A stretch of DNA of 64,000 bases. It comes from an uncultured Halobacteriovorax sp. GTDB lineage: Bacteria; Bdellovibrionota; Bacteriovoracia; Bacteriovoracales; Bacteriovoracaceae. The position numbers and the translations under genes were made by a program. Under the pieces are notes generated by a model. It was not told the origin of the DNA. It searched no databases and saw only the letters and a program-made list of their open reading frames with translations. Positions 1-64,000 of this stretch are shown here, one piece after another. Location: the NCBI GenBank assembly GCA_913061265.1, contig CAJXVS010000004.1:248001-312000 (forward strand), read 5' to 3'. Every line of letters starts with the position of its first letter. The stretch's first letter is position 1.

Positions 1-334
1 CAAATACTTCCATCACGAACCTTTTATTCCGGACTCAAAAAGTTGGAAGCTCCCCCCTGGCGGACCAATGTCCATGGCGAATGGGGCTCTTCCCTCAATT
101 GTTTTTGTAAGAGATAAAAAAATATTCGAAGAGAAGTTTCCTCATTTAAAAATCGATAGTCCTCAGTATATTCATCCTTTTAGGTATTTACTCAGTGGCG
201 GCGTGTCAATGATGGCGCTAGTACCATCGTGGTCATATCCATTTGTCTCCTTCGTTGAAGATGTACTATTGAGGCCAATTAGCCCTCTAATAGGGATGTT
301 TATGCGCATTACAGTAGAAAAACAAAAGAACTAA
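1..334 (+). CDS. Class I SAM-dependent methyltransferase, C-terminal end (partial)
   Basis: This reading frame is open from base 2, so the gene begins upstream of the window and only about 110 C-terminal residues are visible. The tail contains GANGALP-like and LRYLLSGG-like stretches (here MANGALPSIVF and FRYLLSGGVSMMALVP). I associate these with the C-terminal part of methyltransferases found in O-antigen clusters; the SAM-binding part lies outside the window. An internal ATG at 68 is not a convincing start, because the frame and the family similarity continue upstream of it. The next gene follows after 37 bases on the same strand and has a methyltransferase-like N-terminal half, so the two may form one modification unit. 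The family call is from pattern memory and is moderate. Confidence 0.6.
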   Translation, partial: KYFHHEPFIPDSKSWKLPPGGPMSMANGALPSIVFVRDKKIFEEKFPHLKIDSPQYIHPFRYLLSGGVSMMALVPSWSYPFVSFVEDVLLRPISPLIGMFMRITVEKQKN

Positions 335-371
335 GGGTAGTCTTCACCCTGACAAAATTTCAGGAACCGAT

Positions 372-1736
372 ATGACGCCTATGCAACAAACGACTCAGCA
401 AACGAACTCTCCATCCATCTCAAAAGCTAGTTGGAGACTCTATATAAATAGATTGATAGCCAGAGAAATATCAGTCTTCTCTAGATATTACGATCAACTC
501 ATTCAGGTAAACCAAAGAGATGAAGATACAGGTCACCTTTACGACTATATTGATATCCCAAATAAGAAACAGGTTAAGAATTCTATTGAACTCAGTGACC
601 TAAGCGGAGAACTAGACAAGAGATCACTCTTGCTACTTAACGGAAATTTAAACTACGATTACGATATTCAAAAAACATTAGATAGCTTTCATGAAAAGTT
701 ATCGCAAACATCTAGGCTGGTTGCCGTTTTATACAACCCATACCTTTCTTTTATTTTTAAATTTGCCCATAAGATTGGGCTTATAAAAGGTAAGGCTCCT
801 GAAACATTCATGACTCACAAAGATTTAAATAACTTGGCCAAGCTTGCAAATTATGAAGTCGTAAGAGAGCGTAATGTTGCTCATATTCCTTTTTCAATCT
901 TTGGGTTAGGGACCTTTCTAAATAAAGTGCTTGTAGCAATACCTGTTGTTCGTCATTTAAGCCTAGCTTCTATAATTGTTTTAAGACCTATTAAAGAAAA
1001 AATTCATAAGCCTTCGATCAGTATAGTAATCCCTGCAAGAAATGAATCAGGTAATATTGAAAATGCCCTTAAAAGGTTAGATAAGTTTGCTGAAGATATG
1101 GAAATAATTTTCATAGAAGGTAACTCCACTGACGACACATGGGATGAAATCCAAAGAGTAGCCGAAGCCTATAAAGACCAATGGAAGATTAAAATTGGTC
1201 AGCAAACGGGAAAAGGAAAGTCTAATGCTTGCGAGAAGGGATTTGAACTTGCATCGGGAGAGCTTCTCACTATTTTAGATGCTGACTTAACTATGCCACC
1301 TGAACAGTTAAATCGTTATTATAAGTCCTATATTAGAGGACAAGCTGAATTTATTAACGGAAGCCGTCTTCTCTACCCTATGGAGGGAGAGGCTATGAGG
1401 TTCTTAAATAAACTTGGAAATATCTTTTTTGCTAAATCACTTAGCTGGGTTTTAGATCACGATTATACTGATTCACTTTGTGGAACTAAACTATTTACCA
1501 GATGGGATTATGACCGCTTCCTAAGATGGAGAGATGACTTTGGAAAGCATGACCCTTTTGGCGATTTCGATCTTTTATTTCCAGCTGCAAGTTTATCAAT
1601 TGGTACAATAGACATCCCTATTCGTTATTTAGATAGAACTTATGGCGACACAAATATCAGCCGCTTCAGTCACGGACTAATGCTATTAAAAATGACTCTT
1701 GTTGGATTTTTAAAGATTAAGACTAGACTAATGTAA
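372..1736 (+). CDS. GT2 glycosyltransferase with degenerate methyltransferase-like N-terminal half
   Basis: The 454-residue protein has two parts. Residues about 213-454 are a GT2 (dolichyl-phosphate-mannose synthase-like) domain: PARNE at 221-225, EGNSTDDT at 249-256 and the metal-binding DAD at 303-305. Residues 1-205 resemble the C-terminal half of a class I methyltransferase (NPYLSFIFKFAHKIG, followed by a region ending in IIVLRP) but have no glycine-rich SAM-binding loop. I therefore read this part as a remnant or a non-catalytic domain. Proteins annotated as methyltransferase/glycosyltransferase fusions exist in other polysaccharide clusters. The ATG is preceded by AGGA at a good distance. 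It probably transfers a sugar, in the cytoplasm, to a lipid carrier or growing glycan; the substrate is unknown. Confidence 0.8.
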   Translation: MTPMQQTTQQTNSPSISKASWRLYINRLIAREISVFSRYYDQLIQVNQRDEDTGHLYDYIDIPNKKQVKNSIELSDLSGELDKRSLLLLNGNLNYDYDIQKTLDSFHEKLSQTSRLVAVLYNPYLSFIFKFAHKIGLIKGKAPETFMTHKDLNNLAKLANYEVVRERNVAHIPFSIFGLGTFLNKVLVAIPVVRHLSLASIIVLRPIKEKIHKPSISIVIPARNESGNIENALKRLDKFAEDMEIIFIEGNSTDDTWDEIQRVAEAYKDQWKIKIGQQTGKGKSNACEKGFELASGELLTILDADLTMPPEQLNRYYKSYIRGQAEFINGSRLLYPMEGEAMRFLNKLGNIFFAKSLSWVLDHDYTDSLCGTKLFTRWDYDRFLRWRDDFGKHDPFGDFDLLFPAASLSIGTIDIPIRYLDRTYGDTNISRFSHGLMLLKMTLVGFLKIKTRLM

Positions 1737-1752
1737 TGGGTGTGAGTTCCAT

Positions 1753-2316
1753 TTAATGTGAAACTCCATCCTTTTTAATAACACGAAAAAATGTGTAAAA
1801 AAGAATCTTAAGATCTAAAAATAATGACTGGTTCTGTAAGTACTCTTCATCAAGCCTCACTTTATCTGGGATGGCGAGCTCATCACGTCCATTAACCTGC
1901 GCCCATCCTGTTAAGCCAGGAACCAAAGAATTAACTCCTTTTTGTTCTCTGAGATCAATCAAATCATTTTGATTAAATAAAGCAGGTCTTGGGCCAACAA
2001 AACTCATGTCTCCCTTCAAAATAGAGAGAAGTTGCGGCAACTCATCCAAGCTAGTCTTCCTGAGAAAGGCTCCATACTTCGTGAGCTGACTTGATGCATC
2101 ACCAAGAAGGTGGGTGGCAACCTGGGGTGTTCCGATCTTCATGGTTCTAAATTTAGGCATTTGGAAGTTACGACAAGCTCGGCCCACACGCTCCGACCAG
2201 TAAAGAGCTGGCCCCTTATCAGTTAAGCGGATAAGGAGGGCCACCAAGAGCATCAGAGGCGAAAACAGGACTAGGAGTAGAATAGAAAAACTAATGTCGA
2301 AAGCTCTTTTTAACAT
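1753..2316 (-). CDS. Small monotopic phosphoglycosyl transferase (PglC-like sugar transferase)
   Basis: This enzyme should move a sugar-1-phosphate from a UDP-sugar to undecaprenyl phosphate, starting a glycan repeat at the inner membrane face. At 187 residues it is the minimal PglC/WbpL-function type with only the bacterial sugar transferase domain. One hydrophobic re-entrant segment lies at 8-31, followed by KFRTM (55-59), the catalytic Asp-Glu pair in SLDELPQL (91-92), GPRP (108-111) and GLTGWAQVNGRD (134-145). It is divergent from the WbpM-like dehydratase gene, 60 bases away. That dehydratase could supply a UDP-diNAcBac-type or QuiNAc-type precursor. A second, larger initiating transferase lies at 52718-54094, so the locus has two ways to begin a chain. 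Confidence 0.9.
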   Translation of the reverse strand: MLKRAFDISFSILLLVLFSPLMLLVALLIRLTDKGPALYWSERVGRACRNFQMPKFRTMKIGTPQVATHLLGDASSQLTKYGAFLRKTSLDELPQLLSILKGDMSFVGPRPALFNQNDLIDLREQKGVNSLVPGLTGWAQVNGRDELAIPDKVRLDEEYLQNQSLFLDLKILFYTFFRVIKKDGVSH

Positions 2317-2376
2317 GGGGCACCAATCTTAGTTGCAATAGTAATATTGTATCCTTCCTGCTACCTTTTGAAACCT

Positions 2377-4233
2377 ATGAATATAAGACTTAATAAAAGA
2401 ATGAGGCTATTCCTAGCCTTCTCCCACGACTCTATAGTTGTGCTCTTTTCTTTTCTAGCTTCTTTCTGTTTAAGGTTTGGAACATTCGATCCTCCAACCT
2501 TTGGATCTGAAAGCCTCTACCAAAAAATTATAATAGTAGTCCTTTCTCAACAGCTGATATTTTTCTTTGTAGGTCTCTACAAAGGACTTTGGAGGTTCTC
2601 AAGTACTCATGATCTGAAGCTTGTTATTAAAGCTGTCACTTGGACAACCTTTGTTACTTACAGTCTTTTATTTGTTACTCAAAATTTAGATCATGTTCCT
2701 AGATCCACAGTTTTTATTTTCTGGATCCTTTCATTAGTTTCTGTTGGCGGTGGAAGATTTATTTACCGAATGCTTAAAGATTCTCGAACGGGAAGCGGTG
2801 AAAAAAAAGCAATCATCATCGGGGCAGGAATTGCTGGAGAGCAATTGGCCAGAGAGTTTAGAAGACGACCAAATCTAAATACCAATATTGTCGCTTTTAT
2901 TGATGATGACGAAAGCAAAATAGGTCGTACAATTCATGGGATTCCAATTCTTGGTAACCTAGGGAATGTTGAATCTTTAATTCAAAAGCATGGGGCAAGT
3001 CTTATCTTTCTAGCTATGCCAAAAGCTGATTCAAAATTAATTTGGAGCTTAGTCAATAGTATAAATAATGTAGAAGGTGTTGAGATTAGAACACTTCCAA
3101 GCATTGATGAATTGCCTGATAACAAAGTTGATATCTCTTCTCTTAGAAAAGTGAATCCAGAAGATTTACTTGGAAGAAATCCAGTTCAACTCGATATAAA
3201 TGAAATTGGAAAACTTCTAACAGATGAAGTAGTTCTTGTAACAGGGGCTGGTGGATCTATTGGTTCAGAGCTTTGTAAGCAGATTGGTAAATTTAATCCA
3301 CGCCAAGTCATCCTATTTGATAGTTCTGAGTTTTCTTTATATGAAATTCACCGCACTATGTGTGATTCCTTTTCTGAAATAGAAACGATCCCTCTCGTTG
3401 GGGATATCAGAGATGCTGAGAAAGTAAACTGGACTTTAAAAAAATATTCACCATCGATTATATATCATGCTGCTGCATATAAGCATGTTCCCCTAATGGA
3501 AGAGGGTGAAAATATAATTGAATGTATTAGAACAAATATTCACGGAACAAAGACACTTGCTGAAGCTGCCATAGCTAATAAAGTAAAGCGAGTTGTCATG
3601 ATCTCGACAGATAAGGCCGTTAACCCAACCAATGTAATGGGAGCGACGAAAAGAATTGCTGAGATGGTATGTCAGTCTAAAGAATCTGCGACAAAGTTTA
3701 TGACTGTTCGTTTTGGAAATGTATTAGGCAGCGCAGGTTCAGTTATACCTCTCTTTGAAGAGCAAATTCAAAAAGGTGGCCCGGTAACGGTAACCCACCC
3801 AGATATTGTCAGATACTTTATGTCTATCCCAGAAGCCTCACAACTAGTTATGCAAGCAGGAGCAATGGGGAAAGGTGGAGAGATATTCTTACTTGAAATG
3901 GGCGATCCGATTAAGATTCATGATCTTGCTAAAAAGATGATTAAGTTATCAGGTCATGAGCCTAATGTAGATATTGCTATAACATTCACAGGCCTAAGAC
4001 CTGGAGAGAAGCTTTTTGAAGAATTACTATCAAGTGATGAAAATACTCTTGAGACTTCTCATCAATTAGTAAGAGTGAGTTGTGCTAGAAAGGTAACAGA
4101 TAACTTAGATGATTACTTAAAGGTTTTATTGTCTTTTAATCTAGATACAGAAGATAAAGAAATTAAGTCATTCATTAAAAAGATAGTGAGTGAGTACACT
4201 CCTTACTTTTCTGATGAACATTTTATTCAATAA
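2377..4233 (+). CDS. UDP-N-acetylglucosamine 4,6-dehydratase, WbpM/PglF/CapD family
   Basis: This is a membrane-bound NAD-dependent 4,6-dehydratase that would convert UDP-GlcNAc to a UDP-4-keto-6-deoxy sugar. From the ATG at 2377 the protein has 618 residues, the usual size. It has about four membrane segments in the first 125 residues, a Rossmann-like middle domain (IIIGAGIAGEQLA), then an SDR domain with TGAGGSIGS at 289-297, STDKA at 410-414 and MGATK at 421-425, the lysine variant typical of this family. An in-frame TTG at 2347 would add ten poorly conserved residues, so I prefer the ATG. Its 3' end overlaps the oppositely oriented asnB gene by 7 bases. The product could feed a QuiNAc, bacillosamine or FucNAc-type sugar; which one is not determined here. 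Confidence 0.92.
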   Translation: MNIRLNKRMRLFLAFSHDSIVVLFSFLASFCLRFGTFDPPTFGSESLYQKIIIVVLSQQLIFFFVGLYKGLWRFSSTHDLKLVIKAVTWTTFVTYSLLFVTQNLDHVPRSTVFIFWILSLVSVGGGRFIYRMLKDSRTGSGEKKAIIIGAGIAGEQLAREFRRRPNLNTNIVAFIDDDESKIGRTIHGIPILGNLGNVESLIQKHGASLIFLAMPKADSKLIWSLVNSINNVEGVEIRTLPSIDELPDNKVDISSLRKVNPEDLLGRNPVQLDINEIGKLLTDEVVLVTGAGGSIGSELCKQIGKFNPRQVILFDSSEFSLYEIHRTMCDSFSEIETIPLVGDIRDAEKVNWTLKKYSPSIIYHAAAYKHVPLMEEGENIIECIRTNIHGTKTLAEAAIANKVKRVVMISTDKAVNPTNVMGATKRIAEMVCQSKESATKFMTVRFGNVLGSAGSVIPLFEEQIQKGGPVTVTHPDIVRYFMSIPEASQLVMQAGAMGKGGEIFLLEMGDPIKIHDLAKKMIKLSGHEPNVDIAITFTGLRPGEKLFEELLSSDENTLETSHQLVRVSCARKVTDNLDDYLKVLLSFNLDTEDKEIKSFIKKIVSEYTPYFSDEHFIQ

Positions 4234-6098
4234 TATTGGTCTTTCCAAGCTTGAAACATAACCACATCCCAGAGCTTAAATTCGTTATTCGCTTTTCCAC
4301 TTTGATGATCATTCCAGCAATCACTGACCATTTTGTGATTCAGGTTACCTTCAGCTCTAAGTCTCTCAGGATTGATGAGATCCCAGGACCATTCTTTTAA
4401 GTCACCTCTAAGCCAATCAGAGAGAGGGACCCCAAAGCCTACCTTAGGTCTCTCGAAGGTACTCTTTGGAATATAATCTCCTAGAATACTCTTAAGAATT
4501 AACTTACCTTCGTTACCACTTACTTTGTATTCAAGAGGTAGTTGCCATGCCAATTCAGCAACTCTCCTATCTAAGAAGGGAACTCTAAGTTCTAAACTAT
4601 TCGCCATGCTAGCGCGATCAGTCTTAACCAGAATATCATCCATTAAGTAAGTCTTCTGATCCAAGAGGATCATCTTTTCAATATCACTACTTAAAAAATC
4701 TATAGAAGAAAAATCAACCTTTGGAATTTCGTCAGAATTTAATACTAGTTCTGAAGGACAACTCCAGTGACCTACAACATAAGAGTAGTACTCTTCAAGA
4801 GTTTCAAGTTTTAATAAATCTGCGATACGGTGTAGATTGTCACCAAAGTTTCTTTTTCCAAATCCAAGACTTTGCAGAAATTCCGGTGAAAAACTCTTTA
4901 TTCCTTTTGAACCTAGAGCCTTTAGAGGCCTAGGTAATTTAGAGAGCTTCGAGTGTAATCTTGGGATCCAAAAGTATCTATTATACCCACCAAAGACCTC
5001 ATCTCCGGCGTCTCCTGTTAAGCATACTTTTACTTTATTCTTGGCCATTTTAGAAACCAAGTAAGTTGGAATCTGTGATGAATCAGAGAATGGTTCGCAA
5101 TAGATCTCTGCCATTTTAGGAACTATATCGAGAACCTCTTTTTGGTTTAAAATAATCTCGTTGTGTGAAGTCCCTAATTGACTTGCTACTTCTTTCGCAT
5201 AATTAGCTTCGTTAAACTCTTTTCTTTCAAATCCAATAGAGAACGTATTCACTGGGGTACTACTTATCTCTTGCATCATAGAGGTAACTAAAGATGAATC
5301 AATTCCTCCAGATAAAAAAGAGCCATAATCAACATCCATGGTCATCTGTTCTTCGATGACTTCTAGAAGAACATTCTTTGTTTTAACTTTAGCTTCATCG
5401 AATGAAATATTTAATTTTTCTTTCTGGCTAAATTCTTCTGGAGACCAATATTTTTTCTTCTCTATTTCTGATCCATCTATCGAGTAAGTGGCAAAGGTAG
5501 ATGGCTCAAGCTTTGAAACTTCTTTAAAGATTGAGCGAGGTGTAGGGATATAGTTATATTTAAAAAAGGCACTCAAAGAGTTAGAGTCCAAGCTCAAGTT
5601 TGATTTAAAAACCTTTGTGATACTTTTTAATTCTGAAGAAAAAACCAATTTTTGATCAAGCTTTGCAATATAAAGTGGCTTTTGCCCGAACCGATCTCTA
5701 ACTAAAGTTAATGTTTGTTCACGGTTATCCCATAGAGAAAAAGCAAACATTCCACAAAATTCGTGAAGGGCATTCTCTAGACCATACTTTTCAATAGATT
5801 CTAAAAGAACTTCTGTATCAGAGGACCCATTCAGAGGAAGTCCAAGCTTCGCCCTTAAACTTTCGTGATTATAGATCTCTCCGTTATAAGAAATGACAAA
5901 TCGCCCAGAACGGGAAACCATTGGCTGAGAGCCTGATTCAGTTAAATCCAGTATGCTAAGGCGCCGGTGCCCCAAACTTATATTTTTAACAGAATAATCG
6001 CCAGAACCGTCCGGTCCCCTATGCTGAATTAACTCAGACATTCGACGACACAGTGCCTCATTATCTCCACTGCCAAGAATGCCTACGATTCCGCACAT
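4227..6098 (-). CDS. asnB: Glutamine-hydrolysing asparagine synthase-like amidotransferase
   Basis: The 623-residue protein starts at MCG (ATG at 6098), which places the glutaminase nucleophile at Cys2. A longer frame to 6131 would bury this cysteine and is rejected. The N-terminal glutaminase shows HRGPDGSG (27-34) and YNGEIYNH (71-78). The synthetase domain carries the PP-loop SGGIDSS at 263-269. Within polysaccharide clusters such proteins (WbpS and WbtH types) are thought to amidate the carboxyl of a hexuronic acid. Here WlbB, WlbC and WlbA, which build a diamino-hexuronic acid, are adjacent or close, so uronamide formation is a reasonable inference. Housekeeping asparagine synthesis remains possible. 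Its start is 53 bases from the divergent wlbB gene. Confidence 0.88.
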   Translation of the reverse strand: MCGIVGILGSGDNEALCRRMSELIQHRGPDGSGDYSVKNISLGHRRLSILDLTESGSQPMVSRSGRFVISYNGEIYNHESLRAKLGLPLNGSSDTEVLLESIEKYGLENALHEFCGMFAFSLWDNREQTLTLVRDRFGQKPLYIAKLDQKLVFSSELKSITKVFKSNLSLDSNSLSAFFKYNYIPTPRSIFKEVSKLEPSTFATYSIDGSEIEKKKYWSPEEFSQKEKLNISFDEAKVKTKNVLLEVIEEQMTMDVDYGSFLSGGIDSSLVTSMMQEISSTPVNTFSIGFERKEFNEANYAKEVASQLGTSHNEIILNQKEVLDIVPKMAEIYCEPFSDSSQIPTYLVSKMAKNKVKVCLTGDAGDEVFGGYNRYFWIPRLHSKLSKLPRPLKALGSKGIKSFSPEFLQSLGFGKRNFGDNLHRIADLLKLETLEEYYSYVVGHWSCPSELVLNSDEIPKVDFSSIDFLSSDIEKMILLDQKTYLMDDILVKTDRASMANSLELRVPFLDRRVAELAWQLPLEYKVSGNEGKLILKSILGDYIPKSTFERPKVGFGVPLSDWLRGDLKEWSWDLINPERLRAEGNLNHKMVSDCWNDHQSGKANNEFKLWDVVMFQAWKDQYY

Positions 6099-6151
6099 TA
6101 CTAATCTCTTTTGTATTTTAAATAAGCTCACCTAATGATAATTTTCTATAC

Positions 6152-6730
6152 ATGAAATATCAAAAGCATGAAACAGCAATTGTAGACCCTGGAGCGATAA
6201 TAGGCAAAGGTACCAAGATATGGCACTGGACTCATATTTGTGAGAAAGCCATTCTTGGAGAAGACTGTAATCTAGGCCAAAACGTCCTAGTCGCTAATAA
6301 TGTTACTCTTGGAAACAATGTCAAAGTTCAAAATAACGTCTCAATCTATGAAGGAGTCATAATTGAAGATGATGTCTTTTGTGGGCCGAGTATGGTTTTT
6401 ACTAATGTCTATAACCCAAGGTCACATATTTCCCGCAAAGAAGAATACAGAAAAACCTTAGTTAAGAAAGGCGTCACTCTTGGAGCTAATTGCACAATTA
6501 TCTGTGGAGTTACCCTAAGTGAGTATTCGTTTATAGCTGCGGGAGCTGTCGTGAATAAAGATGTACCAGCCTTTGCCCTCATGGCTGGAGTTCCTGCCAA
6601 ACAAATTGGATGGATAAGTAAGTTTGGTGAACAATTAGATCTTCCCCTAAAGGGAGAGGCTCAAGTAAATTGCCCTCACACAGATGAAAAATATACACTT
6701 AGCGGAAATACTTTAGAGGTCTCAAAATGA
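6152..6730 (+). CDS. wlbB: UDP-2-acetamido-3-amino-2,3-dideoxy-glucuronate N-acetyltransferase
   Basis: This is a left-handed beta-helix acetyltransferase of the WbpD/WlbB family (192 residues). It has the expected hexapeptide series ([67 protein letters not shown]). It should acetylate the 3-amino group of UDP-GlcNAc3NA using acetyl-CoA, giving UDP-GlcNAc3NAcA. The next gene, wlbC, overlaps it by 4 bases (ATGA-type coupling at 6727-6730), so the aminotransferase and acetyltransferase are made together. The dehydrogenase partner is at 8922-9866. The UDP-GlcNAc 6-dehydrogenase that would begin the pathway is not in the window. Confidence 0.93.
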
Positions 6731-7812
6731 TCCCTTTTATAAACTTAGATAAGCAACAATTAAGAATAAAAAAAGAAATCGATCTTGGTATCCAGAAAGT
6801 TTTAGAGCATTGCTTTTTTGTTATGGGTCCGGAAGTAAAAGAACTCGAAAAAAAACTTGCTGAATATGTTGGAGTGAAACATTGCATAGCTTGTGCAAAT
6901 GGAACAGATGCTTTGACTTTAGTTTTATTGGCCATTGGAATAAAGCCAGGTGATGAAATTATTGTTCCTGATTTTACATTCTACGCAACGACCGAAAGTG
7001 CTTCAATCCTAGGTGGAGTACCTGTTTTCTGCGATATTGATCCGATCTCTTATAATTTAGATCCTTCTAAGATCGAAGAAAAAATTACTTCAAATACTAA
7101 AGCGATCATCCCTGTAAGTTTGTACGGTCAATGCCCAGACCTTGATGCAATTAATAAGATTGCAAAAAAACATAATATCCCTGTTATCGAAGATGCCGCT
7201 CAAAGCTTTGGTGCTACACAAAATGGGAATAAATCTTGCTCTTTAACAGACTTCGCGACAACAAGCTTCTTTCCTACAAAACCATTAGGTTGTTATGGTG
7301 ATGGTGGCGCAATCTTCACTAACGATGATGAATATGCAGCCCATATTGGATCTTTAAGACTCCATGGAGCGGAAGGAAGATATTATCACACTAGAATTGG
7401 AATGAATTCCAGACTTGACTCAATTCAAGCAGCCATTCTGTTAGAAAAGATAAAAATTCTCGATGATGAGATTGAAAAAAGACAAGCTATAGCCGATAGG
7501 TACTCATCACTACTCTCTTCTTATGTAGGTGTTCCAAAAGTTTTAGACGGCAACTCATCAGCGTGGGCTCAATATTCTATCTTAGTAGATGATAGGGAAG
7601 AATTTATGAAAAAAATGTCTGAACTTGGTGTTCCGACAATGGTTCACTATCCGAGACCATTATCAAAACAACCTATCTATGAAGAATTGAATCAGACGCC
7701 ACAGCCCATCTCCTTAGATATATCCCAAAAGGTTGTGAGTTTACCTTTCGATCCCTACCTAGATGAAGAGACACAAGACAAAATTATAGAGGCTGTTAAA
7801 AAATCAGTTTAA
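6727..7812 (+). CDS. wlbC: UDP-2-acetamido-2-deoxy-3-ketoglucuronate aminotransferase (DegT family)
   Basis: This PLP-dependent sugar aminotransferase of the WbpE/WlbC group has 361 residues. It shows NGTDALTL at 58-65, EDAAQSFGA at 155-163 and the PLP lysine in FFPTKPLG (Lys185). It should aminate C3 of the 3-keto sugar made by the WlbA dehydrogenase. It is translationally coupled to wlbB in front of it. Its last 9 bases overlap the tail of the oppositely oriented GT4 gene. The assignment is strong from the context of WlbA, WlbB and WlbC in one neighbourhood. Confidence 0.93.
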
Positions 7813-8922
7813 GATTTTTTCCCAAAGTGAAATGATTCTTTCTTTTGAATAAAACTCTGATCTGGCCAAAGCTTCCACTCCCAATAGCTTTTCCTTTTGG
7901 GAATCGTCTAATATTTCTTGAACTGCCTTGGCCCAAATAAAGTAATCAGTCTTAGAGTAGGGAATACTTAAAAGCCTTCCACCAATATCTATTCCCTCAG
8001 GGCAAATGATCTCTCTAGGGCCAGTAGGGCAGTCAGCGGCAATAACAGGAGTTCCTAAAGTTATAGATTCTAAGATTACATTAGGTAATCCTTCAAATAG
8101 TGATGGGAGTATTAATAAACGAGCTTTTGCCATATAGGCATACGGATTATCTACATAGCCTGGAAGGAGAACATCTGCTGAAGAAGTCAGCTCTGCTGAG
8201 TACTCTAAATTAAGTTCACGGCATTGATCTTTGAGCTTATTTAAATCAGGTCCTTTCCCGAGAAGCAAAAGCTTCAACCCGATATTTCTTTTCTTTAGAA
8301 GCGCGAACACCTTAAGGCTGGCCACCATATTCTTCTGCGGACTAAGCCTTCCTACGGATATCAGAAAATCTGAAGAGATCTCTACTGGCTCCCCCTTCTT
8401 ACTGTCTAAAAAAACCTTATCAACAGCATTTGGTACGACAAAGATCTTTTCTTTTTCTAATCCAAAGTCTTCAATCAATTCCTTAGCATTATCGAAGGAG
8501 TTAACAATTATTTTGTCAGCAAATGGGTATAGATAATTAATTAAAATCTTATAAAGAAAGCCTAGTTTATATTGATTATAGAATGAAGGAGAGATTCGGA
8601 TACTAATGATTGCTTTGTGCCCGACTAAGAATTTTTTTGCCACTAAATTTATAAAGTTCGAAACCTCTAAGAAGCTAAGTACCGAATCCTCGCTCTTTAC
8701 ATTCTTAATCAACTGAAAGGGGCCTAGAATAAAATGACTAATAATTTCAAGCAATCTATTTTTTCTTTTTTTAAAGATGACTCTCGACTTAACTTGAGGA
8801 AAAATATTTTCATTTGTTAGAGTAAGGACCTCATCGACTTGACCACTTTCAAAGAGATAGGAGACTTGTTTTTCAGCACCACCACCTCCTAAAGAATTGA
8901 TAAGGATTATTTTCTTAGGCAT
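7804..8922 (-). CDS. GT4 family glycosyltransferase
   Basis: This 372-residue GT-B glycosyltransferase has the N-terminal INSLGGGGAEKQV loop typical of GT4 enzymes. Its C-terminal nucleotide-sugar domain includes SVGRLSPQKNM and LLILPSLFEGLPNVILESITLGTPVIA with the conserved E(x7)E spacing. It should add one sugar from a nucleotide donor to the lipid-linked glycan in the cytoplasm. The start ATG shares one base with the stop of wlbA (TAATG), so it is probably co-translated with that gene. It may use the UDP-GlcNAc3NAcA-type sugar made next door, but donor specificity cannot be read from sequence. Confidence 0.88.
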   Translation of the reverse strand: MPKKIILINSLGGGGAEKQVSYLFESGQVDEVLTLTNENIFPQVKSRVIFKKRKNRLLEIISHFILGPFQLIKNVKSEDSVLSFLEVSNFINLVAKKFLVGHKAIISIRISPSFYNQYKLGFLYKILINYLYPFADKIIVNSFDNAKELIEDFGLEKEKIFVVPNAVDKVFLDSKKGEPVEISSDFLISVGRLSPQKNMVASLKVFALLKKRNIGLKLLLLGKGPDLNKLKDQCRELNLEYSAELTSSADVLLPGYVDNPYAYMAKARLLILPSLFEGLPNVILESITLGTPVIAADCPTGPREIICPEGIDIGGRLLSIPYSKTDYFIWAKAVQEILDDSQKEKLLGVEALARSEFYSKERIISLWEKILN

Positions 8923-9866
8923 TAGTTTTTGATGATCTCATGAGAGTTTTCATTTTTCCCAATGACATCAGCATTCCTGATTCCATGAACAATCTCAATT
9001 GAGGTCTTTGAATCATTTAAACCAAAACCTCTTCCAGCGAGAACCTCTTTATAAACTTCTGTATGAAGGTCAGTAAAGCCTCCAGAGAACTCTATTTCCT
9101 CACCATCTACCGTAATAGAACGGTAAGTTGTTTGCCCTTTCTTTTTAACATCTTCAGGAAGATTTTCTTTATCTACGGACAGGCACCACTTAACCTTTGC
9201 CTTCTTTAATTCCATATATCCTGCAACGATATTATCATTTGAAACATGAACTTCTGAGCGATCAGGCTCTCCAAAGATCCATTGCAGTACATCGAAAAAA
9301 TGAATCCCGATATTCGTCACAAGGCCGCCTGATTTCTCTACGTCCCCCTTCCATGAATAGTGATACCAAGGTCCTCTTGATGTTAAGTAAGTCAGGTTTA
9401 TATCGTGAACCTTACCAACGGGTGCAGAATCTATCTTCTTTTTTAACTCTTTAATTGCAGGATGAAGCCTTAGCTGAAGAACAGTATTAATTTTCCTTGA
9501 ATGAAGCTCTTCTAACTCAGAGAGCATTTCGATATTCCAAGGATTAATAACCAATGGCTTCTCACAAATGACATTTGCACCTACCCTTAAGGCAAATCTT
9601 ATATGGGCATCATGAAGATAATTAGGTGAGCAAATACTTACGTAATCAATCTTACTCTTATCATTTGTTAGGCGAAGTTTTTCTACGTGACGGTCAAACC
9701 GCTCAAACTCTTTGAAGTAACTAACTTGATTAAAGTAGCGGTCTAAAATACCTACAGAATCATGAGGATCACAGGCCGCGACCAAGTCATTATTCGTTTG
9801 CTTAATAGCTTCAAGGTGACGCGGAGCTATATACCCAGCTGCACCCATTAAAGCGAAATTCTTCAT
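8922..9866 (-). CDS. wlbA: UDP-N-acetyl-2-amino-2-deoxyglucuronate 3-dehydrogenase (Gfo/Idh/MocA)
   Basis: This 314-residue oxidoreductase of the WbpB/WlbA group has a Rossmann start (MGAAGYIAPRHLEAI) with the family's YIAPRH signature. It also has the EKPLVINPWN motif around residue 100 and GGLVTNIGIHFFDVLQW. It should oxidise C3 of UDP-GlcNAcA, and the keto group is then aminated by WlbC and acetylated by WlbB. In many genomes the three sit together; here a plus-strand wlbB-wlbC pair and a minus-strand wlbA are separated by one GT4 gene. A 98-base gap lies upstream, after which the methyltransferase gene of the same strand ends. Confidence 0.93.
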   Translation of the reverse strand: MKNFALMGAAGYIAPRHLEAIKQTNNDLVAACDPHDSVGILDRYFNQVSYFKEFERFDRHVEKLRLTNDKSKIDYVSICSPNYLHDAHIRFALRVGANVICEKPLVINPWNIEMLSELEELHSRKINTVLQLRLHPAIKELKKKIDSAPVGKVHDINLTYLTSRGPWYHYSWKGDVEKSGGLVTNIGIHFFDVLQWIFGEPDRSEVHVSNDNIVAGYMELKKAKVKWCLSVDKENLPEDVKKKGQTTYRSITVDGEEIEFSGGFTDLHTEVYKEVLAGRGFGLNDSKTSIEIVHGIRNADVIGKNENSHEIIKN

Positions 9867-9964
9867 AATTACCTCTAAGTCTCATTTTACTAAAGCTCTT
9901 ACTTCATGGAAAGGATGCCTGCTTGAATAATTAGACTAAACTTGCTCTAACACCCTCTCGAGAT

Positions 9965-10801
9965 CTATTTTTTGAGTAAAATGTCTGCATTCGATAAATG
10001 ACAAAGGAGGTTAGCTAAAAGCCTCCCAACATATGGCACCTGAAGGACAAAGTTCACTGCAGCTCTAATCTTACGAGGGCCTTCATAATGCTCGAGGCTA
10101 TCTTTAGAAGAGTCAATCAACCTATTAGCAGTTTGATTCTCAAATTTTTGATAAAAACTAAGAGCTAAGCCTCTATGCTCACTGGTCGTTTTGAAGTTTA
10201 AGATCTTATTGATGTAACCCACATCTTTTCCCAGGGATTTATAAAGAAAGTCTCTTAAGGATGCCGGAAAGTAATGAACAAACCAAAGATTAGTATGGGT
10301 ATCAAAAGGAATAAACCTTTGAGGAAAAGAAAAGTATGACCGTCCTCCACTTTTCAAAACTCTAGCCGATTCTGAGTAATACTCTTCAAGATCCATTACA
10401 TGCTCTAATACTTGCTCTGAGAAAATGAGATCGAACTCACCACTCTCGAAAGGTAACTTCTTTCCATCATAAACATGGAAAATATCATCTCCCAAATTAA
10501 AGGCAGTAGAGATACTTTGAGCTTTTTCTTTTGGAGTCAGGCAAATTCCAGTTACATCATAACCCAATAGTCTTAGGTAAATAACAGTCTGTCCTCCACC
10601 ACACCCATAATCTAATATCTTTATATTTTTATCTGGAGTTAGATCAATAATCTTAGAAATAAGATCCCTTCTTTTCGTTTCTCTTGGATTAGAAACAAGA
10701 AGTTCAGAAAGAGCTTTGACTTTTTTGGAAATAGCCTCTGCATCTAAAGAAGACAGGTTTTCAACTAGATCATAATAATTTTGGTCAATTTGATAAGACA
10801 A
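9965..10801 (-). CDS. Class I SAM-dependent methyltransferase
   Basis: The 278-residue protein contains the SAM-binding motif ILDYGCGGGQTV near residue 76. It also has the acidic second motif and the FDLIFSEQVLEHV and VLKSGGRSYFSFP stretches of UbiE-like class I methyltransferases. It is the last of a run of minus-strand genes (29 bases after a GT4), which suggests that it methylates a sugar or glycan end. O-methylation of the growing chain or chain-length capping are both possible. No feature identifies its acceptor. Confidence 0.85.
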   Translation of the reverse strand: MSYQIDQNYYDLVENLSSLDAEAISKKVKALSELLVSNPRETKRRDLISKIIDLTPDKNIKILDYGCGGGQTVIYLRLLGYDVTGICLTPKEKAQSISTAFNLGDDIFHVYDGKKLPFESGEFDLIFSEQVLEHVMDLEEYYSESARVLKSGGRSYFSFPQRFIPFDTHTNLWFVHYFPASLRDFLYKSLGKDVGYINKILNFKTTSEHRGLALSFYQKFENQTANRLIDSSKDSLEHYEGPRKIRAAVNFVLQVPYVGRLLANLLCHLSNADILLKK

Positions 10802-10830
10802 AAAAACTCCTTTTTTTATTCTACAAGCTC

Positions 10831-11895
10831 TTAATTTTCAAGCCATTTATTGAGGATGCTAACATTATCAATATTAGAAAAATAATTAACAGACCTTTTT
10901 CCTAAATCAGTTCTAAGTTTTTCGGATTCGTACATTTCGACAATTCCATTTGCTAATTTACTAATATTTCCATCTTCTATCAATAATCCTAACTCACCGT
11001 TTAGAGTAATATCACGAGGACCACTAGGACAATCAAAGGCCACACTTGGGGTCCCGGTTGAAAGAGCCTCCACTAAAACGTTAGGATACCCTTCATACCT
11101 TGAAGAAAGGACGAACAGGTCCGCTTCAGCCAAAACCCTATTGGCTTCATTCGTAGTTCCCTTAAAGTCGACATTTTCAGACAAGCCTAGTTTTTCAGAC
11201 CTACCTTGAAGCTCTTCGAGAAGTTCCCCTTCACCATATATACTTAATGAATAATTAATACTTCCCTTAGGAATTAAGGCGAGTGCCTTAAAAAGTAGGT
11301 CTATTCCTTTTTGTTCCACTAACCTACCGATCATCACTATTTTAAAGACTGACGATACTTCATAGCTCTCTTTCTTTAGTTCTAATTTTCTTACAAAATT
11401 TGGAATAACCTGAATTTTTTCATTTAAGCCTAAGCTTGATGCCCACTGAGCGACCGAGTTCGTCTGAACAATTACTTTATTTGCGAATGGATAAGTTAGT
11501 CTCCGTAAATACCCATGGATAATACTCATTTTTTTTCTTCGAGGATCATTTCGAATACAAACATTCACCTCAGAGAGAGAGCCCAAGGTCGAAAGAATCG
11601 TCAAGATATTAATATGCTCTAAAAAGCTTATTACTTTATCCGGTCTAAATGAGTTAACAATTCGCCTTAGCTTTATGATTCTTTTTATGTTTTTAAAAAG
11701 AGTGTTGTTGCTTTCTTTTTGACTAAGTATTTTGAGCTGCACTCTTTCATCAATTTTAAAGTATTCTTCATTTTGAGAGATTAACGTTACTAAACAAACC
11801 TCATGATTCGATTTAACTAAGTTATTGGCAAGTTCAATGATTGCTCTTTGAGCACCGCCTATATTAAGATCTTGAGTAACCAGTACAAATTTCAT
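10831..11895 (-). CDS. GT4 family glycosyltransferase
   Basis: The 354-residue protein begins VTQDLNIGGAQRAIIELA, a typical GT4 acceptor-domain start. It carries MIGRLVEQKGIDLL and LFVLSSRYEGYPNVLVEALSTGTPS in the donor domain. The start overlaps the stop of the preceding GT4 gene as ATGA (11892-11895), so the two transferases are coupled and may act in sequence on the same glycan. Related in architecture to WbpH/PglJ-like enzymes; sugar specificity is unknown. Confidence 0.88.
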   Translation of the reverse strand: MKFVLVTQDLNIGGAQRAIIELANNLVKSNHEVCLVTLISQNEEYFKIDERVQLKILSQKESNNTLFKNIKRIIKLRRIVNSFRPDKVISFLEHINILTILSTLGSLSEVNVCIRNDPRRKKMSIIHGYLRRLTYPFANKVIVQTNSVAQWASSLGLNEKIQVIPNFVRKLELKKESYEVSSVFKIVMIGRLVEQKGIDLLFKALALIPKGSINYSLSIYGEGELLEELQGRSEKLGLSENVDFKGTTNEANRVLAEADLFVLSSRYEGYPNVLVEALSTGTPSVAFDCPSGPRDITLNGELGLLIEDGNISKLANGIVEMYESEKLRTDLGKRSVNYFSNIDNVSILNKWLEN

Positions 11896-13046
11896 AACTG
11901 ACTCTCTAATAGATTATCAATAACATTCTTGATTTTCTCTATTTGATCGACACCGCTGAATTTTTCCTTTCCTCGTAACACCGAGTTCGTATAGACCGTT
12001 GAATAAATCTCTTTATTCGATTTTAGTCCTTCTAGCTTTTCTGCCATTTCTTTAGCATCAAATGAATCAAACAAATACCCTGTCTTTGAGTCTTCAACAA
12101 CTCCACCGTAACTTCCTGTCGCTAGAACAGGAATACCAATAACCGTTGATTCGATTAAATCTCTTCCCCAAGGATCATTTTCGCGACTAGGCCTAATAGT
12201 AGCAAATGATTTTCCCATAATCTCATAAGGAACTTTAGTATGACCGCATAGTTCTATATAATCTGAAATATCTAACTCTTTAATCTTAGAACGAATTTTA
12301 CCTTCAAAGCCTTTCCCCTGCCGATCTTCTCCATAAACTTTTATCTTCAATTTGCTATTAAGCAGTTTTAACTCATTTGCAACATCAACTAATCGATCTG
12401 CACCTTTAGAGTAATTAAGATTACCCATATAAACTACTTCATTCGATTCCCAATTTGGTGCTTCTATTGTTTTTGCCGATGAAATATTAAACAATATTTC
12501 GTAATTCTCGAACTTCGGATTTATACCTTTAAACACATCTTTTTCATTATCACTTATAAAGAAAACAAAACTTGCATTGCGCGAGATAGTACGGACAATC
12601 CACCTTGTAAAAAGATTGTCCATAGGCATTATAGCTCGCGAATGCATTATGACTGGAGTTTTTACGCCTAATACTCTTAGCCAAAAGCAAGTTGCAAATA
12701 ACCCTTCATAATTCAAATGAATAACGTCAATCTCTCGATTGTTAACTTCTTTTTCTATCTTTTTAGCGAGAGTGAATGAGTTTTTTATTTTAGGTAAGCT
12801 GAATATAAAATTCTTTAAAGATTTAATCTTACGTGGAACGAAAGTAAAGAATTCCGGAAAGAGCTCTGCTTCTACATTTATTGACTCGTACCTTTCTTTA
12901 TTTGGACCAGCTTTAGCATAAATAATATAAGGATTATAAGAGGCCTTTTTTAAGAGTTTTACTATTTCAAATAAGCTTCGAGCCGAGCCACCAAAGCCTC
13001 CCTCGATATCTACATGAAGAGTATTTATTGATTTATTTTTTTGCAA
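11892..13046 (-). CDS. GT4-like glycosyltransferase
   Basis: The 384-residue protein has an N-terminal HVDIEGGFGGSARSLFEI loop and a donor domain with VVYMGNLNYSKGADRLVDV and IRPSRENDPWGRDLIESTVIGIPVLAT, which marks it as a GT-B/GT4 enzyme. It starts at TTG (13046) inside the end of the AsnB-like gene, with GAGGG a few bases before it, so the ribosome site lies within the upstream coding sequence. It is coupled by ATGA to the next GT4. Acceptor and donor are unknown. Confidence 0.85.
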   Translation of the reverse strand: MQKNKSINTLHVDIEGGFGGSARSLFEIVKLLKKASYNPYIIYAKAGPNKERYESINVEAELFPEFFTFVPRKIKSLKNFIFSLPKIKNSFTLAKKIEKEVNNREIDVIHLNYEGLFATCFWLRVLGVKTPVIMHSRAIMPMDNLFTRWIVRTISRNASFVFFISDNEKDVFKGINPKFENYEILFNISSAKTIEAPNWESNEVVYMGNLNYSKGADRLVDVANELKLLNSKLKIKVYGEDRQGKGFEGKIRSKIKELDISDYIELCGHTKVPYEIMGKSFATIRPSRENDPWGRDLIESTVIGIPVLATGSYGGVVEDSKTGYLFDSFDAKEMAEKLEGLKSNKEIYSTVYTNSVLRGKEKFSGVDQIEKIKNVIDNLLESQL

Positions 13047-14628
13047 ACTTACCCTCTTCTTCTCTTAAGTAGTTATCTGTTATCCAAGAGACACCGTGCC
13101 TTGCTCCCCTTAAAGATAGGGCGACTTTATAATATGGTTCGATTGCAGCATTACATACTGATTCAGTCCAATAAACAACTAAGTTTCTCTCTATTTGATG
13201 CCAATTTTCTTTCCCAAAAACGAAGAACAACGCCTTAAGGATAAAGCGATAGATCATTACCCATCGCGGTTTTATAGATTTATTATTTAACTCAATTCCT
13301 TCCCAAACTTCACCCCAGTTCTCTTCATGAAGCATCTTCCGGTATAGGCTTTGATCTTTTTTAAGTGCCTTTGGTACTTTTACCCAAAAATCTAGATAGC
13401 GGTTGCTCCATAGTGGCAAGGCCCAATCTTGTCCCCAAAACTCATATGACCTTTGACCGGAAACGACAAATTTTGATTGCCTATTTATTAACTCTAGGGC
13501 CTCGTAAATCTGATAAGGCTTCAAAGATGTGTTTTGTTCTTTAACTATTCCTAAAATCTTTTGTTCAATTTTTTCTTCATTTTTTTTGTTTTTTAAACTT
13601 TTCCAAAGAGAATAATGTTTTTTAAAAACCAGCTTCACAATGTCGACTAGAGAAGTTTTATCATTTTCAAAAAACTCTCTGTCTATATGAAGGCCAGAAA
13701 TAAAATCCCCTGAGTTACCATTTATAAAAAGAAGCTTCTCTTTTTCAATATTTACACCCTTTAATCTAGGCAGGATTGAAACATCTTGAACAAATGGAGA
13801 AGCACTATAACTATTGCAATAAGATTTGAACTCTTTCCATTTTTTAGATTTGTAAAATATTCTTTGATTTCTAGGACGATTTTCTACGAACTCCCAAGAG
13901 TACCCTAATTTTTCAGCTATCTTTTTTGCTGCTATGGATTCGAAGTTACCTTTAGCTCCATAGGAGAAGCAATGAACATTTTCGACACCAAGCTTCTTAA
14001 GACCTGATACGACTAGACGAGAATCGTAACCAGCACTAAGGGGAACAACAATTCTTTTACCATCAGCTTGCTTAACACAATCTTCCAATACTTGTAGAGT
14101 AACTCTCTTCAGCTCTTCTAGGAGGTCTTCATTAGAAGCTTTACTCAGTTCTGTCTTTTGATAAGTATAATATCTTTCGAAATGAGCCTCTCCACTTTCT
14201 CTGTCTATATTTACGTATTCTCCACATTCAAGAGACCTTAGCCCCTGAATGATAGTTCCCCTTTCTAAACAGTAACCCGACATTCTCAACTCTAAGATTC
14301 TCTCTTCATCTAACGAGACTAAAGAGTTTTCACCTTTATCTAAATCAGACTCACAAGAAAATATTATTTCGTTGTTAAAAAGAAGTGGGATTGACCTAAT
14401 TTTATCAACGGCGCAAAAGATATTCGTTTTAGTTTGGAGAACAACACTAAAGTGCCCAACGAGTTCATCTAATAACTCGTTCATACTTTTCTTGTCCTCA
14501 ATCGACACTAAAAACATTTCAAATAATTGCTGTGGTTTTTTGTCAACGATGTAGCCTTTAAACCACATTGTGACCTCTGGCTTCTCTATTCTCAACCAAG
14601 TATTTTTTTCTTTTAGACAGACTTTCAC
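13033..14628 (-). CDS. Asparagine synthase-like protein with degenerate glutaminase domain
   Basis: The 531-residue protein has the synthetase domain of the AsnB family, with PP-loop PLSAGYDSR at 196-204 and INGNSGDFISG further on. Its N-terminal region (1-150) keeps the beta-sandwich pattern of the glutaminase (VGHFSVVL, IFCAVDKIRSIPLLF) but starts MKVCLKE with no Cys2. It therefore probably does not release ammonia from glutamine itself. It may use free ammonia, another amine donor or a substrate amine, as beta-lactam synthetase-like members do. It overlaps its neighbours on both sides (4 and 14 bases) and sits between a FemAB-like transferase and two GT4s, so an amide bond on a sugar or amino-acid substituent is a reasonable guess. 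Confidence 0.8.
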   Translation of the reverse strand: MKVCLKEKNTWLRIEKPEVTMWFKGYIVDKKPQQLFEMFLVSIEDKKSMNELLDELVGHFSVVLQTKTNIFCAVDKIRSIPLLFNNEIIFSCESDLDKGENSLVSLDEERILELRMSGYCLERGTIIQGLRSLECGEYVNIDRESGEAHFERYYTYQKTELSKASNEDLLEELKRVTLQVLEDCVKQADGKRIVVPLSAGYDSRLVVSGLKKLGVENVHCFSYGAKGNFESIAAKKIAEKLGYSWEFVENRPRNQRIFYKSKKWKEFKSYCNSYSASPFVQDVSILPRLKGVNIEKEKLLFINGNSGDFISGLHIDREFFENDKTSLVDIVKLVFKKHYSLWKSLKNKKNEEKIEQKILGIVKEQNTSLKPYQIYEALELINRQSKFVVSGQRSYEFWGQDWALPLWSNRYLDFWVKVPKALKKDQSLYRKMLHEENWGEVWEGIELNNKSIKPRWVMIYRFILKALFFVFGKENWHQIERNLVVYWTESVCNAAIEPYYKVALSLRGARHGVSWITDNYLREEEGKFAKK

Positions 14629-15635
14629 AAAAAAGTAGATTTAAGAAAGAGAAGAAGTTTAATAAGCTTACTCTTTAGGGTTAACGGTTTTTGAACACTT
14701 AAACAATTGCCAGGAAAAGTACCCCACTGTTTTTTAAATTTGAATACTCCCGAGCGGATATCAGAACCGGTACTCATGAAGTTAAAATACTTATACTTAT
14801 TGTCTATAGCCCACTCGAAGGCCCATGCAATGGTCATCTCCATTGGTCTAAGTTTTGAAAAGCTAAGATCGACGCCACTATAGTAATAATAAAGGCTCTT
14901 AGAGTACTCATCTTTAACAAAGGCAACAGCCGCCATAGGGACTTCATCTTTTAAGACAACGGTGAAGAGAAAGTCATCTTTTAACTCTTGAAACATTTTC
15001 AATAGAGATTCTTTCTCAATCGGCTTTACACCTTTTCTCTTCATCGAAGATTCATAAGGTGGATAAAAATAATCTATATATTCTACTTCATCTTCAATTT
15101 GCTTACACACTAACTCATTTTTTATGGCCTGAGCCAATTCGCTCTTTCTTGAACTAGAGAACCCATCCCTTTGGTCGCTAAAGTTATTTTGAATCTCTGC
15201 TATAAGATCGACGTTAGAGTTTTCAATCTTAAACCTATTTTCCTTCAGGATACCTAAAAAAGAAGGGTCATCTAAAAATTGATATCTTAGATCTAATAAG
15301 GAAATTCCTTCGTTTTTGCAGCTTTTAGTGATTTCATTGATAACAAAGTTTATACTTTCTGGATCCTTACCTTTCGTTAAGAAGATTCCCCCTTTTCGTG
15401 GGTCAAGAATAAAGATCTTTCCATACAGCCCGTCTTGTTTAACAAAACCTGACATGAATGCGACAAACTTACCTTCATTTAAAAAACTAAAATAAAGCCG
15501 CTCTACTTCACTTGAAACTCCAAATTCTAACCAAGTTTCTTTATTGAAGACTGAAAGCTTCTTTTTTTCGTTTATATAACGCCGAACAACTTCCGGTACT
15601 TCACTGAACTGTTTATTTAAAGTAGAGCTAATCAT
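14625..15635 (-). CDS. FemAB/BioF2-like GNAT-fold acyltransferase
   Basis: The 336-residue protein resembles the FemAB-like group of GNAT-fold transferases. It has SSRKSELAQAIKN in the middle, then MAAVAFVKDEYSKSLYYYYSG and WAIDNKYKYFNFMSTGSD, and a late FKKQWGTFPG, which is the usual ending of this group. Members transfer an amino acid from tRNA or an acyl group. In polysaccharide clusters they are suspected of adding amino acids to sugars. It overlaps the deacetylase gene by 8 bases and the AsnB-like gene by 4, so free amines made by the deacetylase could be its acceptors. This last point is inference from gene order. Confidence 0.72.
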   Translation of the reverse strand: MISSTLNKQFSEVPEVVRRYINEKKKLSVFNKETWLEFGVSSEVERLYFSFLNEGKFVAFMSGFVKQDGLYGKIFILDPRKGGIFLTKGKDPESINFVINEITKSCKNEGISLLDLRYQFLDDPSFLGILKENRFKIENSNVDLIAEIQNNFSDQRDGFSSSRKSELAQAIKNELVCKQIEDEVEYIDYFYPPYESSMKRKGVKPIEKESLLKMFQELKDDFLFTVVLKDEVPMAAVAFVKDEYSKSLYYYYSGVDLSFSKLRPMEMTIAWAFEWAIDNKYKYFNFMSTGSDIRSGVFKFKKQWGTFPGNCLSVQKPLTLKSKLIKLLLFLKSTFL

Positions 15636-16482
15636 TTTGATAGTTTTCCTTTGAATAAATCTTTTTCAAATCGTTAGAAAAATATCTTTCACTTAGCTCA
15701 AAATAATCCGGCCATGGAATCACAAAAAAAGTTTCTGCATAAACCGATTTCTTCGTCGGTAAGTAGCGACAATTAAAACCATTCAATGACTTAATATAAT
15801 GAGTCCAGTTTCGGTTTCCTCTTACAGTTTTCCATATATCCATTAAACGGCACTTCGCTTCAATCTCATTAGTTATGTCGATAACCACGTTTGGAATAAC
15901 TGTTGAGTATATTTGATAACTCCATACTTCAAAATGATGACTGGTTCCTCTTAGAGATTTACATATGAGATTATTCACTCGTCGATGGTCATCGTGATCA
16001 TCAAGCAAAAAAGTTGTAAAAACGGCTTCAGGCTTAACATCATCAAATATATTCTTAATCTTCTCTTCTAGACCTTCACCTAAAGGAATGTTCCCAGGCT
16101 TAGCATCTAAAAAATATGTCTTAGAACCAAGAACCTTAGAAACCAACCCTGCTTCCTTTCTTAAGGCATCAGTCTCTTCCTCAGTTTCAAACTTACTTGC
16201 AACATAAACGATATGAATCTCACAACCAGACTCAGCAAGCTGCAACAAAGTTCCCCCAACTCCGAAAGTCTCATCGTCAGTGTGTGGAGAAATAAGAAGC
16301 ACTTTCTTTAACTCTAGATTACTCATGACAACGGGCCTAACAATGCTGGAAATTCGCTTACTCTCCATAACATCTCGCGTAACTTCGCAATCAAGCACAG
16401 GTACCAGACTCTTGAGTACAAATTTATAATTGGCCTTTGTCGGGTTATTCATCAAAACCCTTTTCAGCAAACTTTTAATCAT
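15628..16482 (-). CDS. PIG-L family zinc-dependent deacetylase
   Basis: The 284-residue protein has the PIG-L signature PHTDDE at 66-71 and a second metal-binding block LLDDHDDHRRVNNL, as in LmbE/MshB enzymes. These remove acetyl groups from GlcNAc-type sugars. It is the first gene of a minus-strand run reaching at least to 9965. An alternative start MNNP at residue 11 is possible; the first ten residues are basic and hydrophobic. A free amino sugar made here could be re-acylated by the FemAB-like protein encoded next. Confidence 0.85.
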   Translation of the reverse strand: MIKSLLKRVLMNNPTKANYKFVLKSLVPVLDCEVTRDVMESKRISSIVRPVVMSNLELKKVLLISPHTDDETFGVGGTLLQLAESGCEIHIVYVASKFETEEETDALRKEAGLVSKVLGSKTYFLDAKPGNIPLGEGLEEKIKNIFDDVKPEAVFTTFLLDDHDDHRRVNNLICKSLRGTSHHFEVWSYQIYSTVIPNVVIDITNEIEAKCRLMDIWKTVRGNRNWTHYIKSLNGFNCRYLPTKKSVYAETFFVIPWPDYFELSERYFSNDLKKIYSKENYQND

Positions 16483-16642
16483 GGTTCTAAAAATCCTTAT
16501 AGTTTGTTTTTATCTTTAAAATATAGTCTCATTTACTTAGGTTTTATACTCACACTTTCAATTTCTTAGATTTTACATTCTTATGAAATCTGCTAGTTTA
16601 AAATGACTTTAACACCCTATCTAGATCAAAGAGAGTTCGGAA
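16483..16642. promoter_or_regulatory. Divergent intergenic region between the PIG-L and LegB genes
   Basis: This 160-base AT-rich gap separates two outward-facing operons, so it must hold promoters for both. On the plus strand TTTACA (16572-16577) and an extended TGCTAGTTT (16591-16599) are spaced 16 bases apart, which is a weak sigma70-like match. The legB start at 16643 is preceded by only a weak ribosome site. No clear operator is visible. Confidence 0.35.
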
Positions 16643-17653
16643 ATGAAGCAAGGCAACAAAAAGGTTTTAGTTACAGGTTCTGACGGTTTTATCGGCTCGC
16701 ACCTCGTTGAAGAACTTGTCCATAGTGGCTACTCCGTTAAAGCATTCTGCCTCTATAATTCTTTTAACTCTTGGGGTTGGCTAGATAGCGTAGACCCAAA
16801 GATTCTCGATCAGGTAGAGATTGTTACTGGAGATGTTCGAGATTACCACTGCGTCAAAGAGGCCCTTGCCGACTGTTCAGCTGTTCTTCACTTAGCCGCC
16901 TTGATTGCTATTCCTTATTCCTACAGTGCGCCGCGCTCATACGTAGACACAAATATAACTGGCACTTTAAACATCTTACAAGCTTCTAAAGAGCTTAATA
17001 TTCAAAAAGTAATTACGACCTCTACTAGTGAAGTCTATGGAAGCGCGCAAAGCGTTCCAATATCAGAGAAGCACCCCCTCTCTGCTCAGTCACCTTATGC
17101 AGCTACAAAAATAGCTGCTGATCAACTTTCACTCTCCTTTCACAAGTCATTCGATCTTCAAGTCGGAGTACTTAGACCCTTTAATACATATGGACCTAGG
17201 CAATCACTAAGGGCCGTCATCCCTTCAATTATTACTCAGATTGCCGCCGGTAAAGAAGAGATAGAGCTAGGCTCACTTACTCCTACTAGAGATTTCACTT
17301 ATGTAAAAGATACTGCCAGAGGTTTTATTCAGGCCCTTGAGAGCAAAGAAATTGTAGGGAAGGTCTTAAATATTGGCAGCAGCTTTGAGGTTTCAATCGG
17401 ATCCACAGTTGATGTTATTTGCGAGGCTATGGGCAAGGATATTAAAATTATCAGTTCAGATGACAGAATGAGACCTGAAAAAAGTGAAGTCTCTAGACTG
17501 TTTGCTGATACTTCAATGGCGACTTCACTCATGGGCTGGAGCCCAAGCTTTGGTGGACTAGAAGGGTTTAAAAAGGGAATTAAAGAAACCTCCCAATGGT
17601 TTTCACAGCCAGAGAATCTAAAGAATTATAAATATAACCTCTACAATATTTAA
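16643..17653 (+). CDS. legB: LegB-type GDP/UDP-GlcNAc 4,6-dehydratase
   Basis: This 336-residue extended SDR has VTGSDGFIGSHL at 10-21, TSTSEVYG at 126-133 and the YxxxK pair Tyr152/Lys156. It closely recalls Campylobacter LegB (Cj1319), which makes the 4-keto-6-deoxy intermediate of legionaminic acid, in that organism from GDP-GlcNAc. The neighbouring LegC aminotransferase starts 3 bases after its stop, the same order as in Campylobacter. The presence of a PtmE/LegX-type nucleotidyltransferase at 34653-35696 supports the GDP-sugar version of the route. NDP specificity cannot be fixed by eye. Confidence 0.9.
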   Translation: MKQGNKKVLVTGSDGFIGSHLVEELVHSGYSVKAFCLYNSFNSWGWLDSVDPKILDQVEIVTGDVRDYHCVKEALADCSAVLHLAALIAIPYSYSAPRSYVDTNITGTLNILQASKELNIQKVITTSTSEVYGSAQSVPISEKHPLSAQSPYAATKIAADQLSLSFHKSFDLQVGVLRPFNTYGPRQSLRAVIPSIITQIAAGKEEIELGSLTPTRDFTYVKDTARGFIQALESKEIVGKVLNIGSSFEVSIGSTVDVICEAMGKDIKIISSDDRMRPEKSEVSRLFADTSMATSLMGWSPSFGGLEGFKKGIKETSQWFSQPENLKNYKYNLYNI

Positions 17654-17656
17654 GAT

Positions 17657-18817
17657 ATGAATCAATTAGCTGATCAAATTTCTGACACTCTAAGAAAATT
17701 TTTTAACGAAAAAGGTTCTGTTCACCTATCTGAGCCATCAATCGATAAAGTTGATATAGATGAAGTCGTTAAATGTCTTGAGTCAGGCTGGGTATCCTCC
17801 GCGGGTCCAGAAATTACGAAGTTCGAAGAATTACTTAAAGAGATGACTGGAGCAAAGTATTGCATTGCAACTGTAAATGGAACGGCTGCTCTTCACCTTT
17901 CAATGATCTGTAGCGGTTTAAAGCCTAACCAAGAGGTCCTTACTCCTGCTCTAACTTTTGTAGGGACTACAAATCCAATATTATACTCAAATGCCATTCC
18001 TCATTTTATTGAAAGCGAAGAAGACTCTCTTGGAATCGATGCTCAAAAACTTAAAAGTTATTTAAAGAAAATTGTATTAATAAAAAACGGTAAAACCTTT
18101 AATTCAACTACTGGTCGAGAACTCTTCGGCCTTATCTCAATGCACACTTTTGGGCTTGCCTCTAAAACCAAAGAAATTCTAGAAGTATGCGAAGAGTTTA
18201 ATTTAAAACTTATTGAGGACGCAGCAGAGGCCTTAGGTACCTATGACAATGGAAAACATGTGGGGCTTGCCGGCTCCGCAGGAATACTAAGCTTCAATGG
18301 CAATAAGGTGATAACAACTGGAGGCGGAGGGGCAGTCATCACGAATGATGAAGAAATTGCATCCAATGTTCGTCACCTATCGACAACTGCTAAGGTTCCT
18401 CATGCCTATGAATTTATTCATGATCAAATAGGCTATAATTACAGAATGCCTAATCTAAACGCCTCACTCGGCGTGGCACAAATGACAAAACTAAGTGATC
18501 ATCTCAAAAGTAAAAGAAGCCTTCATAGTAAATACGAAGATCTTTTTTTAGACATGAATGGGGTCACTTTAATTAGCGAATTAAAAGATACAAAATCAAA
18601 CTACTGGTTGAATGCAATCTTACTCGATGAGGAAAATATCGAATTGAGAAATAAGACCATCGAATCTTGTATTGCGAAAGGTATAATGGTTAGGCCTGTT
18701 TGGAAGTTACAATCTGAACTAGATGCTTTTAAAGCCTACCCTAAGATGGACCTCGAGGTAGCCACTTCACTTAGTAAGAGGATAATTAACCTTCCTAGCT
18801 CACCTGGTCTTATCTAA
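17657..18817 (+). CDS. legC: LegC-type sugar aminotransferase (DegT family)
   Basis: This 386-residue PLP enzyme aminates C4 of the LegB product. It shows NGTAALHLS at 74-82, EDAAEALG at 187-194 and the PLP lysine in FNGNKVITTGGGG (Lys217), the LegC-specific form of this motif. The N-terminal VHLSEPSIDKVDIDEVVKC block and the WVSSAGPEI stretch are also typical. It is directly downstream of legB, and its last 18 bases overlap the tail of the ABC transporter gene on the other strand. The acetyltransferase LegH that should act next is not obviously present. Confidence 0.92.
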   Translation: MNQLADQISDTLRKFFNEKGSVHLSEPSIDKVDIDEVVKCLESGWVSSAGPEITKFEELLKEMTGAKYCIATVNGTAALHLSMICSGLKPNQEVLTPALTFVGTTNPILYSNAIPHFIESEEDSLGIDAQKLKSYLKKIVLIKNGKTFNSTTGRELFGLISMHTFGLASKTKEILEVCEEFNLKLIEDAAEALGTYDNGKHVGLAGSAGILSFNGNKVITTGGGGAVITNDEEIASNVRHLSTTAKVPHAYEFIHDQIGYNYRMPNLNASLGVAQMTKLSDHLKSKRSLHSKYEDLFLDMNGVTLISELKDTKSNYWLNAILLDEENIELRNKTIESCIAKGIMVRPVWKLQSELDAFKAYPKMDLEVATSLSKRIINLPSSPGLI

Positions 18818-20524
18818 GAGTTTAACTTCACCATTTTGTATAGAGTAAATACTGTCTGCTATTTTATTGATTAGTTCTTGATGAGAGATAGCAACAACGA
18901 TCATTTCTTTAGATATTTTAGCGACTGTATTTAAAATTTCTTCTTCTGTTTTGGGATCTAGAGCTGTTGTAGACTCATCTAAAATTAAAATATCAGGATT
19001 CCTAACTAATGCTCTAGCAATTGAAAGTCTTTGCCTCTGCCCACCTGAGAGTTTTCCACCATGCTCTCCAACAATAGTGTCCATTCCATCAGGAAAAGAC
19101 TCAACAAATTCCCATGCTTCCGTTTTCTTTAGAGAGTTTTCAACATCTAGCCGGCTGATACCTTTGCTTCCAAGAGTGACATTCTCAAAGATACTATCAT
19201 GAAGTAGTGTGAGATCCTGTGGAACATAACCTATTCTAGATCTATAGCTACGAAGGTCTATTTCTGAAATTTCTAAATCGTTAATCAAGATCTGACCTGA
19301 TCTCGCTTTAAGCAGGCCAGTAAGTAAATCAATAATTGTCGTCTTCCCAGCCCCAGATTCACCATGAAGCAGAGATATCTGACCTTTCACAAAGCTTAAC
19401 TCAGCCTTATTGAGAATTTGTCTCTCACCATATGCAAATGATACATCTTTAAAGTTAATGAACTTAACTTCTTCAATTAGTTCACCACTTGTGGATTCTT
19501 CCCGAATAGACTCCGCGTCTTCAATTACAGAGTGAACAAAATGAAAGGGTGCTTGAGAGTTGGCGACACTCTGAGAGTATAGTTGTATAGCTGAGATCTT
19601 TTGAATCGCTCTATAAAAAACAAGGGCCAAAACAAGCAAGGATTCAAACTTCGTATTCATATAAGTTATTGCGAAGTATAGACCAACACATACAGTCACC
19701 GTTTGTATGGGCTCTTGGAGATTATTTAAGAAATAAGAGCTAAAGATTTGTTTATTTTTTGCAATTCGTTGCCCATTCATATCTTTAATCAAGATATTTT
19801 CTAAGTTCCCTTCCATTCCCATTGATTTAATCGGCTTAAGTCCTTTGATTCCATCAATTAAAATACTCATAAAACTCTGATTATGAATTGATTCATCCTC
19901 TGAAGCTTTCCGGCTCATTCGAATAAATCCTTTTAAAATCCATACAAAGAAGCCACCGGCTAAAACGGAGAACAAGGTAAGTTCTTTAGACACGCTGTAA
20001 GCAACAATTAAATATGAAAACATTTGGACAACAGATGAAACAATTTTCCCAAAGGCGAGATAACCAGTCGCTGCTCTTTCAGATTCAGTTCCTAATGCAG
20101 CAGAAAGTCTTCCCGATTTAGTATCTAATAGATGAGACCAATTAGCATTTAAGGTAGAGTTCACAATCTTCTTTCTTAAATCAATTATAATCCGATTGCT
20201 AGTGTACCCGACATAGAGCATAGAGAAGAAAGAGATAATAGACTTGATTATAATTATTGTAGAGATGAAGAAAAGTAGGACTCCTACAGTGGGCTCAAGG
20301 CTCATATAAGAGAATATTTTCTTTATAAAAAGAAAGTGAGCGCTTGTCTCATTAACTGCTTCTGGAGAAATGGCGAGACTAAGAAGAGGTAGTAAAGCAA
20401 CAAGCCCAATCCCTTCAACAACTCCAGACACAAAAAGACCAATTAAAACCAAAGCCGTTTCAGATTTATACTGTTTAGAGAAGTAAATCGTAGACTCGAG
20501 GCTATTCTTCAGGCTCTTAAACAA
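18800..20524 (-). CDS. ABC transporter, fused permease and ATPase (PglK/MsbA-like flippase candidate)
   Basis: The 574-residue half transporter has about six membrane segments in residues 20-310 and a nucleotide-binding domain from about 350. It has Walker A GESGAGKT (388-395), signature LSGGQRQR (492-499) and Walker B ILILDE (512-517). Its single-chain form and setting among glycan genes resemble PglK/WlaB, which flips undecaprenyl-linked oligosaccharide across the inner membrane. No Wzx gene is visible in the window, so this is the best flippase candidate, although a Wzy-type protein is also present. It follows the pyruvate kinase-sulfurylase fusion gene by 9 bases and is probably co-transcribed with it. 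Confidence 0.85.
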   Translation of the reverse strand: MFKSLKNSLESTIYFSKQYKSETALVLIGLFVSGVVEGIGLVALLPLLSLAISPEAVNETSAHFLFIKKIFSYMSLEPTVGVLLFFISTIIIIKSIISFFSMLYVGYTSNRIIIDLRKKIVNSTLNANWSHLLDTKSGRLSAALGTESERAATGYLAFGKIVSSVVQMFSYLIVAYSVSKELTLFSVLAGGFFVWILKGFIRMSRKASEDESIHNQSFMSILIDGIKGLKPIKSMGMEGNLENILIKDMNGQRIAKNKQIFSSYFLNNLQEPIQTVTVCVGLYFAITYMNTKFESLLVLALVFYRAIQKISAIQLYSQSVANSQAPFHFVHSVIEDAESIREESTSGELIEEVKFINFKDVSFAYGERQILNKAELSFVKGQISLLHGESGAGKTTIIDLLTGLLKARSGQILINDLEISEIDLRSYRSRIGYVPQDLTLLHDSIFENVTLGSKGISRLDVENSLKKTEAWEFVESFPDGMDTIVGEHGGKLSGGQRQRLSIARALVRNPDILILDESTTALDPKTEEEILNTVAKISKEMIVVAISHQELINKIADSIYSIQNGEVKLLDKTR

Positions 20525-20533
20525 TGCAATCCC

Positions 20534-22720
20534 CTAACAAAAGATATCTTTATTCTCGTTTTTTAAATCTCTTAACCCAGACCAAATAATATCACGTACT
20601 AACCATTCTGGTACTTCTGAATTTGAATCAATCCGCCCTCGTAGCTCTGTTCCGCTAATTCTTCGGTATTTGGAGAGATTATCTTCATCAATCTCTTCAA
20701 AACGCCCCTTTTCTTCTAAAAAGGCTACCTCTTTAAAAAAGAGTGGCTTGATAACAAGGTCTTCTGAGTTTTCTTTAAAGAATTCTTCGACATTAATCCC
20801 CTTATAAAACTCTCCAACACCAGCATGATCTCTACCTATAATAAAATAATTACAGCCCATATTTTGACGACAAATAGCAGTAAACAAAGCTTCTCTTGGG
20901 CCTGCGTACCTAGGATAGATAACGAGTGGCGAGAGTATGGATTTATTCTTAGGAAGAAAACCAAAGTTAATAAGCTCCTGATAAGATCGAATAATTGGCT
21001 CAGGGAGAAAATCACCCGCCTTCTTCGGTCCTATAACAGGAGAAAGTAGTAATCCATCCGCATTCACTCTTTCGAGAGCCTTCTTTTGAATAAACTCATG
21101 CCCAAGGTGAGGAACATTCCTCGTATGAAAGCCAACGACATTTACCCAACCCTTCTTATTTAAAACAAACCGCGACTCTCTTGGAGTCATTGTAACATTA
21201 TCAAATTCAGAAACCTTCTTAGCTAGAAGTGATACTTTTCCTGATAGACAAAACCTGCCTCTTTCAAAAAGCCTTTTTACACCAGGATGTGAATCATCGT
21301 CGGTTCCGTACCATTTTTTGGCCACTTCATTCAAATCAATTTGATAGCTTTCTTTTAGATCTATATAAGAATGAACCCTTCCTTCATATTTAAAATAGAG
21401 CCTCTCTCCATTCTTCGATCCCTTGAAAACCTTTTCTTCTACCTGAAGTAGCATTGGCATAGGCCACGACACTCCATTAGGCATCTTTAAGTCACTCAAT
21501 ACGCTTTCTAGCTCACTCTTTGTAAAAAACCCTTCGATGGGAGAATAAACTCCTGTACAGATTTGCTCTACATCAATTGCATCTTCTTCACTTATCTCTA
21601 TAGCGTTTGATAGATCGAGATCCTTAATACTTAATTTTTCAGGGTTAAGAGACTCAATAAGCTTTCCACCATGAGGGCTAGGTAAGAATGAGATGGCTTC
21701 ATCGAAGAAATACTTAAATGAACCTTCGGTCCCACCTTGATTTTTATATTCTTCAATAACTTTGATAACAAAAGAAACAACCTGAAGAGGATATTTACCG
21801 ACAGCGGTTTCAGCAGCAAGCACTAAGCCATTTGCTCCTTCAGTTAAAGCTTTATAAATATCATTGGCCTCTGCTCTCGTCGGCGAAGGAGACTCAATCA
21901 TAGATTCAAGTAAATTAGTTGCGATGTTAACAGGAGTTTTAAGTCTTTTAGCAGTTTCAATAATTCGCGTTTGAATTTTTGGAATACGCTCTATTGAAAC
22001 TTCTCGTGATAAATCACCTCTATCAATTAAGATTTCATCTGACATTTCAGTGATACTATCTAGGTTCTCTATTCCGCTTTTACATTCGATCTTTGAAATG
22101 ATTTTTATATCTTTACCAAGAATTTCTCTAAGATTGGTTACATCTTCTTTTAGATGGGCAAAAGAGAGTGCGACATATTCAATATTCAATTCTTTGGCGA
22201 TCTCAAAAGCTTGAAGATCTTTTTCAGAATAAGCTGGTAGAGGAAAGTCTCTTTCTATAGTGACCGCTTTGTTTTCCCCAATTTTTCCACCGTTAAGGAT
22301 CTGAATTGTGGCTCCCTCGCTATCCTTAGAAATAACCCTAGAAAGAACAGAGTTAAAATCGATACTAATAAAGTCACCAACAACAAGATCATCGACCACT
22401 GTACTAGGTACTAAATTAATAGCTACATAATCTCCAGGAACCTTTTTCTTCGATATCCTTAAGTAAGAGTTGTCATTGACGTTTATTGTTCCAGTACTAA
22501 TTTTTGATGTTCTTACTTGAGCCCCTTCAGAGTCAAAACAAATAGGAACATGTTTAGTAGAGCTTTTTCTAATATGGGCAACAAGTGTGCGAAGGTCTTT
22601 AACATCTGTGTGGGATAAGTTAATTCTAAATAAACTAACACCCATTTCACTAAGCTGAGATATAACACCTTGCCCAAAGGAAGATGGCCCTAAAGTAACT
22701 AAAATACCTGTATCTTTCAC
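20534..22720 (-). CDS. Fusion of a pyruvate kinase catalytic core and ATP sulfurylase
   Basis: The 728-residue protein joins two enzymes. Residues 1-325 are the pyruvate kinase A and B domains: RINLSH (Arg32, Asn34, Ser36), DSEGAQVRT (Asp63), SKIE (Lys210, Glu212), RGD (Asp236), ATN (Thr268) and LESMIESPSPTRAEANDI (271-288). The known catalytic and metal ligands appear kept, but the usual DTKGPEIRT is changed and the C-terminal regulatory domain is missing. Residues about 345-728 are a Sat-type ATP sulfurylase: YSPIEGFF, FHTRNVPHLGHE with His538 and His541, YAGPREALF (605-613), GRDHAGVG (629-636) and ISGTELR (688-694). The sulfurylase makes APS from ATP and sulfate. APS kinase and a sulfotransferase are encoded 10 kb away. 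The kinase part may regenerate ATP; this is inference. Confidence 0.93.
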   Translation of the reverse strand: MKDTGILVTLGPSSFGQGVISQLSEMGVSLFRINLSHTDVKDLRTLVAHIRKSSTKHVPICFDSEGAQVRTSKISTGTINVNDNSYLRISKKKVPGDYVAINLVPSTVVDDLVVGDFISIDFNSVLSRVISKDSEGATIQILNGGKIGENKAVTIERDFPLPAYSEKDLQAFEIAKELNIEYVALSFAHLKEDVTNLREILGKDIKIISKIECKSGIENLDSITEMSDEILIDRGDLSREVSIERIPKIQTRIIETAKRLKTPVNIATNLLESMIESPSPTRAEANDIYKALTEGANGLVLAAETAVGKYPLQVVSFVIKVIEEYKNQGGTEGSFKYFFDEAISFLPSPHGGKLIESLNPEKLSIKDLDLSNAIEISEEDAIDVEQICTGVYSPIEGFFTKSELESVLSDLKMPNGVSWPMPMLLQVEEKVFKGSKNGERLYFKYEGRVHSYIDLKESYQIDLNEVAKKWYGTDDDSHPGVKRLFERGRFCLSGKVSLLAKKVSEFDNVTMTPRESRFVLNKKGWVNVVGFHTRNVPHLGHEFIQKKALERVNADGLLLSPVIGPKKAGDFLPEPIIRSYQELINFGFLPKNKSILSPLVIYPRYAGPREALFTAICRQNMGCNYFIIGRDHAGVGEFYKGINVEEFFKENSEDLVIKPLFFKEVAFLEEKGRFEEIDEDNLSKYRRISGTELRGRIDSNSEVPEWLVRDIIWSGLRDLKNENKDIFC

Positions 22721-22846
22721 TGTAACCTCTATTCAATAAGTTTAGATGAAAGACAAATTAGCATTTTCTTATTTTTTTGCCTATCAAAATACGATTTTTT
22801 GGCCTGAAGCTATGGGCTATAGAGACGGTTTAACAAGCGTAGGGTT

Positions 22847-23902
22847 TCAAAACCAAGAGGGATCTTTTTTTCCTATAAAGCTTTGATTTTCTGTTAAGTC
22901 TGATTCAGAAACACCATCGATAAAAATCTCCTCAAGGTAGCGAAAAGCCATTCCACTGGAAAAAGAAAGGTTTGAATCTAATTCTTGCTTTAAAAGAACA
23001 TTTCTTAGGTACATGTCCGGCTCGTTAAAACCAAAATAGGCCCTAACTGCTGTTGTTCCTGAGAACCTTGGATTGATTTCAAAAGGCACAGGCTTATTTT
23101 CTTTATTGATCATTAGTTGAATATTTATACTGCCTACAAAGTTAAGCTTCTTACCTAGACTAATAAGATCATCTTTTATTTCATCGAATTGCTTAACCTC
23201 TACGACCCAAGAGTTTCCTGAACGTAAAGTACGTTTGGCGGTAAAGGGGCCTATGACCTCACCTTTAACTGTTTTAAAAATACTGCAGGTGTATTCATTC
23301 TGTAAGGTATTTGCAGGGCTATTAATAAGCTCTTGAATCATTGGCATTGAAACTCTTGGGAAATACCTTTCGAGCTTTTCCTTACTATCAACGATATAAA
23401 CATCTCTATTAGATGTACCTTTTCTAGGTTTTAAGACTAAAGGATAGCCTAACTCTTTTGCATTTTTAAGCGCTGTTTCAAGATTGTCTGGAGAAAAACT
23501 ATTGGCAAAAGGAAGGTCATTAGCTTTTAAGAATTCATATGTTTTAAATTTATCATGACCCATTTCAATAACGCTTAAATCATGGACAACGATGTGGCAG
23601 GAGGTTTCTTTTTCTATAGCTTCTTTGTTTTCGCAAAAGAACTCTAGCTCAAACTCTGAACCAATCATTAGGACATCTATTTTTTTACTTTTCAAAAGGT
23701 CTATAATTTCAACTAGAGATCCATCGTCTTCCATTTTTGGAATCTGCATATTCTCATCAGTTACGTAAAGACCGGCGTGAAATGGAGAGATATCTGCAGC
23801 GATTATCGTAAGGTTTAGCTCTGATTTCTGAAGAGATTTTATAATCCCTTGACCAACACCGCTACCCGCTCCAGTTACACATACTCTAATATTTTTATTC
23901 AT
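22847..23902 (-). CDS. ATP-grasp family protein (carbamoyl-phosphate synthase L-like)
   Basis: The 351-residue protein opens with a Rossmann-like VTGAGSGVGQGIIKSL pre-ATP-grasp domain. An ATP-grasp fold follows: LGYPLVLKPRKGTSNRDVYIV binds ATP, and the metal site lies in VPFEINPRFSGTTAVRAYFG. Such enzymes join a carboxylate to an amine or thiol via an acyl phosphate. It is 3 bases downstream of the PHP gene, in the same run as LegI and LegG. The pair recurs, as I remember it, in nonulosonic-acid and glycan clusters, but I know of no assigned reaction. An amino-acid or acyl ligation onto the glycan is possible. Confidence 0.75.
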   Translation of the reverse strand: MNKNIRVCVTGAGSGVGQGIIKSLQKSELNLTIIAADISPFHAGLYVTDENMQIPKMEDDGSLVEIIDLLKSKKIDVLMIGSEFELEFFCENKEAIEKETSCHIVVHDLSVIEMGHDKFKTYEFLKANDLPFANSFSPDNLETALKNAKELGYPLVLKPRKGTSNRDVYIVDSKEKLERYFPRVSMPMIQELINSPANTLQNEYTCSIFKTVKGEVIGPFTAKRTLRSGNSWVVEVKQFDEIKDDLISLGKKLNFVGSINIQLMINKENKPVPFEINPRFSGTTAVRAYFGFNEPDMYLRNVLLKQELDSNLSFSSGMAFRYLEEIFIDGVSESDLTENQSFIGKKDPSWF

Positions 23903-23905
23903 TTA

Positions 23906-24604
23906 CTAAGCCTTTAGCTTTCTCTTGATTTCACCAACTTCACTTACCTTATGTGCATTTGAGCCTAAAGAGATTGGGGCCCCTAGCTCATTACACCACA
24001 GAAGAAATTCATCTATACGGTCGTGATACCTAGAGTTTAATTCAAAAGCTACATTGGTAGCAGCACACTTTTTGATTAATTCTTTAATCATGTTATCAGT
24101 TGGATTTTGAGAGAACCTACGATAGCTCATTCCAAATGGATGCCCTAATATATCAACATCAGGATTATCTAAGACAGCCATGGATAATTTGAATTCAGTT
24201 TCTACAGCTATTAATGGATCGGTATCGCGAAAGTCTTTAACATTTCCCTTCTCGCCTGGGAATCTATGAACACTTGCCATGACCAGGTCACAGCTATCGA
24301 TTATAACTTTGGTCGCGTCAATGTTTCCTTCAAAATCTAAAACCTTAACTTCACAACCAACATATGATTTGCATTTCTCAGTAGGTAAAGATCTAATCTC
24401 TTCAGCAAATTTTGGAAACCAATCTTCACTTTGTTGTCTGGCATGTTCGCTAAAGAGTATAAACTTTAAGTCATTCTCTAGTGCGGCATTATACATTTCA
24501 AGACTAGAGTTTGCTCCGTCCGTCCATGTCGTATGTAAATGAAAGTCGAAACTATATTCGCCACTAACAATATCGTTTTGACGCTCTTTTAATATTTTTT
24601 TGAT
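23906..24604 (-). CDS. PHP-domain metal-dependent phosphoesterase with a possible non-canonical ATC start
   Basis: The protein belongs to the PHP family (HisK/PolX-like metallo-phosphoesterases). The first in-frame ATG is at 24496, but translation from there would miss the metal-binding FHLHTTWTDG motif, which lies in the same open frame just upstream (about residues 21-30). Other ligands are visible in FSEHARQ, GCEVK, ASVHRF, GHPFG and SNAHK. The frame is open to 24607 and contains no ATG, GTG or TTG above 24496. An ATC at 24602-24604 sits 7 bases after the AAAAGGA sequence that follows the legI stop, giving 232 residues. Either a rare start codon is used or the assembly has a base error. 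Function in the glycan pathway is unknown; a phosphatase step is plausible. Confidence 0.75.
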   Translation of the reverse strand: MKKILKERQNDIVSGEYSFDFHLHTTWTDGANSSLEMYNAALENDLKFILFSEHARQQSEDWFPKFAEEIRSLPTEKCKSYVGCEVKVLDFEGNIDATKVIIDSCDLVMASVHRFPGEKGNVKDFRDTDPLIAVETEFKLSMAVLDNPDVDILGHPFGMSYRRFSQNPTDNMIKELIKKCAATNVAFELNSRYHDRIDEFLLWCNELGAPISLGSNAHKVSEVGEIKRKLKA

Positions 24605-24618
24605 TTTTCAATCCTTTT
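24602..24618 (-). promoter_or_regulatory. Shine-Dalgarno AAAAGGA with ATC as candidate start of the PHP gene
   Basis: Directly after the legI stop codon (24619-24621) the minus strand reads AAAAGGA (24618-24612), then TTGAAAA, then ATC in the PHP frame. The spacing of 7 bases is ideal for ATC. The TTG that touches the Shine-Dalgarno sequence is in another frame and runs into a stop after 15 codons. So the ribosome site points to ATC as start, unless the base is a sequencing error for ATG. Confidence 0.45.
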
Positions 24619-25689
24619 CTACAAATTAATAAAGTCATCGAGCTTATAAGTTTTTTTAGATTCTTTACCAATAAGATCGAAGTAGTTTTCAGGCCCTAGC
24701 CCTGTACCTGGTCGTTTTAATTTTAGATTCTCTTCAGTAAAGACTTCGCCTTCAGAAATATCACCACCTGCAACAATGCTTCTTCTAACTAAAGCGGCTG
24801 TTTCAAGTTCTCCATGAGATGGTATTTTCTCGCTTCTGCCGAGCATCTCTTCTGTTTTCTTTATATTAATAACTAAGTCTTTTAAGTCTTGAGGATTAAG
24901 CGAAGCCTTATGATCTGGACCAGGTAAGTCGTTATCTAGGGTAAAGTGTTTCTCTACGATAGTAGCACCTTTAGAGACAGCAATACATGAAGCCAAGAAA
25001 CCTTTTGAATGGTCCGAGTAACCAACATCAACCCTAAAGGCTTTTTGCATGGTTTCAATAACATTTAAATTGAGTTCATCATAGGGAGCTGGATAATTAG
25101 TCGTGCAGTGTAAGATCGTAACTTTTTCTTTAAGCAGATCTTGCCCTTCTGCAGTACAGAAAGCTTTAGTAAAGTTTTCGTATGAAGGCTCATCCCCATT
25201 ATTTAGATAACCAAAAACAAGAATTTCAAGAGCTGTCTGAATATCTTTAAGAGTACTCATTCCTGTAGATAAAATAACTGGTTTTTGAGATTTACCTGCA
25301 TTTAAAAGCAATAACGGGTTTGTAATCTCTCCACTTGCGATCTTAATTCGGCTCATTTTGAGATCTAATAAGAACTCTAAACTTTGCAAATCAAAAGGAG
25401 TTGAAAGAACTTCGATTCCTTTTGAACGACCGTACTCAAAGAGTTCTCTTTTTTGATCGAATGATAATTGTAGTTTCTGAATCATCTCTAGTTGAGACTC
25501 ATCAGATCCCGTTTGTTCAATTTGATATCCACATTTTGGAGTGTCTTTGGCTATAACTTCCTCAGAGAGAAAGGTCTGAAACTTCACGGCGTGGGCACCA
25601 GATTCAATAGCAACATCAATCAACTGTTTTGCCATATCAAATGATCCGTTATGATTTACTCCAGCTTCAGCAATAATATAAGTTTTCAT
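24619..25689 (-). CDS. legI: Legionaminic/N-acetylneuraminic acid synthase, NeuB family with SAF domain
   Basis: This 356-residue enzyme condenses phosphoenolpyruvate with a 6-deoxy-mannosamine-type hexose to form a nine-carbon nonulosonic acid. The TIM barrel shows AEAGVNHNG (7-15), VKFQTF (35-40), STGMSTL, VGYSDHSKG and EKHFTLD. The C-terminal SAF (antifreeze-like) domain covers roughly 295-356 (RSIVAGGDISEGEVF, LKRPGTGL). It follows legG by 11 bases. With LegB, LegC, LegG and LegF elsewhere in the window this most likely makes a legionaminic-type acid. NeuB proper (sialic acid) cannot be excluded from sequence alone, but the 6-deoxy pathway genes argue against it. Confidence 0.92.
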   Translation of the reverse strand: MKTYIIAEAGVNHNGSFDMAKQLIDVAIESGAHAVKFQTFLSEEVIAKDTPKCGYQIEQTGSDESQLEMIQKLQLSFDQKRELFEYGRSKGIEVLSTPFDLQSLEFLLDLKMSRIKIASGEITNPLLLLNAGKSQKPVILSTGMSTLKDIQTALEILVFGYLNNGDEPSYENFTKAFCTAEGQDLLKEKVTILHCTTNYPAPYDELNLNVIETMQKAFRVDVGYSDHSKGFLASCIAVSKGATIVEKHFTLDNDLPGPDHKASLNPQDLKDLVINIKKTEEMLGRSEKIPSHGELETAALVRRSIVAGGDISEGEVFTEENLKLKRPGTGLGPENYFDLIGKESKKTYKLDDFINL

Positions 25690-25700
25690 TTAAACACCTT

Positions 25701-26831
25701 TTAGTTTTCAAAAAATCTTTTTCTCAACAAAGTATTAAAGTCTTTAATACCATTTAATATGGAAATCATCTTCTCTGATGTCTCTCCATCTCCATATGGA
25801 TTGATAGCTTTAGAGCAGTCAAGAGATAGTGCTCTTTCTATCGCATTCGTAATCCCAACCTCAGACTCATCACACTGAATGACTGACTCGGCTAGAATCC
25901 GGCCCTTTTGCCTATCCCCAATATTAACTGTTGGAACTTTAAATGAAGGAACTTCATACAAGCCGCTTGATGAGTTTCCGATAACAACATCGCAAGCTTT
26001 AATCATGCTAAAGTAGCGCTGCGTTCCTAAAGACTTAAAGCCAAAAGCATTACTCTTATTTTTTATAAATTCATCTAATAATTTAAAGATTCTCTCTCCG
26101 CCTTTATCCGCATTTGGGTAAGTGAAATAGAAATTTGTATCTTCAAGTTTATCTAAGGAGCTTAATAAGTTATCAAAAGCTAAGTTATCAGAATAATTAG
26201 TTTCAGGATGATAGGTGATGAGAAAGTTTTTTTTCCCAAAACTGATTCCCAAGTTTTCCTCTAGTTCGCTAGTCGTCATAAAGTTAGTCTGAAGTATATT
26301 CTCTACACCCAGACTCCCTACGTTAAAGACTAAATTCGAGTCTTCGCCCATTTGAATAACACGCTTCTTAGCTTCTTCGTTTGTTGTGAAGTGAATATGC
26401 GATAGTTTAGTTAAACAATGTCTAATCGCATCATCATAAGCGCCTTCAGTGATATCGCCGCCAGCAATATGAACTATAGGCAAGCTATTGATATGAGCAG
26501 CTTGAGTTACGCCAAGTATTTCAAAGCGGTCACCTAGAACGACAGCAACGTCAGGCCTGTTCTTTAGGAAGTAATCTCCAAACTTAGAAACAGCTTGGCC
26601 CATTGAGCTTGTGATATTATGGTCTCTATTTATACCTATATTGATGCGCTCTGCAATAGAAAAACCATCTTCAGAAATCTCGTCGACTGTATTTCCGAAG
26701 TCCTCTGATAGGTGCATGCCTGTGACAATAATTTTTAAATCAAATTGAGTTGAACTATGCAGTGCACTGATTAATGGACGAAGAATTCCATAATCTGCCC
26801 TAGTACTTGTAATTATCGCGATTTTTTTCAT
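25701..26831 (-). CDS. legG: Hydrolysing NDP-sugar 2-epimerase (LegG/NeuC family)
   Basis: This 376-residue enzyme removes the nucleotide while inverting C2, giving the free 2,4-diacetamido-mannose-type sugar that LegI uses. It shows the family start IITSTRADYGILRP, IHIAGGDITEGAYDDAIRH-like spacing (here split around VHIAGGDITEG), and GNSSSGLYEVPSFKVPTVNIGDRQ. It is the first gene of the minus-strand run legG-legI-PHP-ATP-grasp. NeuC of the sialic acid route is the alternative. A non-hydrolysing WbpI-type epimerase is unlikely, given this NeuC-like pattern. Confidence 0.92.
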   Translation of the reverse strand: MKKIAIITSTRADYGILRPLISALHSSTQFDLKIIVTGMHLSEDFGNTVDEISEDGFSIAERINIGINRDHNITSSMGQAVSKFGDYFLKNRPDVAVVLGDRFEILGVTQAAHINSLPIVHIAGGDITEGAYDDAIRHCLTKLSHIHFTTNEEAKKRVIQMGEDSNLVFNVGSLGVENILQTNFMTTSELEENLGISFGKKNFLITYHPETNYSDNLAFDNLLSSLDKLEDTNFYFTYPNADKGGERIFKLLDEFIKNKSNAFGFKSLGTQRYFSMIKACDVVIGNSSSGLYEVPSFKVPTVNIGDRQKGRILAESVIQCDESEVGITNAIERALSLDCSKAINPYGDGETSEKMISILNGIKDFNTLLRKRFFEN

Positions 26832-26960
26832 ACTATAACTTCTTTCAACTTACCTAAAGGGCCTGTCAAAGACTATAAGACAGAGTAAAAAGAGAGTCAA
26901 AAAGCCTTCAATGCTTTTAGGTCTATTTCAAACTCGTGAATCCACGAAAGGAATATTTAT
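26832..26960. promoter_or_regulatory. Divergent intergenic region between legG and the acetamidino operon
   Basis: This 129-base gap separates two divergent operons. On the minus strand a perfect TTGACA occurs but no well-spaced -10 box follows it. On the plus strand a small inverted repeat, AAAAGC (26900-26905) and GCTTTT (26913-26918) with a 7-base loop, lies upstream of the methyltransferase start, which has a good AAAGGA site. The hairpin could be regulatory or a chance repeat. Confidence 0.3.
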
Positions 26961-28112
26961 ATGGAAAGTTTAAAATATAGTTTGAGCGAACTTCCAGTTT
27001 GGCACGGAGTGTCTAACAAGCACCGTCCTATAGTAAAGAAACCATTCGTGATCTCATTGGAAGACTCAGGTTACATCAAGCAAGTTTCTGAACCAGAGCA
27101 AGGTGAGTTCTTAGTTACCGAATACGAGGACGACGGTTACAACTGGATCACACCCCCTCCAGGCGCTTCAGAGTGGGCTAACCGCTTAGGCGATATCTAC
27201 TTCGACTATTTCGCTGAAAAAGTTGGAAAGGTTATTGAAGGTAAAAACATCATTGAAATTGGTGCGGGAAGTTTATACATCTCAAATAAAATTATAGATA
27301 CCTTCTCAATCAATTCTTACCTAATCGTTGACCCAGGAATTCGTCACACGGCAAATAGAGATCAGATCAAGATTGTTAAAGAGTATTACAACGATGACTT
27401 AAATCTCGAAGATAAGATTGATATTTGTATATGTCTTAATGCCTTAGAGCATGTTTTTAATCCAGGAGAGATAGTCAAAAAACTTAGCGTTGACTTGAGC
27501 GAGAACGGTGAAGCCGTCTTAGTTTTTCCAGGAATAGAGAAGCAATTTAAAAATGGTGATTTCAACGCTTTATTACATGAGCATGTTAATTATTTCACCA
27601 AAGAATCATGTGATCAAATTTTTACAAAGAGTGGATTTGATATTCTCGATTTTGATGAACGAGAAGATACTTATTATTATCACCTAAGAAAAAACAACAC
27701 GACTCCTTCTGAAGAGAGCTTTAACTTAGAGTACACCGGTAATCTTTTTTCTGAATCTATAGAAATATTCGAGAAAAATTTAGCATTCTTCTCGGAGCAA
27801 GTTGGTAATCTCTTAAAAGAAGATAAGAAAATAATCTTCCATGGGGCAACTAACGGATTAAATAATCTTCTTGGGATCTGTGGTTTTGATAATCATGCCA
27901 ACATTGAAGTCATAGATGGTGATGTTTATAAGCACGGTAAGTTTATCTCTGCTAATAACAAAGAGATCAAAGGCCCTCAGAGTTATAAGACTCTCGATTT
28001 CGATGTGGTCATCATCAGTGCCATGTCATTCTATGAGCCAATCCAGAAAGCTCTAGTAGAAGACTTTAATATTGATAGCAATAAGATTAAAACGATTTAC
28101 CCATTAAGTTAA
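26961..28112 (+). CDS. SAM-dependent methyltransferase of the acetamidino operon
   Basis: The 383-residue protein has a class I methyltransferase core (NIIEIGAGSLYISNKI, then CICLNALEHVFNPGEIV) from about residue 95. After about residue 260 a C-terminal domain resembles that of sugar C-methyltransferases (KKIIFHGATNGLNNLLGICGF). It heads an operon with HisF, HisH and the amidotransferase. In Campylobacter, PtmG/PtmH-type genes make N-methylated acetamidino legionaminic acid, so this enzyme may methylate the amidino group or the sugar. That link is inference; the protein differs in length from a simple N-methyltransferase. The ATG follows AAAGGA at a good distance. Confidence 0.8.
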   Translation: MESLKYSLSELPVWHGVSNKHRPIVKKPFVISLEDSGYIKQVSEPEQGEFLVTEYEDDGYNWITPPPGASEWANRLGDIYFDYFAEKVGKVIEGKNIIEIGAGSLYISNKIIDTFSINSYLIVDPGIRHTANRDQIKIVKEYYNDDLNLEDKIDICICLNALEHVFNPGEIVKKLSVDLSENGEAVLVFPGIEKQFKNGDFNALLHEHVNYFTKESCDQIFTKSGFDILDFDEREDTYYYHLRKNNTTPSEESFNLEYTGNLFSESIEIFEKNLAFFSEQVGNLLKEDKKIIFHGATNGLNNLLGICGFDNHANIEVIDGDVYKHGKFISANNKEIKGPQSYKTLDFDVVIISAMSFYEPIQKALVEDFNIDSNKIKTIYPLS

Positions 28113-28151
28113 AAAACGATAACTAATGATAAACCAAAAAAGGGATGAACC

Positions 28152-29015
28152 TTGAGTGAAGATAGAGTAGTTAGAATTATACCAAAGCTAGACGTTAAGG
28201 GACCCCATTTAGTTAAAGGGATTCACTTAGAAGGCTTGAGAGCATTAGGTTTTCCGGAAGACTTTTCCAAAAGGTATTATCAGGAAGGCGCGGATGAACT
28301 TATTTTCCAAGACGTTGTAGCCAGCCTATTTGAAAGGAACAACCTTAAAGACATTATTTCTCAAACAGCTAAGGATATGTTTATTCCTCTCACTGTAGGT
28401 GGTGGTCTTAGAAGTATTGATGATATTAAAAATACTCTAAGAGCTGGAGCAGACAAGGTCAGTATAAATACAGCAGCCTTAAAAAACCCTGCGTTCATAA
28501 AAGAAGCAGCAATGGAATTCGGGTCTTCTACAATTGTTACGACCATCGAAACGATTAAGCAAAAAGACGGCACTTACAAATGCTTTACAGATAATGGAAG
28601 AGAATACACGGATGTAAATGCAGTTGAGTGGGCTCAAGAGATTGAAGACCTCGGCGCTGGTGAGATTATGATCACCTCTGTTGATAATGAAGGCCGTGGT
28701 GATGGGTTTGATATCGAAATCACAAAAATGATTTGTGATGCTGTTAGTATTCCAGTCATTGCTCATGGTGGTGCAGGTGATTATGAAGCTATCGAAAGAG
28801 TCATCAAGGAAACTGACGTTACAGGAGTTGCTCTTGCCTCTATGCTTCACTATGACTTTATAAAGACCTATGAAAGAGATTTTTCGAAAGAAACTGAAGG
28901 TAATTTTGAATTCATGAAAAAACCTATGGAAGAAAGATTATTTGGAAAGATCAATTCCATGTCACTTCCAGAAATTAAGAATCGATTACGCGATTCAGGA
29001 ATCAAGGTGCGATAA
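28152..29015 (+). CDS. HisF-like cyclase-subunit paralogue of sugar amidotransferase system
   Basis: The 287-residue TIM-barrel protein begins RIIPKLDVKGPHLVKGIHLEG, the form seen in polysaccharide HisF paralogues and longer than the histidine enzyme's opening. It keeps the first catalytic Asp (KLDV). By eye the second HisF aspartate, in the VVVAID strand, is glutamate here (VTTIE). Such proteins pair with HisH and a PP-loop amidotransferase (WbpG, PseA types) to pass ammonia and turn an N-acetyl into an acetamidino group. It starts at TTG (28152) after AAAGGGATGA, and its stop overlaps the HisH start by one base. A role in histidine synthesis is unlikely, as no other his gene is present. Confidence 0.88.
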   Translation: MSEDRVVRIIPKLDVKGPHLVKGIHLEGLRALGFPEDFSKRYYQEGADELIFQDVVASLFERNNLKDIISQTAKDMFIPLTVGGGLRSIDDIKNTLRAGADKVSINTAALKNPAFIKEAAMEFGSSTIVTTIETIKQKDGTYKCFTDNGREYTDVNAVEWAQEIEDLGAGEIMITSVDNEGRGDGFDIEITKMICDAVSIPVIAHGGAGDYEAIERVIKETDVTGVALASMLHYDFIKTYERDFSKETEGNFEFMKKPMEERLFGKINSMSLPEIKNRLRDSGIKVR

Positions 29016-29671
29016 TGAGTAATTTCGATATAGCAATCATTGACCTAGGTCTCGGAAATCTTTTTAGTGTCCAACAAGCCTGTGAGCATTTAGGTCTAAA
29101 AAGTAAATTAACATCTTCTCCAGAAGACTTGAAAGCCGCTAAGGGAATTATCTTACCCGGTGTTGGTGCCTTTAAAAAAGCAATGGAGAACTTAAAGGAA
29201 TTAAATTTAATTCTTCCTCTTCAAGAAGAAGCAAAAAATGGGAAGCCTTTCTTCGGAATCTGCTTAGGAATGCAACTTTTATTTTCCCATAGCTTAGAGC
29301 ATGGAAAAACAGAAGGATTGAACTTAATAGAAGGTTCAGTTGAGCCTTTTAAGAAGAAACTAGATGATGGTACGAAAGTTAGGGTACCTCTAACTTCTTG
29401 GAGACAAACTAAGCTTAACGAGAATCAAGATAAAAAAGGGACTCCTCTCGAGCCCTTGGCTGACCTAGAATACATGTATTATGTTCATTCCTACTATTGC
29501 CAACCAAAACAAGATGAATTTATTTTATCAACTTCAAGTTATGCAGGAGTAAAGTATTGCTCCAGTATTTTAAAAGATAATATTTTTGGAACTCAATTTC
29601 ACCCTGAGAAATGTGGTGAAGTTGGACTCGCAGTTTATAGAAAATGGGCTGAAAAGATTAATAGGAACTAA
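29015..29671 (+). CDS. HisH-like glutamine amidotransferase subunit
   Basis: This 218-residue class I glutaminase carries the nucleophile in FFGICLGMQLLF and the His/Glu pair in GTQFHPEK near the C-terminus, so the triad is intact. It should release ammonia from glutamine and hand it through the HisF-like barrel to the sugar amidotransferase encoded next. The gene is packed between its two partners: it starts within the hisF stop (TAATG) and the following gene begins two bases after its own stop. Confidence 0.9.
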   Translation: MSNFDIAIIDLGLGNLFSVQQACEHLGLKSKLTSSPEDLKAAKGIILPGVGAFKKAMENLKELNLILPLQEEAKNGKPFFGICLGMQLLFSHSLEHGKTEGLNLIEGSVEPFKKKLDDGTKVRVPLTSWRQTKLNENQDKKGTPLEPLADLEYMYYVHSYYCQPKQDEFILSTSSYAGVKYCSSILKDNIFGTQFHPEKCGEVGLAVYRKWAEKINRN

Positions 29672-29672
29672 G

Positions 29673-30905
29673 ATGTCAGAAAATAAAACAAAAACGCTAT
29701 ATGGTTTACCTGAAGAAGTATTTTTCTGTAAGCGATGTGTAATGTCTAATCAAAGGCCTACTTCAACTCAAGAGTTCCGCCATGTTAAAGACAGTAAAAA
29801 GCAAACGATGCAGTTTGATAATGAAGGTATTTGTGACGCTTGTGTCGCTAACTTAGAAAAAGACAATATTGATTGGCACAAAAGAGAAGAAGAGCTTATT
29901 AAATTGCTCGATAAACACAGAAAAAATGACGGCTCTTACGATTGCCTTGTTCCTGGAAGTGGAGGAAAAGATAGTGTCTATCAAGCTTATGTTTTAAAAC
30001 ATAAGTATGGCATGAACCCTTTAACTATCACTTGGGCCCCCATTCTTTATACTGATTACGGCTACAGAAATTGGAAGAACTGGGTAGATTATGGAGGGTT
30101 TGATAATATCTCTTTTATGCGAAATGGAAGAGTTATGAGGCTACTGACTAAGCTCTCAATAGAAAACCTCTTACATCCTTTTCAAACATTTATCCTAGGA
30201 CAAAAGAACCTAGCCCCGAAGATTGCAGAGAAGTACGACATTAACCTTATTTTTTATGGGGAGAATGAAGCTGAATATGGAAACCCTATCGCTGATAATA
30301 CCAGTTCTTTAAGGGACAAAGCCTACTTTAGTTATAAAAGCTTAGACGAAATGTACTTAGGTGGAGTCTCAGTAAAAGAATTAAGAGAAAATTACGATGT
30401 TAGCTTAAGTGATATTAAAACGTTTCTTCCAATGGAAGTTTCCGAACTAGAGAAGACCAATATTGAAGTTCATTATTTAGGTTATTACTTAAAGTGGACT
30501 CCACAAGAAGTTTATTATTTCTCTGTAGAGAACACTGAATTTCACGCGAGACCTTTTAGAACTCAAGGAACCTATTCTAAATATAATAGCATCGATGATA
30601 AAATTGATGACCTTCATTACTATACAACCTTTATTAAATTTGGAATTGGCAGAGCAACTTACGATGCCTCTCAAGAAATCAGAAATTCTCATATCAACCG
30701 TGAAGAAGCTGTAGCCCTTGTTAAGAAATATGATGGAGAATTCCCTGATCGATATTTTTCTGAAACAATGGAATATCTTGATATAAAAGAAGAAGCCTTT
30801 ATGGAGTTGTGTAATAAAGGAAGGTCACCTCACCTTTGGGGCAAGGACTCTTCTGGAGACTGGAAGCGTAAGCACACTGTCTGGGGTGGTGGATTAAATG
30901 ACTAA
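29673..30905 (+). CDS. N-acetyl sugar amidotransferase (WbpG/PseA/PtmG family)
   Basis: This 410-residue PP-loop protein converts an acetamido group of a sugar to an acetamidino group, using ATP and ammonia from HisH. It has the zinc-type cysteines FCKRCVMSNQRP and CDACV near the N-terminus, the PP-loop PGSGGKDS, then EYGNPIADN. I place the start at ATG 29673, right after the hisH stop; a longer frame to 29586 would overlap most of the end of hisH and adds unrelated residues. The target is probably the 5-N-acetyl group of the legionaminic-type acid or the WlbABC sugar; the window contains both. Confidence 0.9.
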   Translation: MSENKTKTLYGLPEEVFFCKRCVMSNQRPTSTQEFRHVKDSKKQTMQFDNEGICDACVANLEKDNIDWHKREEELIKLLDKHRKNDGSYDCLVPGSGGKDSVYQAYVLKHKYGMNPLTITWAPILYTDYGYRNWKNWVDYGGFDNISFMRNGRVMRLLTKLSIENLLHPFQTFILGQKNLAPKIAEKYDINLIFYGENEAEYGNPIADNTSSLRDKAYFSYKSLDEMYLGGVSVKELRENYDVSLSDIKTFLPMEVSELEKTNIEVHYLGYYLKWTPQEVYYFSVENTEFHARPFRTQGTYSKYNSIDDKIDDLHYYTTFIKFGIGRATYDASQEIRNSHINREEAVALVKKYDGEFPDRYFSETMEYLDIKEEAFMELCNKGRSPHLWGKDSSGDWKRKHTVWGGGLND

Positions 30906-32382
30906 AGCTAGTAATGATAAAGACCAAATGGACTTTAGTAATCTAGCAAAGTTTAAGAATATTGGATTGATGTATCATAATGAGCGTGGTGGGTATTACA
31001 CTAAACTTGCAAACGAACTAAAGAAGATAAATGGTGCCAACATTCACTTCTTCTGTACAGATTCATTTACCCAAAAAAAATTAACTGAAGAAGGCTTCGA
31101 AAGTGTAACTCTGGTCCCATTTCTATATTCAAATCTCGAACTTGAAGAAAAAGAGATACCATCATTAATTGAAAAAACTAAAGCCTTAGAGGAAAGATTT
31201 GGTTTCCCTTTTAACTATTTTTTCATGGTTGACCGTCATTTAGGGCGAGGATACTCACTTGGAGGCTTTCGCCACCCTAGATCTAGCTACTCAGAGTCAA
31301 CATCATACTTTCAAGGCTTAAAGGCTTTTATAAGAGAAATTGATTTTTGGGATAAAAACGTTAAAAGTCTAAGTCTGGACTTCTTCATTGGAGGCTCAAA
31401 ACTGATCACGAACATGATGAGAACTAATAATGTAGTTCATCGTGGAATTTCAGAATCTCGCTACAAGAACTTCAGGTACTGGTCCTTCAATGAATTCTTT
31501 GAAAGTCCAAAGTTTGAAGAGGCTTTTAATAAGGTAAGTAAAGATTCTGATTTAAAACTTGAAGATGCTTATCACCTACATAATATTAATAGAGATATCA
31601 TTTTAAAGCGTATTCGGCTTCATAACACAATTAAAGATTCAGTCATAACTATTTTAAAAAGAATCAATGCTCATTTAAAAGGCTATCAAAAAGCAAAAGG
31701 TTATTACTTATTTGATACTATTAAATTCTTCTGGAAACAGCGACAGGACTACCTTTGGCTAAAGAAAAGATCAGTCTCAGATCTTGAAAGGTTTAAGGGT
31801 AAGAAACTAGTTTTTTTCGGTCTTCATATTGAGCCCGAGGCTACTCTACAACAGATGTCTCCTTTGGACTTTTCTCAATTAAGCACAATCGCAAGTGTAT
31901 CAAGAGACTTACCGCCGGACTGTATTTTCTTAATTAAAGAGAACTTCATCGGGATGGGTCGTAGGCCTAAAGACTTTTACAAACAAATACTTAGCTTTAA
32001 GAATGTTGTTATGTTGGACCCTTCGATGAAAGGCGTACAAATAGTTCAAAAAAGTGACCTAGTAGTGACTATGACTGGAACCATTGGTTTTGAGGGGGCT
32101 GTTTTTGGAAAGCCTGTTTTAAGTATTGGAAAACATAATTTTTACAATTTTATAGATCATGTTTTTTGTGTAGAGAGAGCCGAGGACCAAGGAAGACTTA
32201 TAAGAGAAGCACTTTCAAGCAAGTTTGACTCTGCAAAAGCTGAAAAAGACGGTAAGAAGTTTCTTCAAGCTGTTATTGATATTTCCTATGATTTAGAAAA
32301 TGAGTCCGTCTATGATCAGCATGGCTTCTCTGACAAGGCGCTCATGAAATCTCTTATTAAGCTAGAAGAGTCCTTTAGTTAG
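30898..32382 (+). CDS. Capsule-polysaccharide biosynthesis protein, KpsS/LipB-like GT candidate
   Basis: The 494-residue protein is best recognised in its last third. LVFFGLHIEPEATLQQMSP, FLIKENFIGMG and VVTMTGTIGFEGAVFGKPVLSIG match the pattern of capsule proteins with a Kdo-transferase-like GT-B fold. The N-terminal 260 residues are less familiar. It overlaps the amidotransferase gene by 8 bases, so it belongs to the acetamidino operon and could be the transferase that uses the modified nonulosonic acid. That is inferred from coupling alone. Another possibility is a transferase acting on a lipid or a capsule linker. Confidence 0.65.
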   Translation: MTKASNDKDQMDFSNLAKFKNIGLMYHNERGGYYTKLANELKKINGANIHFFCTDSFTQKKLTEEGFESVTLVPFLYSNLELEEKEIPSLIEKTKALEERFGFPFNYFFMVDRHLGRGYSLGGFRHPRSSYSESTSYFQGLKAFIREIDFWDKNVKSLSLDFFIGGSKLITNMMRTNNVVHRGISESRYKNFRYWSFNEFFESPKFEEAFNKVSKDSDLKLEDAYHLHNINRDIILKRIRLHNTIKDSVITILKRINAHLKGYQKAKGYYLFDTIKFFWKQRQDYLWLKKRSVSDLERFKGKKLVFFGLHIEPEATLQQMSPLDFSQLSTIASVSRDLPPDCIFLIKENFIGMGRRPKDFYKQILSFKNVVMLDPSMKGVQIVQKSDLVVTMTGTIGFEGAVFGKPVLSIGKHNFYNFIDHVFCVERAEDQGRLIREALSSKFDSAKAEKDGKKFLQAVIDISYDLENESVYDQHGFSDKALMKSLIKLEESFS

Positions 32383-32392
32383 CCATTTTTTA

Positions 32393-33331
32393 TTAGTTTT
32401 TAACTTCAGGCAATTCATAGTCAAAGAAATCAATTAAGTCCTTGAGGTTTTCTTTAATAAAATCTATTTCTAAATTATTTAGCGTTTTTATGGGTCTACT
32501 AACCGTCGACTTATCAATCCCTTTAAGTTCATGAAAGGAGCTATCCCCTACCCAAGACTTTCCTCTCAATGTAGGAACAAGAAGATTATCAGTAAATTCA
32601 ACATCTACATGGTCAGCAATCTTCCTCATTGTTTCTTCTGGGTTCATAACAATGTCTTCAAATCGAACAAGCATAGTATCTTCATGAAGGATTTGGTCCC
32701 TATTGTTCCAAAAGAAGTAATAGTAACTCAAGTTTTGACCAAAGTTTACAGGGTGAAGTACATTAACATCGCGGATGATTCTTCCTTTCTTTAAAGACTC
32801 CATAGCATAGTAAGGGTTTCTCATCACGAAGATCCCTTTTGACTTCTTAAGTGTCTTTTTAGTAGTTAGCATTGCTCGACCGTAGTCGCCTCCGTGTAAG
32901 AAAGCAGTCCGGTTATTGGAGTAATCTTTCCCTACGGCTTGGGTATAAGCATAAACAAGTCCATTCCAAAGGTCAGAAATGTTCTTTGCTCCTTTTAACT
33001 TATCTAAATGGGATAAGAATACTTCTCTATTCCAATCTAAATCACAAGTTATGTCATATGGTACTGTTTGTTTGTACACACCTTCGCACCAAGGAAGGAG
33101 GTCTCTATCAATCAGAGAGTTTTCAATTTCTTCTACTGGAAATGATTTAAAGATATTTACAAATAATTGCTCTAACCCTTCAGACTCGTAATTATAAGCA
33201 TGTTCCCAAAAGTATCCCTCATCAACAAAGTCACAAACACCAGGTTGTCCATCAAACAACCTAGTCAACAGAGTCCCACCTGACCTCTTTGGAGCAGAAA
33301 CAACAATCGTATTTTCTAAGAAATCAAACAT
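32393..33331 (-). CDS. PAPS-dependent sulfotransferase
   Basis: The 312-residue protein has the sulfotransferase 5'-phosphosulfate loop SAPKRSGGTLL at 12-22 and the 3'-phosphate motif RNPYYAMES at 171-179. It should transfer sulfate from PAPS to a sugar hydroxyl of the glycan, in the cytoplasm. It lies 2 bases after cysC and downstream of legF and ptmE on the same strand, so sulfate donor synthesis and use are genetically linked to nonulosonic-acid activation. No signal peptide or membrane segment is visible. The acceptor is unknown. Confidence 0.88.
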   Translation of the reverse strand: MFDFLENTIVVSAPKRSGGTLLTRLFDGQPGVCDFVDEGYFWEHAYNYESEGLEQLFVNIFKSFPVEEIENSLIDRDLLPWCEGVYKQTVPYDITCDLDWNREVFLSHLDKLKGAKNISDLWNGLVYAYTQAVGKDYSNNRTAFLHGGDYGRAMLTTKKTLKKSKGIFVMRNPYYAMESLKKGRIIRDVNVLHPVNFGQNLSYYYFFWNNRDQILHEDTMLVRFEDIVMNPEETMRKIADHVDVEFTDNLLVPTLRGKSWVGDSSFHELKGIDKSTVSRPIKTLNNLEIDFIKENLKDLIDFFDYELPEVKN

Positions 33332-33333
33332 CT

Positions 33334-33936
33334 TTATCCTTTATCTTTTTCAACTTTATTAAGAGTAAATTTTTTTAGATCTTCAAAAGACTCTTTCAAA
33401 GTGGCTGTTGTTGTATTTAAAACTAAATCTACATTTTCGGGTTCATCAAAAGGAGAATCAATTCCTGTAAAATTAGAAATCTCTCCCTTTCTCGCCTTTA
33501 TATATAACCCCTTAGGGTCCCTTGATTCACATTCCTCTAAGTCACACTTAACATAAACAAAGTAAGCATTTAAGCCTGAGAATATTTCCCTTAGAGTTTC
33601 TCTGGTAGTCTCAAAAGGTGTTATAAAGGTTCCAATCACTATATTACCAGCAAGATACATGTTCTTGGTCAATTCTCCCACTCTCCTGATATTTTCCTCT
33701 CTATCTTTTTTAGAGAAGCTAAGGTCTTTGCAAAGCCCTTGCCTAACAGTGTCACCATCTAAAACTGATGAATTAAACCCTGAAGTATTTAAGAAATAAT
33801 CTAATTCGCTGGCAAGAGTAGACTTACCTGCGCCACTCATTCCATACATCCAAATGATAGTAGGTGCAAAATTCAACTTCTCGGCTCTCATTTGAAAAGT
33901 ATATTTATGATCGAATGGCGTTAATTCAGAAATCAA
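33334..33936 (-). CDS. cysC: Adenylylsulfate (APS) kinase
   Basis: This 200-residue enzyme phosphorylates APS to PAPS. It shows the P-loop GMSGAGKST (32-40), LDGDTVRQGL (59-68), FSKKDREENIRRVGE and the APS-binding region DPKGLYIKARKGEISNF followed by TGIDSPFD. It begins with TTG preceded by AGGAGAG. No cysD, cysN, cysH or cysI is near; the ATP sulfurylase partner is the fusion at 20534-22720. Together with the next gene this points to sulfation of the glycan, not to sulfate assimilation. Confidence 0.95.
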   Translation of the reverse strand: MISELTPFDHKYTFQMRAEKLNFAPTIIWMYGMSGAGKSTLASELDYFLNTSGFNSSVLDGDTVRQGLCKDLSFSKKDREENIRRVGELTKNMYLAGNIVIGTFITPFETTRETLREIFSGLNAYFVYVKCDLEECESRDPKGLYIKARKGEISNFTGIDSPFDEPENVDLVLNTTTATLKESFEDLKKFTLNKVEKDKG

Positions 33937-33963
33937 AAGACTCTCCTGTGAGCTGTTTTTCTA

Positions 33964-34656
33964 TTAATTATCTCTACTCATTAGTACTTTTTCCGCTCTA
34001 TCAAAATCTTCAATTTCATCTATATCGATAGACAAATCTTTTCCTAAAACCACTTGCCCCGTTCTATCATTCAGGAATGACATATTGCTTAGTAGTGAGC
34101 CTACTGAAATAATATAAAAAGATCCATTCAACTGAAAGAATTTTGGATGATCTTGGCTCCTCTTCATTACATCTTTCATGTCACATACTGGTGAAAGATA
34201 GTTATCCTTCCCTAGTAAAAAGGTATGGAAGGGGCTAGTTTCTACCTTTGAGACACTAACAACTGATTCGAATTTATCTGATAGGCTTAACAGCTTGAGC
34301 CCTTCTTCAATATCTTTTTTATTTCTAACCGGAGATGTGGGTTGTAAGAGAACAACAATGTCTTCGGGGTTACACTCTCTAAGAAATGGTAAGATAGAAT
34401 CAATTGTTGGAGTATCATCCTTTGATATTGATTCATCTCTATTATGGATCTCTACATTCTCATACTGATTAGCAACGTTAATGATTTCTTCACCATCAGT
34501 TGATACGACAATTTTATTAAAGAGATTTGACCCTTGAGCAAATTCAATACTCCAGGCAATAAGTGGTTTTCCTGCAATCAACTTTACATTTTTACCTGGT
34601 ATTCTCTTAGATCCACTTCGAGCGGGAATGATAGCTATTATATTTTTCGAGGTCAT
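33964..34656 (-). CDS. legF: CMP-nonulosonic acid synthetase (NeuA/LegF family)
   Basis: This 230-residue cytidylyltransferase has IPARSGSKRIPGKN at 10-23 and LLQPTSPVRNKKDIEEG, standard for CMP-sialic/legionaminic acid synthetases. It should activate the LegI product with CTP. The start overlaps the stop of the ptmE gene by 4 bases (ATGA), the same pairing as legF and ptmE in Campylobacter. A second cytidylyltransferase of SpsF type is at 45678-46424. Confidence 0.92.
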   Translation of the reverse strand: MTSKNIIAIIPARSGSKRIPGKNVKLIAGKPLIAWSIEFAQGSNLFNKIVVSTDGEEIINVANQYENVEIHNRDESISKDDTPTIDSILPFLRECNPEDIVVLLQPTSPVRNKKDIEEGLKLLSLSDKFESVVSVSKVETSPFHTFLLGKDNYLSPVCDMKDVMKRSQDHPKFFQLNGSFYIISVGSLLSNMSFLNDRTGQVVLGKDLSIDIDEIEDFDRAEKVLMSRDN

Positions 34657-35696
34657 TTTAAATCTTTATCAAATTGTTTTCTTGCATGTTCTAAATCTTG
34701 AACTCGTCCAACATCTATCCAGTTCTCATGCACTGGAAAAACCCCTCCGGTTTTTTCACCTTCAGTAATTTTTTTAAATAGGTCCGTCATGTCATAGTAA
34801 TCTTTGGGAATTTCATTTATGGCACTTTTATTTAAGACATAAACACCTGCATTAATAAAAACGCTATGAACAGGCTTCTCTACTATGCTTTTTATTTTTC
34901 CTTCCTCACTTCGAATGACTCCGTAAGGTATTTGGAACTCGTAGTTTCTCACACACATAGTTGCGTAGTTCTTTTTTTCATCATGAAATTCTAGGAGTCT
35001 TGAAAAATTAATTTCAGTCATCAAATCTCCATTAATCACAATTACTGGTTCATTACCAGTATCCCCAATTAATGAAAGTGCTCCTGCAGTGCCCATTTTT
35101 TCTTTTTCTTTCAGATAGCTTATCTGCACTCCAAATCGGGAGCCATCTCCAAAATAATCTTCAATTTGATGGGATAAATAGTTTACGGATATATGTATTT
35201 TATAAAGACCATGTTTCTTACAAAAATCAACAATATGCTCAAGGATTGGTTTTTCGTTAATTCTCAACAAAGGTTTTGGGCAATTAGTCGTTAGTTCACC
35301 AAGTCGGCTTCCAAGCCCGCCGGCCATAATAACAACGGCATTTTCCTTTAACTCTACTTCAGGTAACTCCGAGTTTAAATAGAGCCCTATAATGACATTT
35401 TCATTATCAACGACAGGTAATTGCTGAATCGACATTTCTTTCATCCTCGATCGAGCTTCACTGTCTTTCACTGGGGCCAAAGCTTTTACAGGCTCTGTAT
35501 TCATGATCTTCGAGACGCTCTCATCAAGAGACACTCCTCGAATCATACCTCTTCTAATATCTCCATCTGTGATAGTTCCAACAAGTTTTCCATTATCTTG
35601 AACCATTACAAAGCGTGAGGAGTTTGCATCAATTATCTTGATTGTATTTATGATTTTCTCGTCAGCTGAAACTGTAATTCGACTCCAGTCTTTCAT
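34653..35696 (-). CDS. ptmE: CBS-domain nucleotidyltransferase, PtmE/LegX type (GlcN-1-P guanylyltransferase)
   Basis: The 347-residue protein has two CBS motifs (about 1-115, with GTITDGDIRRG) followed by a sugar-1-phosphate nucleotidyltransferase domain starting VVIMAGGLGSRLGELTTNCP at 121-140. This order is that of PtmE, which makes GDP-glucosamine and so commits precursors to legionaminic acid in Campylobacter. It is coupled to legF. The CBS part may sense adenine nucleotides. Its presence supports the GDP-linked version of the pathway here. Confidence 0.9.
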   Translation of the reverse strand: MKDWSRITVSADEKIINTIKIIDANSSRFVMVQDNGKLVGTITDGDIRRGMIRGVSLDESVSKIMNTEPVKALAPVKDSEARSRMKEMSIQQLPVVDNENVIIGLYLNSELPEVELKENAVVIMAGGLGSRLGELTTNCPKPLLRINEKPILEHIVDFCKKHGLYKIHISVNYLSHQIEDYFGDGSRFGVQISYLKEKEKMGTAGALSLIGDTGNEPVIVINGDLMTEINFSRLLEFHDEKKNYATMCVRNYEFQIPYGVIRSEEGKIKSIVEKPVHSVFINAGVYVLNKSAINEIPKDYYDMTDLFKKITEGEKTGGVFPVHENWIDVGRVQDLEHARKQFDKDLK

Positions 35697-35879
35697 CGTC
35701 GAAATCCTTTTCTAAGGTCTTTAGTAGCGTTTTAAGAGGTTTTAAAATATCAAATATTACCTTCAATTCCAATGAAAACAAGAATTTGTGGAATTGTAAG
35801 AAGCTTCGCGGCATAGGAAAAAGGGCATCATTAAAGATGCAGCATGCTAATTTTATGATTTTAGATACTTAGGCTAAGC
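35697..35879. other. Intergenic gap between ptmE and the second asnB
   Basis: This 183-base AT-rich gap separates two minus-strand genes. It holds a terminator-like hairpin near its asnB side and should hold a promoter for ptmE-legF-cysC-sulfotransferase. No clear -35/-10 pair is visible to me and no open reading frame worth naming is present. Confidence 0.5.
35815..35840 (-). terminator. Possible Rho-independent terminator after the second asnB
   Basis: Read on the minus strand, GCATC-TTTAAT-GATGC (35840-35825) forms a 5-base-pair stem with a 6-base loop and is followed by CCTTTTT. It lies about 40 bases after the asnB stop. The stem is short, so the terminator is weak at best. Confidence 0.35.
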
Positions 35880-37688
35880 TTAGGTACTTGGCTGTTCACG
35901 CTTGAACTTCCTGAAGCACTCTAAGAAATACAACCTTTGCATTAGATAATTGTTTTTCTTTGTTGAGCGGTGACTCTCAAAGAGGTTTCTCAAAGCATCC
36001 GAGTTTAGAAACTCAGTGCTAATAGAGTCCTTTTCAAAAACCAAGCTCTCAATTTCGTCAATTCCTTCATCACTATCAAACCAAAGGAATAGATCAGATG
36101 GAAAACCCGTCTTTTCCCTATCTATGATTTCGAGTGGAACTTTGTCTTTAGCTACTTCTTTCAATATCTTTTTAGGAACATTTTCTTTAGCAGAATATTT
36201 TAAATCGACATCTAAAGAGTTTGCATAATCAAAGACGTTATAATTTAAAAATGGTTGCCGAAGTTCGACATGAGTGGCCATACCTATTCTGTCTTGCCTT
36301 TGAAGAAGAATTTGAAGTCTATAAAGTTGATCAAATAGCAATATGAGGGAAGATGAATCTTTTTCCTTGTTTTCAACAAGCCACTCCCAACATTCACCAT
36401 ATTCGATATCTTTTATATCTTTGCAGAGGTTTGCGACTATTTCTTTGCTTCCTAGTCCTCCACCATAATAAAGCTCTTCAACTACAGTAGACTTGTCCCC
36501 ACCTTCAGGATGACGCTTAATAAAGTCAACATGCCGATGATACCCACAAAAGATCTCATCCGCTCCTTCCCCAGAGATTAAGACCTTAGTCTTATCTTTA
36601 TGAGCTTGCTTGCAAATTTCATATAATTGCATAGAGTTTAAAAAGATTAGAGGCTCATCATGAATATAAGTTAAATATGGAACATACCTTTTTAAATCCA
36701 TATCTTTTTTCTTAATAACATTAAGTTCAAATGACGAATCGAAATTGTCATTTATATAATCAATACATTTTTTTGCATATGGAGACTCATCTATTTCATC
36801 TAGATAATTCCCAGCGCAATAGCCTTTAAGGTTTTTATGCCCACTCTCAGCTAATTGACCTGCAAGATAACTTGAATCAAGCCCCCCACTAATTAGTAGA
36901 CCTACCTTCACATCACTTAACATTCGACTATTTGTACTCTCTTTGAGCATTTCAGACATTTTTTCTTTTGGGCTTTGGTTATGTTGAGTTTTACCATCAG
37001 AAGGATAATTCATAAGGGACCAGTATTCTCTCACTGAAATATTAACGGTAGAGTTCTCAACCTCGAGGTAATGACCTGGCTTTAACTCAAGAACATCTCT
37101 ATAGATTGTCTTCTCTCCTGAAATCTTAGCCCTACATAGGTATTCGTATAGTCCTTTTTCATTAATCTGATCTGTAATAATGCCTGTTTCAAGAACTACT
37201 TTTATCTCTGAACCGAAGGCCAGTGAAGATCCATTCCTTGCATAATAAAGAAATTTTTCACCAATCCGGTCTCTAGCTATAAATGTTTTATCATCTTTTT
37301 TACTATAGGCTGCGAAGCAAAACATCCCCTCGATCAAGTCTAGAGTTTTCTCAATCCCATAAAGATCAAATAGCTCTACCAATACTTCTGTATCAGAGTT
37401 TGTCCTTAATGTTACACCCTCTTTTTTAAGATTTTCCTGAAGTAGAGGCGTGTTATAAATTTCACCATTGTAGGTAACTGTTGAATTTCCACTTATTGAA
37501 GTCATGGGCTGAATGCCATTTGCTTCGTCAATAATACTTAAACGTGTATGACCTAGAAATAAATTCTTATCTCTAAAGAAACCAAAAGCATCGGGGCCTC
37601 TATGAGACAATTTTTGAGTAATCTCTTCATGCGGTATATTTTTTAAATCTGATACACTCGTTGAAATGAATCCATAAATCCCGCACAT
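35880..37688 (-). CDS. asnB: Glutamine-hydrolysing asparagine synthase-like amidotransferase (second copy)
   Basis: The 602-residue protein begins MCGIYGF with the Cys2 nucleophile. It has LSHRGPDAFG (28-37), YNGEIYNT (73-80) and PP-loop SGGLDSS at 267-273, so both glutaminase and synthetase halves look active. It is distinct in sequence from the copy at 4227-6098. It lies between the unknown 581-residue gene and the ptmE-legF operon, so it may amidate a carboxyl group of a nonulosonic or uronic acid in the glycan. Housekeeping asparagine synthesis is a less likely alternative given three family members in one locus. Confidence 0.87.
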   Translation of the reverse strand: MCGIYGFISTSVSDLKNIPHEEITQKLSHRGPDAFGFFRDKNLFLGHTRLSIIDEANGIQPMTSISGNSTVTYNGEIYNTPLLQENLKKEGVTLRTNSDTEVLVELFDLYGIEKTLDLIEGMFCFAAYSKKDDKTFIARDRIGEKFLYYARNGSSLAFGSEIKVVLETGIITDQINEKGLYEYLCRAKISGEKTIYRDVLELKPGHYLEVENSTVNISVREYWSLMNYPSDGKTQHNQSPKEKMSEMLKESTNSRMLSDVKVGLLISGGLDSSYLAGQLAESGHKNLKGYCAGNYLDEIDESPYAKKCIDYINDNFDSSFELNVIKKKDMDLKRYVPYLTYIHDEPLIFLNSMQLYEICKQAHKDKTKVLISGEGADEIFCGYHRHVDFIKRHPEGGDKSTVVEELYYGGGLGSKEIVANLCKDIKDIEYGECWEWLVENKEKDSSSLILLFDQLYRLQILLQRQDRIGMATHVELRQPFLNYNVFDYANSLDVDLKYSAKENVPKKILKEVAKDKVPLEIIDREKTGFPSDLFLWFDSDEGIDEIESLVFEKDSISTEFLNSDALRNLFESHRSTKKNNYLMQRLYFLECFRKFKREQPST

Positions 37689-37764
37689 TAAAACCTCGCA
37701 GACAAATTGCCATTAACGCTATCCTAGCACAACCTGTAAATCGATGTCATACAATTAGTAGATT

Positions 37765-39510
37765 CTAAAGGTTCTCAAGTGTATTCAAAAAGACCTTCTT
37801 TTGAGATATCTCAGTTGAGAAGTATTGATCTACTAGCTTTTTCCTACTAGCTTCTTTTGCCTTCCATGCGCTTTCAATTTTATCCAAATCTGAGTTGATA
37901 AAGTCAGCTAACAATTCATGAAAGTTCTCTTCACTTTCATCAAAGACAAATAATGCTTCCGACATTAAATCTTTTAGTTCGGGTTTAATGGTTTTATTGT
38001 AGCTTTTGTCTATAAAGACAGTTGGAATATCTGAGAATACTGGCCAAGAAAGAGTACTCGTTGCATGTGTTGTAATTATAAGATTATAATCTCGTAAGAA
38101 GTAGCGTACATCTTTTTTCTCTTCAACTAAATTTATATTCTGATGTTTTATAACTTCTTTAAGTACATAGTCTTTTTCTAAGTACCTAAGTGTTGTCATA
38201 GGATATGCCTTGTAGTCTACCCCTGAATCAATCTTTGAAAGTGAGTTCTTAACTAATTCATATTCAAATTCAGACTGTAAAGAATCATTCTCCGACGAAA
38301 CAAACAACCCTAAATTCCCTCTATAAAGGTTGGTTGAAAGATAAACAATTTTCTTAGGTGGAGCTTTTTTGTTTTTTCTCTTGATCTTATGATGAGAACT
38401 ACTTGCGCCGCTAACGACTGCTTTAGCACTAAAAAACCTATTCGCTTCCTCTACTTTTCTCACTTCATTATTATAGAAAAAACAAACTTCTGATATATTA
38501 CCGTCCGACATACAATCAATTTCATCATATTGATCAGATAATTCTTTTGAAATTCCATGTTGAAACGAGACTAAAGCGGGCCTTTTGTCTAAGGCTGCTA
38601 AGGAGAGCATCGCCGGTATAGACGTATATCCACAAAATATGAAATCTTTCTCAAGATTCATTTGTTTTACTAATTCACTCCATGACTTAGTGTATGAAGA
38701 ATTTTCTTTATAGGCGGCTATTAAATCGTTTTTAAATACTTCTTTCGAATTCGGAACCAATTCTTCAACAATTAAGTCTTTAAAAATAGTCTCAAAAATA
38801 TATTCACCAACTTGTAGAATCTTATCATTACTTTCTTGAGAAAGTTCTACTCCCTTTTCTGAAGATGGTTTAATACTCTGTACTTCGTATCCATTGAAGA
38901 ACATCTCAGCTAAAGCATCGTTCAGAAGTTCATTCTCCCTATAGAAATAGACCTTACCTTTCTTACCTCTAATGAACCTCTTACCTATTTTAAAAAGGGT
39001 TTGTTTCATAGACTTTAACTTTAATTTCTCAATCAAAGTAATCTTGCCATCTTTTGTAAAGAGATCATCAACGTTTGAAAGTTCCACATCTACTTCAGAA
39101 AAGCGGCAAACCCCTTCTAGATATTCCTTCCATCGAAAGTCGACATGAGCTAACCGAGGATCTTTCTTTGAGTTTTTATACTTAATTTGAGTAATGGCCC
39201 CATCAAGTTTCTTCTGATCGATGCCCATTAACTTATAAACATCTCTAAAAAATCGAACACTCGTAATCAATGCGGTATACTTATTTTTTCCTAATTGATC
39301 ATCTAAATAAGAATCTATTTTCTCAAGAGAGATTTTTATACTTTCTTGAAATTCTTTTAGCGAATGAGTATCCCAACGGGCATCAAACTGATTAACTTCT
39401 TTAAAGTTTCGAATAATATTAGGTGAACATGTAAAAACGTTTGAAAGACTTATGTTTTCGTTAGATAAGTATTCTTCAAGCACGAGTTCGCTATCGCATA
39501 AGTATATCAC
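37765..39510 (-). CDS. Unknown surface-carbohydrate protein, GT-B-like candidate
   Basis: I do not recognise a named family with confidence for this 581-residue protein. The second half contains CGYTSIPAMLSLAALDKRP, VSFQHGISKEL, IVYLSTNLYRGN, YKAYPMTTLRYL and LIITTHATSTLSWP with IPTVFID after it. This looks like a GT-B/CDP-glycerol- or sialyltransferase-like nucleotide-binding region in which QHG and THATST would contact the donor. Similar large proteins occur, in my memory, beside nonulosonic-acid genes in Leptospira-type clusters. It could be the transferase for the CMP-activated acid. It shares one base with the AAC(3)-like gene and has no signal peptide. Confidence 0.55.
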   Translation of the reverse strand: MIYLCDSELVLEEYLSNENISLSNVFTCSPNIIRNFKEVNQFDARWDTHSLKEFQESIKISLEKIDSYLDDQLGKNKYTALITSVRFFRDVYKLMGIDQKKLDGAITQIKYKNSKKDPRLAHVDFRWKEYLEGVCRFSEVDVELSNVDDLFTKDGKITLIEKLKLKSMKQTLFKIGKRFIRGKKGKVYFYRENELLNDALAEMFFNGYEVQSIKPSSEKGVELSQESNDKILQVGEYIFETIFKDLIVEELVPNSKEVFKNDLIAAYKENSSYTKSWSELVKQMNLEKDFIFCGYTSIPAMLSLAALDKRPALVSFQHGISKELSDQYDEIDCMSDGNISEVCFFYNNEVRKVEEANRFFSAKAVVSGASSSHHKIKRKNKKAPPKKIVYLSTNLYRGNLGLFVSSENDSLQSEFEYELVKNSLSKIDSGVDYKAYPMTTLRYLEKDYVLKEVIKHQNINLVEEKKDVRYFLRDYNLIITTHATSTLSWPVFSDIPTVFIDKSYNKTIKPELKDLMSEALFVFDESEENFHELLADFINSDLDKIESAWKAKEASRKKLVDQYFSTEISQKKVFLNTLENL

Positions 39511-40316
39511 TAAAGCACCTTCATCTGTTTCTCAGTACAACGAATTCCCCATTCATCTCGGTTTGTGTTAACGAGTGCCATAGGGTCCTTTTCCATTTCA
39601 ATTTTAAGAAACTCAAAGATATCTCGAAATTTTAATATACGCACAATAGCACTACCAATTTTTCCAACTTCAACTTTCCCTTGTTTCTCAAGTTCCATCC
39701 CGAAATGATTAATATTAGGAAGGTATTCTAACTTGCGAACGAACATTTTATAATCAACAGTCCTTAATTTATCGTTAATTTTTATCGATCCGGAAAAAGT
39801 CTTCCAGTACCTGTAGGGAACTCTTAGTTGTTCTTCTAAATAGTGATAGAAGGAGATTTTATTATAGTCGCAACCCAACAACACAATAGTTCCATCAAGC
39901 TTAAGTAATTTATCAAAGGCCGAATTATTACCAAATGTAGTTTCACAGTCCATTCGCACCAAGTCCCTAGAATGCTTTCCTACCGCTGCAATAGATTGCA
40001 TTGGGTTGAGATTACGTAGAACTTTCTCATTATTGATTGTCATCTTTCTAAAAGTTTCAGGAATTTTCCCAGTGCCACATTTCGTGTCAATTGGGTCGTA
40101 AAACTTCTCTTCATTAAACTGAAACGAAAAGGTTGGCATTACTAGTGTCGCATCTCTACCTAAGCTCTCAAAGAACTCCTCTATAAAAGCCGCTACATCA
40201 ACTGGTTTGTCTCCCAAGGAGGACAAAGATGAATGAAGAAAGACTGGAGATTTGTCATCAACAGCGCAACGCAAAAAAGCTCTTTCCTCTGTGTTAATCA
40301 TGAATTTCCTGAGCAT
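39510..40316 (-). CDS. AAC(3)-family N-acetyltransferase, probably sugar-directed
   Basis: The 268-residue protein has the Antibiotic_NAT family marks: VFLHSSLSSLGD near residue 25, ATLVMPTFSF, GTGKIPETFR and SIAAVGKHSRDLV. Family members acetylate an amino group of a sugar ring with acetyl-CoA. In surface-polysaccharide loci they act on amino sugars and not on aminoglycoside drugs. It is a candidate for the missing LegH-like acetylation or for a later N-acylation. The gene overlaps its downstream neighbour by one base and is divergent from rmlA, 85 bases away. Confidence 0.8.
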   Translation of the reverse strand: MLRKFMINTEERAFLRCAVDDKSPVFLHSSLSSLGDKPVDVAAFIEEFFESLGRDATLVMPTFSFQFNEEKFYDPIDTKCGTGKIPETFRKMTINNEKVLRNLNPMQSIAAVGKHSRDLVRMDCETTFGNNSAFDKLLKLDGTIVLLGCDYNKISFYHYLEEQLRVPYRYWKTFSGSIKINDKLRTVDYKMFVRKLEYLPNINHFGMELEKQGKVEVGKIGSAIVRILKFRDIFEFLKIEMEKDPMALVNTNRDEWGIRCTEKQMKVL

Positions 40317-40401
40317 ATTGAGTTTTTCATTTCTAGAAGGCAGTGCTAAGTTGAGCCTTTAACATTCGCATATTTACAACCGTGCGTCAATAGAGGTTTT
40401 C

Positions 40402-41274
40402 ATGAAGGGAATTATCCTTGCAGGTGGGAGTGGTACAAGACTTCATCCCCTTACAAAAATTTGTTCTAAACAATTACTTCCGGTTTATGACAAGCCGATG
40501 ATTTACTATCCCCTTTCTCTCTTGATGCTTGGCGGGATTCGTGACATTCAAATTATAACCACACCTAAAGATGTTCCATTCTTTAAAGACCTCTTAGGCG
40601 ACGGATCTCATTTAGGAATTAACCTTACATATCAAATTCAAGAAAACCCTAATGGTCTCCCAGAGGCCTTTATTCTAGCAGAAGATTTTATCGGTGATGA
40701 TCCCGTTATTATGATCTTAGGTGACAATCTTTTTTACGGTGATCAATTTATTAATAAACATATTCTTCCCGCTATCAAATCAAAAACACCTACTGTCTTT
40801 GCCTACACAGTTCAAGACCCTCAAAGATATGGTGTTGTTGAACTTGGACCAAATAAAACAATCTTATCTATAGAAGAAAAACCCGAAAATCCAAAATCAG
40901 ACTACGCCCTTACAGGTCTTTATATTTTTGATAATAATGCTGCAGAAATTGCAAAAGGCCTAAAGCCTTCTAAACGTGGCGAAATTGAAATCGTCGATAT
41001 GATTCAGCACTATAGCGACATTGGGAACTTAAACGTCGAGACCCTCGGGCGCGGAGTTGCGTGGTTAGACACTGGGACACATGAAAGCCTCCTTGGTGCT
41101 TCACAATATATTGAGATCATAGAAAAGAGACAAGGTGTAAAGATCGCTTGCCTAGAAGAGATTGCTTATCACCTAGGTTATATAACTCTTGACCAACTTG
41201 AAGAACTTGCTAATCAATATAAAAATGGAACTTATGGGCAATATCTTCTTAGGTATGCTCAAAAACAAAGATGA
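40402..41274 (+). CDS. rmlA: Glucose-1-phosphate thymidylyltransferase
   Basis: This 290-residue enzyme makes dTDP-glucose. Motifs are [14 protein letters not shown] (5-18), [19 protein letters not shown] and EIVDMIQHY. Identity is strong: RmlA is highly conserved and has this length. It opens an operon of seven plus-strand genes and overlaps the TIM-barrel gene by 4 bases. No rmlB, rmlC or rmlD is in the window, so dTDP-4-keto-6-deoxyglucose must come from an RmlB encoded elsewhere. WecE at 46414-47544 would be one user of that product. Confidence 0.95.
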
Positions 41275-42044
41275 GAAAACTAGCAACTCCTATTTCACAT
41301 TTATTCTACGAAGATAAGAGTGTCTACGAAGACATTATTAAATATTCAGACTGTCTTGAAGGCCGAGATAGAACTCATAATTTATCTTTTCCTGAAGAAG
41401 AAATCTTCCACTCAGATTATCAACCCATTCATGAACTAAGTGATTCTCTCTGGAAGTATTTTGAAAAAGTCGCTAAATCAAAGCCATATATTAAAATGGT
41501 TTCATTTCATGTTGCTTCAAGTTGTGATCAGCCGATTCTAAATGGAAGGATGTGGGAGGAAGGTGGAAGAGTTTATACTGTCGAGGAGATGAAAGAGAAT
41601 GCTAAGTCTAATTTCAAAAGACTCAGAACAATTTTTCCCGATGGCGTAAGATTTGCCATTGAAAATAATAACTACTATCCAACAAAAGCTTACGAACATG
41701 TTTGTGAGGCTGAATTCATTTCAGACCTAGCTAAAGAGAATGACCTTTATTTCTTATTCGATATCGCTCACTCAATGGTTTCAGCAAAAAACATGAAAGT
41801 TGATTGGAAGGACTATATTGGTAAACTCCCCTTAGAGAGAATGATCCAAGTTCATATCTGCACTCCTGGTGATGACTCTGGTCTAGCCTTTGATGCCCAC
41901 GAGTATCCTAGTGAACAAATATTAGAAGTCGTTAAGGACCTCTTAAAATATCCAAGCTTAGAGTATTTCACCGTGGAGTATTACAAAGACAAGGATAAGT
42001 TAATCGATTCTCTGAAACAAGTTAGGAGTATTATCAATGACTAA
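41271..42044 (+). CDS. TIM-barrel sugar isomerase/epimerase-like protein
   Basis: The 257-residue protein has a xylose-isomerase-like TIM-barrel pattern with candidate metal ligands in [28 protein letters not shown]-like ([12 protein letters not shown]), QVHICTPG and YFTVEYY. Such proteins isomerise or epimerise sugars. Its coupled position between RmlA and an SDR, in an operon with a NeuB-like synthase, suggests that it acts on a precursor of the ulosonic acid. No specific reaction is known to me. It overlaps rmlA by 4 and the SDR by 8 bases. Confidence 0.7.
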
Positions 42045-42795
42045 TTCACTTTTTAGTTTAGATGGAAAGCTTGCTATTGTAACTGGTGCTACTGGGCAGC
42101 TTGGTTCAAAGTTTTGCGAAGCTTTAGATCAGTCAGGAGCAAAAGTAATAGGTATCGATTTAAAAGAATCTAAAGATTTCCCTTATCCAGTTTACGCCTG
42201 CAATATTAGCGATGAAGATAATGTTTCAGCAGTATTTGAAGAAATAAATAAAGACCATGGCGCACCTTCGATTCTCATCAATAATGCAGGTGTCAGTACT
42301 TTCGAGAATTTTGAAGATAGAAAAGCCGAATCGTTTGATTGGGTTATGGATACAAATTTAAAAGGAACCTTCCTTTGCCTCCAAAAATTTGTTGCTCTCG
42401 CCGACAAGAATAAAATTAAGAATGCCTCTATTGTAAACATCGCTTCAATGTACGGCATAATTAGCCCTGATTTTAGAATCTATACAGACTGTGACCGAAA
42501 GAACTCGGAAGTTTATGGAGCCACCAAAGCTGGTGTCATTCAAATGACTAAATACTTTGCCGTTCATTTAGCAGATAGAAATATTCGAGTTAACGCAGTT
42601 TCTCCCGGAGGCATCTTAAATCCAGAAAGCCCACAAGGAGAAGACTTCCAATCGCATTACGCCTTTAGATGTCCCATGAAAAGAATGGCTTTAGCAGAAG
42701 AAATGGTAGGTGCCGTGGTTTATTTATCTAGCCCAGCAGCCTCATATACTAATGGTTTAAATATGGTAATCGATGGCGGAATGAGCTGTTGGTAA
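42037..42795 (+). CDS. Short-chain dehydrogenase/reductase (PtmA-like)
   Basis: This 252-residue classical SDR has cofactor motif VTGATGQLGSKF, INNAGVST, VNIASMYG and the YxxxK pair in VYGATKAGVIQM, ending with the usual NGLNMVIDGGMSCW. Its insertion ISPDFRIYTDCDRKNSEV is seen in SDRs of nonulosonic-acid clusters such as PtmA. It would oxidise or reduce a sugar hydroxyl or ketone, possibly making the keto group for the class III aminotransferase encoded downstream. Substrate unknown. Confidence 0.85.
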   Translation: MTNSLFSLDGKLAIVTGATGQLGSKFCEALDQSGAKVIGIDLKESKDFPYPVYACNISDEDNVSAVFEEINKDHGAPSILINNAGVSTFENFEDRKAESFDWVMDTNLKGTFLCLQKFVALADKNKIKNASIVNIASMYGIISPDFRIYTDCDRKNSEVYGATKAGVIQMTKYFAVHLADRNIRVNAVSPGGILNPESPQGEDFQSHYAFRCPMKRMALAEEMVGAVVYLSSPAASYTNGLNMVIDGGMSCW

Positions 42796-42811
42796 ACTTA
42801 AGGAGTTACTA

Positions 42812-43648
42812 ATGAAAAATCTTTCAGAATACGGATATAAGACTAACAACCGCTATTACACAATCGCTGAGATTGGAATTAATCACGGTGGTGACATGGA
42901 AGTTGCTAAAAAACTAATCGAGTCAGCTGCTAGAACAGGTGTCGACTCTGTGAAGTTTCAAACCTATATTACTGAGAAAAGAACTCCTAAGGATTCACCT
43001 ATTTTTGATATTTTAAAAAAATGTGAACTTCCTTTTGAAGCCTTTTCAGAGCTTAAGGCCTTTGCCAATAATTTAAACTTAGAGTTTTTCTCAACACCAT
43101 TTGATGAAGAAAGCGTCGATCTTTTAAATGAGATAGGATGCGACCTTTATAAGATTGCATCTTTCGATGTTGTAAATCACAAGCTTCTCACTAAAGTAGC
43201 GAAAACCAAGAAACCAATTATTCTATCAGTAGGAATGTCTAACTTAGAAGAAATCAAGACGGCTTACTCTATCCTTACAGAACAGGGAGCCCCAGTAACT
43301 CTCCTTCATTGTATTTCTGCATACCCAACGGCTCCTGAAGATGCGAACTTAGGAGCGATTGAAATCCTTAAGAAAAGTTTCGATTGTGTTATAGGACAAT
43401 CTGATCACACAGATGATATCAAAGTTCCAACATTCGCAGCCGCTATGGGCGCACAAGTCCTTGAAAAGCACTTTAAAATAGATGAAGCCATGGATTGTAT
43501 AGATGCACCTGTTTCAATTACAGAAGATCAATTGCGTCAGCTTGTTCAAAACCTAAAAGAAGTAGACAGTATCTTAGGCTCAGGACAAGTAATGTTAACG
43601 GATGCTCAAGCTCCCTGTGAACAATATAGGCGCCCTAGCTCACTATGA
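42812..43648 (+). CDS. Short NeuB-type ulosonic acid synthase lacking the SAF domain
   Basis: The 278-residue protein is a second NeuB-family PEP-condensing enzyme. It has IAEIGINHGGDMEVAKKL, DSVKFQTYI, FFSTPFDEESV, SVGMSNLEEI, IGQSDHTDD and VLEKHFKI. It ends soon after the TIM barrel (GQVMLTDAQAPCEQYRRPSSL-like tail, the last 21 residues) with no SAF domain. In NeuB proper the SAF domain of the partner subunit contacts the sugar substrate. The missing domain suggests a different, perhaps smaller or differently bound, aldose substrate. AAGGAG precedes the ATG. It is coupled by ATGA to the GNAT gene. Confidence 0.88.
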   Translation: MKNLSEYGYKTNNRYYTIAEIGINHGGDMEVAKKLIESAARTGVDSVKFQTYITEKRTPKDSPIFDILKKCELPFEAFSELKAFANNLNLEFFSTPFDEESVDLLNEIGCDLYKIASFDVVNHKLLTKVAKTKKPIILSVGMSNLEEIKTAYSILTEQGAPVTLLHCISAYPTAPEDANLGAIEILKKSFDCVIGQSDHTDDIKVPTFAAAMGAQVLEKHFKIDEAMDCIDAPVSITEDQLRQLVQNLKEVDSILGSGQVMLTDAQAPCEQYRRPSSL

Positions 43649-44364
43649 AACACAGCTCTCAAAAGCTAGATTGGGATACTTCATTTTTTGGCATTGAATC
43701 CTTCAAGGTTATGATCGAGGAGAAGTTAGAAAGTGAAGATTTTGAAGAGATCATCTCTCAAGCTAATAATCGAGCGCCCTGCTTTATACAGATTTGCACA
43801 CCTCAAATTAGCTTTTTAGAAAAAATAAAAATAGATTCTTCAAATTTCAAATTCATGGAAGAGAACTACTTCTACGAAAAGAAGATCACTCCCTGTAAAG
43901 AATCAATCAGCCTAGAAAAAGCGACCAGAGAAGATATTCCGCAGCTAATTGACCTAGTAAAAGATAGCTTCAATATAAGCCGCTTTTACAAAGACAAAAA
44001 CATTAGCCCAATTCTATCTAGCCAACTTTATATTAAGTGGATTGAAAACTCTGTTCTAGGAAGCTTCGATGACTACTGCCTTATAAGTAAATCAGGTAAA
44101 GAGATTACAGCTTTCTCATCCATTAAAGAGCTTCCTTCAAATGAGTATAGAATCGGATTACTAGGAATTAATAAAAAACATAGAGGTAGTGGGCTCTCTT
44201 ACCAATTAATTAGCGCCATCGAACACTATTTAAAATCGGGAACCTTAAAAGTTTCAACACAAAAAGAAAACTTAGCTGCCAATAAAGTTTATACTAACTC
44301 AAATTTTAGTAAAGTTAGCACACAGGCTTTTTATCATGGCTGGTTTAAAAAGGACGAAAAATGA
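43645..44364 (+). CDS. GNAT N-acyltransferase, WecD/SpsD-like
   Basis: The 239-residue protein begins LDWDTSFFGIESFKV, the form seen in WecD-type acyltransferases that act on dTDP-4-amino sugars. It ends with a GNAT core (RIGLLGINKKHRGSGLSYQL, LKVSTQKENLAANKVY). It overlaps genes on both sides by 4 bases, placing it firmly between the NeuB-like synthase and the class III aminotransferase. It may acylate the amino group that this aminotransferase makes. Alternatively it is the WecD partner of the WecE enzyme 2 kb away. I cannot decide between these. Confidence 0.78.
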   Translation: MKHSSQKLDWDTSFFGIESFKVMIEEKLESEDFEEIISQANNRAPCFIQICTPQISFLEKIKIDSSNFKFMEENYFYEKKITPCKESISLEKATREDIPQLIDLVKDSFNISRFYKDKNISPILSSQLYIKWIENSVLGSFDDYCLISKSGKEITAFSSIKELPSNEYRIGLLGINKKHRGSGLSYQLISAIEHYLKSGTLKVSTQKENLAANKVYTNSNFSKVSTQAFYHGWFKKDEK

Positions 44365-45668
44365 AAAATAAAGGACTAAAACTTTGGGATAGAGCGATGA
44401 AAGCAATCCCAGGTGGAAATGGATTACTTTCCAAAAGACCTGATAGATATGCACCAGATATTTGGCCAACCTATTTCTCTAAAGCTAAAGGGATTAAAGT
44501 TTGGGACCTTGAAGATAACGAATATACAGATATGGCCCAAATGGGAATAGGCACCTGTATCCTTGGGTATGGCGATGATTATGTAGATTCCCAAGTCATT
44601 GATGCAGTAAAGACAGGCGTAAGTTGTACCTTAAATCCTCCTGAAGAGGTTCTCCTAGCAGAGGAATTACTTAAGCTAAATCCTTTCGCCTCTGGTGTTA
44701 GATTCGCCCGGACAGGTGGAGAGGCCATGGCAATGGCCGTAAGAATAGCGCGAACTCATTCAAAGAAAGATGTTGTTGCCTTTAGTGGATATCACGGCTG
44801 GTCTGACTGGTATCTCGCGACAAACTTAAAAGGTGATAATAAATTAAGCCAACACTTGCTCCCGGGTCTTTCCCCTAATGGTGTACCTAAGGGTTTAGAA
44901 GGAACAGCTCGTCCCTTCCTCTATAATAATGTTGAAGACCTACACAATGTAATTTCTGATGAAGTCGGTACTATCATTATTGAAGGAGCAAGGTATGACT
45001 TCCCTAAGCCCGAATTTCTTGAAGCTATTCAAAAGATAGCAAAAGAGAAAGGAATCTTAATCATAGTAGATGAGATTACTTCAGGTTGGAGGATGACTGA
45101 TGGTGGCGTTTTTAAACTGAATGGGCTGAAGCCTGATATCGTTGTCTATGGTAAAGCACTAGGAAATGGTTATGCTATTTCTGCTATTCTTGGAACTAAA
45201 GAGGTAATGGACTCTTCTCAAGACTCTTTTATCTCAAGTACTTTCTTCACTGAAAGGGTTGGGTTTGTTGCAGCTCTTGCGACTCTAAAAAGAATGCAAG
45301 AAACTAAGATCTGGGTCCAGCTAAATTCAATAGGTACAATTATTGGGGATAAGTGGCTTGAGCTCTCTAAGAAACACGGTTTAAATCTTTCAGTTACTGA
45401 CTATAAACCGCTTATTACCTTTAAGTTGGATCACGGTGATCAGAATCAAAAGTTAATAACTTTATTTACTCAGGAAATGTTAAAGAAAAAATACTTAGCA
45501 GCAAGTTCAATCTACCTAACTCTATGCCATACTGAAGATGTACTAGATGAGTACTTTAGTGCCTGTGATACGGTCTTTGAGACTATGGCTAAAGCAATAA
45601 AAGAAGATACCCTCGACTCTCTATTAGAAACAGCCCCTAGAGAAGATGGATTCAAAAGACTAAATTAG
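44361..45668 (+). CDS. Class III PLP aminotransferase (glutamate-1-semialdehyde aminomutase-like)
   Basis: The 435-residue enzyme has the fold-type I class III pattern: AIPGGNGLLSKRP at the start, FARTGGEAMAMAVRIAR, SGYHGWSDW, DEITSGWR with Asp237, and the PLP lysine in VYGKALGNGY (Lys265). It is not HemL, which would sit with heme genes. In an operon with a NeuB-like synthase and SpsF it probably aminates a terminal or keto carbon of the ulosonic acid or its precursor. Canonical legionaminic and pseudaminic pathways use DegT-type enzymes instead, so this class is unusual here. Confidence 0.85.
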   Translation: MKNKGLKLWDRAMKAIPGGNGLLSKRPDRYAPDIWPTYFSKAKGIKVWDLEDNEYTDMAQMGIGTCILGYGDDYVDSQVIDAVKTGVSCTLNPPEEVLLAEELLKLNPFASGVRFARTGGEAMAMAVRIARTHSKKDVVAFSGYHGWSDWYLATNLKGDNKLSQHLLPGLSPNGVPKGLEGTARPFLYNNVEDLHNVISDEVGTIIIEGARYDFPKPEFLEAIQKIAKEKGILIIVDEITSGWRMTDGGVFKLNGLKPDIVVYGKALGNGYAISAILGTKEVMDSSQDSFISSTFFTERVGFVAALATLKRMQETKIWVQLNSIGTIIGDKWLELSKKHGLNLSVTDYKPLITFKLDHGDQNQKLITLFTQEMLKKKYLAASSIYLTLCHTEDVLDEYFSACDTVFETMAKAIKEDTLDSLLETAPREDGFKRLN

Positions 45669-45677
45669 GAGAATATT

Positions 45678-46424
45678 TTGGTACTTATCATAATTCAAGC
45701 CAGACTAGGGTCAACGAGACTTCCAGGAAAGGTTCTTCGAAAGGCTGGTGGCCGAGAGCTTTTAGATATACAAGTTGAACGTGTTAAGAAAACTAACTGT
45801 CATGATAAGATTGTAATTGCGACTAGTACTCTTGAGACAGACAATCCAATAGAAGACTTTTGCATAGCTAGAGGGATTGAATGTTTTCGAGGTGATGAAC
45901 AGGATGTCTTACTTAGATACTATGAATGTGCTAAAAATTATAAAGCTGATACAATCATAAGACTGACTGCTGATTGCCCTCTTATTTGCTCCCAAACAAT
46001 CGATCAAGTTCATGCTCTTCATAAAGAAGAGTCATCTGACTATACCGCTAATACTGTACCATGGAATAAATCAACTTTTCCAAATGGAAGTGATGTAGAA
46101 ATATTCTCTTTCAAAACTTTAGAAAGAACCCATGAGCTCGCGACTAAACAGCAAGATAGGGAACACGTGACATTTTATATGTGGCAAAACCAAGATCTAT
46201 TTAAGACACGGCAACTTAAAAGAAACGAGAATCTTTCAAACTTTAGATACACTGTAGATTACCCTCAAGACTTACAAGTCGTAGACTTCGTTGTAAAAAA
46301 ACTTGAGGCGGAAGGGTTAGAGGGAACAGTTAAAGAAATTACTGATCTTATTGATTCAAGCGAAGAAATTAGAAAGATTAACGAAGGAATAAGCTTTGAA
46401 GCCGGTTGGGGATCTAGCTCTTAA
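45678..46424 (+). CDS. spsF: SpsF-type cytidylyltransferase
   Basis: This 248-residue nucleotidyltransferase has IIIQARLGSTRLPGKVL at the N-terminus, FRGDEQDVLLRYYECA and IIRLTADCPLI, as in SpsF of Bacillus spore polysaccharide and PseF-like enzymes. It would activate the product of the short NeuB as a CMP-sugar. The start is TTG with AGGAG six bases ahead. It ends the operon and overlaps the tail of wecE by 11 bases. Confidence 0.88.
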   Translation: MVLIIIQARLGSTRLPGKVLRKAGGRELLDIQVERVKKTNCHDKIVIATSTLETDNPIEDFCIARGIECFRGDEQDVLLRYYECAKNYKADTIIRLTADCPLICSQTIDQVHALHKEESSDYTANTVPWNKSTFPNGSDVEIFSFKTLERTHELATKQQDREHVTFYMWQNQDLFKTRQLKRNENLSNFRYTVDYPQDLQVVDFVVKKLEAEGLEGTVKEITDLIDSSEEIRKINEGISFEAGWGSSS

Positions 46425-47544
46425 AGAAATTTTTTATGACTTCAATTACTTTAGAAACATCTTTATCACTCAAGTTCATATGAAGAGGTAGTCTTACCAT
46501 TTGGCTAGATTCACTACTCGTAAACTTGTCTTCACCTACGAACTCTCCTACTTTCTTACCAAAACTTGATAAATGAAGAGGCACATAATGAGTAGTCCCC
46601 TGTATTCCATTTTCCTTAAAATAAGAAACCATTCTACTTGCTTCCTTAGAAGTACTTACTCTTAGGTAAAAAAGATGAGCATTATGTTCACAGTGAGAAG
46701 GAACCCCAGGTAAAATAACCCTTTCTTGATCTGAAAGATCTGACAGTTCACTAAAATATTTATTCCAAATCTCTAATCTTCTCTTGGTTACATCTTTATA
46801 TTTAGCAAACTGCCCATACAAAAAGGCATTTGCTAACTCTGTCGGAAGATAACTAGATCCAATATCTACCCATGAGTACTTATCAACTTCACCTCTTAAA
46901 AAGTGCTTACGATTAGTTCCTTTCTCACGAATAACCTCAGCTCTCTTAAAAAGCTCTTCATTAGAACAGAAGAGAGCTCCCCCTTCTCCACAATGAATAT
47001 TCTTAGTTTGCTGAAAACTTATAGCCCCGAGATGGCCAATACCACCTAAATACTGGCCCTTATATTTTGCATCAATTCCTTGCGCCGCATCTTCAATCAC
47101 AAAGATATCTTTTGCGTTCGCAATTTCCATTATCTGATCCATCTCGCAAGAGACTCCAGCATAATGAACAGGTATAATGGCCTTGGTTTTTTTCGTAATA
47201 GCTGACTCAATCAACGTCTCATTAATATTTAAAGTATCTTTTCTAATATCGACATATTTGAGCCTTGCTCCTCTTAAAACAAAAGCGTTAGCAGTTGAAG
47301 TAAATGTAAAGGAAGGCAGTATGACCTCGTCCCCTTCTTTAATATCAGCTAAAATGGCTGCCATTTCTAGCGAGTGGGTACAAGAAGGAGTAATGAGAGA
47401 GTAATCTAAAGAGAACTTTTCTTTAAAAAACGAGGATAATTTTTCTGAAAATTGACCATCTCCAGCGAAATTCCTTTTTTCAAAGACCTCTTGAATAAAC
47501 TTTTCTTCAAGGCCTGAGATATATGGTTCAGTAAACTTAATCAT
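46414..47544 (-). CDS. wecE: dTDP-4-amino-4,6-dideoxygalactose transaminase
   Basis: This 376-residue DegT-family enzyme has the WecE/RffA signature EKGTNRKHFLRGEVDKYSW followed by VDIGSSYLPTELANA. It also has the PLP lysine in FQQTKNIHCGEGGA (Lys181) and EDAAQGIDA (151-159). It should convert dTDP-4-keto-6-deoxyglucose to dTDP-Fuc4N. It is a single minus-strand gene between two plus-strand operons. The acyl group may come from a WecD-like GNAT (43645 or 47695) or from the formyltransferase at 48280. Confidence 0.93.
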   Translation of the reverse strand: MIKFTEPYISGLEEKFIQEVFEKRNFAGDGQFSEKLSSFFKEKFSLDYSLITPSCTHSLEMAAILADIKEGDEVILPSFTFTSTANAFVLRGARLKYVDIRKDTLNINETLIESAITKKTKAIIPVHYAGVSCEMDQIMEIANAKDIFVIEDAAQGIDAKYKGQYLGGIGHLGAISFQQTKNIHCGEGGALFCSNEELFKRAEVIREKGTNRKHFLRGEVDKYSWVDIGSSYLPTELANAFLYGQFAKYKDVTKRRLEIWNKYFSELSDLSDQERVILPGVPSHCEHNAHLFYLRVSTSKEASRMVSYFKENGIQGTTHYVPLHLSSFGKKVGEFVGEDKFTSSESSQMVRLPLHMNLSDKDVSKVIEVIKNFFKS

Positions 47545-47694
47545 TTCTAGTTGCTTCTCATTGTTGTTAAGCAGAACCTATCATAAAAGCTTTTATTGTC
47601 CATCCAGAACGCGGCGCGAAATTCATAAGGATTATCAATTTCTTATAATAGAGTTAGAATTAAAATCTCCCTTTACTAAAATTGTAGGTTCCAC
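47545..47694. promoter_or_regulatory. Divergent intergenic region between wecE and a GNAT gene
   Basis: This 150-base gap must hold promoters in both directions. On the plus strand a perfect TATAAT (47644-47649) is preceded 16 bases earlier by TTCATA (47622-47627), a 4 of 6 match to the -35 box. The start codon lies 45 bases downstream of this -10. On the minus strand I see no clear pair. Confidence 0.4.
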
Positions 47695-48267
47695 ATGAAT
47701 AGAGCAAAAATGATAGGTAACAAGGTCTACTTAAGACCCATCGAGTTAAGCGATGTCGACAACGGATGGCATGAGTGGATCAACGATGAACTTGCTACTG
47801 GCGGCCTCGTTGGGAACTACCCAGTAACTAAAGGTGAGCTGATTCAGTATTATGAAAAAAATGCTCTTCCCCCAAATTCAGTTATGTTTGCGATTTGCGA
47901 CGTCCAAAGTGATGAATATGTTGGAAACTGTCGTCTAGGGAATATTAATTGGATTGATAGAAATTGCACTTATGGAAGACTGATTGGAAATCCGAACTAT
48001 AGAAATAAAGGTGTTGGAACAGAGGTTCTTGAACTTATGTTTAGATATGGCTTTCATTCTCTAGGTTTAGAGAGGATTTATAGCGGAGCCGTTTCTTGCA
48101 ATATTGCTTCTATTAAAAACAATGAAAAGTTTGGAATGAAGGTGGAAGGGACTCAAAAGAAAACAACTTTTAGAAATGGAACTTACTACGACACCGTAAT
48201 GTTAGCCATGTTAAGAGAAGAGTTTGATGCTCTTTACGGACCTTCTAAAAATGTCTTTGAAAAATAA
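47695..48267 (+). CDS. GNAT acetyltransferase, RimJ/RimL-like
   Basis: The 190-residue protein is a compact GNAT enzyme: VYLRPIELSDVD start, acetyl-CoA site in NPNYRNKGVGTEVLELM, and the common ending VSCNIASIKNNEKFGM. Related enzymes (PseH, WecD-like) acetylate amino sugars in polysaccharide pathways. It stands between wecE and the sugar formyltransferase, so the 4-amino group of dTDP-Fuc4N is one candidate acceptor; the missing LegH step is another. The gene 12 bases downstream is on the same strand. Confidence 0.82.
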   Translation: MNRAKMIGNKVYLRPIELSDVDNGWHEWINDELATGGLVGNYPVTKGELIQYYEKNALPPNSVMFAICDVQSDEYVGNCRLGNINWIDRNCTYGRLIGNPNYRNKGVGTEVLELMFRYGFHSLGLERIYSGAVSCNIASIKNNEKFGMKVEGTQKKTTFRNGTYYDTVMLAMLREEFDALYGPSKNVFEK

Positions 48268-48279
48268 AGTTTTCTACAA

Positions 48280-49275
48280 ATGAAAATATTTTTAGTCGGT
48301 AATAAAGGTCCCATGGGTCCCATTTTAGAGAGTCTTCTAAAGAGAAGTGATATCCAAATAGTTGGGCTTCTCACTAAAGAGGTTTCTTTAAAAAGGAAAA
48401 TTAAGGATTCTATAAAAAGCTCTCTGGCTTTTTTTAATATAACTCTTGGAAATAGTTTTGAACTAAAGGACCTATACGAAGATTTCCCAAATCCTATAAG
48501 GATAGCGAAGAAAAATAAAATACCTATTTATTCTTCAAAAGTATTAAAAACGTCAGTATTTAAAAGTGCCTTAATTAGTCTTAAGCCTGAATTAATAATC
48601 ATGGCTGGATTTCATAAGCTCATTCCGGATAGCCTATTAGATATTCCCAAAAGAGGATTTATTAACTTTCACCCTTCGCTTCTACCTAAGTATAGAGGTG
48701 GTACACCAAATAGATGGGTTTTATTTAATGATGAGAAGGAATCAGGAGTTACCGCCCATTTTGTTGATAAGAGCTTTGATACGGGTAAAATAATACTTCA
48801 AGATAAATTCCCTATAGAAGATGATGATAACTTAGGGGACTTAGAAACTAAATCTGCCTTATTAATGGCAAATCTATCTAATGAAATTATCACAAGGTCT
48901 CTCAAAGCTCCCTTAGCAAGTTTGCCACAAGATAATTCAATCTCTTCCTATGATAAGTCTTTCAAAGGCGTTCATGTTAAACTAAATCCAAACTACTCTT
49001 TTAAAGAAACCAATAACCAATTAAGGGCTATTCAACCTAAATCTGGAATCTCTTTTGATTTTCAGAATCTTTCTTTTTGTATTTGGAAAATTAAAGAAAT
49101 GAATATTGATCTTAAAACGGACGAGAGCTTGTTCATACTCAATGGTTGTTTGGTCTTTAAATTGTCAGACTGCTTTATTGCTCTAGAAGAGTTTCTATTT
49201 AAAGGAAAAGTCGTTAATTCAAATCAAATAATTGAGCATTATAAACTGCGCGAACGACTAAAAAACCTTTCGTAG
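48280..49275 (+). CDS. Sugar N-formyltransferase (methionyl-tRNA formyltransferase-like)
   Basis: The 331-residue protein has the formyltransferase core with the catalytic Asn-His-Asp set in INFHPSLLPKYRGG and SFDTGKIIL. This N-terminal domain is followed by a smaller C-terminal region, of a length like that of sugar N-formyltransferases (VioF, WlaRD). It should use N10-formyltetrahydrofolate to formylate an amino sugar such as dTDP-Fuc4N. The wecE gene nearby fits. The 3' end overlaps the tail of the opposite GT-C gene by 37 bases. True Met-tRNA formyltransferase is unlikely, since it is usually with def. Confidence 0.85.
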   Translation: MKIFLVGNKGPMGPILESLLKRSDIQIVGLLTKEVSLKRKIKDSIKSSLAFFNITLGNSFELKDLYEDFPNPIRIAKKNKIPIYSSKVLKTSVFKSALISLKPELIIMAGFHKLIPDSLLDIPKRGFINFHPSLLPKYRGGTPNRWVLFNDEKESGVTAHFVDKSFDTGKIILQDKFPIEDDDNLGDLETKSALLMANLSNEIITRSLKAPLASLPQDNSISSYDKSFKGVHVKLNPNYSFKETNNQLRAIQPKSGISFDFQNLSFCIWKIKEMNIDLKTDESLFILNGCLVFKLSDCFIALEEFLFKGKVVNSNQIIEHYKLRERLKNLS

Positions 49276-50606
49276 AACCTATCAAATATTGGAATCAAAA
49301 TTAAAGCAAAGCAAATCTCAATGGGAAGTCTATAGCGAGATGCATTCACTACCGGCCCAGTTAAGGCCAGAAAATACAATAAATAACAAAACATAAAGAG
49401 ACTAGCTCCAAAATAGAGACGACTTCCTTTACCTAATTCATAAACACTTAACACTTGTAAAAATCTAAAGATGAGTAGTCCAGCAACGGACGGAATCATT
49501 AAGAACAAGTAAAGCCTATTATCACGATGAAATAAAAAGTTAAAAAGTTTCCCTAAGAAGGAGTCCCCTTTTGAATTATAAAATCCAGGTCTTTTCATGT
49601 TTACTAATAAAGCTGCAGAGGTAATCCCTGGAGCAAAAATATTAAGAACACTACCCCTAATCCATGCGTTCAAGATATTAAGAGGTTTTTCCTTTAAAAG
49701 AAGTTCCTTGCCCGCTTCAACCTGATGGGCACTTATTTCAAAAGCATTTAGGCCATCTAATGAGATTCCTTTTCTATCTATAAAGTCCTCAAACTCTAGC
49801 CTTGTAATAGCAACTTCACTTTCCCAAGAGCTACCCTTCGAGTAACTCCTAATGAGAGGTAAATACCAGCTCATAATATTTACCCCTTTTTGAGAGGTAA
49901 ATTCCCAGGCTCCATATTTTTGATGGTTTCTAAATAACCAAGGTGAAATTAAAATTTGAGAAGTAAGAATAGAAAGAATCAAGAAACTTATCGCCTTCTT
50001 TGGTTTCTTTTTAGAGAAGAGAAACAGCATTAGATAAATAGGAGCACAGTAGATAAGAAACTGAGTTATTGGTTTAACTAGTGTCGCTAGTCCTAAGAAG
50101 AAAAAGGCCCAGATTAATGACTTCATGGATTCATTTTTTAAAATTTTCAAGTAATTCAGTAAAAAGAGCGTTAGGAAAAATATAAAAAGTGTATCTGTTA
50201 AAATTAGCCCAGAATGAACAATGAGATTAGTATTAAAAATTGTAATTAGCCCTATTAGCCAGGCAACTTTAGAACTGAATATTCCTGCAATTTTATAAAA
50301 TAGAACTACTGTTACTGAGTCGATTACTACTTGAAAAAATAACATCGCAGCAATTGAAAACTTTCCAAAAAGAAGAGTAAATAATCCAAAGATACTTCCA
50401 TATATAGGAAGTCTTTCCGGATCGTTATACCCAAGACCATTTGCTATATCCTGAGCGATCTTAATATACATTACTGAGTCTGGAGCTTGGTAGTTTTGCC
50501 AATCTCCTAGGTTCAAAACAAGAAACAATACTCTTGTGCAAAGCGCCCAGAGGAACAACTTTTTTTCAGTATTTTCTAAAAAATAGGTTTCAAGTTTTTT
50601 TAGCAT
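49239..50606 (-). CDS. Polytopic GT-C family glycosyltransferase (ArnT/GT39-like)
   Basis: The protein has about 455 residues from the ATG at 50606, with GGAAG just before it. A longer frame to 50747 would run into the divergent gmd gene and is rejected. About ten membrane segments are visible, with an external loop motif QAPDSVMYIKIAQDIANGLG after the first segment, where GT-C enzymes place their catalytic acidic residues. It should move a sugar from a polyprenyl-phosphate donor at the periplasmic side. Its gene faces the formyltransferase tail-to-tail. Specificity is unknown. Confidence 0.8.
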   Translation of the reverse strand: MLKKLETYFLENTEKKLFLWALCTRVLFLVLNLGDWQNYQAPDSVMYIKIAQDIANGLGYNDPERLPIYGSIFGLFTLLFGKFSIAAMLFFQVVIDSVTVVLFYKIAGIFSSKVAWLIGLITIFNTNLIVHSGLILTDTLFIFFLTLFLLNYLKILKNESMKSLIWAFFFLGLATLVKPITQFLIYCAPIYLMLFLFSKKKPKKAISFLILSILTSQILISPWLFRNHQKYGAWEFTSQKGVNIMSWYLPLIRSYSKGSSWESEVAITRLEFEDFIDRKGISLDGLNAFEISAHQVEAGKELLLKEKPLNILNAWIRGSVLNIFAPGITSAALLVNMKRPGFYNSKGDSFLGKLFNFLFHRDNRLYLFLMIPSVAGLLIFRFLQVLSVYELGKGSRLYFGASLFMFCYLLYFLALTGPVVNASRYRLPIEICFALILIPIFDRFYERFFSRSRSL

Positions 50607-50718
50607 AATCTTCCAATACTTTAGCAATTTTAAACCATTGCGCACAACGACATTATAGAAGGAGTAAATACCCAAACTTGCTTTTATTAGGTATAAAGAT
50701 GCCTTCGTCGAGGTAAAA
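50607..50718. promoter_or_regulatory. Divergent intergenic region between a GT-C gene and gmd
   Basis: This 112-base gap should carry the promoter of the long gmd operon. A TATAAA (50692-50697) stands about 22 bases before the gmd ATG but has no good -35 box at 16-18 bases, so it may only be AT-rich sequence. Confidence 0.25.
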
Positions 50719-51765
50719 ATGAAAAAAGCATTAATAACCGGTATCACCGGCCAGGACGGAGCTTACTTAGCTGAGCTTCTATTATCAAAAGGCTATGAAG
50801 TTCATGGTGTAAAAAGAAGAAGCTCTTCTTTTAATACAAGTAGGATTGATCACCTCTATGAAGATCCACATAAAAAAGATGTTAAGCTACACCTACATTA
50901 CGGCGATCTTACAGATTCAACTAACCTCATAAGGCTTGTTCAAGAAATTAGACCTGATGAGATTTATAATTTAGGAGCAATGAGCCACGTTCACGTTTCA
51001 TTTGATTCTCCAGAATATACCGCAAATACAGATGCCATCGGAACATTAAGATTGCTTGAGGCTATTCGTATTTGTGGATTAGAAAAAACATGCCGTTTTT
51101 ACCAAGCCTCCACGTCAGAGCTCTATGGTCTTGTTCAGGAAACTCCTCAAAAAGAAACGACACCTTTTTATCCTAGAAGTCCTTACGCTGTAGCAAAAAT
51201 GTATGCCTATTGGATCACTATTAACTATCGTGAAGCCTATGGTATTTATGCGTGTAATGGAATCCTCTTCAATCACGAATCACCTATCCGTGGCGAAACT
51301 TTTGTAACTAGAAAAATAACCATGGCTGCAGCGGCTATTAGCCTAGGAAAGCAAGATTGCCTTTACTTAGGCAACTTAGATGCAAAACGTGACTGGGGCT
51401 ATGCTAAGGAATACGTTGAGGGAATGTGGCTAATGCTTCAACAAGATGAAGCAGACGATTTTGTTCTAGCTACTGGAAAAACAATTCCTGTTCGTGAGTT
51501 TGTTGAGATGTCATTCAAGCACGCTGGCATTGCCATCGAGTGGCAAGGAGAACAAGGCACAATCAATGAACTCGGTATAAACAAAGCGACCGGTAAAACA
51601 ATTATTAAAGTGGACCCTGAATATTTTAGGCCTACAGAGGTTGAACTTCTAGTTGGAGACCCCTCTAAGGCAAAAGAAAAGCTAGACTGGGAACCAAAGA
51701 CAACAATTGAAGAGCTATCAAAACTGATGATTGATTCAGATCTTAAGGAACTTAACAGAAAATGA
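50719..51765 (+). CDS. gmd: GDP-mannose 4,6-dehydratase
   Basis: This 348-residue SDR has [17 protein letters not shown] at the N-terminus, [22 protein letters not shown] and [12 protein letters not shown], all diagnostic of Gmd. It makes GDP-4-keto-6-deoxymannose. The next gene, fcl, overlaps by 4 bases, so GDP-L-fucose is the expected product of the pair. It is the first gene of an eight-gene plus-strand run ending with the Wzy/WaaL-type protein. Confidence 0.97.
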
Positions 51766-52703
51766 AGCAATCAGATAAGATACTAATTCTTGGATCAAAA
51801 GGAATGGTTGGCTCTGCTATCGTTAGAAACCTGCAGTCCGATAATTTTTCAAACCTTCTTACTCCAGGAAGAAGTGAGCTTGACCTTTTAAGCCAAAAGG
51901 AAACTTTAGAATACTTCATGGCCAATAAGCCTGACCATGTGGTTTTAGCCGCTGCGAAAGTTGGTGGAATAGTTGCAAATAATACATATAGGGCAGACTA
52001 TTTGATCGAGAACCTTTCCATTCAAAACAATGTATTTGAAGCCTGCTTTAAAGCAGATGTAGATAAGCTACTTTTTCTCGGAAGTTCATGTATCTACCCC
52101 AAGAATTCAGAGCAGCCTATAAGAGAAGAGTCATTACTTACAGGACCTTTAGAGCCTACTAATGAGCCTTATGCTATCGCTAAAATAGCGGGACTCAAAC
52201 TCGCTGAGAATTATAAACGACAATATGGTAAAAACTATATGTCTGTTATGCCTACAAATCTTTTTGGTGAGAATGATTATTTTCATCCAGAGAAGAGTCA
52301 TGTCATTCCTGGTCTAATAGCTAGAATGGATGATGCCATTAAAAAGGACCAAGATGAATTTTCAATTTGGGGTTCAGGAAATCCAAAGCGAGAATTTCTC
52401 TATGTAGACGATATGGCGCAAGCTTGTGTCACCGTTTTGAAGCACGAAGGAGACCTTCCCTACTTTCTCAATGTAGGAACAGGAGAAGACATCTCAATCA
52501 AAGAAGTTGCTCAGATCATAGCCAAAGAAATGGGTTTTAAAGGAAAACTGGTTTTCGACACATCAAAGCCAGATGGAATGATGAGAAAGCTACTAGATGT
52601 ATCAAAAATTAAAGCTCTTGGTTGGTCTCCGAAAATAGGTTTTCAAGAAGGGATAAAGAAATCAATTGAATTTTACTACTCTACTGATAACTTACGAAGA
52701 TAG
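51762..52703 (+). CDS. fcl: GDP-L-fucose synthase
   Basis: This 313-residue epimerase/reductase has [43 protein letters not shown] and [12 protein letters not shown], the standard Fcl/WcaG signatures. It turns the Gmd product into GDP-L-fucose. A fucosyltransferase is expected among the GT4 enzymes of the locus. None of the visible proteins is a clear GT10 or GT11 type. Confidence 0.96.
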
Positions 52704-52717
52704 GTCTGAAATCAAAT

Positions 52718-54094
52718 ATGCTTAAAGCTCACGAAAACTCGATTTCAAACTTACAAAAGCTACTTGATCTCTTAGTCGTTATTTTCGCTTGGTGGGTTTC
52801 ATATTTCATTAGATTCTATTATCTTCCAAATGCACAAACTGGACTTGAAGTACTTTTCTTAAAATTAACTCCCGTCCTTGGGTTCGTAACTCTATTCAGT
52901 TTCACAAAAAATGCCCTCTACGAAAGCCAAAGGTTCACCCATAGATACAAGGAAGTCTTTTCAGTCCTAAAGGGTCATGCTCTTGCTACCATTAGCTTTA
53001 TCTTACTTTTATATTTCTTTGGCGATGAAAGGCTTTCCCGCTTAACTCTTATTATTTACTACCTCTTATCCATGTTTTTATTAATCATCGTGAGAATGTG
53101 TGTTCGTAATGGGCTTCGGTCGCTCAGAAGAAAAGGCAAGAATTTAAGACACGTACTTTTAATTGGAAATGGTGCTCCGATAATTGGTTATGTTGAGAAT
53201 GCTAGAATGTTCAAGGACAGTGGAATCAATTTCATTGGCTGGATTGATTCAGAAGACCAATCATCGAAAATGAATATCAAGCCTATTATGGACTCTTATC
53301 AACAAGTAAAATCAGAACTAACTCCAGATGCGATAGTTGTTTCCTATAAAGGAGCTGATAGTCATAAAGTAGAAGAATTCCTATCTCAAAACTATAATGA
53401 CCTAACACCTATCCAGATATTGCCAGACCTCTCTTTCTCTCTCATTGGGCACCAGATTGAAGACTTTGCCGGAATACCTTTATTGACAGTAAATCAACCG
53501 AGCTTTGGTACTCTTGACCTTCTTTTAAAAAGAATTGTCGATATCCTAGGCTCTTTTCTTGGTCTTATTATTCTATCTCCCATGTTCTTAATTCTTAGCT
53601 TCCTGATAAAGCTTTCCTCGAAAGGTCCCGTTTTTTATGGGCAAGAGAGACTTGGATTAAAAGGCTCTACTTTCTTAATGTGGAAGTTCAGAACAATGAG
53701 AGTAGCAACAACCAATGAGGATGAGACTGAGTGGTCTCAAAAAGAAAACCCTAGAAAAACAGCAATCGGAGATTTTCTTCGAAGGACAAGCCTAGATGAG
53801 TTTCCTCAATTATGGAATGTCCTTAAAGGTGACATGTCTTTAGTCGGTCCACGGCCAGAGAGACCTTTCTTTGTTGAGAAGTTTAGAAGTGAGATTCCTG
53901 GCTACATGCTTCGTCATAAGATCAAGGCAGGTATTACGGGCTGGGCCCAAGTAAATGGTTGGAGAGGAGATACCTCACTTCAAAAAAGAATTGATTGCGA
54001 TATTTATTATATAAAGAACTGGACCTTTTGGTTTGATATAAAAATTTTATTTCTCACCTTGTTTAAGGGTTTTGTTAATAAGAATGCGTACTAA
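52718..54094 (+). CDS. Polyprenyl glycosylphosphotransferase, WcaJ/WbaP family
   Basis: The 458-residue protein has about four N-terminal membrane segments, a Rossmann-like middle domain (LLIGNGAPIIGYV) and a C-terminal sugar transferase domain. That domain has MWKFRTMRV, SLDEFPQLW with the Asp-Glu pair, GPRPERP and GITGWAQVNGWRG. This full-length form usually moves glucose-1-phosphate or galactose-1-phosphate to undecaprenyl phosphate. It is distinct from the small enzyme at 1753-2316, so a second glycan may begin here. Confidence 0.93.
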   Translation: MLKAHENSISNLQKLLDLLVVIFAWWVSYFIRFYYLPNAQTGLEVLFLKLTPVLGFVTLFSFTKNALYESQRFTHRYKEVFSVLKGHALATISFILLLYFFGDERLSRLTLIIYYLLSMFLLIIVRMCVRNGLRSLRRKGKNLRHVLLIGNGAPIIGYVENARMFKDSGINFIGWIDSEDQSSKMNIKPIMDSYQQVKSELTPDAIVVSYKGADSHKVEEFLSQNYNDLTPIQILPDLSFSLIGHQIEDFAGIPLLTVNQPSFGTLDLLLKRIVDILGSFLGLIILSPMFLILSFLIKLSSKGPVFYGQERLGLKGSTFLMWKFRTMRVATTNEDETEWSQKENPRKTAIGDFLRRTSLDEFPQLWNVLKGDMSLVGPRPERPFFVEKFRSEIPGYMLRHKIKAGITGWAQVNGWRGDTSLQKRIDCDIYYIKNWTFWFDIKILFLTLFKGFVNKNAY

Positions 54095-54109
54095 TGCTGG
54101 AGTAAGATT

Positions 54110-55057
54110 TTGGAAGAAAAATATCATTTAGGAGAAGTCCCTTTTGGGGTTATGTTTCATCATTTTCATAATGAAGATCACCCTTCATCACAGGGATCAA
54201 TAGATGAAGTAGCTTTTAAAAAGATCATTCAACACCTTGATGAAAAATTTAACTTAATCTCGGCAGATACTTGGCTTGATAAGGCCATGAAGGACGAACT
54301 TAAGAGTGAAGATGTCTGTCTAACATTTGATGATTCTCTTATGTGTCAATATGACATAGCAAAGCCAGTTCTCGATGAGTTTAAAATTAACGCCTTTTGG
54401 TTCTTATGCAGCTCATTACTTGAAGGAAACTTAGAACTCCTGGAGGTATTCAGATATTTCAGAACAAATTGTTTTGATGGGGTTGAGGACTTCTATAGTG
54501 TTTTCTTCAAAGCTTTTGAGGATTCATCAGAACAAGACTTTAAAAAGCTAAGTGGCTTTGACCCGGATAAGTATTTAGCCGGCTTCCCTTTTTACACTCT
54601 TAACGACAGGAAGTTTCGGTATATTAGAGATAAGATCCTTGGAGTTGAAAAATATAATAGCCTTATGTGTGAAATGTTTTCCTTAAGAGACTTCGACCCC
54701 GCTTCTATTAAAGACAAATTATGGATGGGGTTAGATCATGCAAAAGAACTTGAAAAAGATGGACATATTCTAGGCCTTCATACTCATAGTCACCCGACAA
54801 TGGTTGCTGGTTTAAGCTATGAGAACCAGCTTAGTGAATATGAAGTCAATAAAGTCTATCTTGAAAAACATCTTACTCAAAAATCTTTAACAATGTCTCA
54901 TCCTTGTAACTCATACAACAAATCGACAATCGAGATCTTAAACAACTTAGGTGTAAAGATTGGTTTTAGAGCAAATATGGCCAAGATTCAAAGTAGTGGC
55001 AAATTTGAATTTCCAAGAGAAGATCATGCGAATTTAGTCAAGGAATTGAATTTATGA
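54110..55057 (+). CDS. NodB-type polysaccharide deacetylase
   Basis: The 315-residue protein has a CE4 deacetylase pattern: VMFHHFHN near the N-terminus, LTFDDSL holding the catalytic aspartates, and LGLHTHSHPTM with the metal histidines. It has no signal peptide, so it should act in the cytoplasm on a nucleotide- or lipid-linked sugar. The start is TTG with GGAG 7 bases before it. The stop overlaps the start of a formyltransferase gene as ATGA, so an N-acetyl group may be removed and replaced with formyl. That coupling is inference. Confidence 0.82.
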   Translation: MEEKYHLGEVPFGVMFHHFHNEDHPSSQGSIDEVAFKKIIQHLDEKFNLISADTWLDKAMKDELKSEDVCLTFDDSLMCQYDIAKPVLDEFKINAFWFLCSSLLEGNLELLEVFRYFRTNCFDGVEDFYSVFFKAFEDSSEQDFKKLSGFDPDKYLAGFPFYTLNDRKFRYIRDKILGVEKYNSLMCEMFSLRDFDPASIKDKLWMGLDHAKELEKDGHILGLHTHSHPTMVAGLSYENQLSEYEVNKVYLEKHLTQKSLTMSHPCNSYNKSTIEILNNLGVKIGFRANMAKIQSSGKFEFPREDHANLVKELNL

Positions 55058-55848
55058 AAATCACAGTCTTCACATGTAATCAAACAAGACACCTCCACCT
55101 TATAAAGTGTCTCTCCAAAATAGCTGATGAAGTTTTTGCTGTTCAAGAGTGCACAACAGTATTCCCAGGAAAGGTAGAGGACTTTTATAAGAAGTCTGAG
55201 ACTATGCAAACCTATTTTTCTAAAGTTATTGAAGCTGAAGAAAAAAGATTTCCAGTTGATGTGTTTCTCCCGTCTAATGTTAAACAATTTGCTATTAGAA
55301 TGGGCGATTTGAATCAAATCCCACTAGAAACTATAAAGCAGGCCTTAGATTCTGATGTTTATATTGTGTTTGGTGGAAGTTACATAAAAGGCGAACTCAT
55401 AGACTTTCTTGTCTCTAAAAAGTGCATAAATTTACATATGGGAGTTTCTCCATTCTACAGAGGAGCTGGAACTAACTTTTGGCCACTCTTTGATAAAAAA
55501 CCTGAATACGTAGGCTCAACAATTCATTTCATCTCAAAAGGTTTAGATAATGGTCCAATCCTTTATCATGCTATGCCAAAGCCTAGCGACTACCTACCTT
55601 TTGATCTAGGTATGCAAGCAGTATACGCAGCCCATACAGCCGTCTGTGAAAAGATCAAAAGCAATGAAATCTTTGAAATTGAACCAGTTGTTCAAAATAG
55701 AGACTTAGAAGTTAGGTACACAAAAAGAGCTGAGTTTGATGATGAAATAGCTAAGGGGTTTTTAGAAAACCCTCCGACTGGAGAATTCTATTTAGAACGA
55801 CTAACAAACCATACTCCGGAAGGGCTAATTCGCCCGATCTTCATATAA
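55054..55848 (+). CDS. Short formyltransferase-like protein
   Basis: This 264-residue formyltransferase-fold protein has VYIVFGGSYIKGELIDF, INLHMGVSPFYRGAGTN and SKGLDNGPIL, giving the Asn, His and Asp of the family. It lacks the usual C-terminal tRNA-binding domain. It is tightly coupled to the deacetylase before it and precedes a GT-C gene by one base. It is not closely similar to the other formyltransferase at 48280-49275. A sugar amine freed by the deacetylase is its likely acceptor. Confidence 0.8.
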   Translation: MKITVFTCNQTRHLHLIKCLSKIADEVFAVQECTTVFPGKVEDFYKKSETMQTYFSKVIEAEEKRFPVDVFLPSNVKQFAIRMGDLNQIPLETIKQALDSDVYIVFGGSYIKGELIDFLVSKKCINLHMGVSPFYRGAGTNFWPLFDKKPEYVGSTIHFISKGLDNGPILYHAMPKPSDYLPFDLGMQAVYAAHTAVCEKIKSNEIFEIEPVVQNRDLEVRYTKRAEFDDEIAKGFLENPPTGEFYLERLTNHTPEGLIRPIFI

Positions 55849-55849
55849 G

Positions 55850-57196
55850 ATGAAAGACTTATTATCAAAATTCTCTAAAGCTGAAATTTCTCTATTAGTC
55901 TTTATATTGCTTTTCTCCTTTTTTGGTTTTCAACATAAGGATATGATTGACACTGTTAATCATGCCTTTCAATACTTAAATGGAAATATCTTTAATTTTT
56001 ACGAAGTAAATAAAACCCTATCTCCACCGGCAGTTTATATGCCATCGACTTATATTATATTTGCGCTGTGGGGACTACCTGTAAAAATATTTACGGACAA
56101 TCTTGATAATGCTCCCTTTGCAATCTTTTGGTTTAAACTATTAACGACTCTATTTTGGGCTGGAAGCCTCTACTTAGTTTATAAGATTTTAAGATTAAAT
56201 AAGACGAGTGAAGCGAACTCCAAAATAGCAGTGGGCCTGATTGCCACTTCTCCAGTTATATTCTTTTCACAGTTTTTATTCGGCCAATATGATAGCTTAA
56301 CTTTATATTTTGTTCTTTTAGGCACATATTTATTTTTTCAGGAAAAAACATTCAAAGGAGCATTGGCTTTTGGCTTAGGAATTTCATTAAAGTATCATGC
56401 CTTCTTAATCTTTCTCCCCTTGCTTTTAATTCGCGAGAAAAAAGCTCAAAATGTATTTAAGGCGGGTTTCGTAGCTCTTCTCCCTACCATTCTCTTCATG
56501 CTTCCATATTTAAAATCTCCAGCCTTCAAAGAGAATGTCTTACAGTTTGAGGGTGCCGGAAGAATCTTATCTGCTCAATTCGTGGCTTCTGGTCCATACG
56601 CTATTTACCCGATATTCTTATTTTTATTTGGCCTCATTTGTTTTTATTGCTACTTAAAAGACTTTAACAACGATGAAGAGAAGAACCTATTTAGCTTATA
56701 TGTTTCATATATTGTCTATGCTGTTATGTTTTCTCTGATTGCTTGGAATCCTCAATGGCCTTTGGTCTTAATGCCTTTTTTAACACTAATGCACTTAATG
56801 TCTGAAAAACGTGAAAGATTTCTAATGATTGAAGTTTTCATGTGCTTCGCTTTCTTTGGTTTCAATTATTTTGTCTGGCCTGGAAACACTGATGAGATGC
56901 TGATGTTAAAAGGTCTCTTTTCAGAGCAGGTTCCATTTTTAGGAATTAGGCATATAAAAAGTGTATATCTAAAACTACCAACACCAATTTACTTTACTCT
57001 TTTTTCCACATCGATTCTCATATTTGCCCTTTATAAGACAATGGTTAAGGAAAAGCTTAGCTTTAATTTTAAGATAAATGACACAAAGGCATTACTAAAG
57101 ATAGCTCGTATTAGATTCTATTTTGGTCTTTGTACTCTCTTTTTCTTGCCGCTCATAATTGTCCTTATGAGAAGTTACAAGTACTACATAGAATGA
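55850..57196 (+). CDS. Polytopic membrane glycosyltransferase, GT-C/GT87-like
   Basis: The 448-residue protein has about ten to twelve membrane segments. Motifs include FFGFQHKDMIDTVNHA near the N-terminus with acidic residues, SQFLFGQYDSLTLYF and ISLKYHAFLIFLPLLL, a pattern seen in GT87-type mannosyltransferases. It probably uses a polyprenyl-phosphate sugar at the periplasmic side. Its stop overlaps the next GT4 start as ATGA. The donor sugar is not known. Confidence 0.75.
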   Translation: MKDLLSKFSKAEISLLVFILLFSFFGFQHKDMIDTVNHAFQYLNGNIFNFYEVNKTLSPPAVYMPSTYIIFALWGLPVKIFTDNLDNAPFAIFWFKLLTTLFWAGSLYLVYKILRLNKTSEANSKIAVGLIATSPVIFFSQFLFGQYDSLTLYFVLLGTYLFFQEKTFKGALAFGLGISLKYHAFLIFLPLLLIREKKAQNVFKAGFVALLPTILFMLPYLKSPAFKENVLQFEGAGRILSAQFVASGPYAIYPIFLFLFGLICFYCYLKDFNNDEEKNLFSLYVSYIVYAVMFSLIAWNPQWPLVLMPFLTLMHLMSEKRERFLMIEVFMCFAFFGFNYFVWPGNTDEMLMLKGLFSEQVPFLGIRHIKSVYLKLPTPIYFTLFSTSILIFALYKTMVKEKLSFNFKINDTKALLKIARIRFYFGLCTLFFLPLIIVLMRSYKYYIE

Positions 57197-58308
57197 AAGT
57201 TATCCTCGTCGCAAACATCGGTTTCACAATTACAAATTTTAGATCAGAGCTAATTCAAAAGTTCATTGATCGTGGCGACACAGTAAAGGTAATTTGCTCA
57301 AAAGAAGATGATTTTAACAATGCTCTTTTAGATCTTGGTATAGAACTTATTCAAGTTGATATGGATCGAAAAGGTATGAACCCTTTCACTGATTTAAAAA
57401 CGTGTTATCAATTCTCAAGAATATTCAAAAAAGAAAAACCAGATCTCATTCTCAACTACACAATCAAGCCAGTCATCTTTTCAAGCCTAGCCGCTCACTT
57501 TTCCTGTAAGGCTAAGGTCGCTTCTTTTATAACTGGTCTAGGATATGTTTTCATAGGAGATGGTTTTAAAAAGAAAGTTCTTAGATCTATAGTAAAACTA
57601 TTCTATAGAACCGCCTTAAGTATTAACTTCCGAGTATTTTTCCAAAACATAGATGATCAAGACCTCTTTGTTTCGAATAAAATGGTTCACCAAGATAAGA
57701 CGGTATTAATCAATGGCTCAGGTGTTAATTTAAATAAATTTAAGTCTACGACTTCAACAATAAAAATGGATAAATCTTTTGCTTTTGTAGGTCGCCTTTT
57801 AAAAGACAAAGGTATTGGCGAGCTTATTGATGCTATCAGGATCATTAAGAAAAGTTACCCTGATGCAAACTTTCACCTTTGTGGAGATACGGATAATAAT
57901 CCTGCTTCTTTTAGCAAGAGTGATGTAGCTAATTGGATAAAGGAAGGCTTAGTTACTCACACAGTATTCACTGACGACGTTAAAAGATATCTATCCAATA
58001 AAGAAGTCTTCATCCTCCCCTCTTATAGGGAAGGCACACCTAGGTCCACTCTAGAGGCCATGGCAATGGGAATGCCCGTAATTACAACAGATGTCCCTGG
58101 CTGTAGAGAAACTGTTAAGGAAGGCCATAACGGATTAAAAGTAAGAGTTAAAGATGCTGTAGACTTAGCTAATGCAATTGAGACTTTGATTAATGACCCA
58201 ATACTGAGACAAAAAATGGGTATAAACAGCTTAGAACTGGCTCAAGAAAGGTATGATGTTCACAAGGTCAACGATAGTATATTCAAAGGATTAGATATAA
58301 CTTTCTAA
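57193..58308 (+). CDS. GT4 family glycosyltransferase
   Basis: From the ATG at 57193 the protein has 371 residues; upstream in-frame starts would overlap the GT-C gene. Motifs are VANIGFTITNFRSELIQ, ILNYTIKPVIFSSLA, FITGLGYVF, FVGRLLKDKGIGELIDA and PSYREGTPRSTLEAMAMGMP. This form is close to the PglA/WbpX-like GT4 branch that adds N-acetylgalactosamine or related sugars. It is coupled to the GT-C protein. The donor is not certain. Confidence 0.9.
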   Translation: MKVILVANIGFTITNFRSELIQKFIDRGDTVKVICSKEDDFNNALLDLGIELIQVDMDRKGMNPFTDLKTCYQFSRIFKKEKPDLILNYTIKPVIFSSLAAHFSCKAKVASFITGLGYVFIGDGFKKKVLRSIVKLFYRTALSINFRVFFQNIDDQDLFVSNKMVHQDKTVLINGSGVNLNKFKSTTSTIKMDKSFAFVGRLLKDKGIGELIDAIRIIKKSYPDANFHLCGDTDNNPASFSKSDVANWIKEGLVTHTVFTDDVKRYLSNKEVFILPSYREGTPRSTLEAMAMGMPVITTDVPGCRETVKEGHNGLKVRVKDAVDLANAIETLINDPILRQKMGINSLELAQERYDVHKVNDSIFKGLDITF

Positions 58309-58398
58309 ATGAATGGTTATTTACACCTCTTGCTCTGTAGAATAAAATTTTGAAGATCAATTTCCATACTCCTATTAGGATAGCCTAGATAAAGAATC

Positions 58399-59685
58399 AT
58401 GACACTTAGCAAAAAAACAATAATTCAAATTGCTAATATCTCACTTTTTCTTTGGGCGTTTATATCCCCTCTTTCTGATTTACCTAAAATTGAGATTTTT
58501 AATACTCCTACACGCTTGGGATACATTTTCTTAATACCATTCCTTTTAGAGCTTCTCTTTTCTTTGAAACAAACTTCTCAAGGATTATTAGAAAAATTTA
58601 AATTTACATCAATCTTAATCGCTCTTTTAATTGGTTACAATCTAGTTAATTTAGCTCTTATAGATGCTATTAATGGAAGAAGCTTTGGGTTTATTATTTG
58701 GTTATCAATCAATTCTATTATTTTTCTAGCCTGTCTTTATAATTCATCACGAATTAGCTTTATCATTAAGGGTTATCTTTGTGGCCAAGTTTTAAATTCA
58801 ATTTACTTAATTCTCTCTGTTTTATTGTATCCAAGTTTTTTCTACATGAAGCCTATTGAGCCTTACTTCTTCAATGAAATGATTAGAGGCATTGGCTTAA
58901 GTGGTGAACCTAGCTACTTCGCTGTATCTATAATTCCATTGATTGCTTATCTGGGCTTAATAAAGAACAAGTCACTATTGAATTATGCGACGCTAGCGCT
59001 TTTTACAACGGCTGGTTTCCTATCTTATTCAAGGCTTTTCTTACTTGGATTCTTAGTAATTGGTCTCTTTTGTTTATTTAGAAAATTAAAAACGCAATTA
59101 AAAGTAACTCCATTATTCGGCATTGCAATACTGGCATTCATTATTAGTTACCAAGTTAATCCAAGATACTATTCATTTCTAAGTAACGAGGACAGAGTTA
59201 CTGCTAAAGTAAATTGGGATAAGAGTAATTATCCAGAAAAACTTCGAAAACTAAACACTGATACCGGCATCGTTTTCATTGATAGAGGATGGAATAGTCA
59301 AAGAGTCATCTCTATGATGAGAAGCTATGAGCTTTTTAAAGATCACTCAGTCTCTGGTGTAGGACTTGGAAACAGTCATGAATCTTTAAATAAAAGGTTT
59401 CTAGGAACGGCTCCCGAGCATTATTATGTCGAAGGCTGTAGTAACTTATATATTGAAATACTTCTTGAACAAGGGCTTATTGGGGCTCTTCTGTTATTAC
59501 TCTTTCTCTATTTCTATATAAGAGAAGGCTCCCTACTTAATAAAGACTTCGTTAAGTTATTTCCGATAACTCTTCTTCTAGTTGTAGTTATGCAGTTTTC
59601 ACAAACATTCTTAATCCCTGCTGTATTGGTATTCCTTCTTCTTCCTTTATTTTCCGATAATCTCTTCGATAGGCACAAGAACTAA
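58399..59685 (+). CDS. O-antigen polymerase/ligase-like membrane protein (Wzy/WaaL type)
   Basis: The 428-residue protein has about ten membrane segments and a large periplasmic loop (roughly residues 255-350) holding SVSGVGLGNSHESL and an NLYIEILLEQGLIGALLL segment, the classic Wzy_C/WaaL pattern. It should polymerise repeat units or ligate the chain to lipid A-core. It ends the gmd operon. Its last 39 bases overlap the opposite GT-C gene, the longest tail overlap in the window. Wzy and WaaL cannot be separated by eye. Confidence 0.82.
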   Translation: MTLSKKTIIQIANISLFLWAFISPLSDLPKIEIFNTPTRLGYIFLIPFLLELLFSLKQTSQGLLEKFKFTSILIALLIGYNLVNLALIDAINGRSFGFIIWLSINSIIFLACLYNSSRISFIIKGYLCGQVLNSIYLILSVLLYPSFFYMKPIEPYFFNEMIRGIGLSGEPSYFAVSIIPLIAYLGLIKNKSLLNYATLALFTTAGFLSYSRLFLLGFLVIGLFCLFRKLKTQLKVTPLFGIAILAFIISYQVNPRYYSFLSNEDRVTAKVNWDKSNYPEKLRKLNTDTGIVFIDRGWNSQRVISMMRSYELFKDHSVSGVGLGNSHESLNKRFLGTAPEHYYVEGCSNLYIEILLEQGLIGALLLLLFLYFYIREGSLLNKDFVKLFPITLLLVVVMQFSQTFLIPAVLVFLLLPLFSDNLFDRHKN

Positions 59686-61221
59686 CTTTGACTTATCTTC
59701 AGAGTCTTTTATAACCCACTTAGCCCCATTGTCTCTAAAGGTCCTAAGTTCTGCTTGGTGATATTCATAGGATCCAGGAAGCCTCGCCCACCCTTTTCTA
59801 TTAAGCATAAAAAAAGGATAAGAAAATTGTTTATGATATATTGCGATTAAATCGTCAGGCTTTGTTCTCTCTTGAACTTCTTGATAAATTTTTTCCACCC
59901 CAAGCCTTTCTGAACTTGGCTTAATTATTTTACTCTTCCATATCCCGAGTCCTACCCCCAAAGAGATTAATACAAAGAAGATGCGTATAAGTTTATTCTT
60001 AAAGATAAAACTAAGACGGGAGTAAGAAAAAGCTATCAATAAAAATATTATTCCAATAAACCAAGAGTAAGTGACGATCTTGTATTTCCCTACAATGGGC
60101 TTAAAAACCAGCATTGATATAACAAGCATAAAGATGGCCATCAATAAATGTACCCAGTCTTTCTTGGTGATTTCTTTAAAGAGATCTGAGGTTAGGCCCT
60201 TGCAAGTTAAATAAATGAGAAAGGGAGACAAGGGTAATAGATAATAAGAGTGAAAAATAAAATGATCACCAACAAGAAGAGGTATTGCAACAAGGGTTAG
60301 GGCAAAGCTACAGAAGAGATCCAAGGCCTTCTTTTCTTTGTAACCTCCCTGAACGAACGAGATTATTCCAAAGATAAGAAAAGGTAACATTATGAAATTT
60401 GAAAGCTTGAAAAAGATCAGGATAACTCCTTCTTTAATTGTTTCAAATTCTAGTAATTCTTTTATTGATTTTGATAAGGACTTGCCTTCAAAATAGTATT
60501 CTAAGTTATAAGTTAATTTAAGATACTGACTCCAGTATCCATACCAGAGATAGAAAAGGAGAAGGATAATCATTCCACCAAAGAGGACTTTAAAGTCAAT
60601 TTCCTTCGTCTTTGAGAATCTTCGAAATAAATAACTAATCAATACGAAACCGGTAAATATATAATAAGGTCTGACAAGAAAGGCTACTGCTAAGAGTATG
60701 GCGCTAAGTATAAAGGTTTGAGTCTTTTGATCTTCCTCATAATCATAAAATAATAAGAGCCCTAAATAAGTGAAGGCCAAAGAAAAAGTTTCAGGCATAA
60801 ACTTAGTCGACCAAATAAAGAGTAACGGAGAGGAAATCGCCGTAATAAAGAATATTTCTTTCTTGGTTTTTGAAGTGTTGTAGACCTTTTCAAATGATAT
60901 GAAAAAGATGATAGCCGATAAGAGAGACAGAAGTTTTCCTAAAAATGTCAAAGGCAACGTGGTAAAGAAGCTCAATACCGCAACTATCCAATTATAGAGG
61001 GGAAATTCCATCCCAGTAATTCCCGTCAAGGCACCTCTTATATCTACCCTAGGAAGAAATATATTAAAGGATTCCTGGATAAAGTTCCGAGCGACACTAG
61101 CAGTATCGGCCTGCCTCCACATGTGATCTAAATCGACGGGCATTAGAAGAAAGGTCAGATTGATTGAAGCAAAGACAACCAAAAAGAAAAAATTGGGGTA
61201 ACTCATCTTTAAGAATTTCAT
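59647..61221 (-). CDS. Polytopic GT-C glycosyltransferase (ArnT/PMT-like)
   Basis: The 524-residue protein has about eleven membrane segments. After the first, LMPVDLDHMWRQADTASVARN supplies the external acidic and Arg-Gln motif of the PMT/ArnT group, followed by GMEFPLYNWIVAVL. The soluble C-terminal part has VEKIYQEVQERTKPDDLIAI. These enzymes use polyprenyl-phosphate sugars in the periplasm. The start could be at either of two near Met codons (residue 1 or 6). Specificity is unknown. Confidence 0.78.
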   Translation of the reverse strand: MKFLKMSYPNFFFLVVFASINLTFLLMPVDLDHMWRQADTASVARNFIQESFNIFLPRVDIRGALTGITGMEFPLYNWIVAVLSFFTTLPLTFLGKLLSLLSAIIFFISFEKVYNTSKTKKEIFFITAISSPLLFIWSTKFMPETFSLAFTYLGLLLFYDYEEDQKTQTFILSAILLAVAFLVRPYYIFTGFVLISYLFRRFSKTKEIDFKVLFGGMIILLLFYLWYGYWSQYLKLTYNLEYYFEGKSLSKSIKELLEFETIKEGVILIFFKLSNFIMLPFLIFGIISFVQGGYKEKKALDLFCSFALTLVAIPLLVGDHFIFHSYYLLPLSPFLIYLTCKGLTSDLFKEITKKDWVHLLMAIFMLVISMLVFKPIVGKYKIVTYSWFIGIIFLLIAFSYSRLSFIFKNKLIRIFFVLISLGVGLGIWKSKIIKPSSERLGVEKIYQEVQERTKPDDLIAIYHKQFSYPFFMLNRKGWARLPGSYEYHQAELRTFRDNGAKWVIKDSEDKSKLVLVPIEEIIGK

Positions 61222-61345
61222 AGACTTTAATAGTAAGGGTTTTAGCTTAGTTTTAAAATAATTTTCCCTTTTAAGGCTCTCTTCTAGTCTTTTTGCGCAT
61301 AGGCGATTAGGATTAAGAAAGTCTCAAAAACCAGAAGGGCCTGTT
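61222..61345. promoter_or_regulatory. Divergent intergenic region between two membrane glycosyltransferase genes
   Basis: This 124-base gap should drive both flanking membrane-protein genes. The plus-strand gene begins at GTG (61346) with AAGGG before it. I see no clear promoter boxes or operator. Confidence 0.25.
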
Positions 61346-62644
61346 GTGTTAAAGTATTTTTCACGATTCGTAATTGTTGTATTTATCACATTGATTTCTC
61401 TCAATATGGTTAAGTTTGTTCAAAATGTAAGCACCGGAAAAATAAAGAAAACGATGGTAAAGCCTTATTATGGCTATCTTCCTATAAATGCTAAAAGCCT
61501 AAAGAAAGGATCTGAGCCTTTTCATAAATCTCTAGAACCTATCGTAGAAGAAACTCAAGCTAGAAGTAAAACAGGTACAGACTTCTCTAATGTCTATTTC
61601 CCTTCTCGAATGTTGTTTAAAAGAGATGTTCTTTACAATGATTCTGGATTCTCAAGTAATATTGGGACTCTAACTTCACCGCCCCTACAGGTTTTATTCT
61701 ACTCTCTCTTTACTCAGTACTTTGATTTTAGCACCTCTCTCTTTATTCATATTTTCATTCAAATCTTTATATTTATCATCTTTTGTTTTTTAGTACATAG
61801 AGAGTACAAGTCTAAAGACATAGACCTTCTTGCTTGGTCAGTAACGCTTTCCCTAACTGCACTACTTTTTACGGAGGTGGGACTGGCATGGTTTGAAAGA
61901 GGTCAACACTCCCTTTATGCAGCGTCGGGACTCATCTCACTTCTTTTAGGTTTCAAAACGAAGAAGCTTCAGTATTTCTTTTTTGCAGCGATACTGGCTT
62001 CAATGAAGTGGGCATCCTTTCCTCTTCTCTTTTTAATCTGGCCTTATTTACTATTTCTTTTTCCCAAAAAAGATTTATTTCAAAGGCTAGTATCATTTCT
62101 TCCCGCTTGGATTATTTTTGTGGCAGGCATCCTTATTTCGGCATTCATAATGCCGAGTCACTTTCAAGACTACATAAATATAATACTCTCGTTCGAAGCC
62201 AACCTACTCCCTGTGGGGATTAGCCTAGGAACGAAAGTTCCCTTATGGCTCTCTAAGTTATTTCCTTTTCTACATTTGCTAGCTTCGCTTATCTTATATC
62301 GATTATTTACTGATCAGTTTGGAAAGTGGAGAAAAGCATTCATCATTAATGCCATCTTTTCAGTAGGTATGATTTGTACGATGTTTGGGACTATCTGTTT
62401 TCATTACAGGGTATTGATTATGCTCGGCTTTCTTCCCTTTCTCTTTTACTTAAAAGACGAGTTTGATTCAGCTGAGCAGCGCTCTATGCTTATATTTAAC
62501 GGCTCTCTTGGCCTTCTTTTTCTTTTTAGAATTCTTGCATTTGAAACCGCTGGAATTGTTTACTCTTATCTTATTGTTTCTATGTATATTCTTATCTCTC
62601 CATTTCTTTGGAGAAAGTTTTTTAAGAGCCTGAATATTACTTAG
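61346..62644 (+). CDS. Polytopic membrane protein, GT-C-like candidate
   Basis: The 432-residue protein has one N-terminal membrane segment and then a hydrophilic stretch of roughly 90 residues (about 30-115), followed by about nine membrane segments. The pattern TLTSPPLQVLFYSLF, WFERGQHSLYAASGLIS and LASMKWASFPLLFL resembles GT87-type enzymes, but the family is not certain. It starts at GTG. It stands alone, with both neighbours on the other strand, and its end overlaps the GT4 gene by 8 bases. A sugar transferase or polymerase role is inferred from context. Confidence 0.6.
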   Translation: MLKYFSRFVIVVFITLISLNMVKFVQNVSTGKIKKTMVKPYYGYLPINAKSLKKGSEPFHKSLEPIVEETQARSKTGTDFSNVYFPSRMLFKRDVLYNDSGFSSNIGTLTSPPLQVLFYSLFTQYFDFSTSLFIHIFIQIFIFIIFCFLVHREYKSKDIDLLAWSVTLSLTALLFTEVGLAWFERGQHSLYAASGLISLLLGFKTKKLQYFFFAAILASMKWASFPLLFLIWPYLLFLFPKKDLFQRLVSFLPAWIIFVAGILISAFIMPSHFQDYINIILSFEANLLPVGISLGTKVPLWLSKLFPFLHLLASLILYRLFTDQFGKWRKAFIINAIFSVGMICTMFGTICFHYRVLIMLGFLPFLFYLKDEFDSAEQRSMLIFNGSLGLLFLFRILAFETAGIVYSYLIVSMYILISPFLWRKFFKSLNIT

Positions 62645-63743
62645 ATTTATCTTGGAATTTACTTAATACATATTCTTTTATATTTTTTTTAAAGATTTCT
62701 TTAGAGAAGTCTTTCGCTCGGGCCAGCAACACTTCTCTATCAAAGCTCTTATCTTGAAAGCTATTAACGGCTTCTTCTAAGCTTTCAATCGAAGGTTCAT
62801 CAAAAAAGACAGCCACATCTTCATTCAAAGTCTCAAGCACTCCACCGGCTCTATAAGCAATAACAGGCGTTCCACTGGCCATTGACTCAAGAGGAGTGAT
62901 TCCAAAGTCCTCTACTCCAGGAAAGATCATCGCCTTAGCTCCCGCTAGGCAATTAACAACTTCTTCTCTGCTTATATTTCCAAGGAAACTAATATTATTA
63001 TTGGCCATCTCTTTCAATTCAGCTTCTTGTTGTCCAGATCCAATGATTCGTAAATTAAACCCAAGTTTATTAAAGGCACGAACAGCCAAATCCACTCTTT
63101 TATTTGGAGCGAAGGCCGTCACCATAATATAATAATCTTGTTTTTCAAGAGGGTTTGATTGAACAAATTGAAAGTCATCTAAATCAACAAAAGGATGAAT
63201 GACATCAGATTCTCTTTTATAGAATTTCGTCACACGTTCTTTAACGAAGGCGCTATTTGAAACAAAATAGTCCACATTTTGATTGGACTCTATATCCCAG
63301 TTCGTAAGGTAGTTCTTAAAAACCTTCATTCCAAGTCTTTGATAGAATGGGGCACCTGGACCAAAGTATGAGTCAAACTGATCGTACAAATATCTCATTG
63401 GGCTATGAATATAAGAAATATGGATCGAGCCTTTTGGTTTCTTAACTCCTTTTATCACACAGTGAGAACTTGATAAAACGACATCAGCTTCTTCAATGAT
63501 CTTTAGCCCATCTGCTGCCATGGGAAAAAGTGGTAAGAACTTTCTATACTGAGTGTAAACTGATGGAATAGAGTCCAAAAAAGAAGTTTCAATCTTTCTG
63601 TTCTCTATAGAAGAAGGAACACATCCTTTCTTATGAATAAGAGTGTAGATAGGAGCCTCTGGAAACATTTCACAAAAAACTTCGAGAACTCTTTCTCCTC
63701 CTCGAAAACCAGTCAACCAATCATGCAGCAACACTACTTTCAT
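62637..63743 (-). CDS. GT4 family glycosyltransferase (WbaZ-like)
   Basis: The 368-residue protein begins VVLLHDWLTGFRGGERVLEV, the opening of the WbaZ/mannosyltransferase-like GT4 group. It has ISYIHSPMRYLYD, MVTAFAPNKRVDLAV and MIFPGVEDFGITPLESMASG. It lies one base after the stop of the epimerase gene on the same strand, so the two are likely co-translated. A mannosyl or related transfer is likely by family, though not proven. Confidence 0.9.
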   Translation of the reverse strand: MKVVLLHDWLTGFRGGERVLEVFCEMFPEAPIYTLIHKKGCVPSSIENRKIETSFLDSIPSVYTQYRKFLPLFPMAADGLKIIEEADVVLSSSHCVIKGVKKPKGSIHISYIHSPMRYLYDQFDSYFGPGAPFYQRLGMKVFKNYLTNWDIESNQNVDYFVSNSAFVKERVTKFYKRESDVIHPFVDLDDFQFVQSNPLEKQDYYIMVTAFAPNKRVDLAVRAFNKLGFNLRIIGSGQQEAELKEMANNNISFLGNISREEVVNCLAGAKAMIFPGVEDFGITPLESMASGTPVIAYRAGGVLETLNEDVAVFFDEPSIESLEEAVNSFQDKSFDREVLLARAKDFSKEIFKKNIKEYVLSKFQDKSK

Positions 63744-63744
63744 A

Positions 63745-64000
63745 TTACTTCTCTTTTAAGGCCTCAAACCAGGCTTTCGTTTCTCTTTCAATATCTTTAG
63801 AGGACCAAACGGGTGCTGAGGCCCAGTTATCAATATTTTCCAGCATAATTTCAATCCCTTTTTCAAAATCAACTTTAGGACACCAGCCAATACCTTTCCT
63901 AATTTTGGATATATCGGCGAAGGTGCAATCAGGCTCTCCTGGTCTTTTAGGAATAAATTCAATCTCTCCACCTAATAGCTCTACAAGGCGTAGAATTGAA
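63745..64000 (-). CDS. NAD-dependent nucleotide-sugar epimerase, C-terminal end (partial)
   Basis: The minus-strand frame is open to the window edge and encodes the last 84 residues of an extended SDR. The segment GGEIEFIPKRPGEPDCTFAD followed by KIRKGIGWCPKVDFEKGIE is the typical C-terminal end of NDP-sugar epimerases, where the RPGEP arginine contacts the nucleotide. The N-terminal part is beyond the window, so the reaction (for example UDP-glucose or UDP-GlcNAc 4-epimerisation) cannot be named. It is followed after one base by the GT4 gene. Confidence 0.85.
   Translation of the reverse strand, partial: SILRLVELLGGEIEFIPKRPGEPDCTFADISKIRKGIGWCPKVDFEKGIEIMLENIDNWASAPVWSSKDIERETKAWFEALKEK

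Follow-up and report, generated by a model that had tools for sequence, protein, structure and literature searches.

A pyruvate kinase-ATP sulfurylase fusion as a probable ADP-recycling enzyme in a bacterial sulfation cassette

Glycolytic pyruvate kinase (PK) is usually regarded as a stand-alone central enzyme, and its occurrence in one chain with an ATP sulfurylase (Sat) raises the question of what a PK contributes to sulfate activation. We detected such a chain in a 64,000-nucleotide stretch of the genome of an uncultured Halobacteriovorax sp. (hereafter the window). The gene (20534..22720, minus strand) is a single open reading frame of 728 amino acids, with a GTG start at 22720 preceded by a Shine-Dalgarno-like stretch (AGAGG) and a stop at 20534. 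Pfam detected the PK domain at residues 2-315 (PF00224, E 1e-65), PUA_2 at 348-500 (6e-36) and ATP-sulfurylase at 508-717 (2e-62). Pfam, alignment and fold together place the PK A and B domains at residues 1-328 (21737..22720, minus strand), followed by a linker that differs among relatives (residues 329-347; 21680..21736, minus strand). Downstream are the PUA-like N-terminal domain of Sat with its PHGG motif (residues 348-500; 21221..21679, minus strand; Pfam and motif) and the Sat catalytic domain with HTRN (532-535) running into VPHLGH, GPKKAGD and GRDHAG (residues 508-717; 20570..21199, minus strand; Pfam and motifs). The closest solved relatives are the archaeal Sat of Methanothermococcus (8a8d, E 8e-84) and bacterial PKs (E about 1e-50).

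The original prediction of a PK joined to a Sat, with the regulatory PK C-domain missing, agrees with these results: no Pfam match to the C-domain was found anywhere in the 728-residue chain. This domain may not be universal in PKs, given that a shorter NCBIfam model exists (PRK06739, 352 positions). The APS kinase domain (PF01583) is also absent from the chain by Pfam, and APS kinase is encoded by a separate gene (33334-33936). An assembly join of two separate genes was considered and rejected, because the genome assembly shows the frame without interruption and other, independent assemblies contain genes of this architecture as well, among them two plasmid records that are listed as complete. 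In an AlphaFold model of the whole chain, the PK half is usable and matches PKs in the PDB (residues 1-335 compared; Z 35.7, rmsd 3.1, 330 residues aligned). The Sat half is of low confidence (mean pLDDT 68, only seven sequences), and we therefore make no claim on domain geometry or channelling.

All eight active-site residues named in the prediction (R32, N34, S36, D63, K210, E212, D236 and T268) are kept when the PK half is aligned to Escherichia coli PykF. H37, R70, K167, R234 and G235 are also present, together with two signatures, EGAQ (65-68) and DRGDLS (233-238). The EGAQ signature is shared by 17 PKs (EGAQ PKs), and R32, N34, S36, H37, D63, R70, K167, K210, E212, R234, G235 and D236 are kept in all 17 relative to E. 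coli PykF, while T268 is kept in 16 and is a Ser in the fusion from Desulfuromonadales (L005). A degenerate PK was rejected, since the catalytic residues are intact in all EGAQ members; loss of the active site across homologues, named beforehand as evidence against the proposal, was thus not what we found.

The signatures replace KGPEI by EGAQI and ARGDLG by DRGDLS in the 17 EGAQ PKs and are absent from 22 ordinary PKs. The fixed or nearly fixed differences are E65, A/S67, Q68 and D233 (rabbit positions 114, 116, 117 and 293), S238, N269 and A302; of these, E65, A/S67, Q68, D233 and N269 occur in every one of the 17 and in none of the 22 ordinary PKs. In rabbit numbering, the window PK thus carries Glu at 114, Ala at 116, Gln at 117 and Asp at 293, where ordinary PK has Ala. 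In known PKs, Glu117 with Thr113 marks K+-dependent enzymes and Lys117 with Leu113 K+-independent ones (PMC4284704). The EGAQ PKs, with Gln117 and Thr or Ser at 113, fit neither pair. Gln117 is unusual, yet it is present in some archaeal PKs (PMC4374775), so neither pair is obligatory for the family. Because Gln117 and Glu114 lie at the monovalent-cation site and Asp replaces Ala at 293, the nucleotide or ion preference of the EGAQ PKs may be shifted relative to ordinary PKs.

The Sat half was correctly recognised as Sat-type: both Sat domains (PF14306 and PF01747), both HxxH histidines (538 and 541), GxxKxxD and GRDHAG are present. One departure is that the sulfate-site motif QXRN reads HTRN. 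The Gln of this motif binds sulfate (PMC3779200); it is present in 25 of 25 stand-alone Sats examined, while every full-length fusion has HXR[NS]. The His could still donate a hydrogen bond. In the Desulfuromonadales fusion (L005:4791-7082), GWDH replaces GRDH and HTRS replaces HTRN, and the Sat activity of this protein is doubtful. In a genome labelled Nitrospirae (L006:4484-6683) the fusion is split by a frameshift, and its Sat motifs are degraded (NTKS, no GRDH) with the PK motifs intact. The Sat half of the window (20534-21690) sits on a long end branch in the Sat tree (2.1); the branch of its PK half in the PK tree is only 0.7.

The search for the same domain architecture elsewhere, suggested with the prediction, recovered the fusion in several phyla, usually beside an APS kinase gene (cysC). 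Full-length fusions were identified in genomes labelled Bacteroidetes (L003) and Ignavibacteria (L004), in Desulfuromonadales (L005), in three other genomes of the window's family (L007-L009), in two genomes of the phylum of L006, one with two copies (L080, L081 and L086), and on plasmids of the Rhizobiaceae Ensifer adhaerens and Sinorhizobium chiapasense. The large Ensifer and Sinorhizobium plasmids that carry the fusion with its APS kinase (L053 and L054) are typed conjugative. The fusion is rare, being present in 4 of 369 genomes of the window's phylum and in one of 395 sampled genomes each of the phyla of L003 and L005. The distance from the fusion to an APS kinase gene is about 2 kb or less in L003, L004, L039-L041, L053, L054 and L088-L090; no such gene was seen on the short contigs of L005 and L006. 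Sulfotransferase-family neighbours were found in L006, L040, L041, L088 and L089, and inositol-phosphatase-family (cysQ-like) genes in L003 and L089. A NeuB-like gene was recognised by eye in the window, L006, L040, L041 and L094, and none was seen at several other loci. Most fusion-bearing genomes also encode an ordinary PK, and the fused PK is therefore an extra copy.

The window genome (3.97 Mb) follows this pattern, with one ordinary full-length PK elsewhere, and a family search found the fusion to be its single Sat. Family search likewise detected a single APS kinase (CysC, 200 amino acids; 33334..33936, minus strand), which is not adjacent to the fusion but 10.6 kb away from it. Directly downstream of cysC is a gene assigned to the sulfotransferase family (312 amino acids; 32393..33331, minus strand). 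These genes lie in a surface-polysaccharide locus that also encodes glycosyltransferases and sugar-nucleotide enzymes and includes two genes of the PEP-using NeuB family (24619-25689 and 42812-43648, the second assigned by eye). Also by eye, a HisF-like, HisH-like and PP-loop trio was recognised at 28152-30905, as in amidino-sugar pathways of surface polysaccharides. Assimilatory sulfate reduction is unlikely in this genome, because its only match to the PAPS-reductase/CysD family is weak (28 bits).

The EGAQ signature is not restricted to fusions. Stand-alone EGAQ PKs without the C-domain were detected on IMG/VR contigs (L050, L051, L052 and L057), with lengths of 311-318 amino acids on three viral contigs, and no Sat match was found on the contigs of the viral EGAQ PKs. 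The PK gene of L052 overlaps a Sulfotransfer_3 gene, and that of L057 lies on an 88.8-kb contig two genes downstream of a phage kinase/nucleotidyltransferase pair (phrog_10255). A further PK relative of only 245 amino acids (L058:501-1238) has DRGDLS and LAAETA but seemingly lacks most of the B domain; some 5 kb from it is a weak match to the sulfotransferase family. PK matches in a collection of phage GenBank records were all weak (identity of about 24-31% across most of the query) and came mostly from unannotated faecal-sample or short records; they were excluded. In a bacterial contig (L087), a stand-alone EGAQ PK lies 9 nucleotides from an APS kinase gene; the contig ends 200 nucleotides upstream, and a Sat may lie beyond its end. 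In an unrooted maximum-likelihood tree the 17 EGAQ PKs form one group apart from the 22 ordinary PKs (support 100/99; 200 of 200 bootstrap trees), and the Sat halves of the fusions likewise form one group (100/98, also unrooted). As far as unrooted trees can tell, this fits a single fusion event followed by spread.

We found a second PK type (RING[AS]H, DLPGNK, DRGDLS) adjoining Sat in four other genomes of the window's phylum. It carries Lys117 and Leu113, and D233 is fixed in all four. In a search of the 369 genomes of the phylum exactly these four scored above 500 bits, and ordinary PKs followed at no more than 214 bits; no second-type PK was found in the viral contigs searched. L046/L092 carries cysC, sat and pk in that order, the first two genes overlapping. 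A single chain in L091 joins the PK to APS kinase (498 amino acids; PF00224 at 5-306, PF01583 at 332-478), with a sulfotransferase and a cysQ-like gene downstream. Both PK types are well supported as groups, each being set apart from all other sequences by a single branch of the unrooted tree. As a control, 21 stand-alone Sat loci of other phyla and 28 ordinary PK loci were inspected over flanks of about 1.5 kb; no PK was found beside the former and no Sat beside the latter.

What the PK could do for sulfate activation depends on which step releases its substrate. Sat sets free PPi and no ADP, which leaves PK nothing to act on; the ADP that PK uses is released by APS kinase. The idea in the original prediction that ATP is regenerated where APS is made is accordingly weakened, and any pull on the Sat reaction could only be indirect. 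Its companion idea, that PEP is used to recycle the ADP left by APS kinase, became the best-supported reading, with EGAQ PKs tracking APS kinase genes and the second type fused to APS kinase. Published biochemistry points the same way: APS kinase becomes trapped in a dead-end complex with APS and ADP, and an in vitro cascade yielded practically no PAPS when ADP was not removed by PK and PEP (both PMC9885120).

We consider it likely that the fusion has two enzyme activities and belongs to a cassette for PAPS synthesis and sulfation, in which the PK half would use PEP to recycle the ADP of APS kinase. The Sat half would convert ATP and sulfate to APS and PPi, the separate CysC would convert APS and ATP to PAPS and ADP, and the fused PK would turn this ADP and PEP into ATP. 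The PK step should prevent the dead-end APS kinase-APS-ADP complex and hold the ATP/ADP ratio high at the site. PAPS would then serve the sulfotransferase, the most likely acceptor being the surface polysaccharide that the locus makes. This reading builds directly on the architecture, the conserved catalytic residues, the cross-phylum group, the linkage to cysC and sulfotransferase genes, and the finding of no other Sat or APS kinase in the genome; from these we infer the PK and Sat activities, the direction of flux, the contact with CysC and the surface polysaccharide as acceptor. Recycling of ADP for APS kinase predicts that PKs should be fused to Sat and to APS kinase in sulfation cassettes, as was found. 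We give somewhat better than even odds to a broader proposal, that PKs with DRGDLS constitute a distinct family devoted to sulfation in several phyla and on viral contigs, occurring in at least two forms (Sat-fused, and Sat-adjacent or APS-kinase-fused). These PKs would power PAPS synthesis directly from PEP, and their ion or nucleotide specificity may be altered.

Other roles for the PK domain were weighed against this reading. We give a small chance to a domain that is catalytic on another acceptor or reaction of sulfation, such as a different nucleotide or the nucleotide product of the sulfotransferase. The fixed E65, A/S67, Q68, D233 and N269 of the EGAQ PKs, with D233 shared by the second type, might suit such a role, as might viral stand-alone members beside sulfotransferase-like genes with no Sat on the contig; however, the residues that bind PEP, Mg2+ and the nucleotide phosphates are retained, and the fusion of the second type to APS kinase points to ADP. 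Quite unlikely is a PEP sensor or a structural or oligomerisation module that regulates Sat with no need for turnover. The missing regulatory C-domain and the two PEP-using NeuB-family genes in the locus speak for it, and sensing of PEP in connection with NeuB had been raised as an alternative at the outset. A pure sensor would have no need of the catalytic Lys, yet this residue, the Mg2+ ligands and the PEP-binding residues are retained across phyla and viral contigs, a stand-alone PK lies beside cysC without a fused Sat (L087), and the association is with sulfation genes, all of which disfavours that alternative.

Very unlikely, too, is a cassette that serves sulfate assimilation and not glycan sulfation: although Sat and CysC are the first steps of the assimilation pathway as well, PAPS-reductase/CysD is represented in the genome only by the 28-bit match, sulfotransferase and cysQ-like neighbours recur, and the gene sits inside a polysaccharide locus. 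That the fusion is real but incidental, with operon neighbours joined by loss of a stop and no functional coupling, is most improbable. Unfused sat-pk operons do exist, but the EGAQ fusion is one group across several phyla, the second PK type is joined to another partner, CysC, and the PK-Sat association was not seen in the control loci.

If ADP recycling is the role of the fusion, a single biosynthetic pathway has apparently taken over copies of PK to regenerate its own ATP, and nature is apparently repeating a bench trick that uses PK and PEP to make PAPS. The relatives in several phyla and on viral contigs suggest that a PK dedicated to making the sulfate donor is a recurring design. The signatures can serve to find sulfation loci in bacteria and possibly in viruses. 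The fusion itself is a candidate for a ready-made enzyme with which to regenerate PAPS, and it allows energy coupling through gene fusion to be put to the test. In open-licence PubMed Central papers we found no description of a PK-Sat fusion, or of PK in any sulfate-activation composite.

The window protein shares with pyruvate kinase (EC 2.7.1.40; PF00224) the fold and the PEP, Mg2+ and nucleotide residues, and differs in the missing C-domain, the EGAQ and DRGDLS signatures and the fusion to Sat. With Sats of the PF14306 and PF01747 type, such as that of Methanothermococcus (8a8d), it has in common the PUA-like and catalytic domains and the HxxH, GxxKxxD and GRDHAG motifs, and it departs from them in HXRN for QXRN and in the N-terminal PK domain. 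In the bifunctional Sat/APS kinase (NF004040, 2gks), sulfate activation is likewise fused to an enzyme that handles one of the pathway's products, and the same holds for the diatom chain in which ATP sulfurylase, APS kinase and pyrophosphatase are fused (PMC3901274). In contrast to both composite enzymes, the partner in the window is PEP-using and, as proposed, ADP-recycling, and APS kinase is a separate gene. The chemistry proposed here is that of the bench PAPS cascade of PAPSS1, pyruvate kinase and pyrophosphatase, in which PK and PEP remove ADP and relieve APS kinase; that cascade, unlike the fusion, was built from separate enzymes (PMC9885120).
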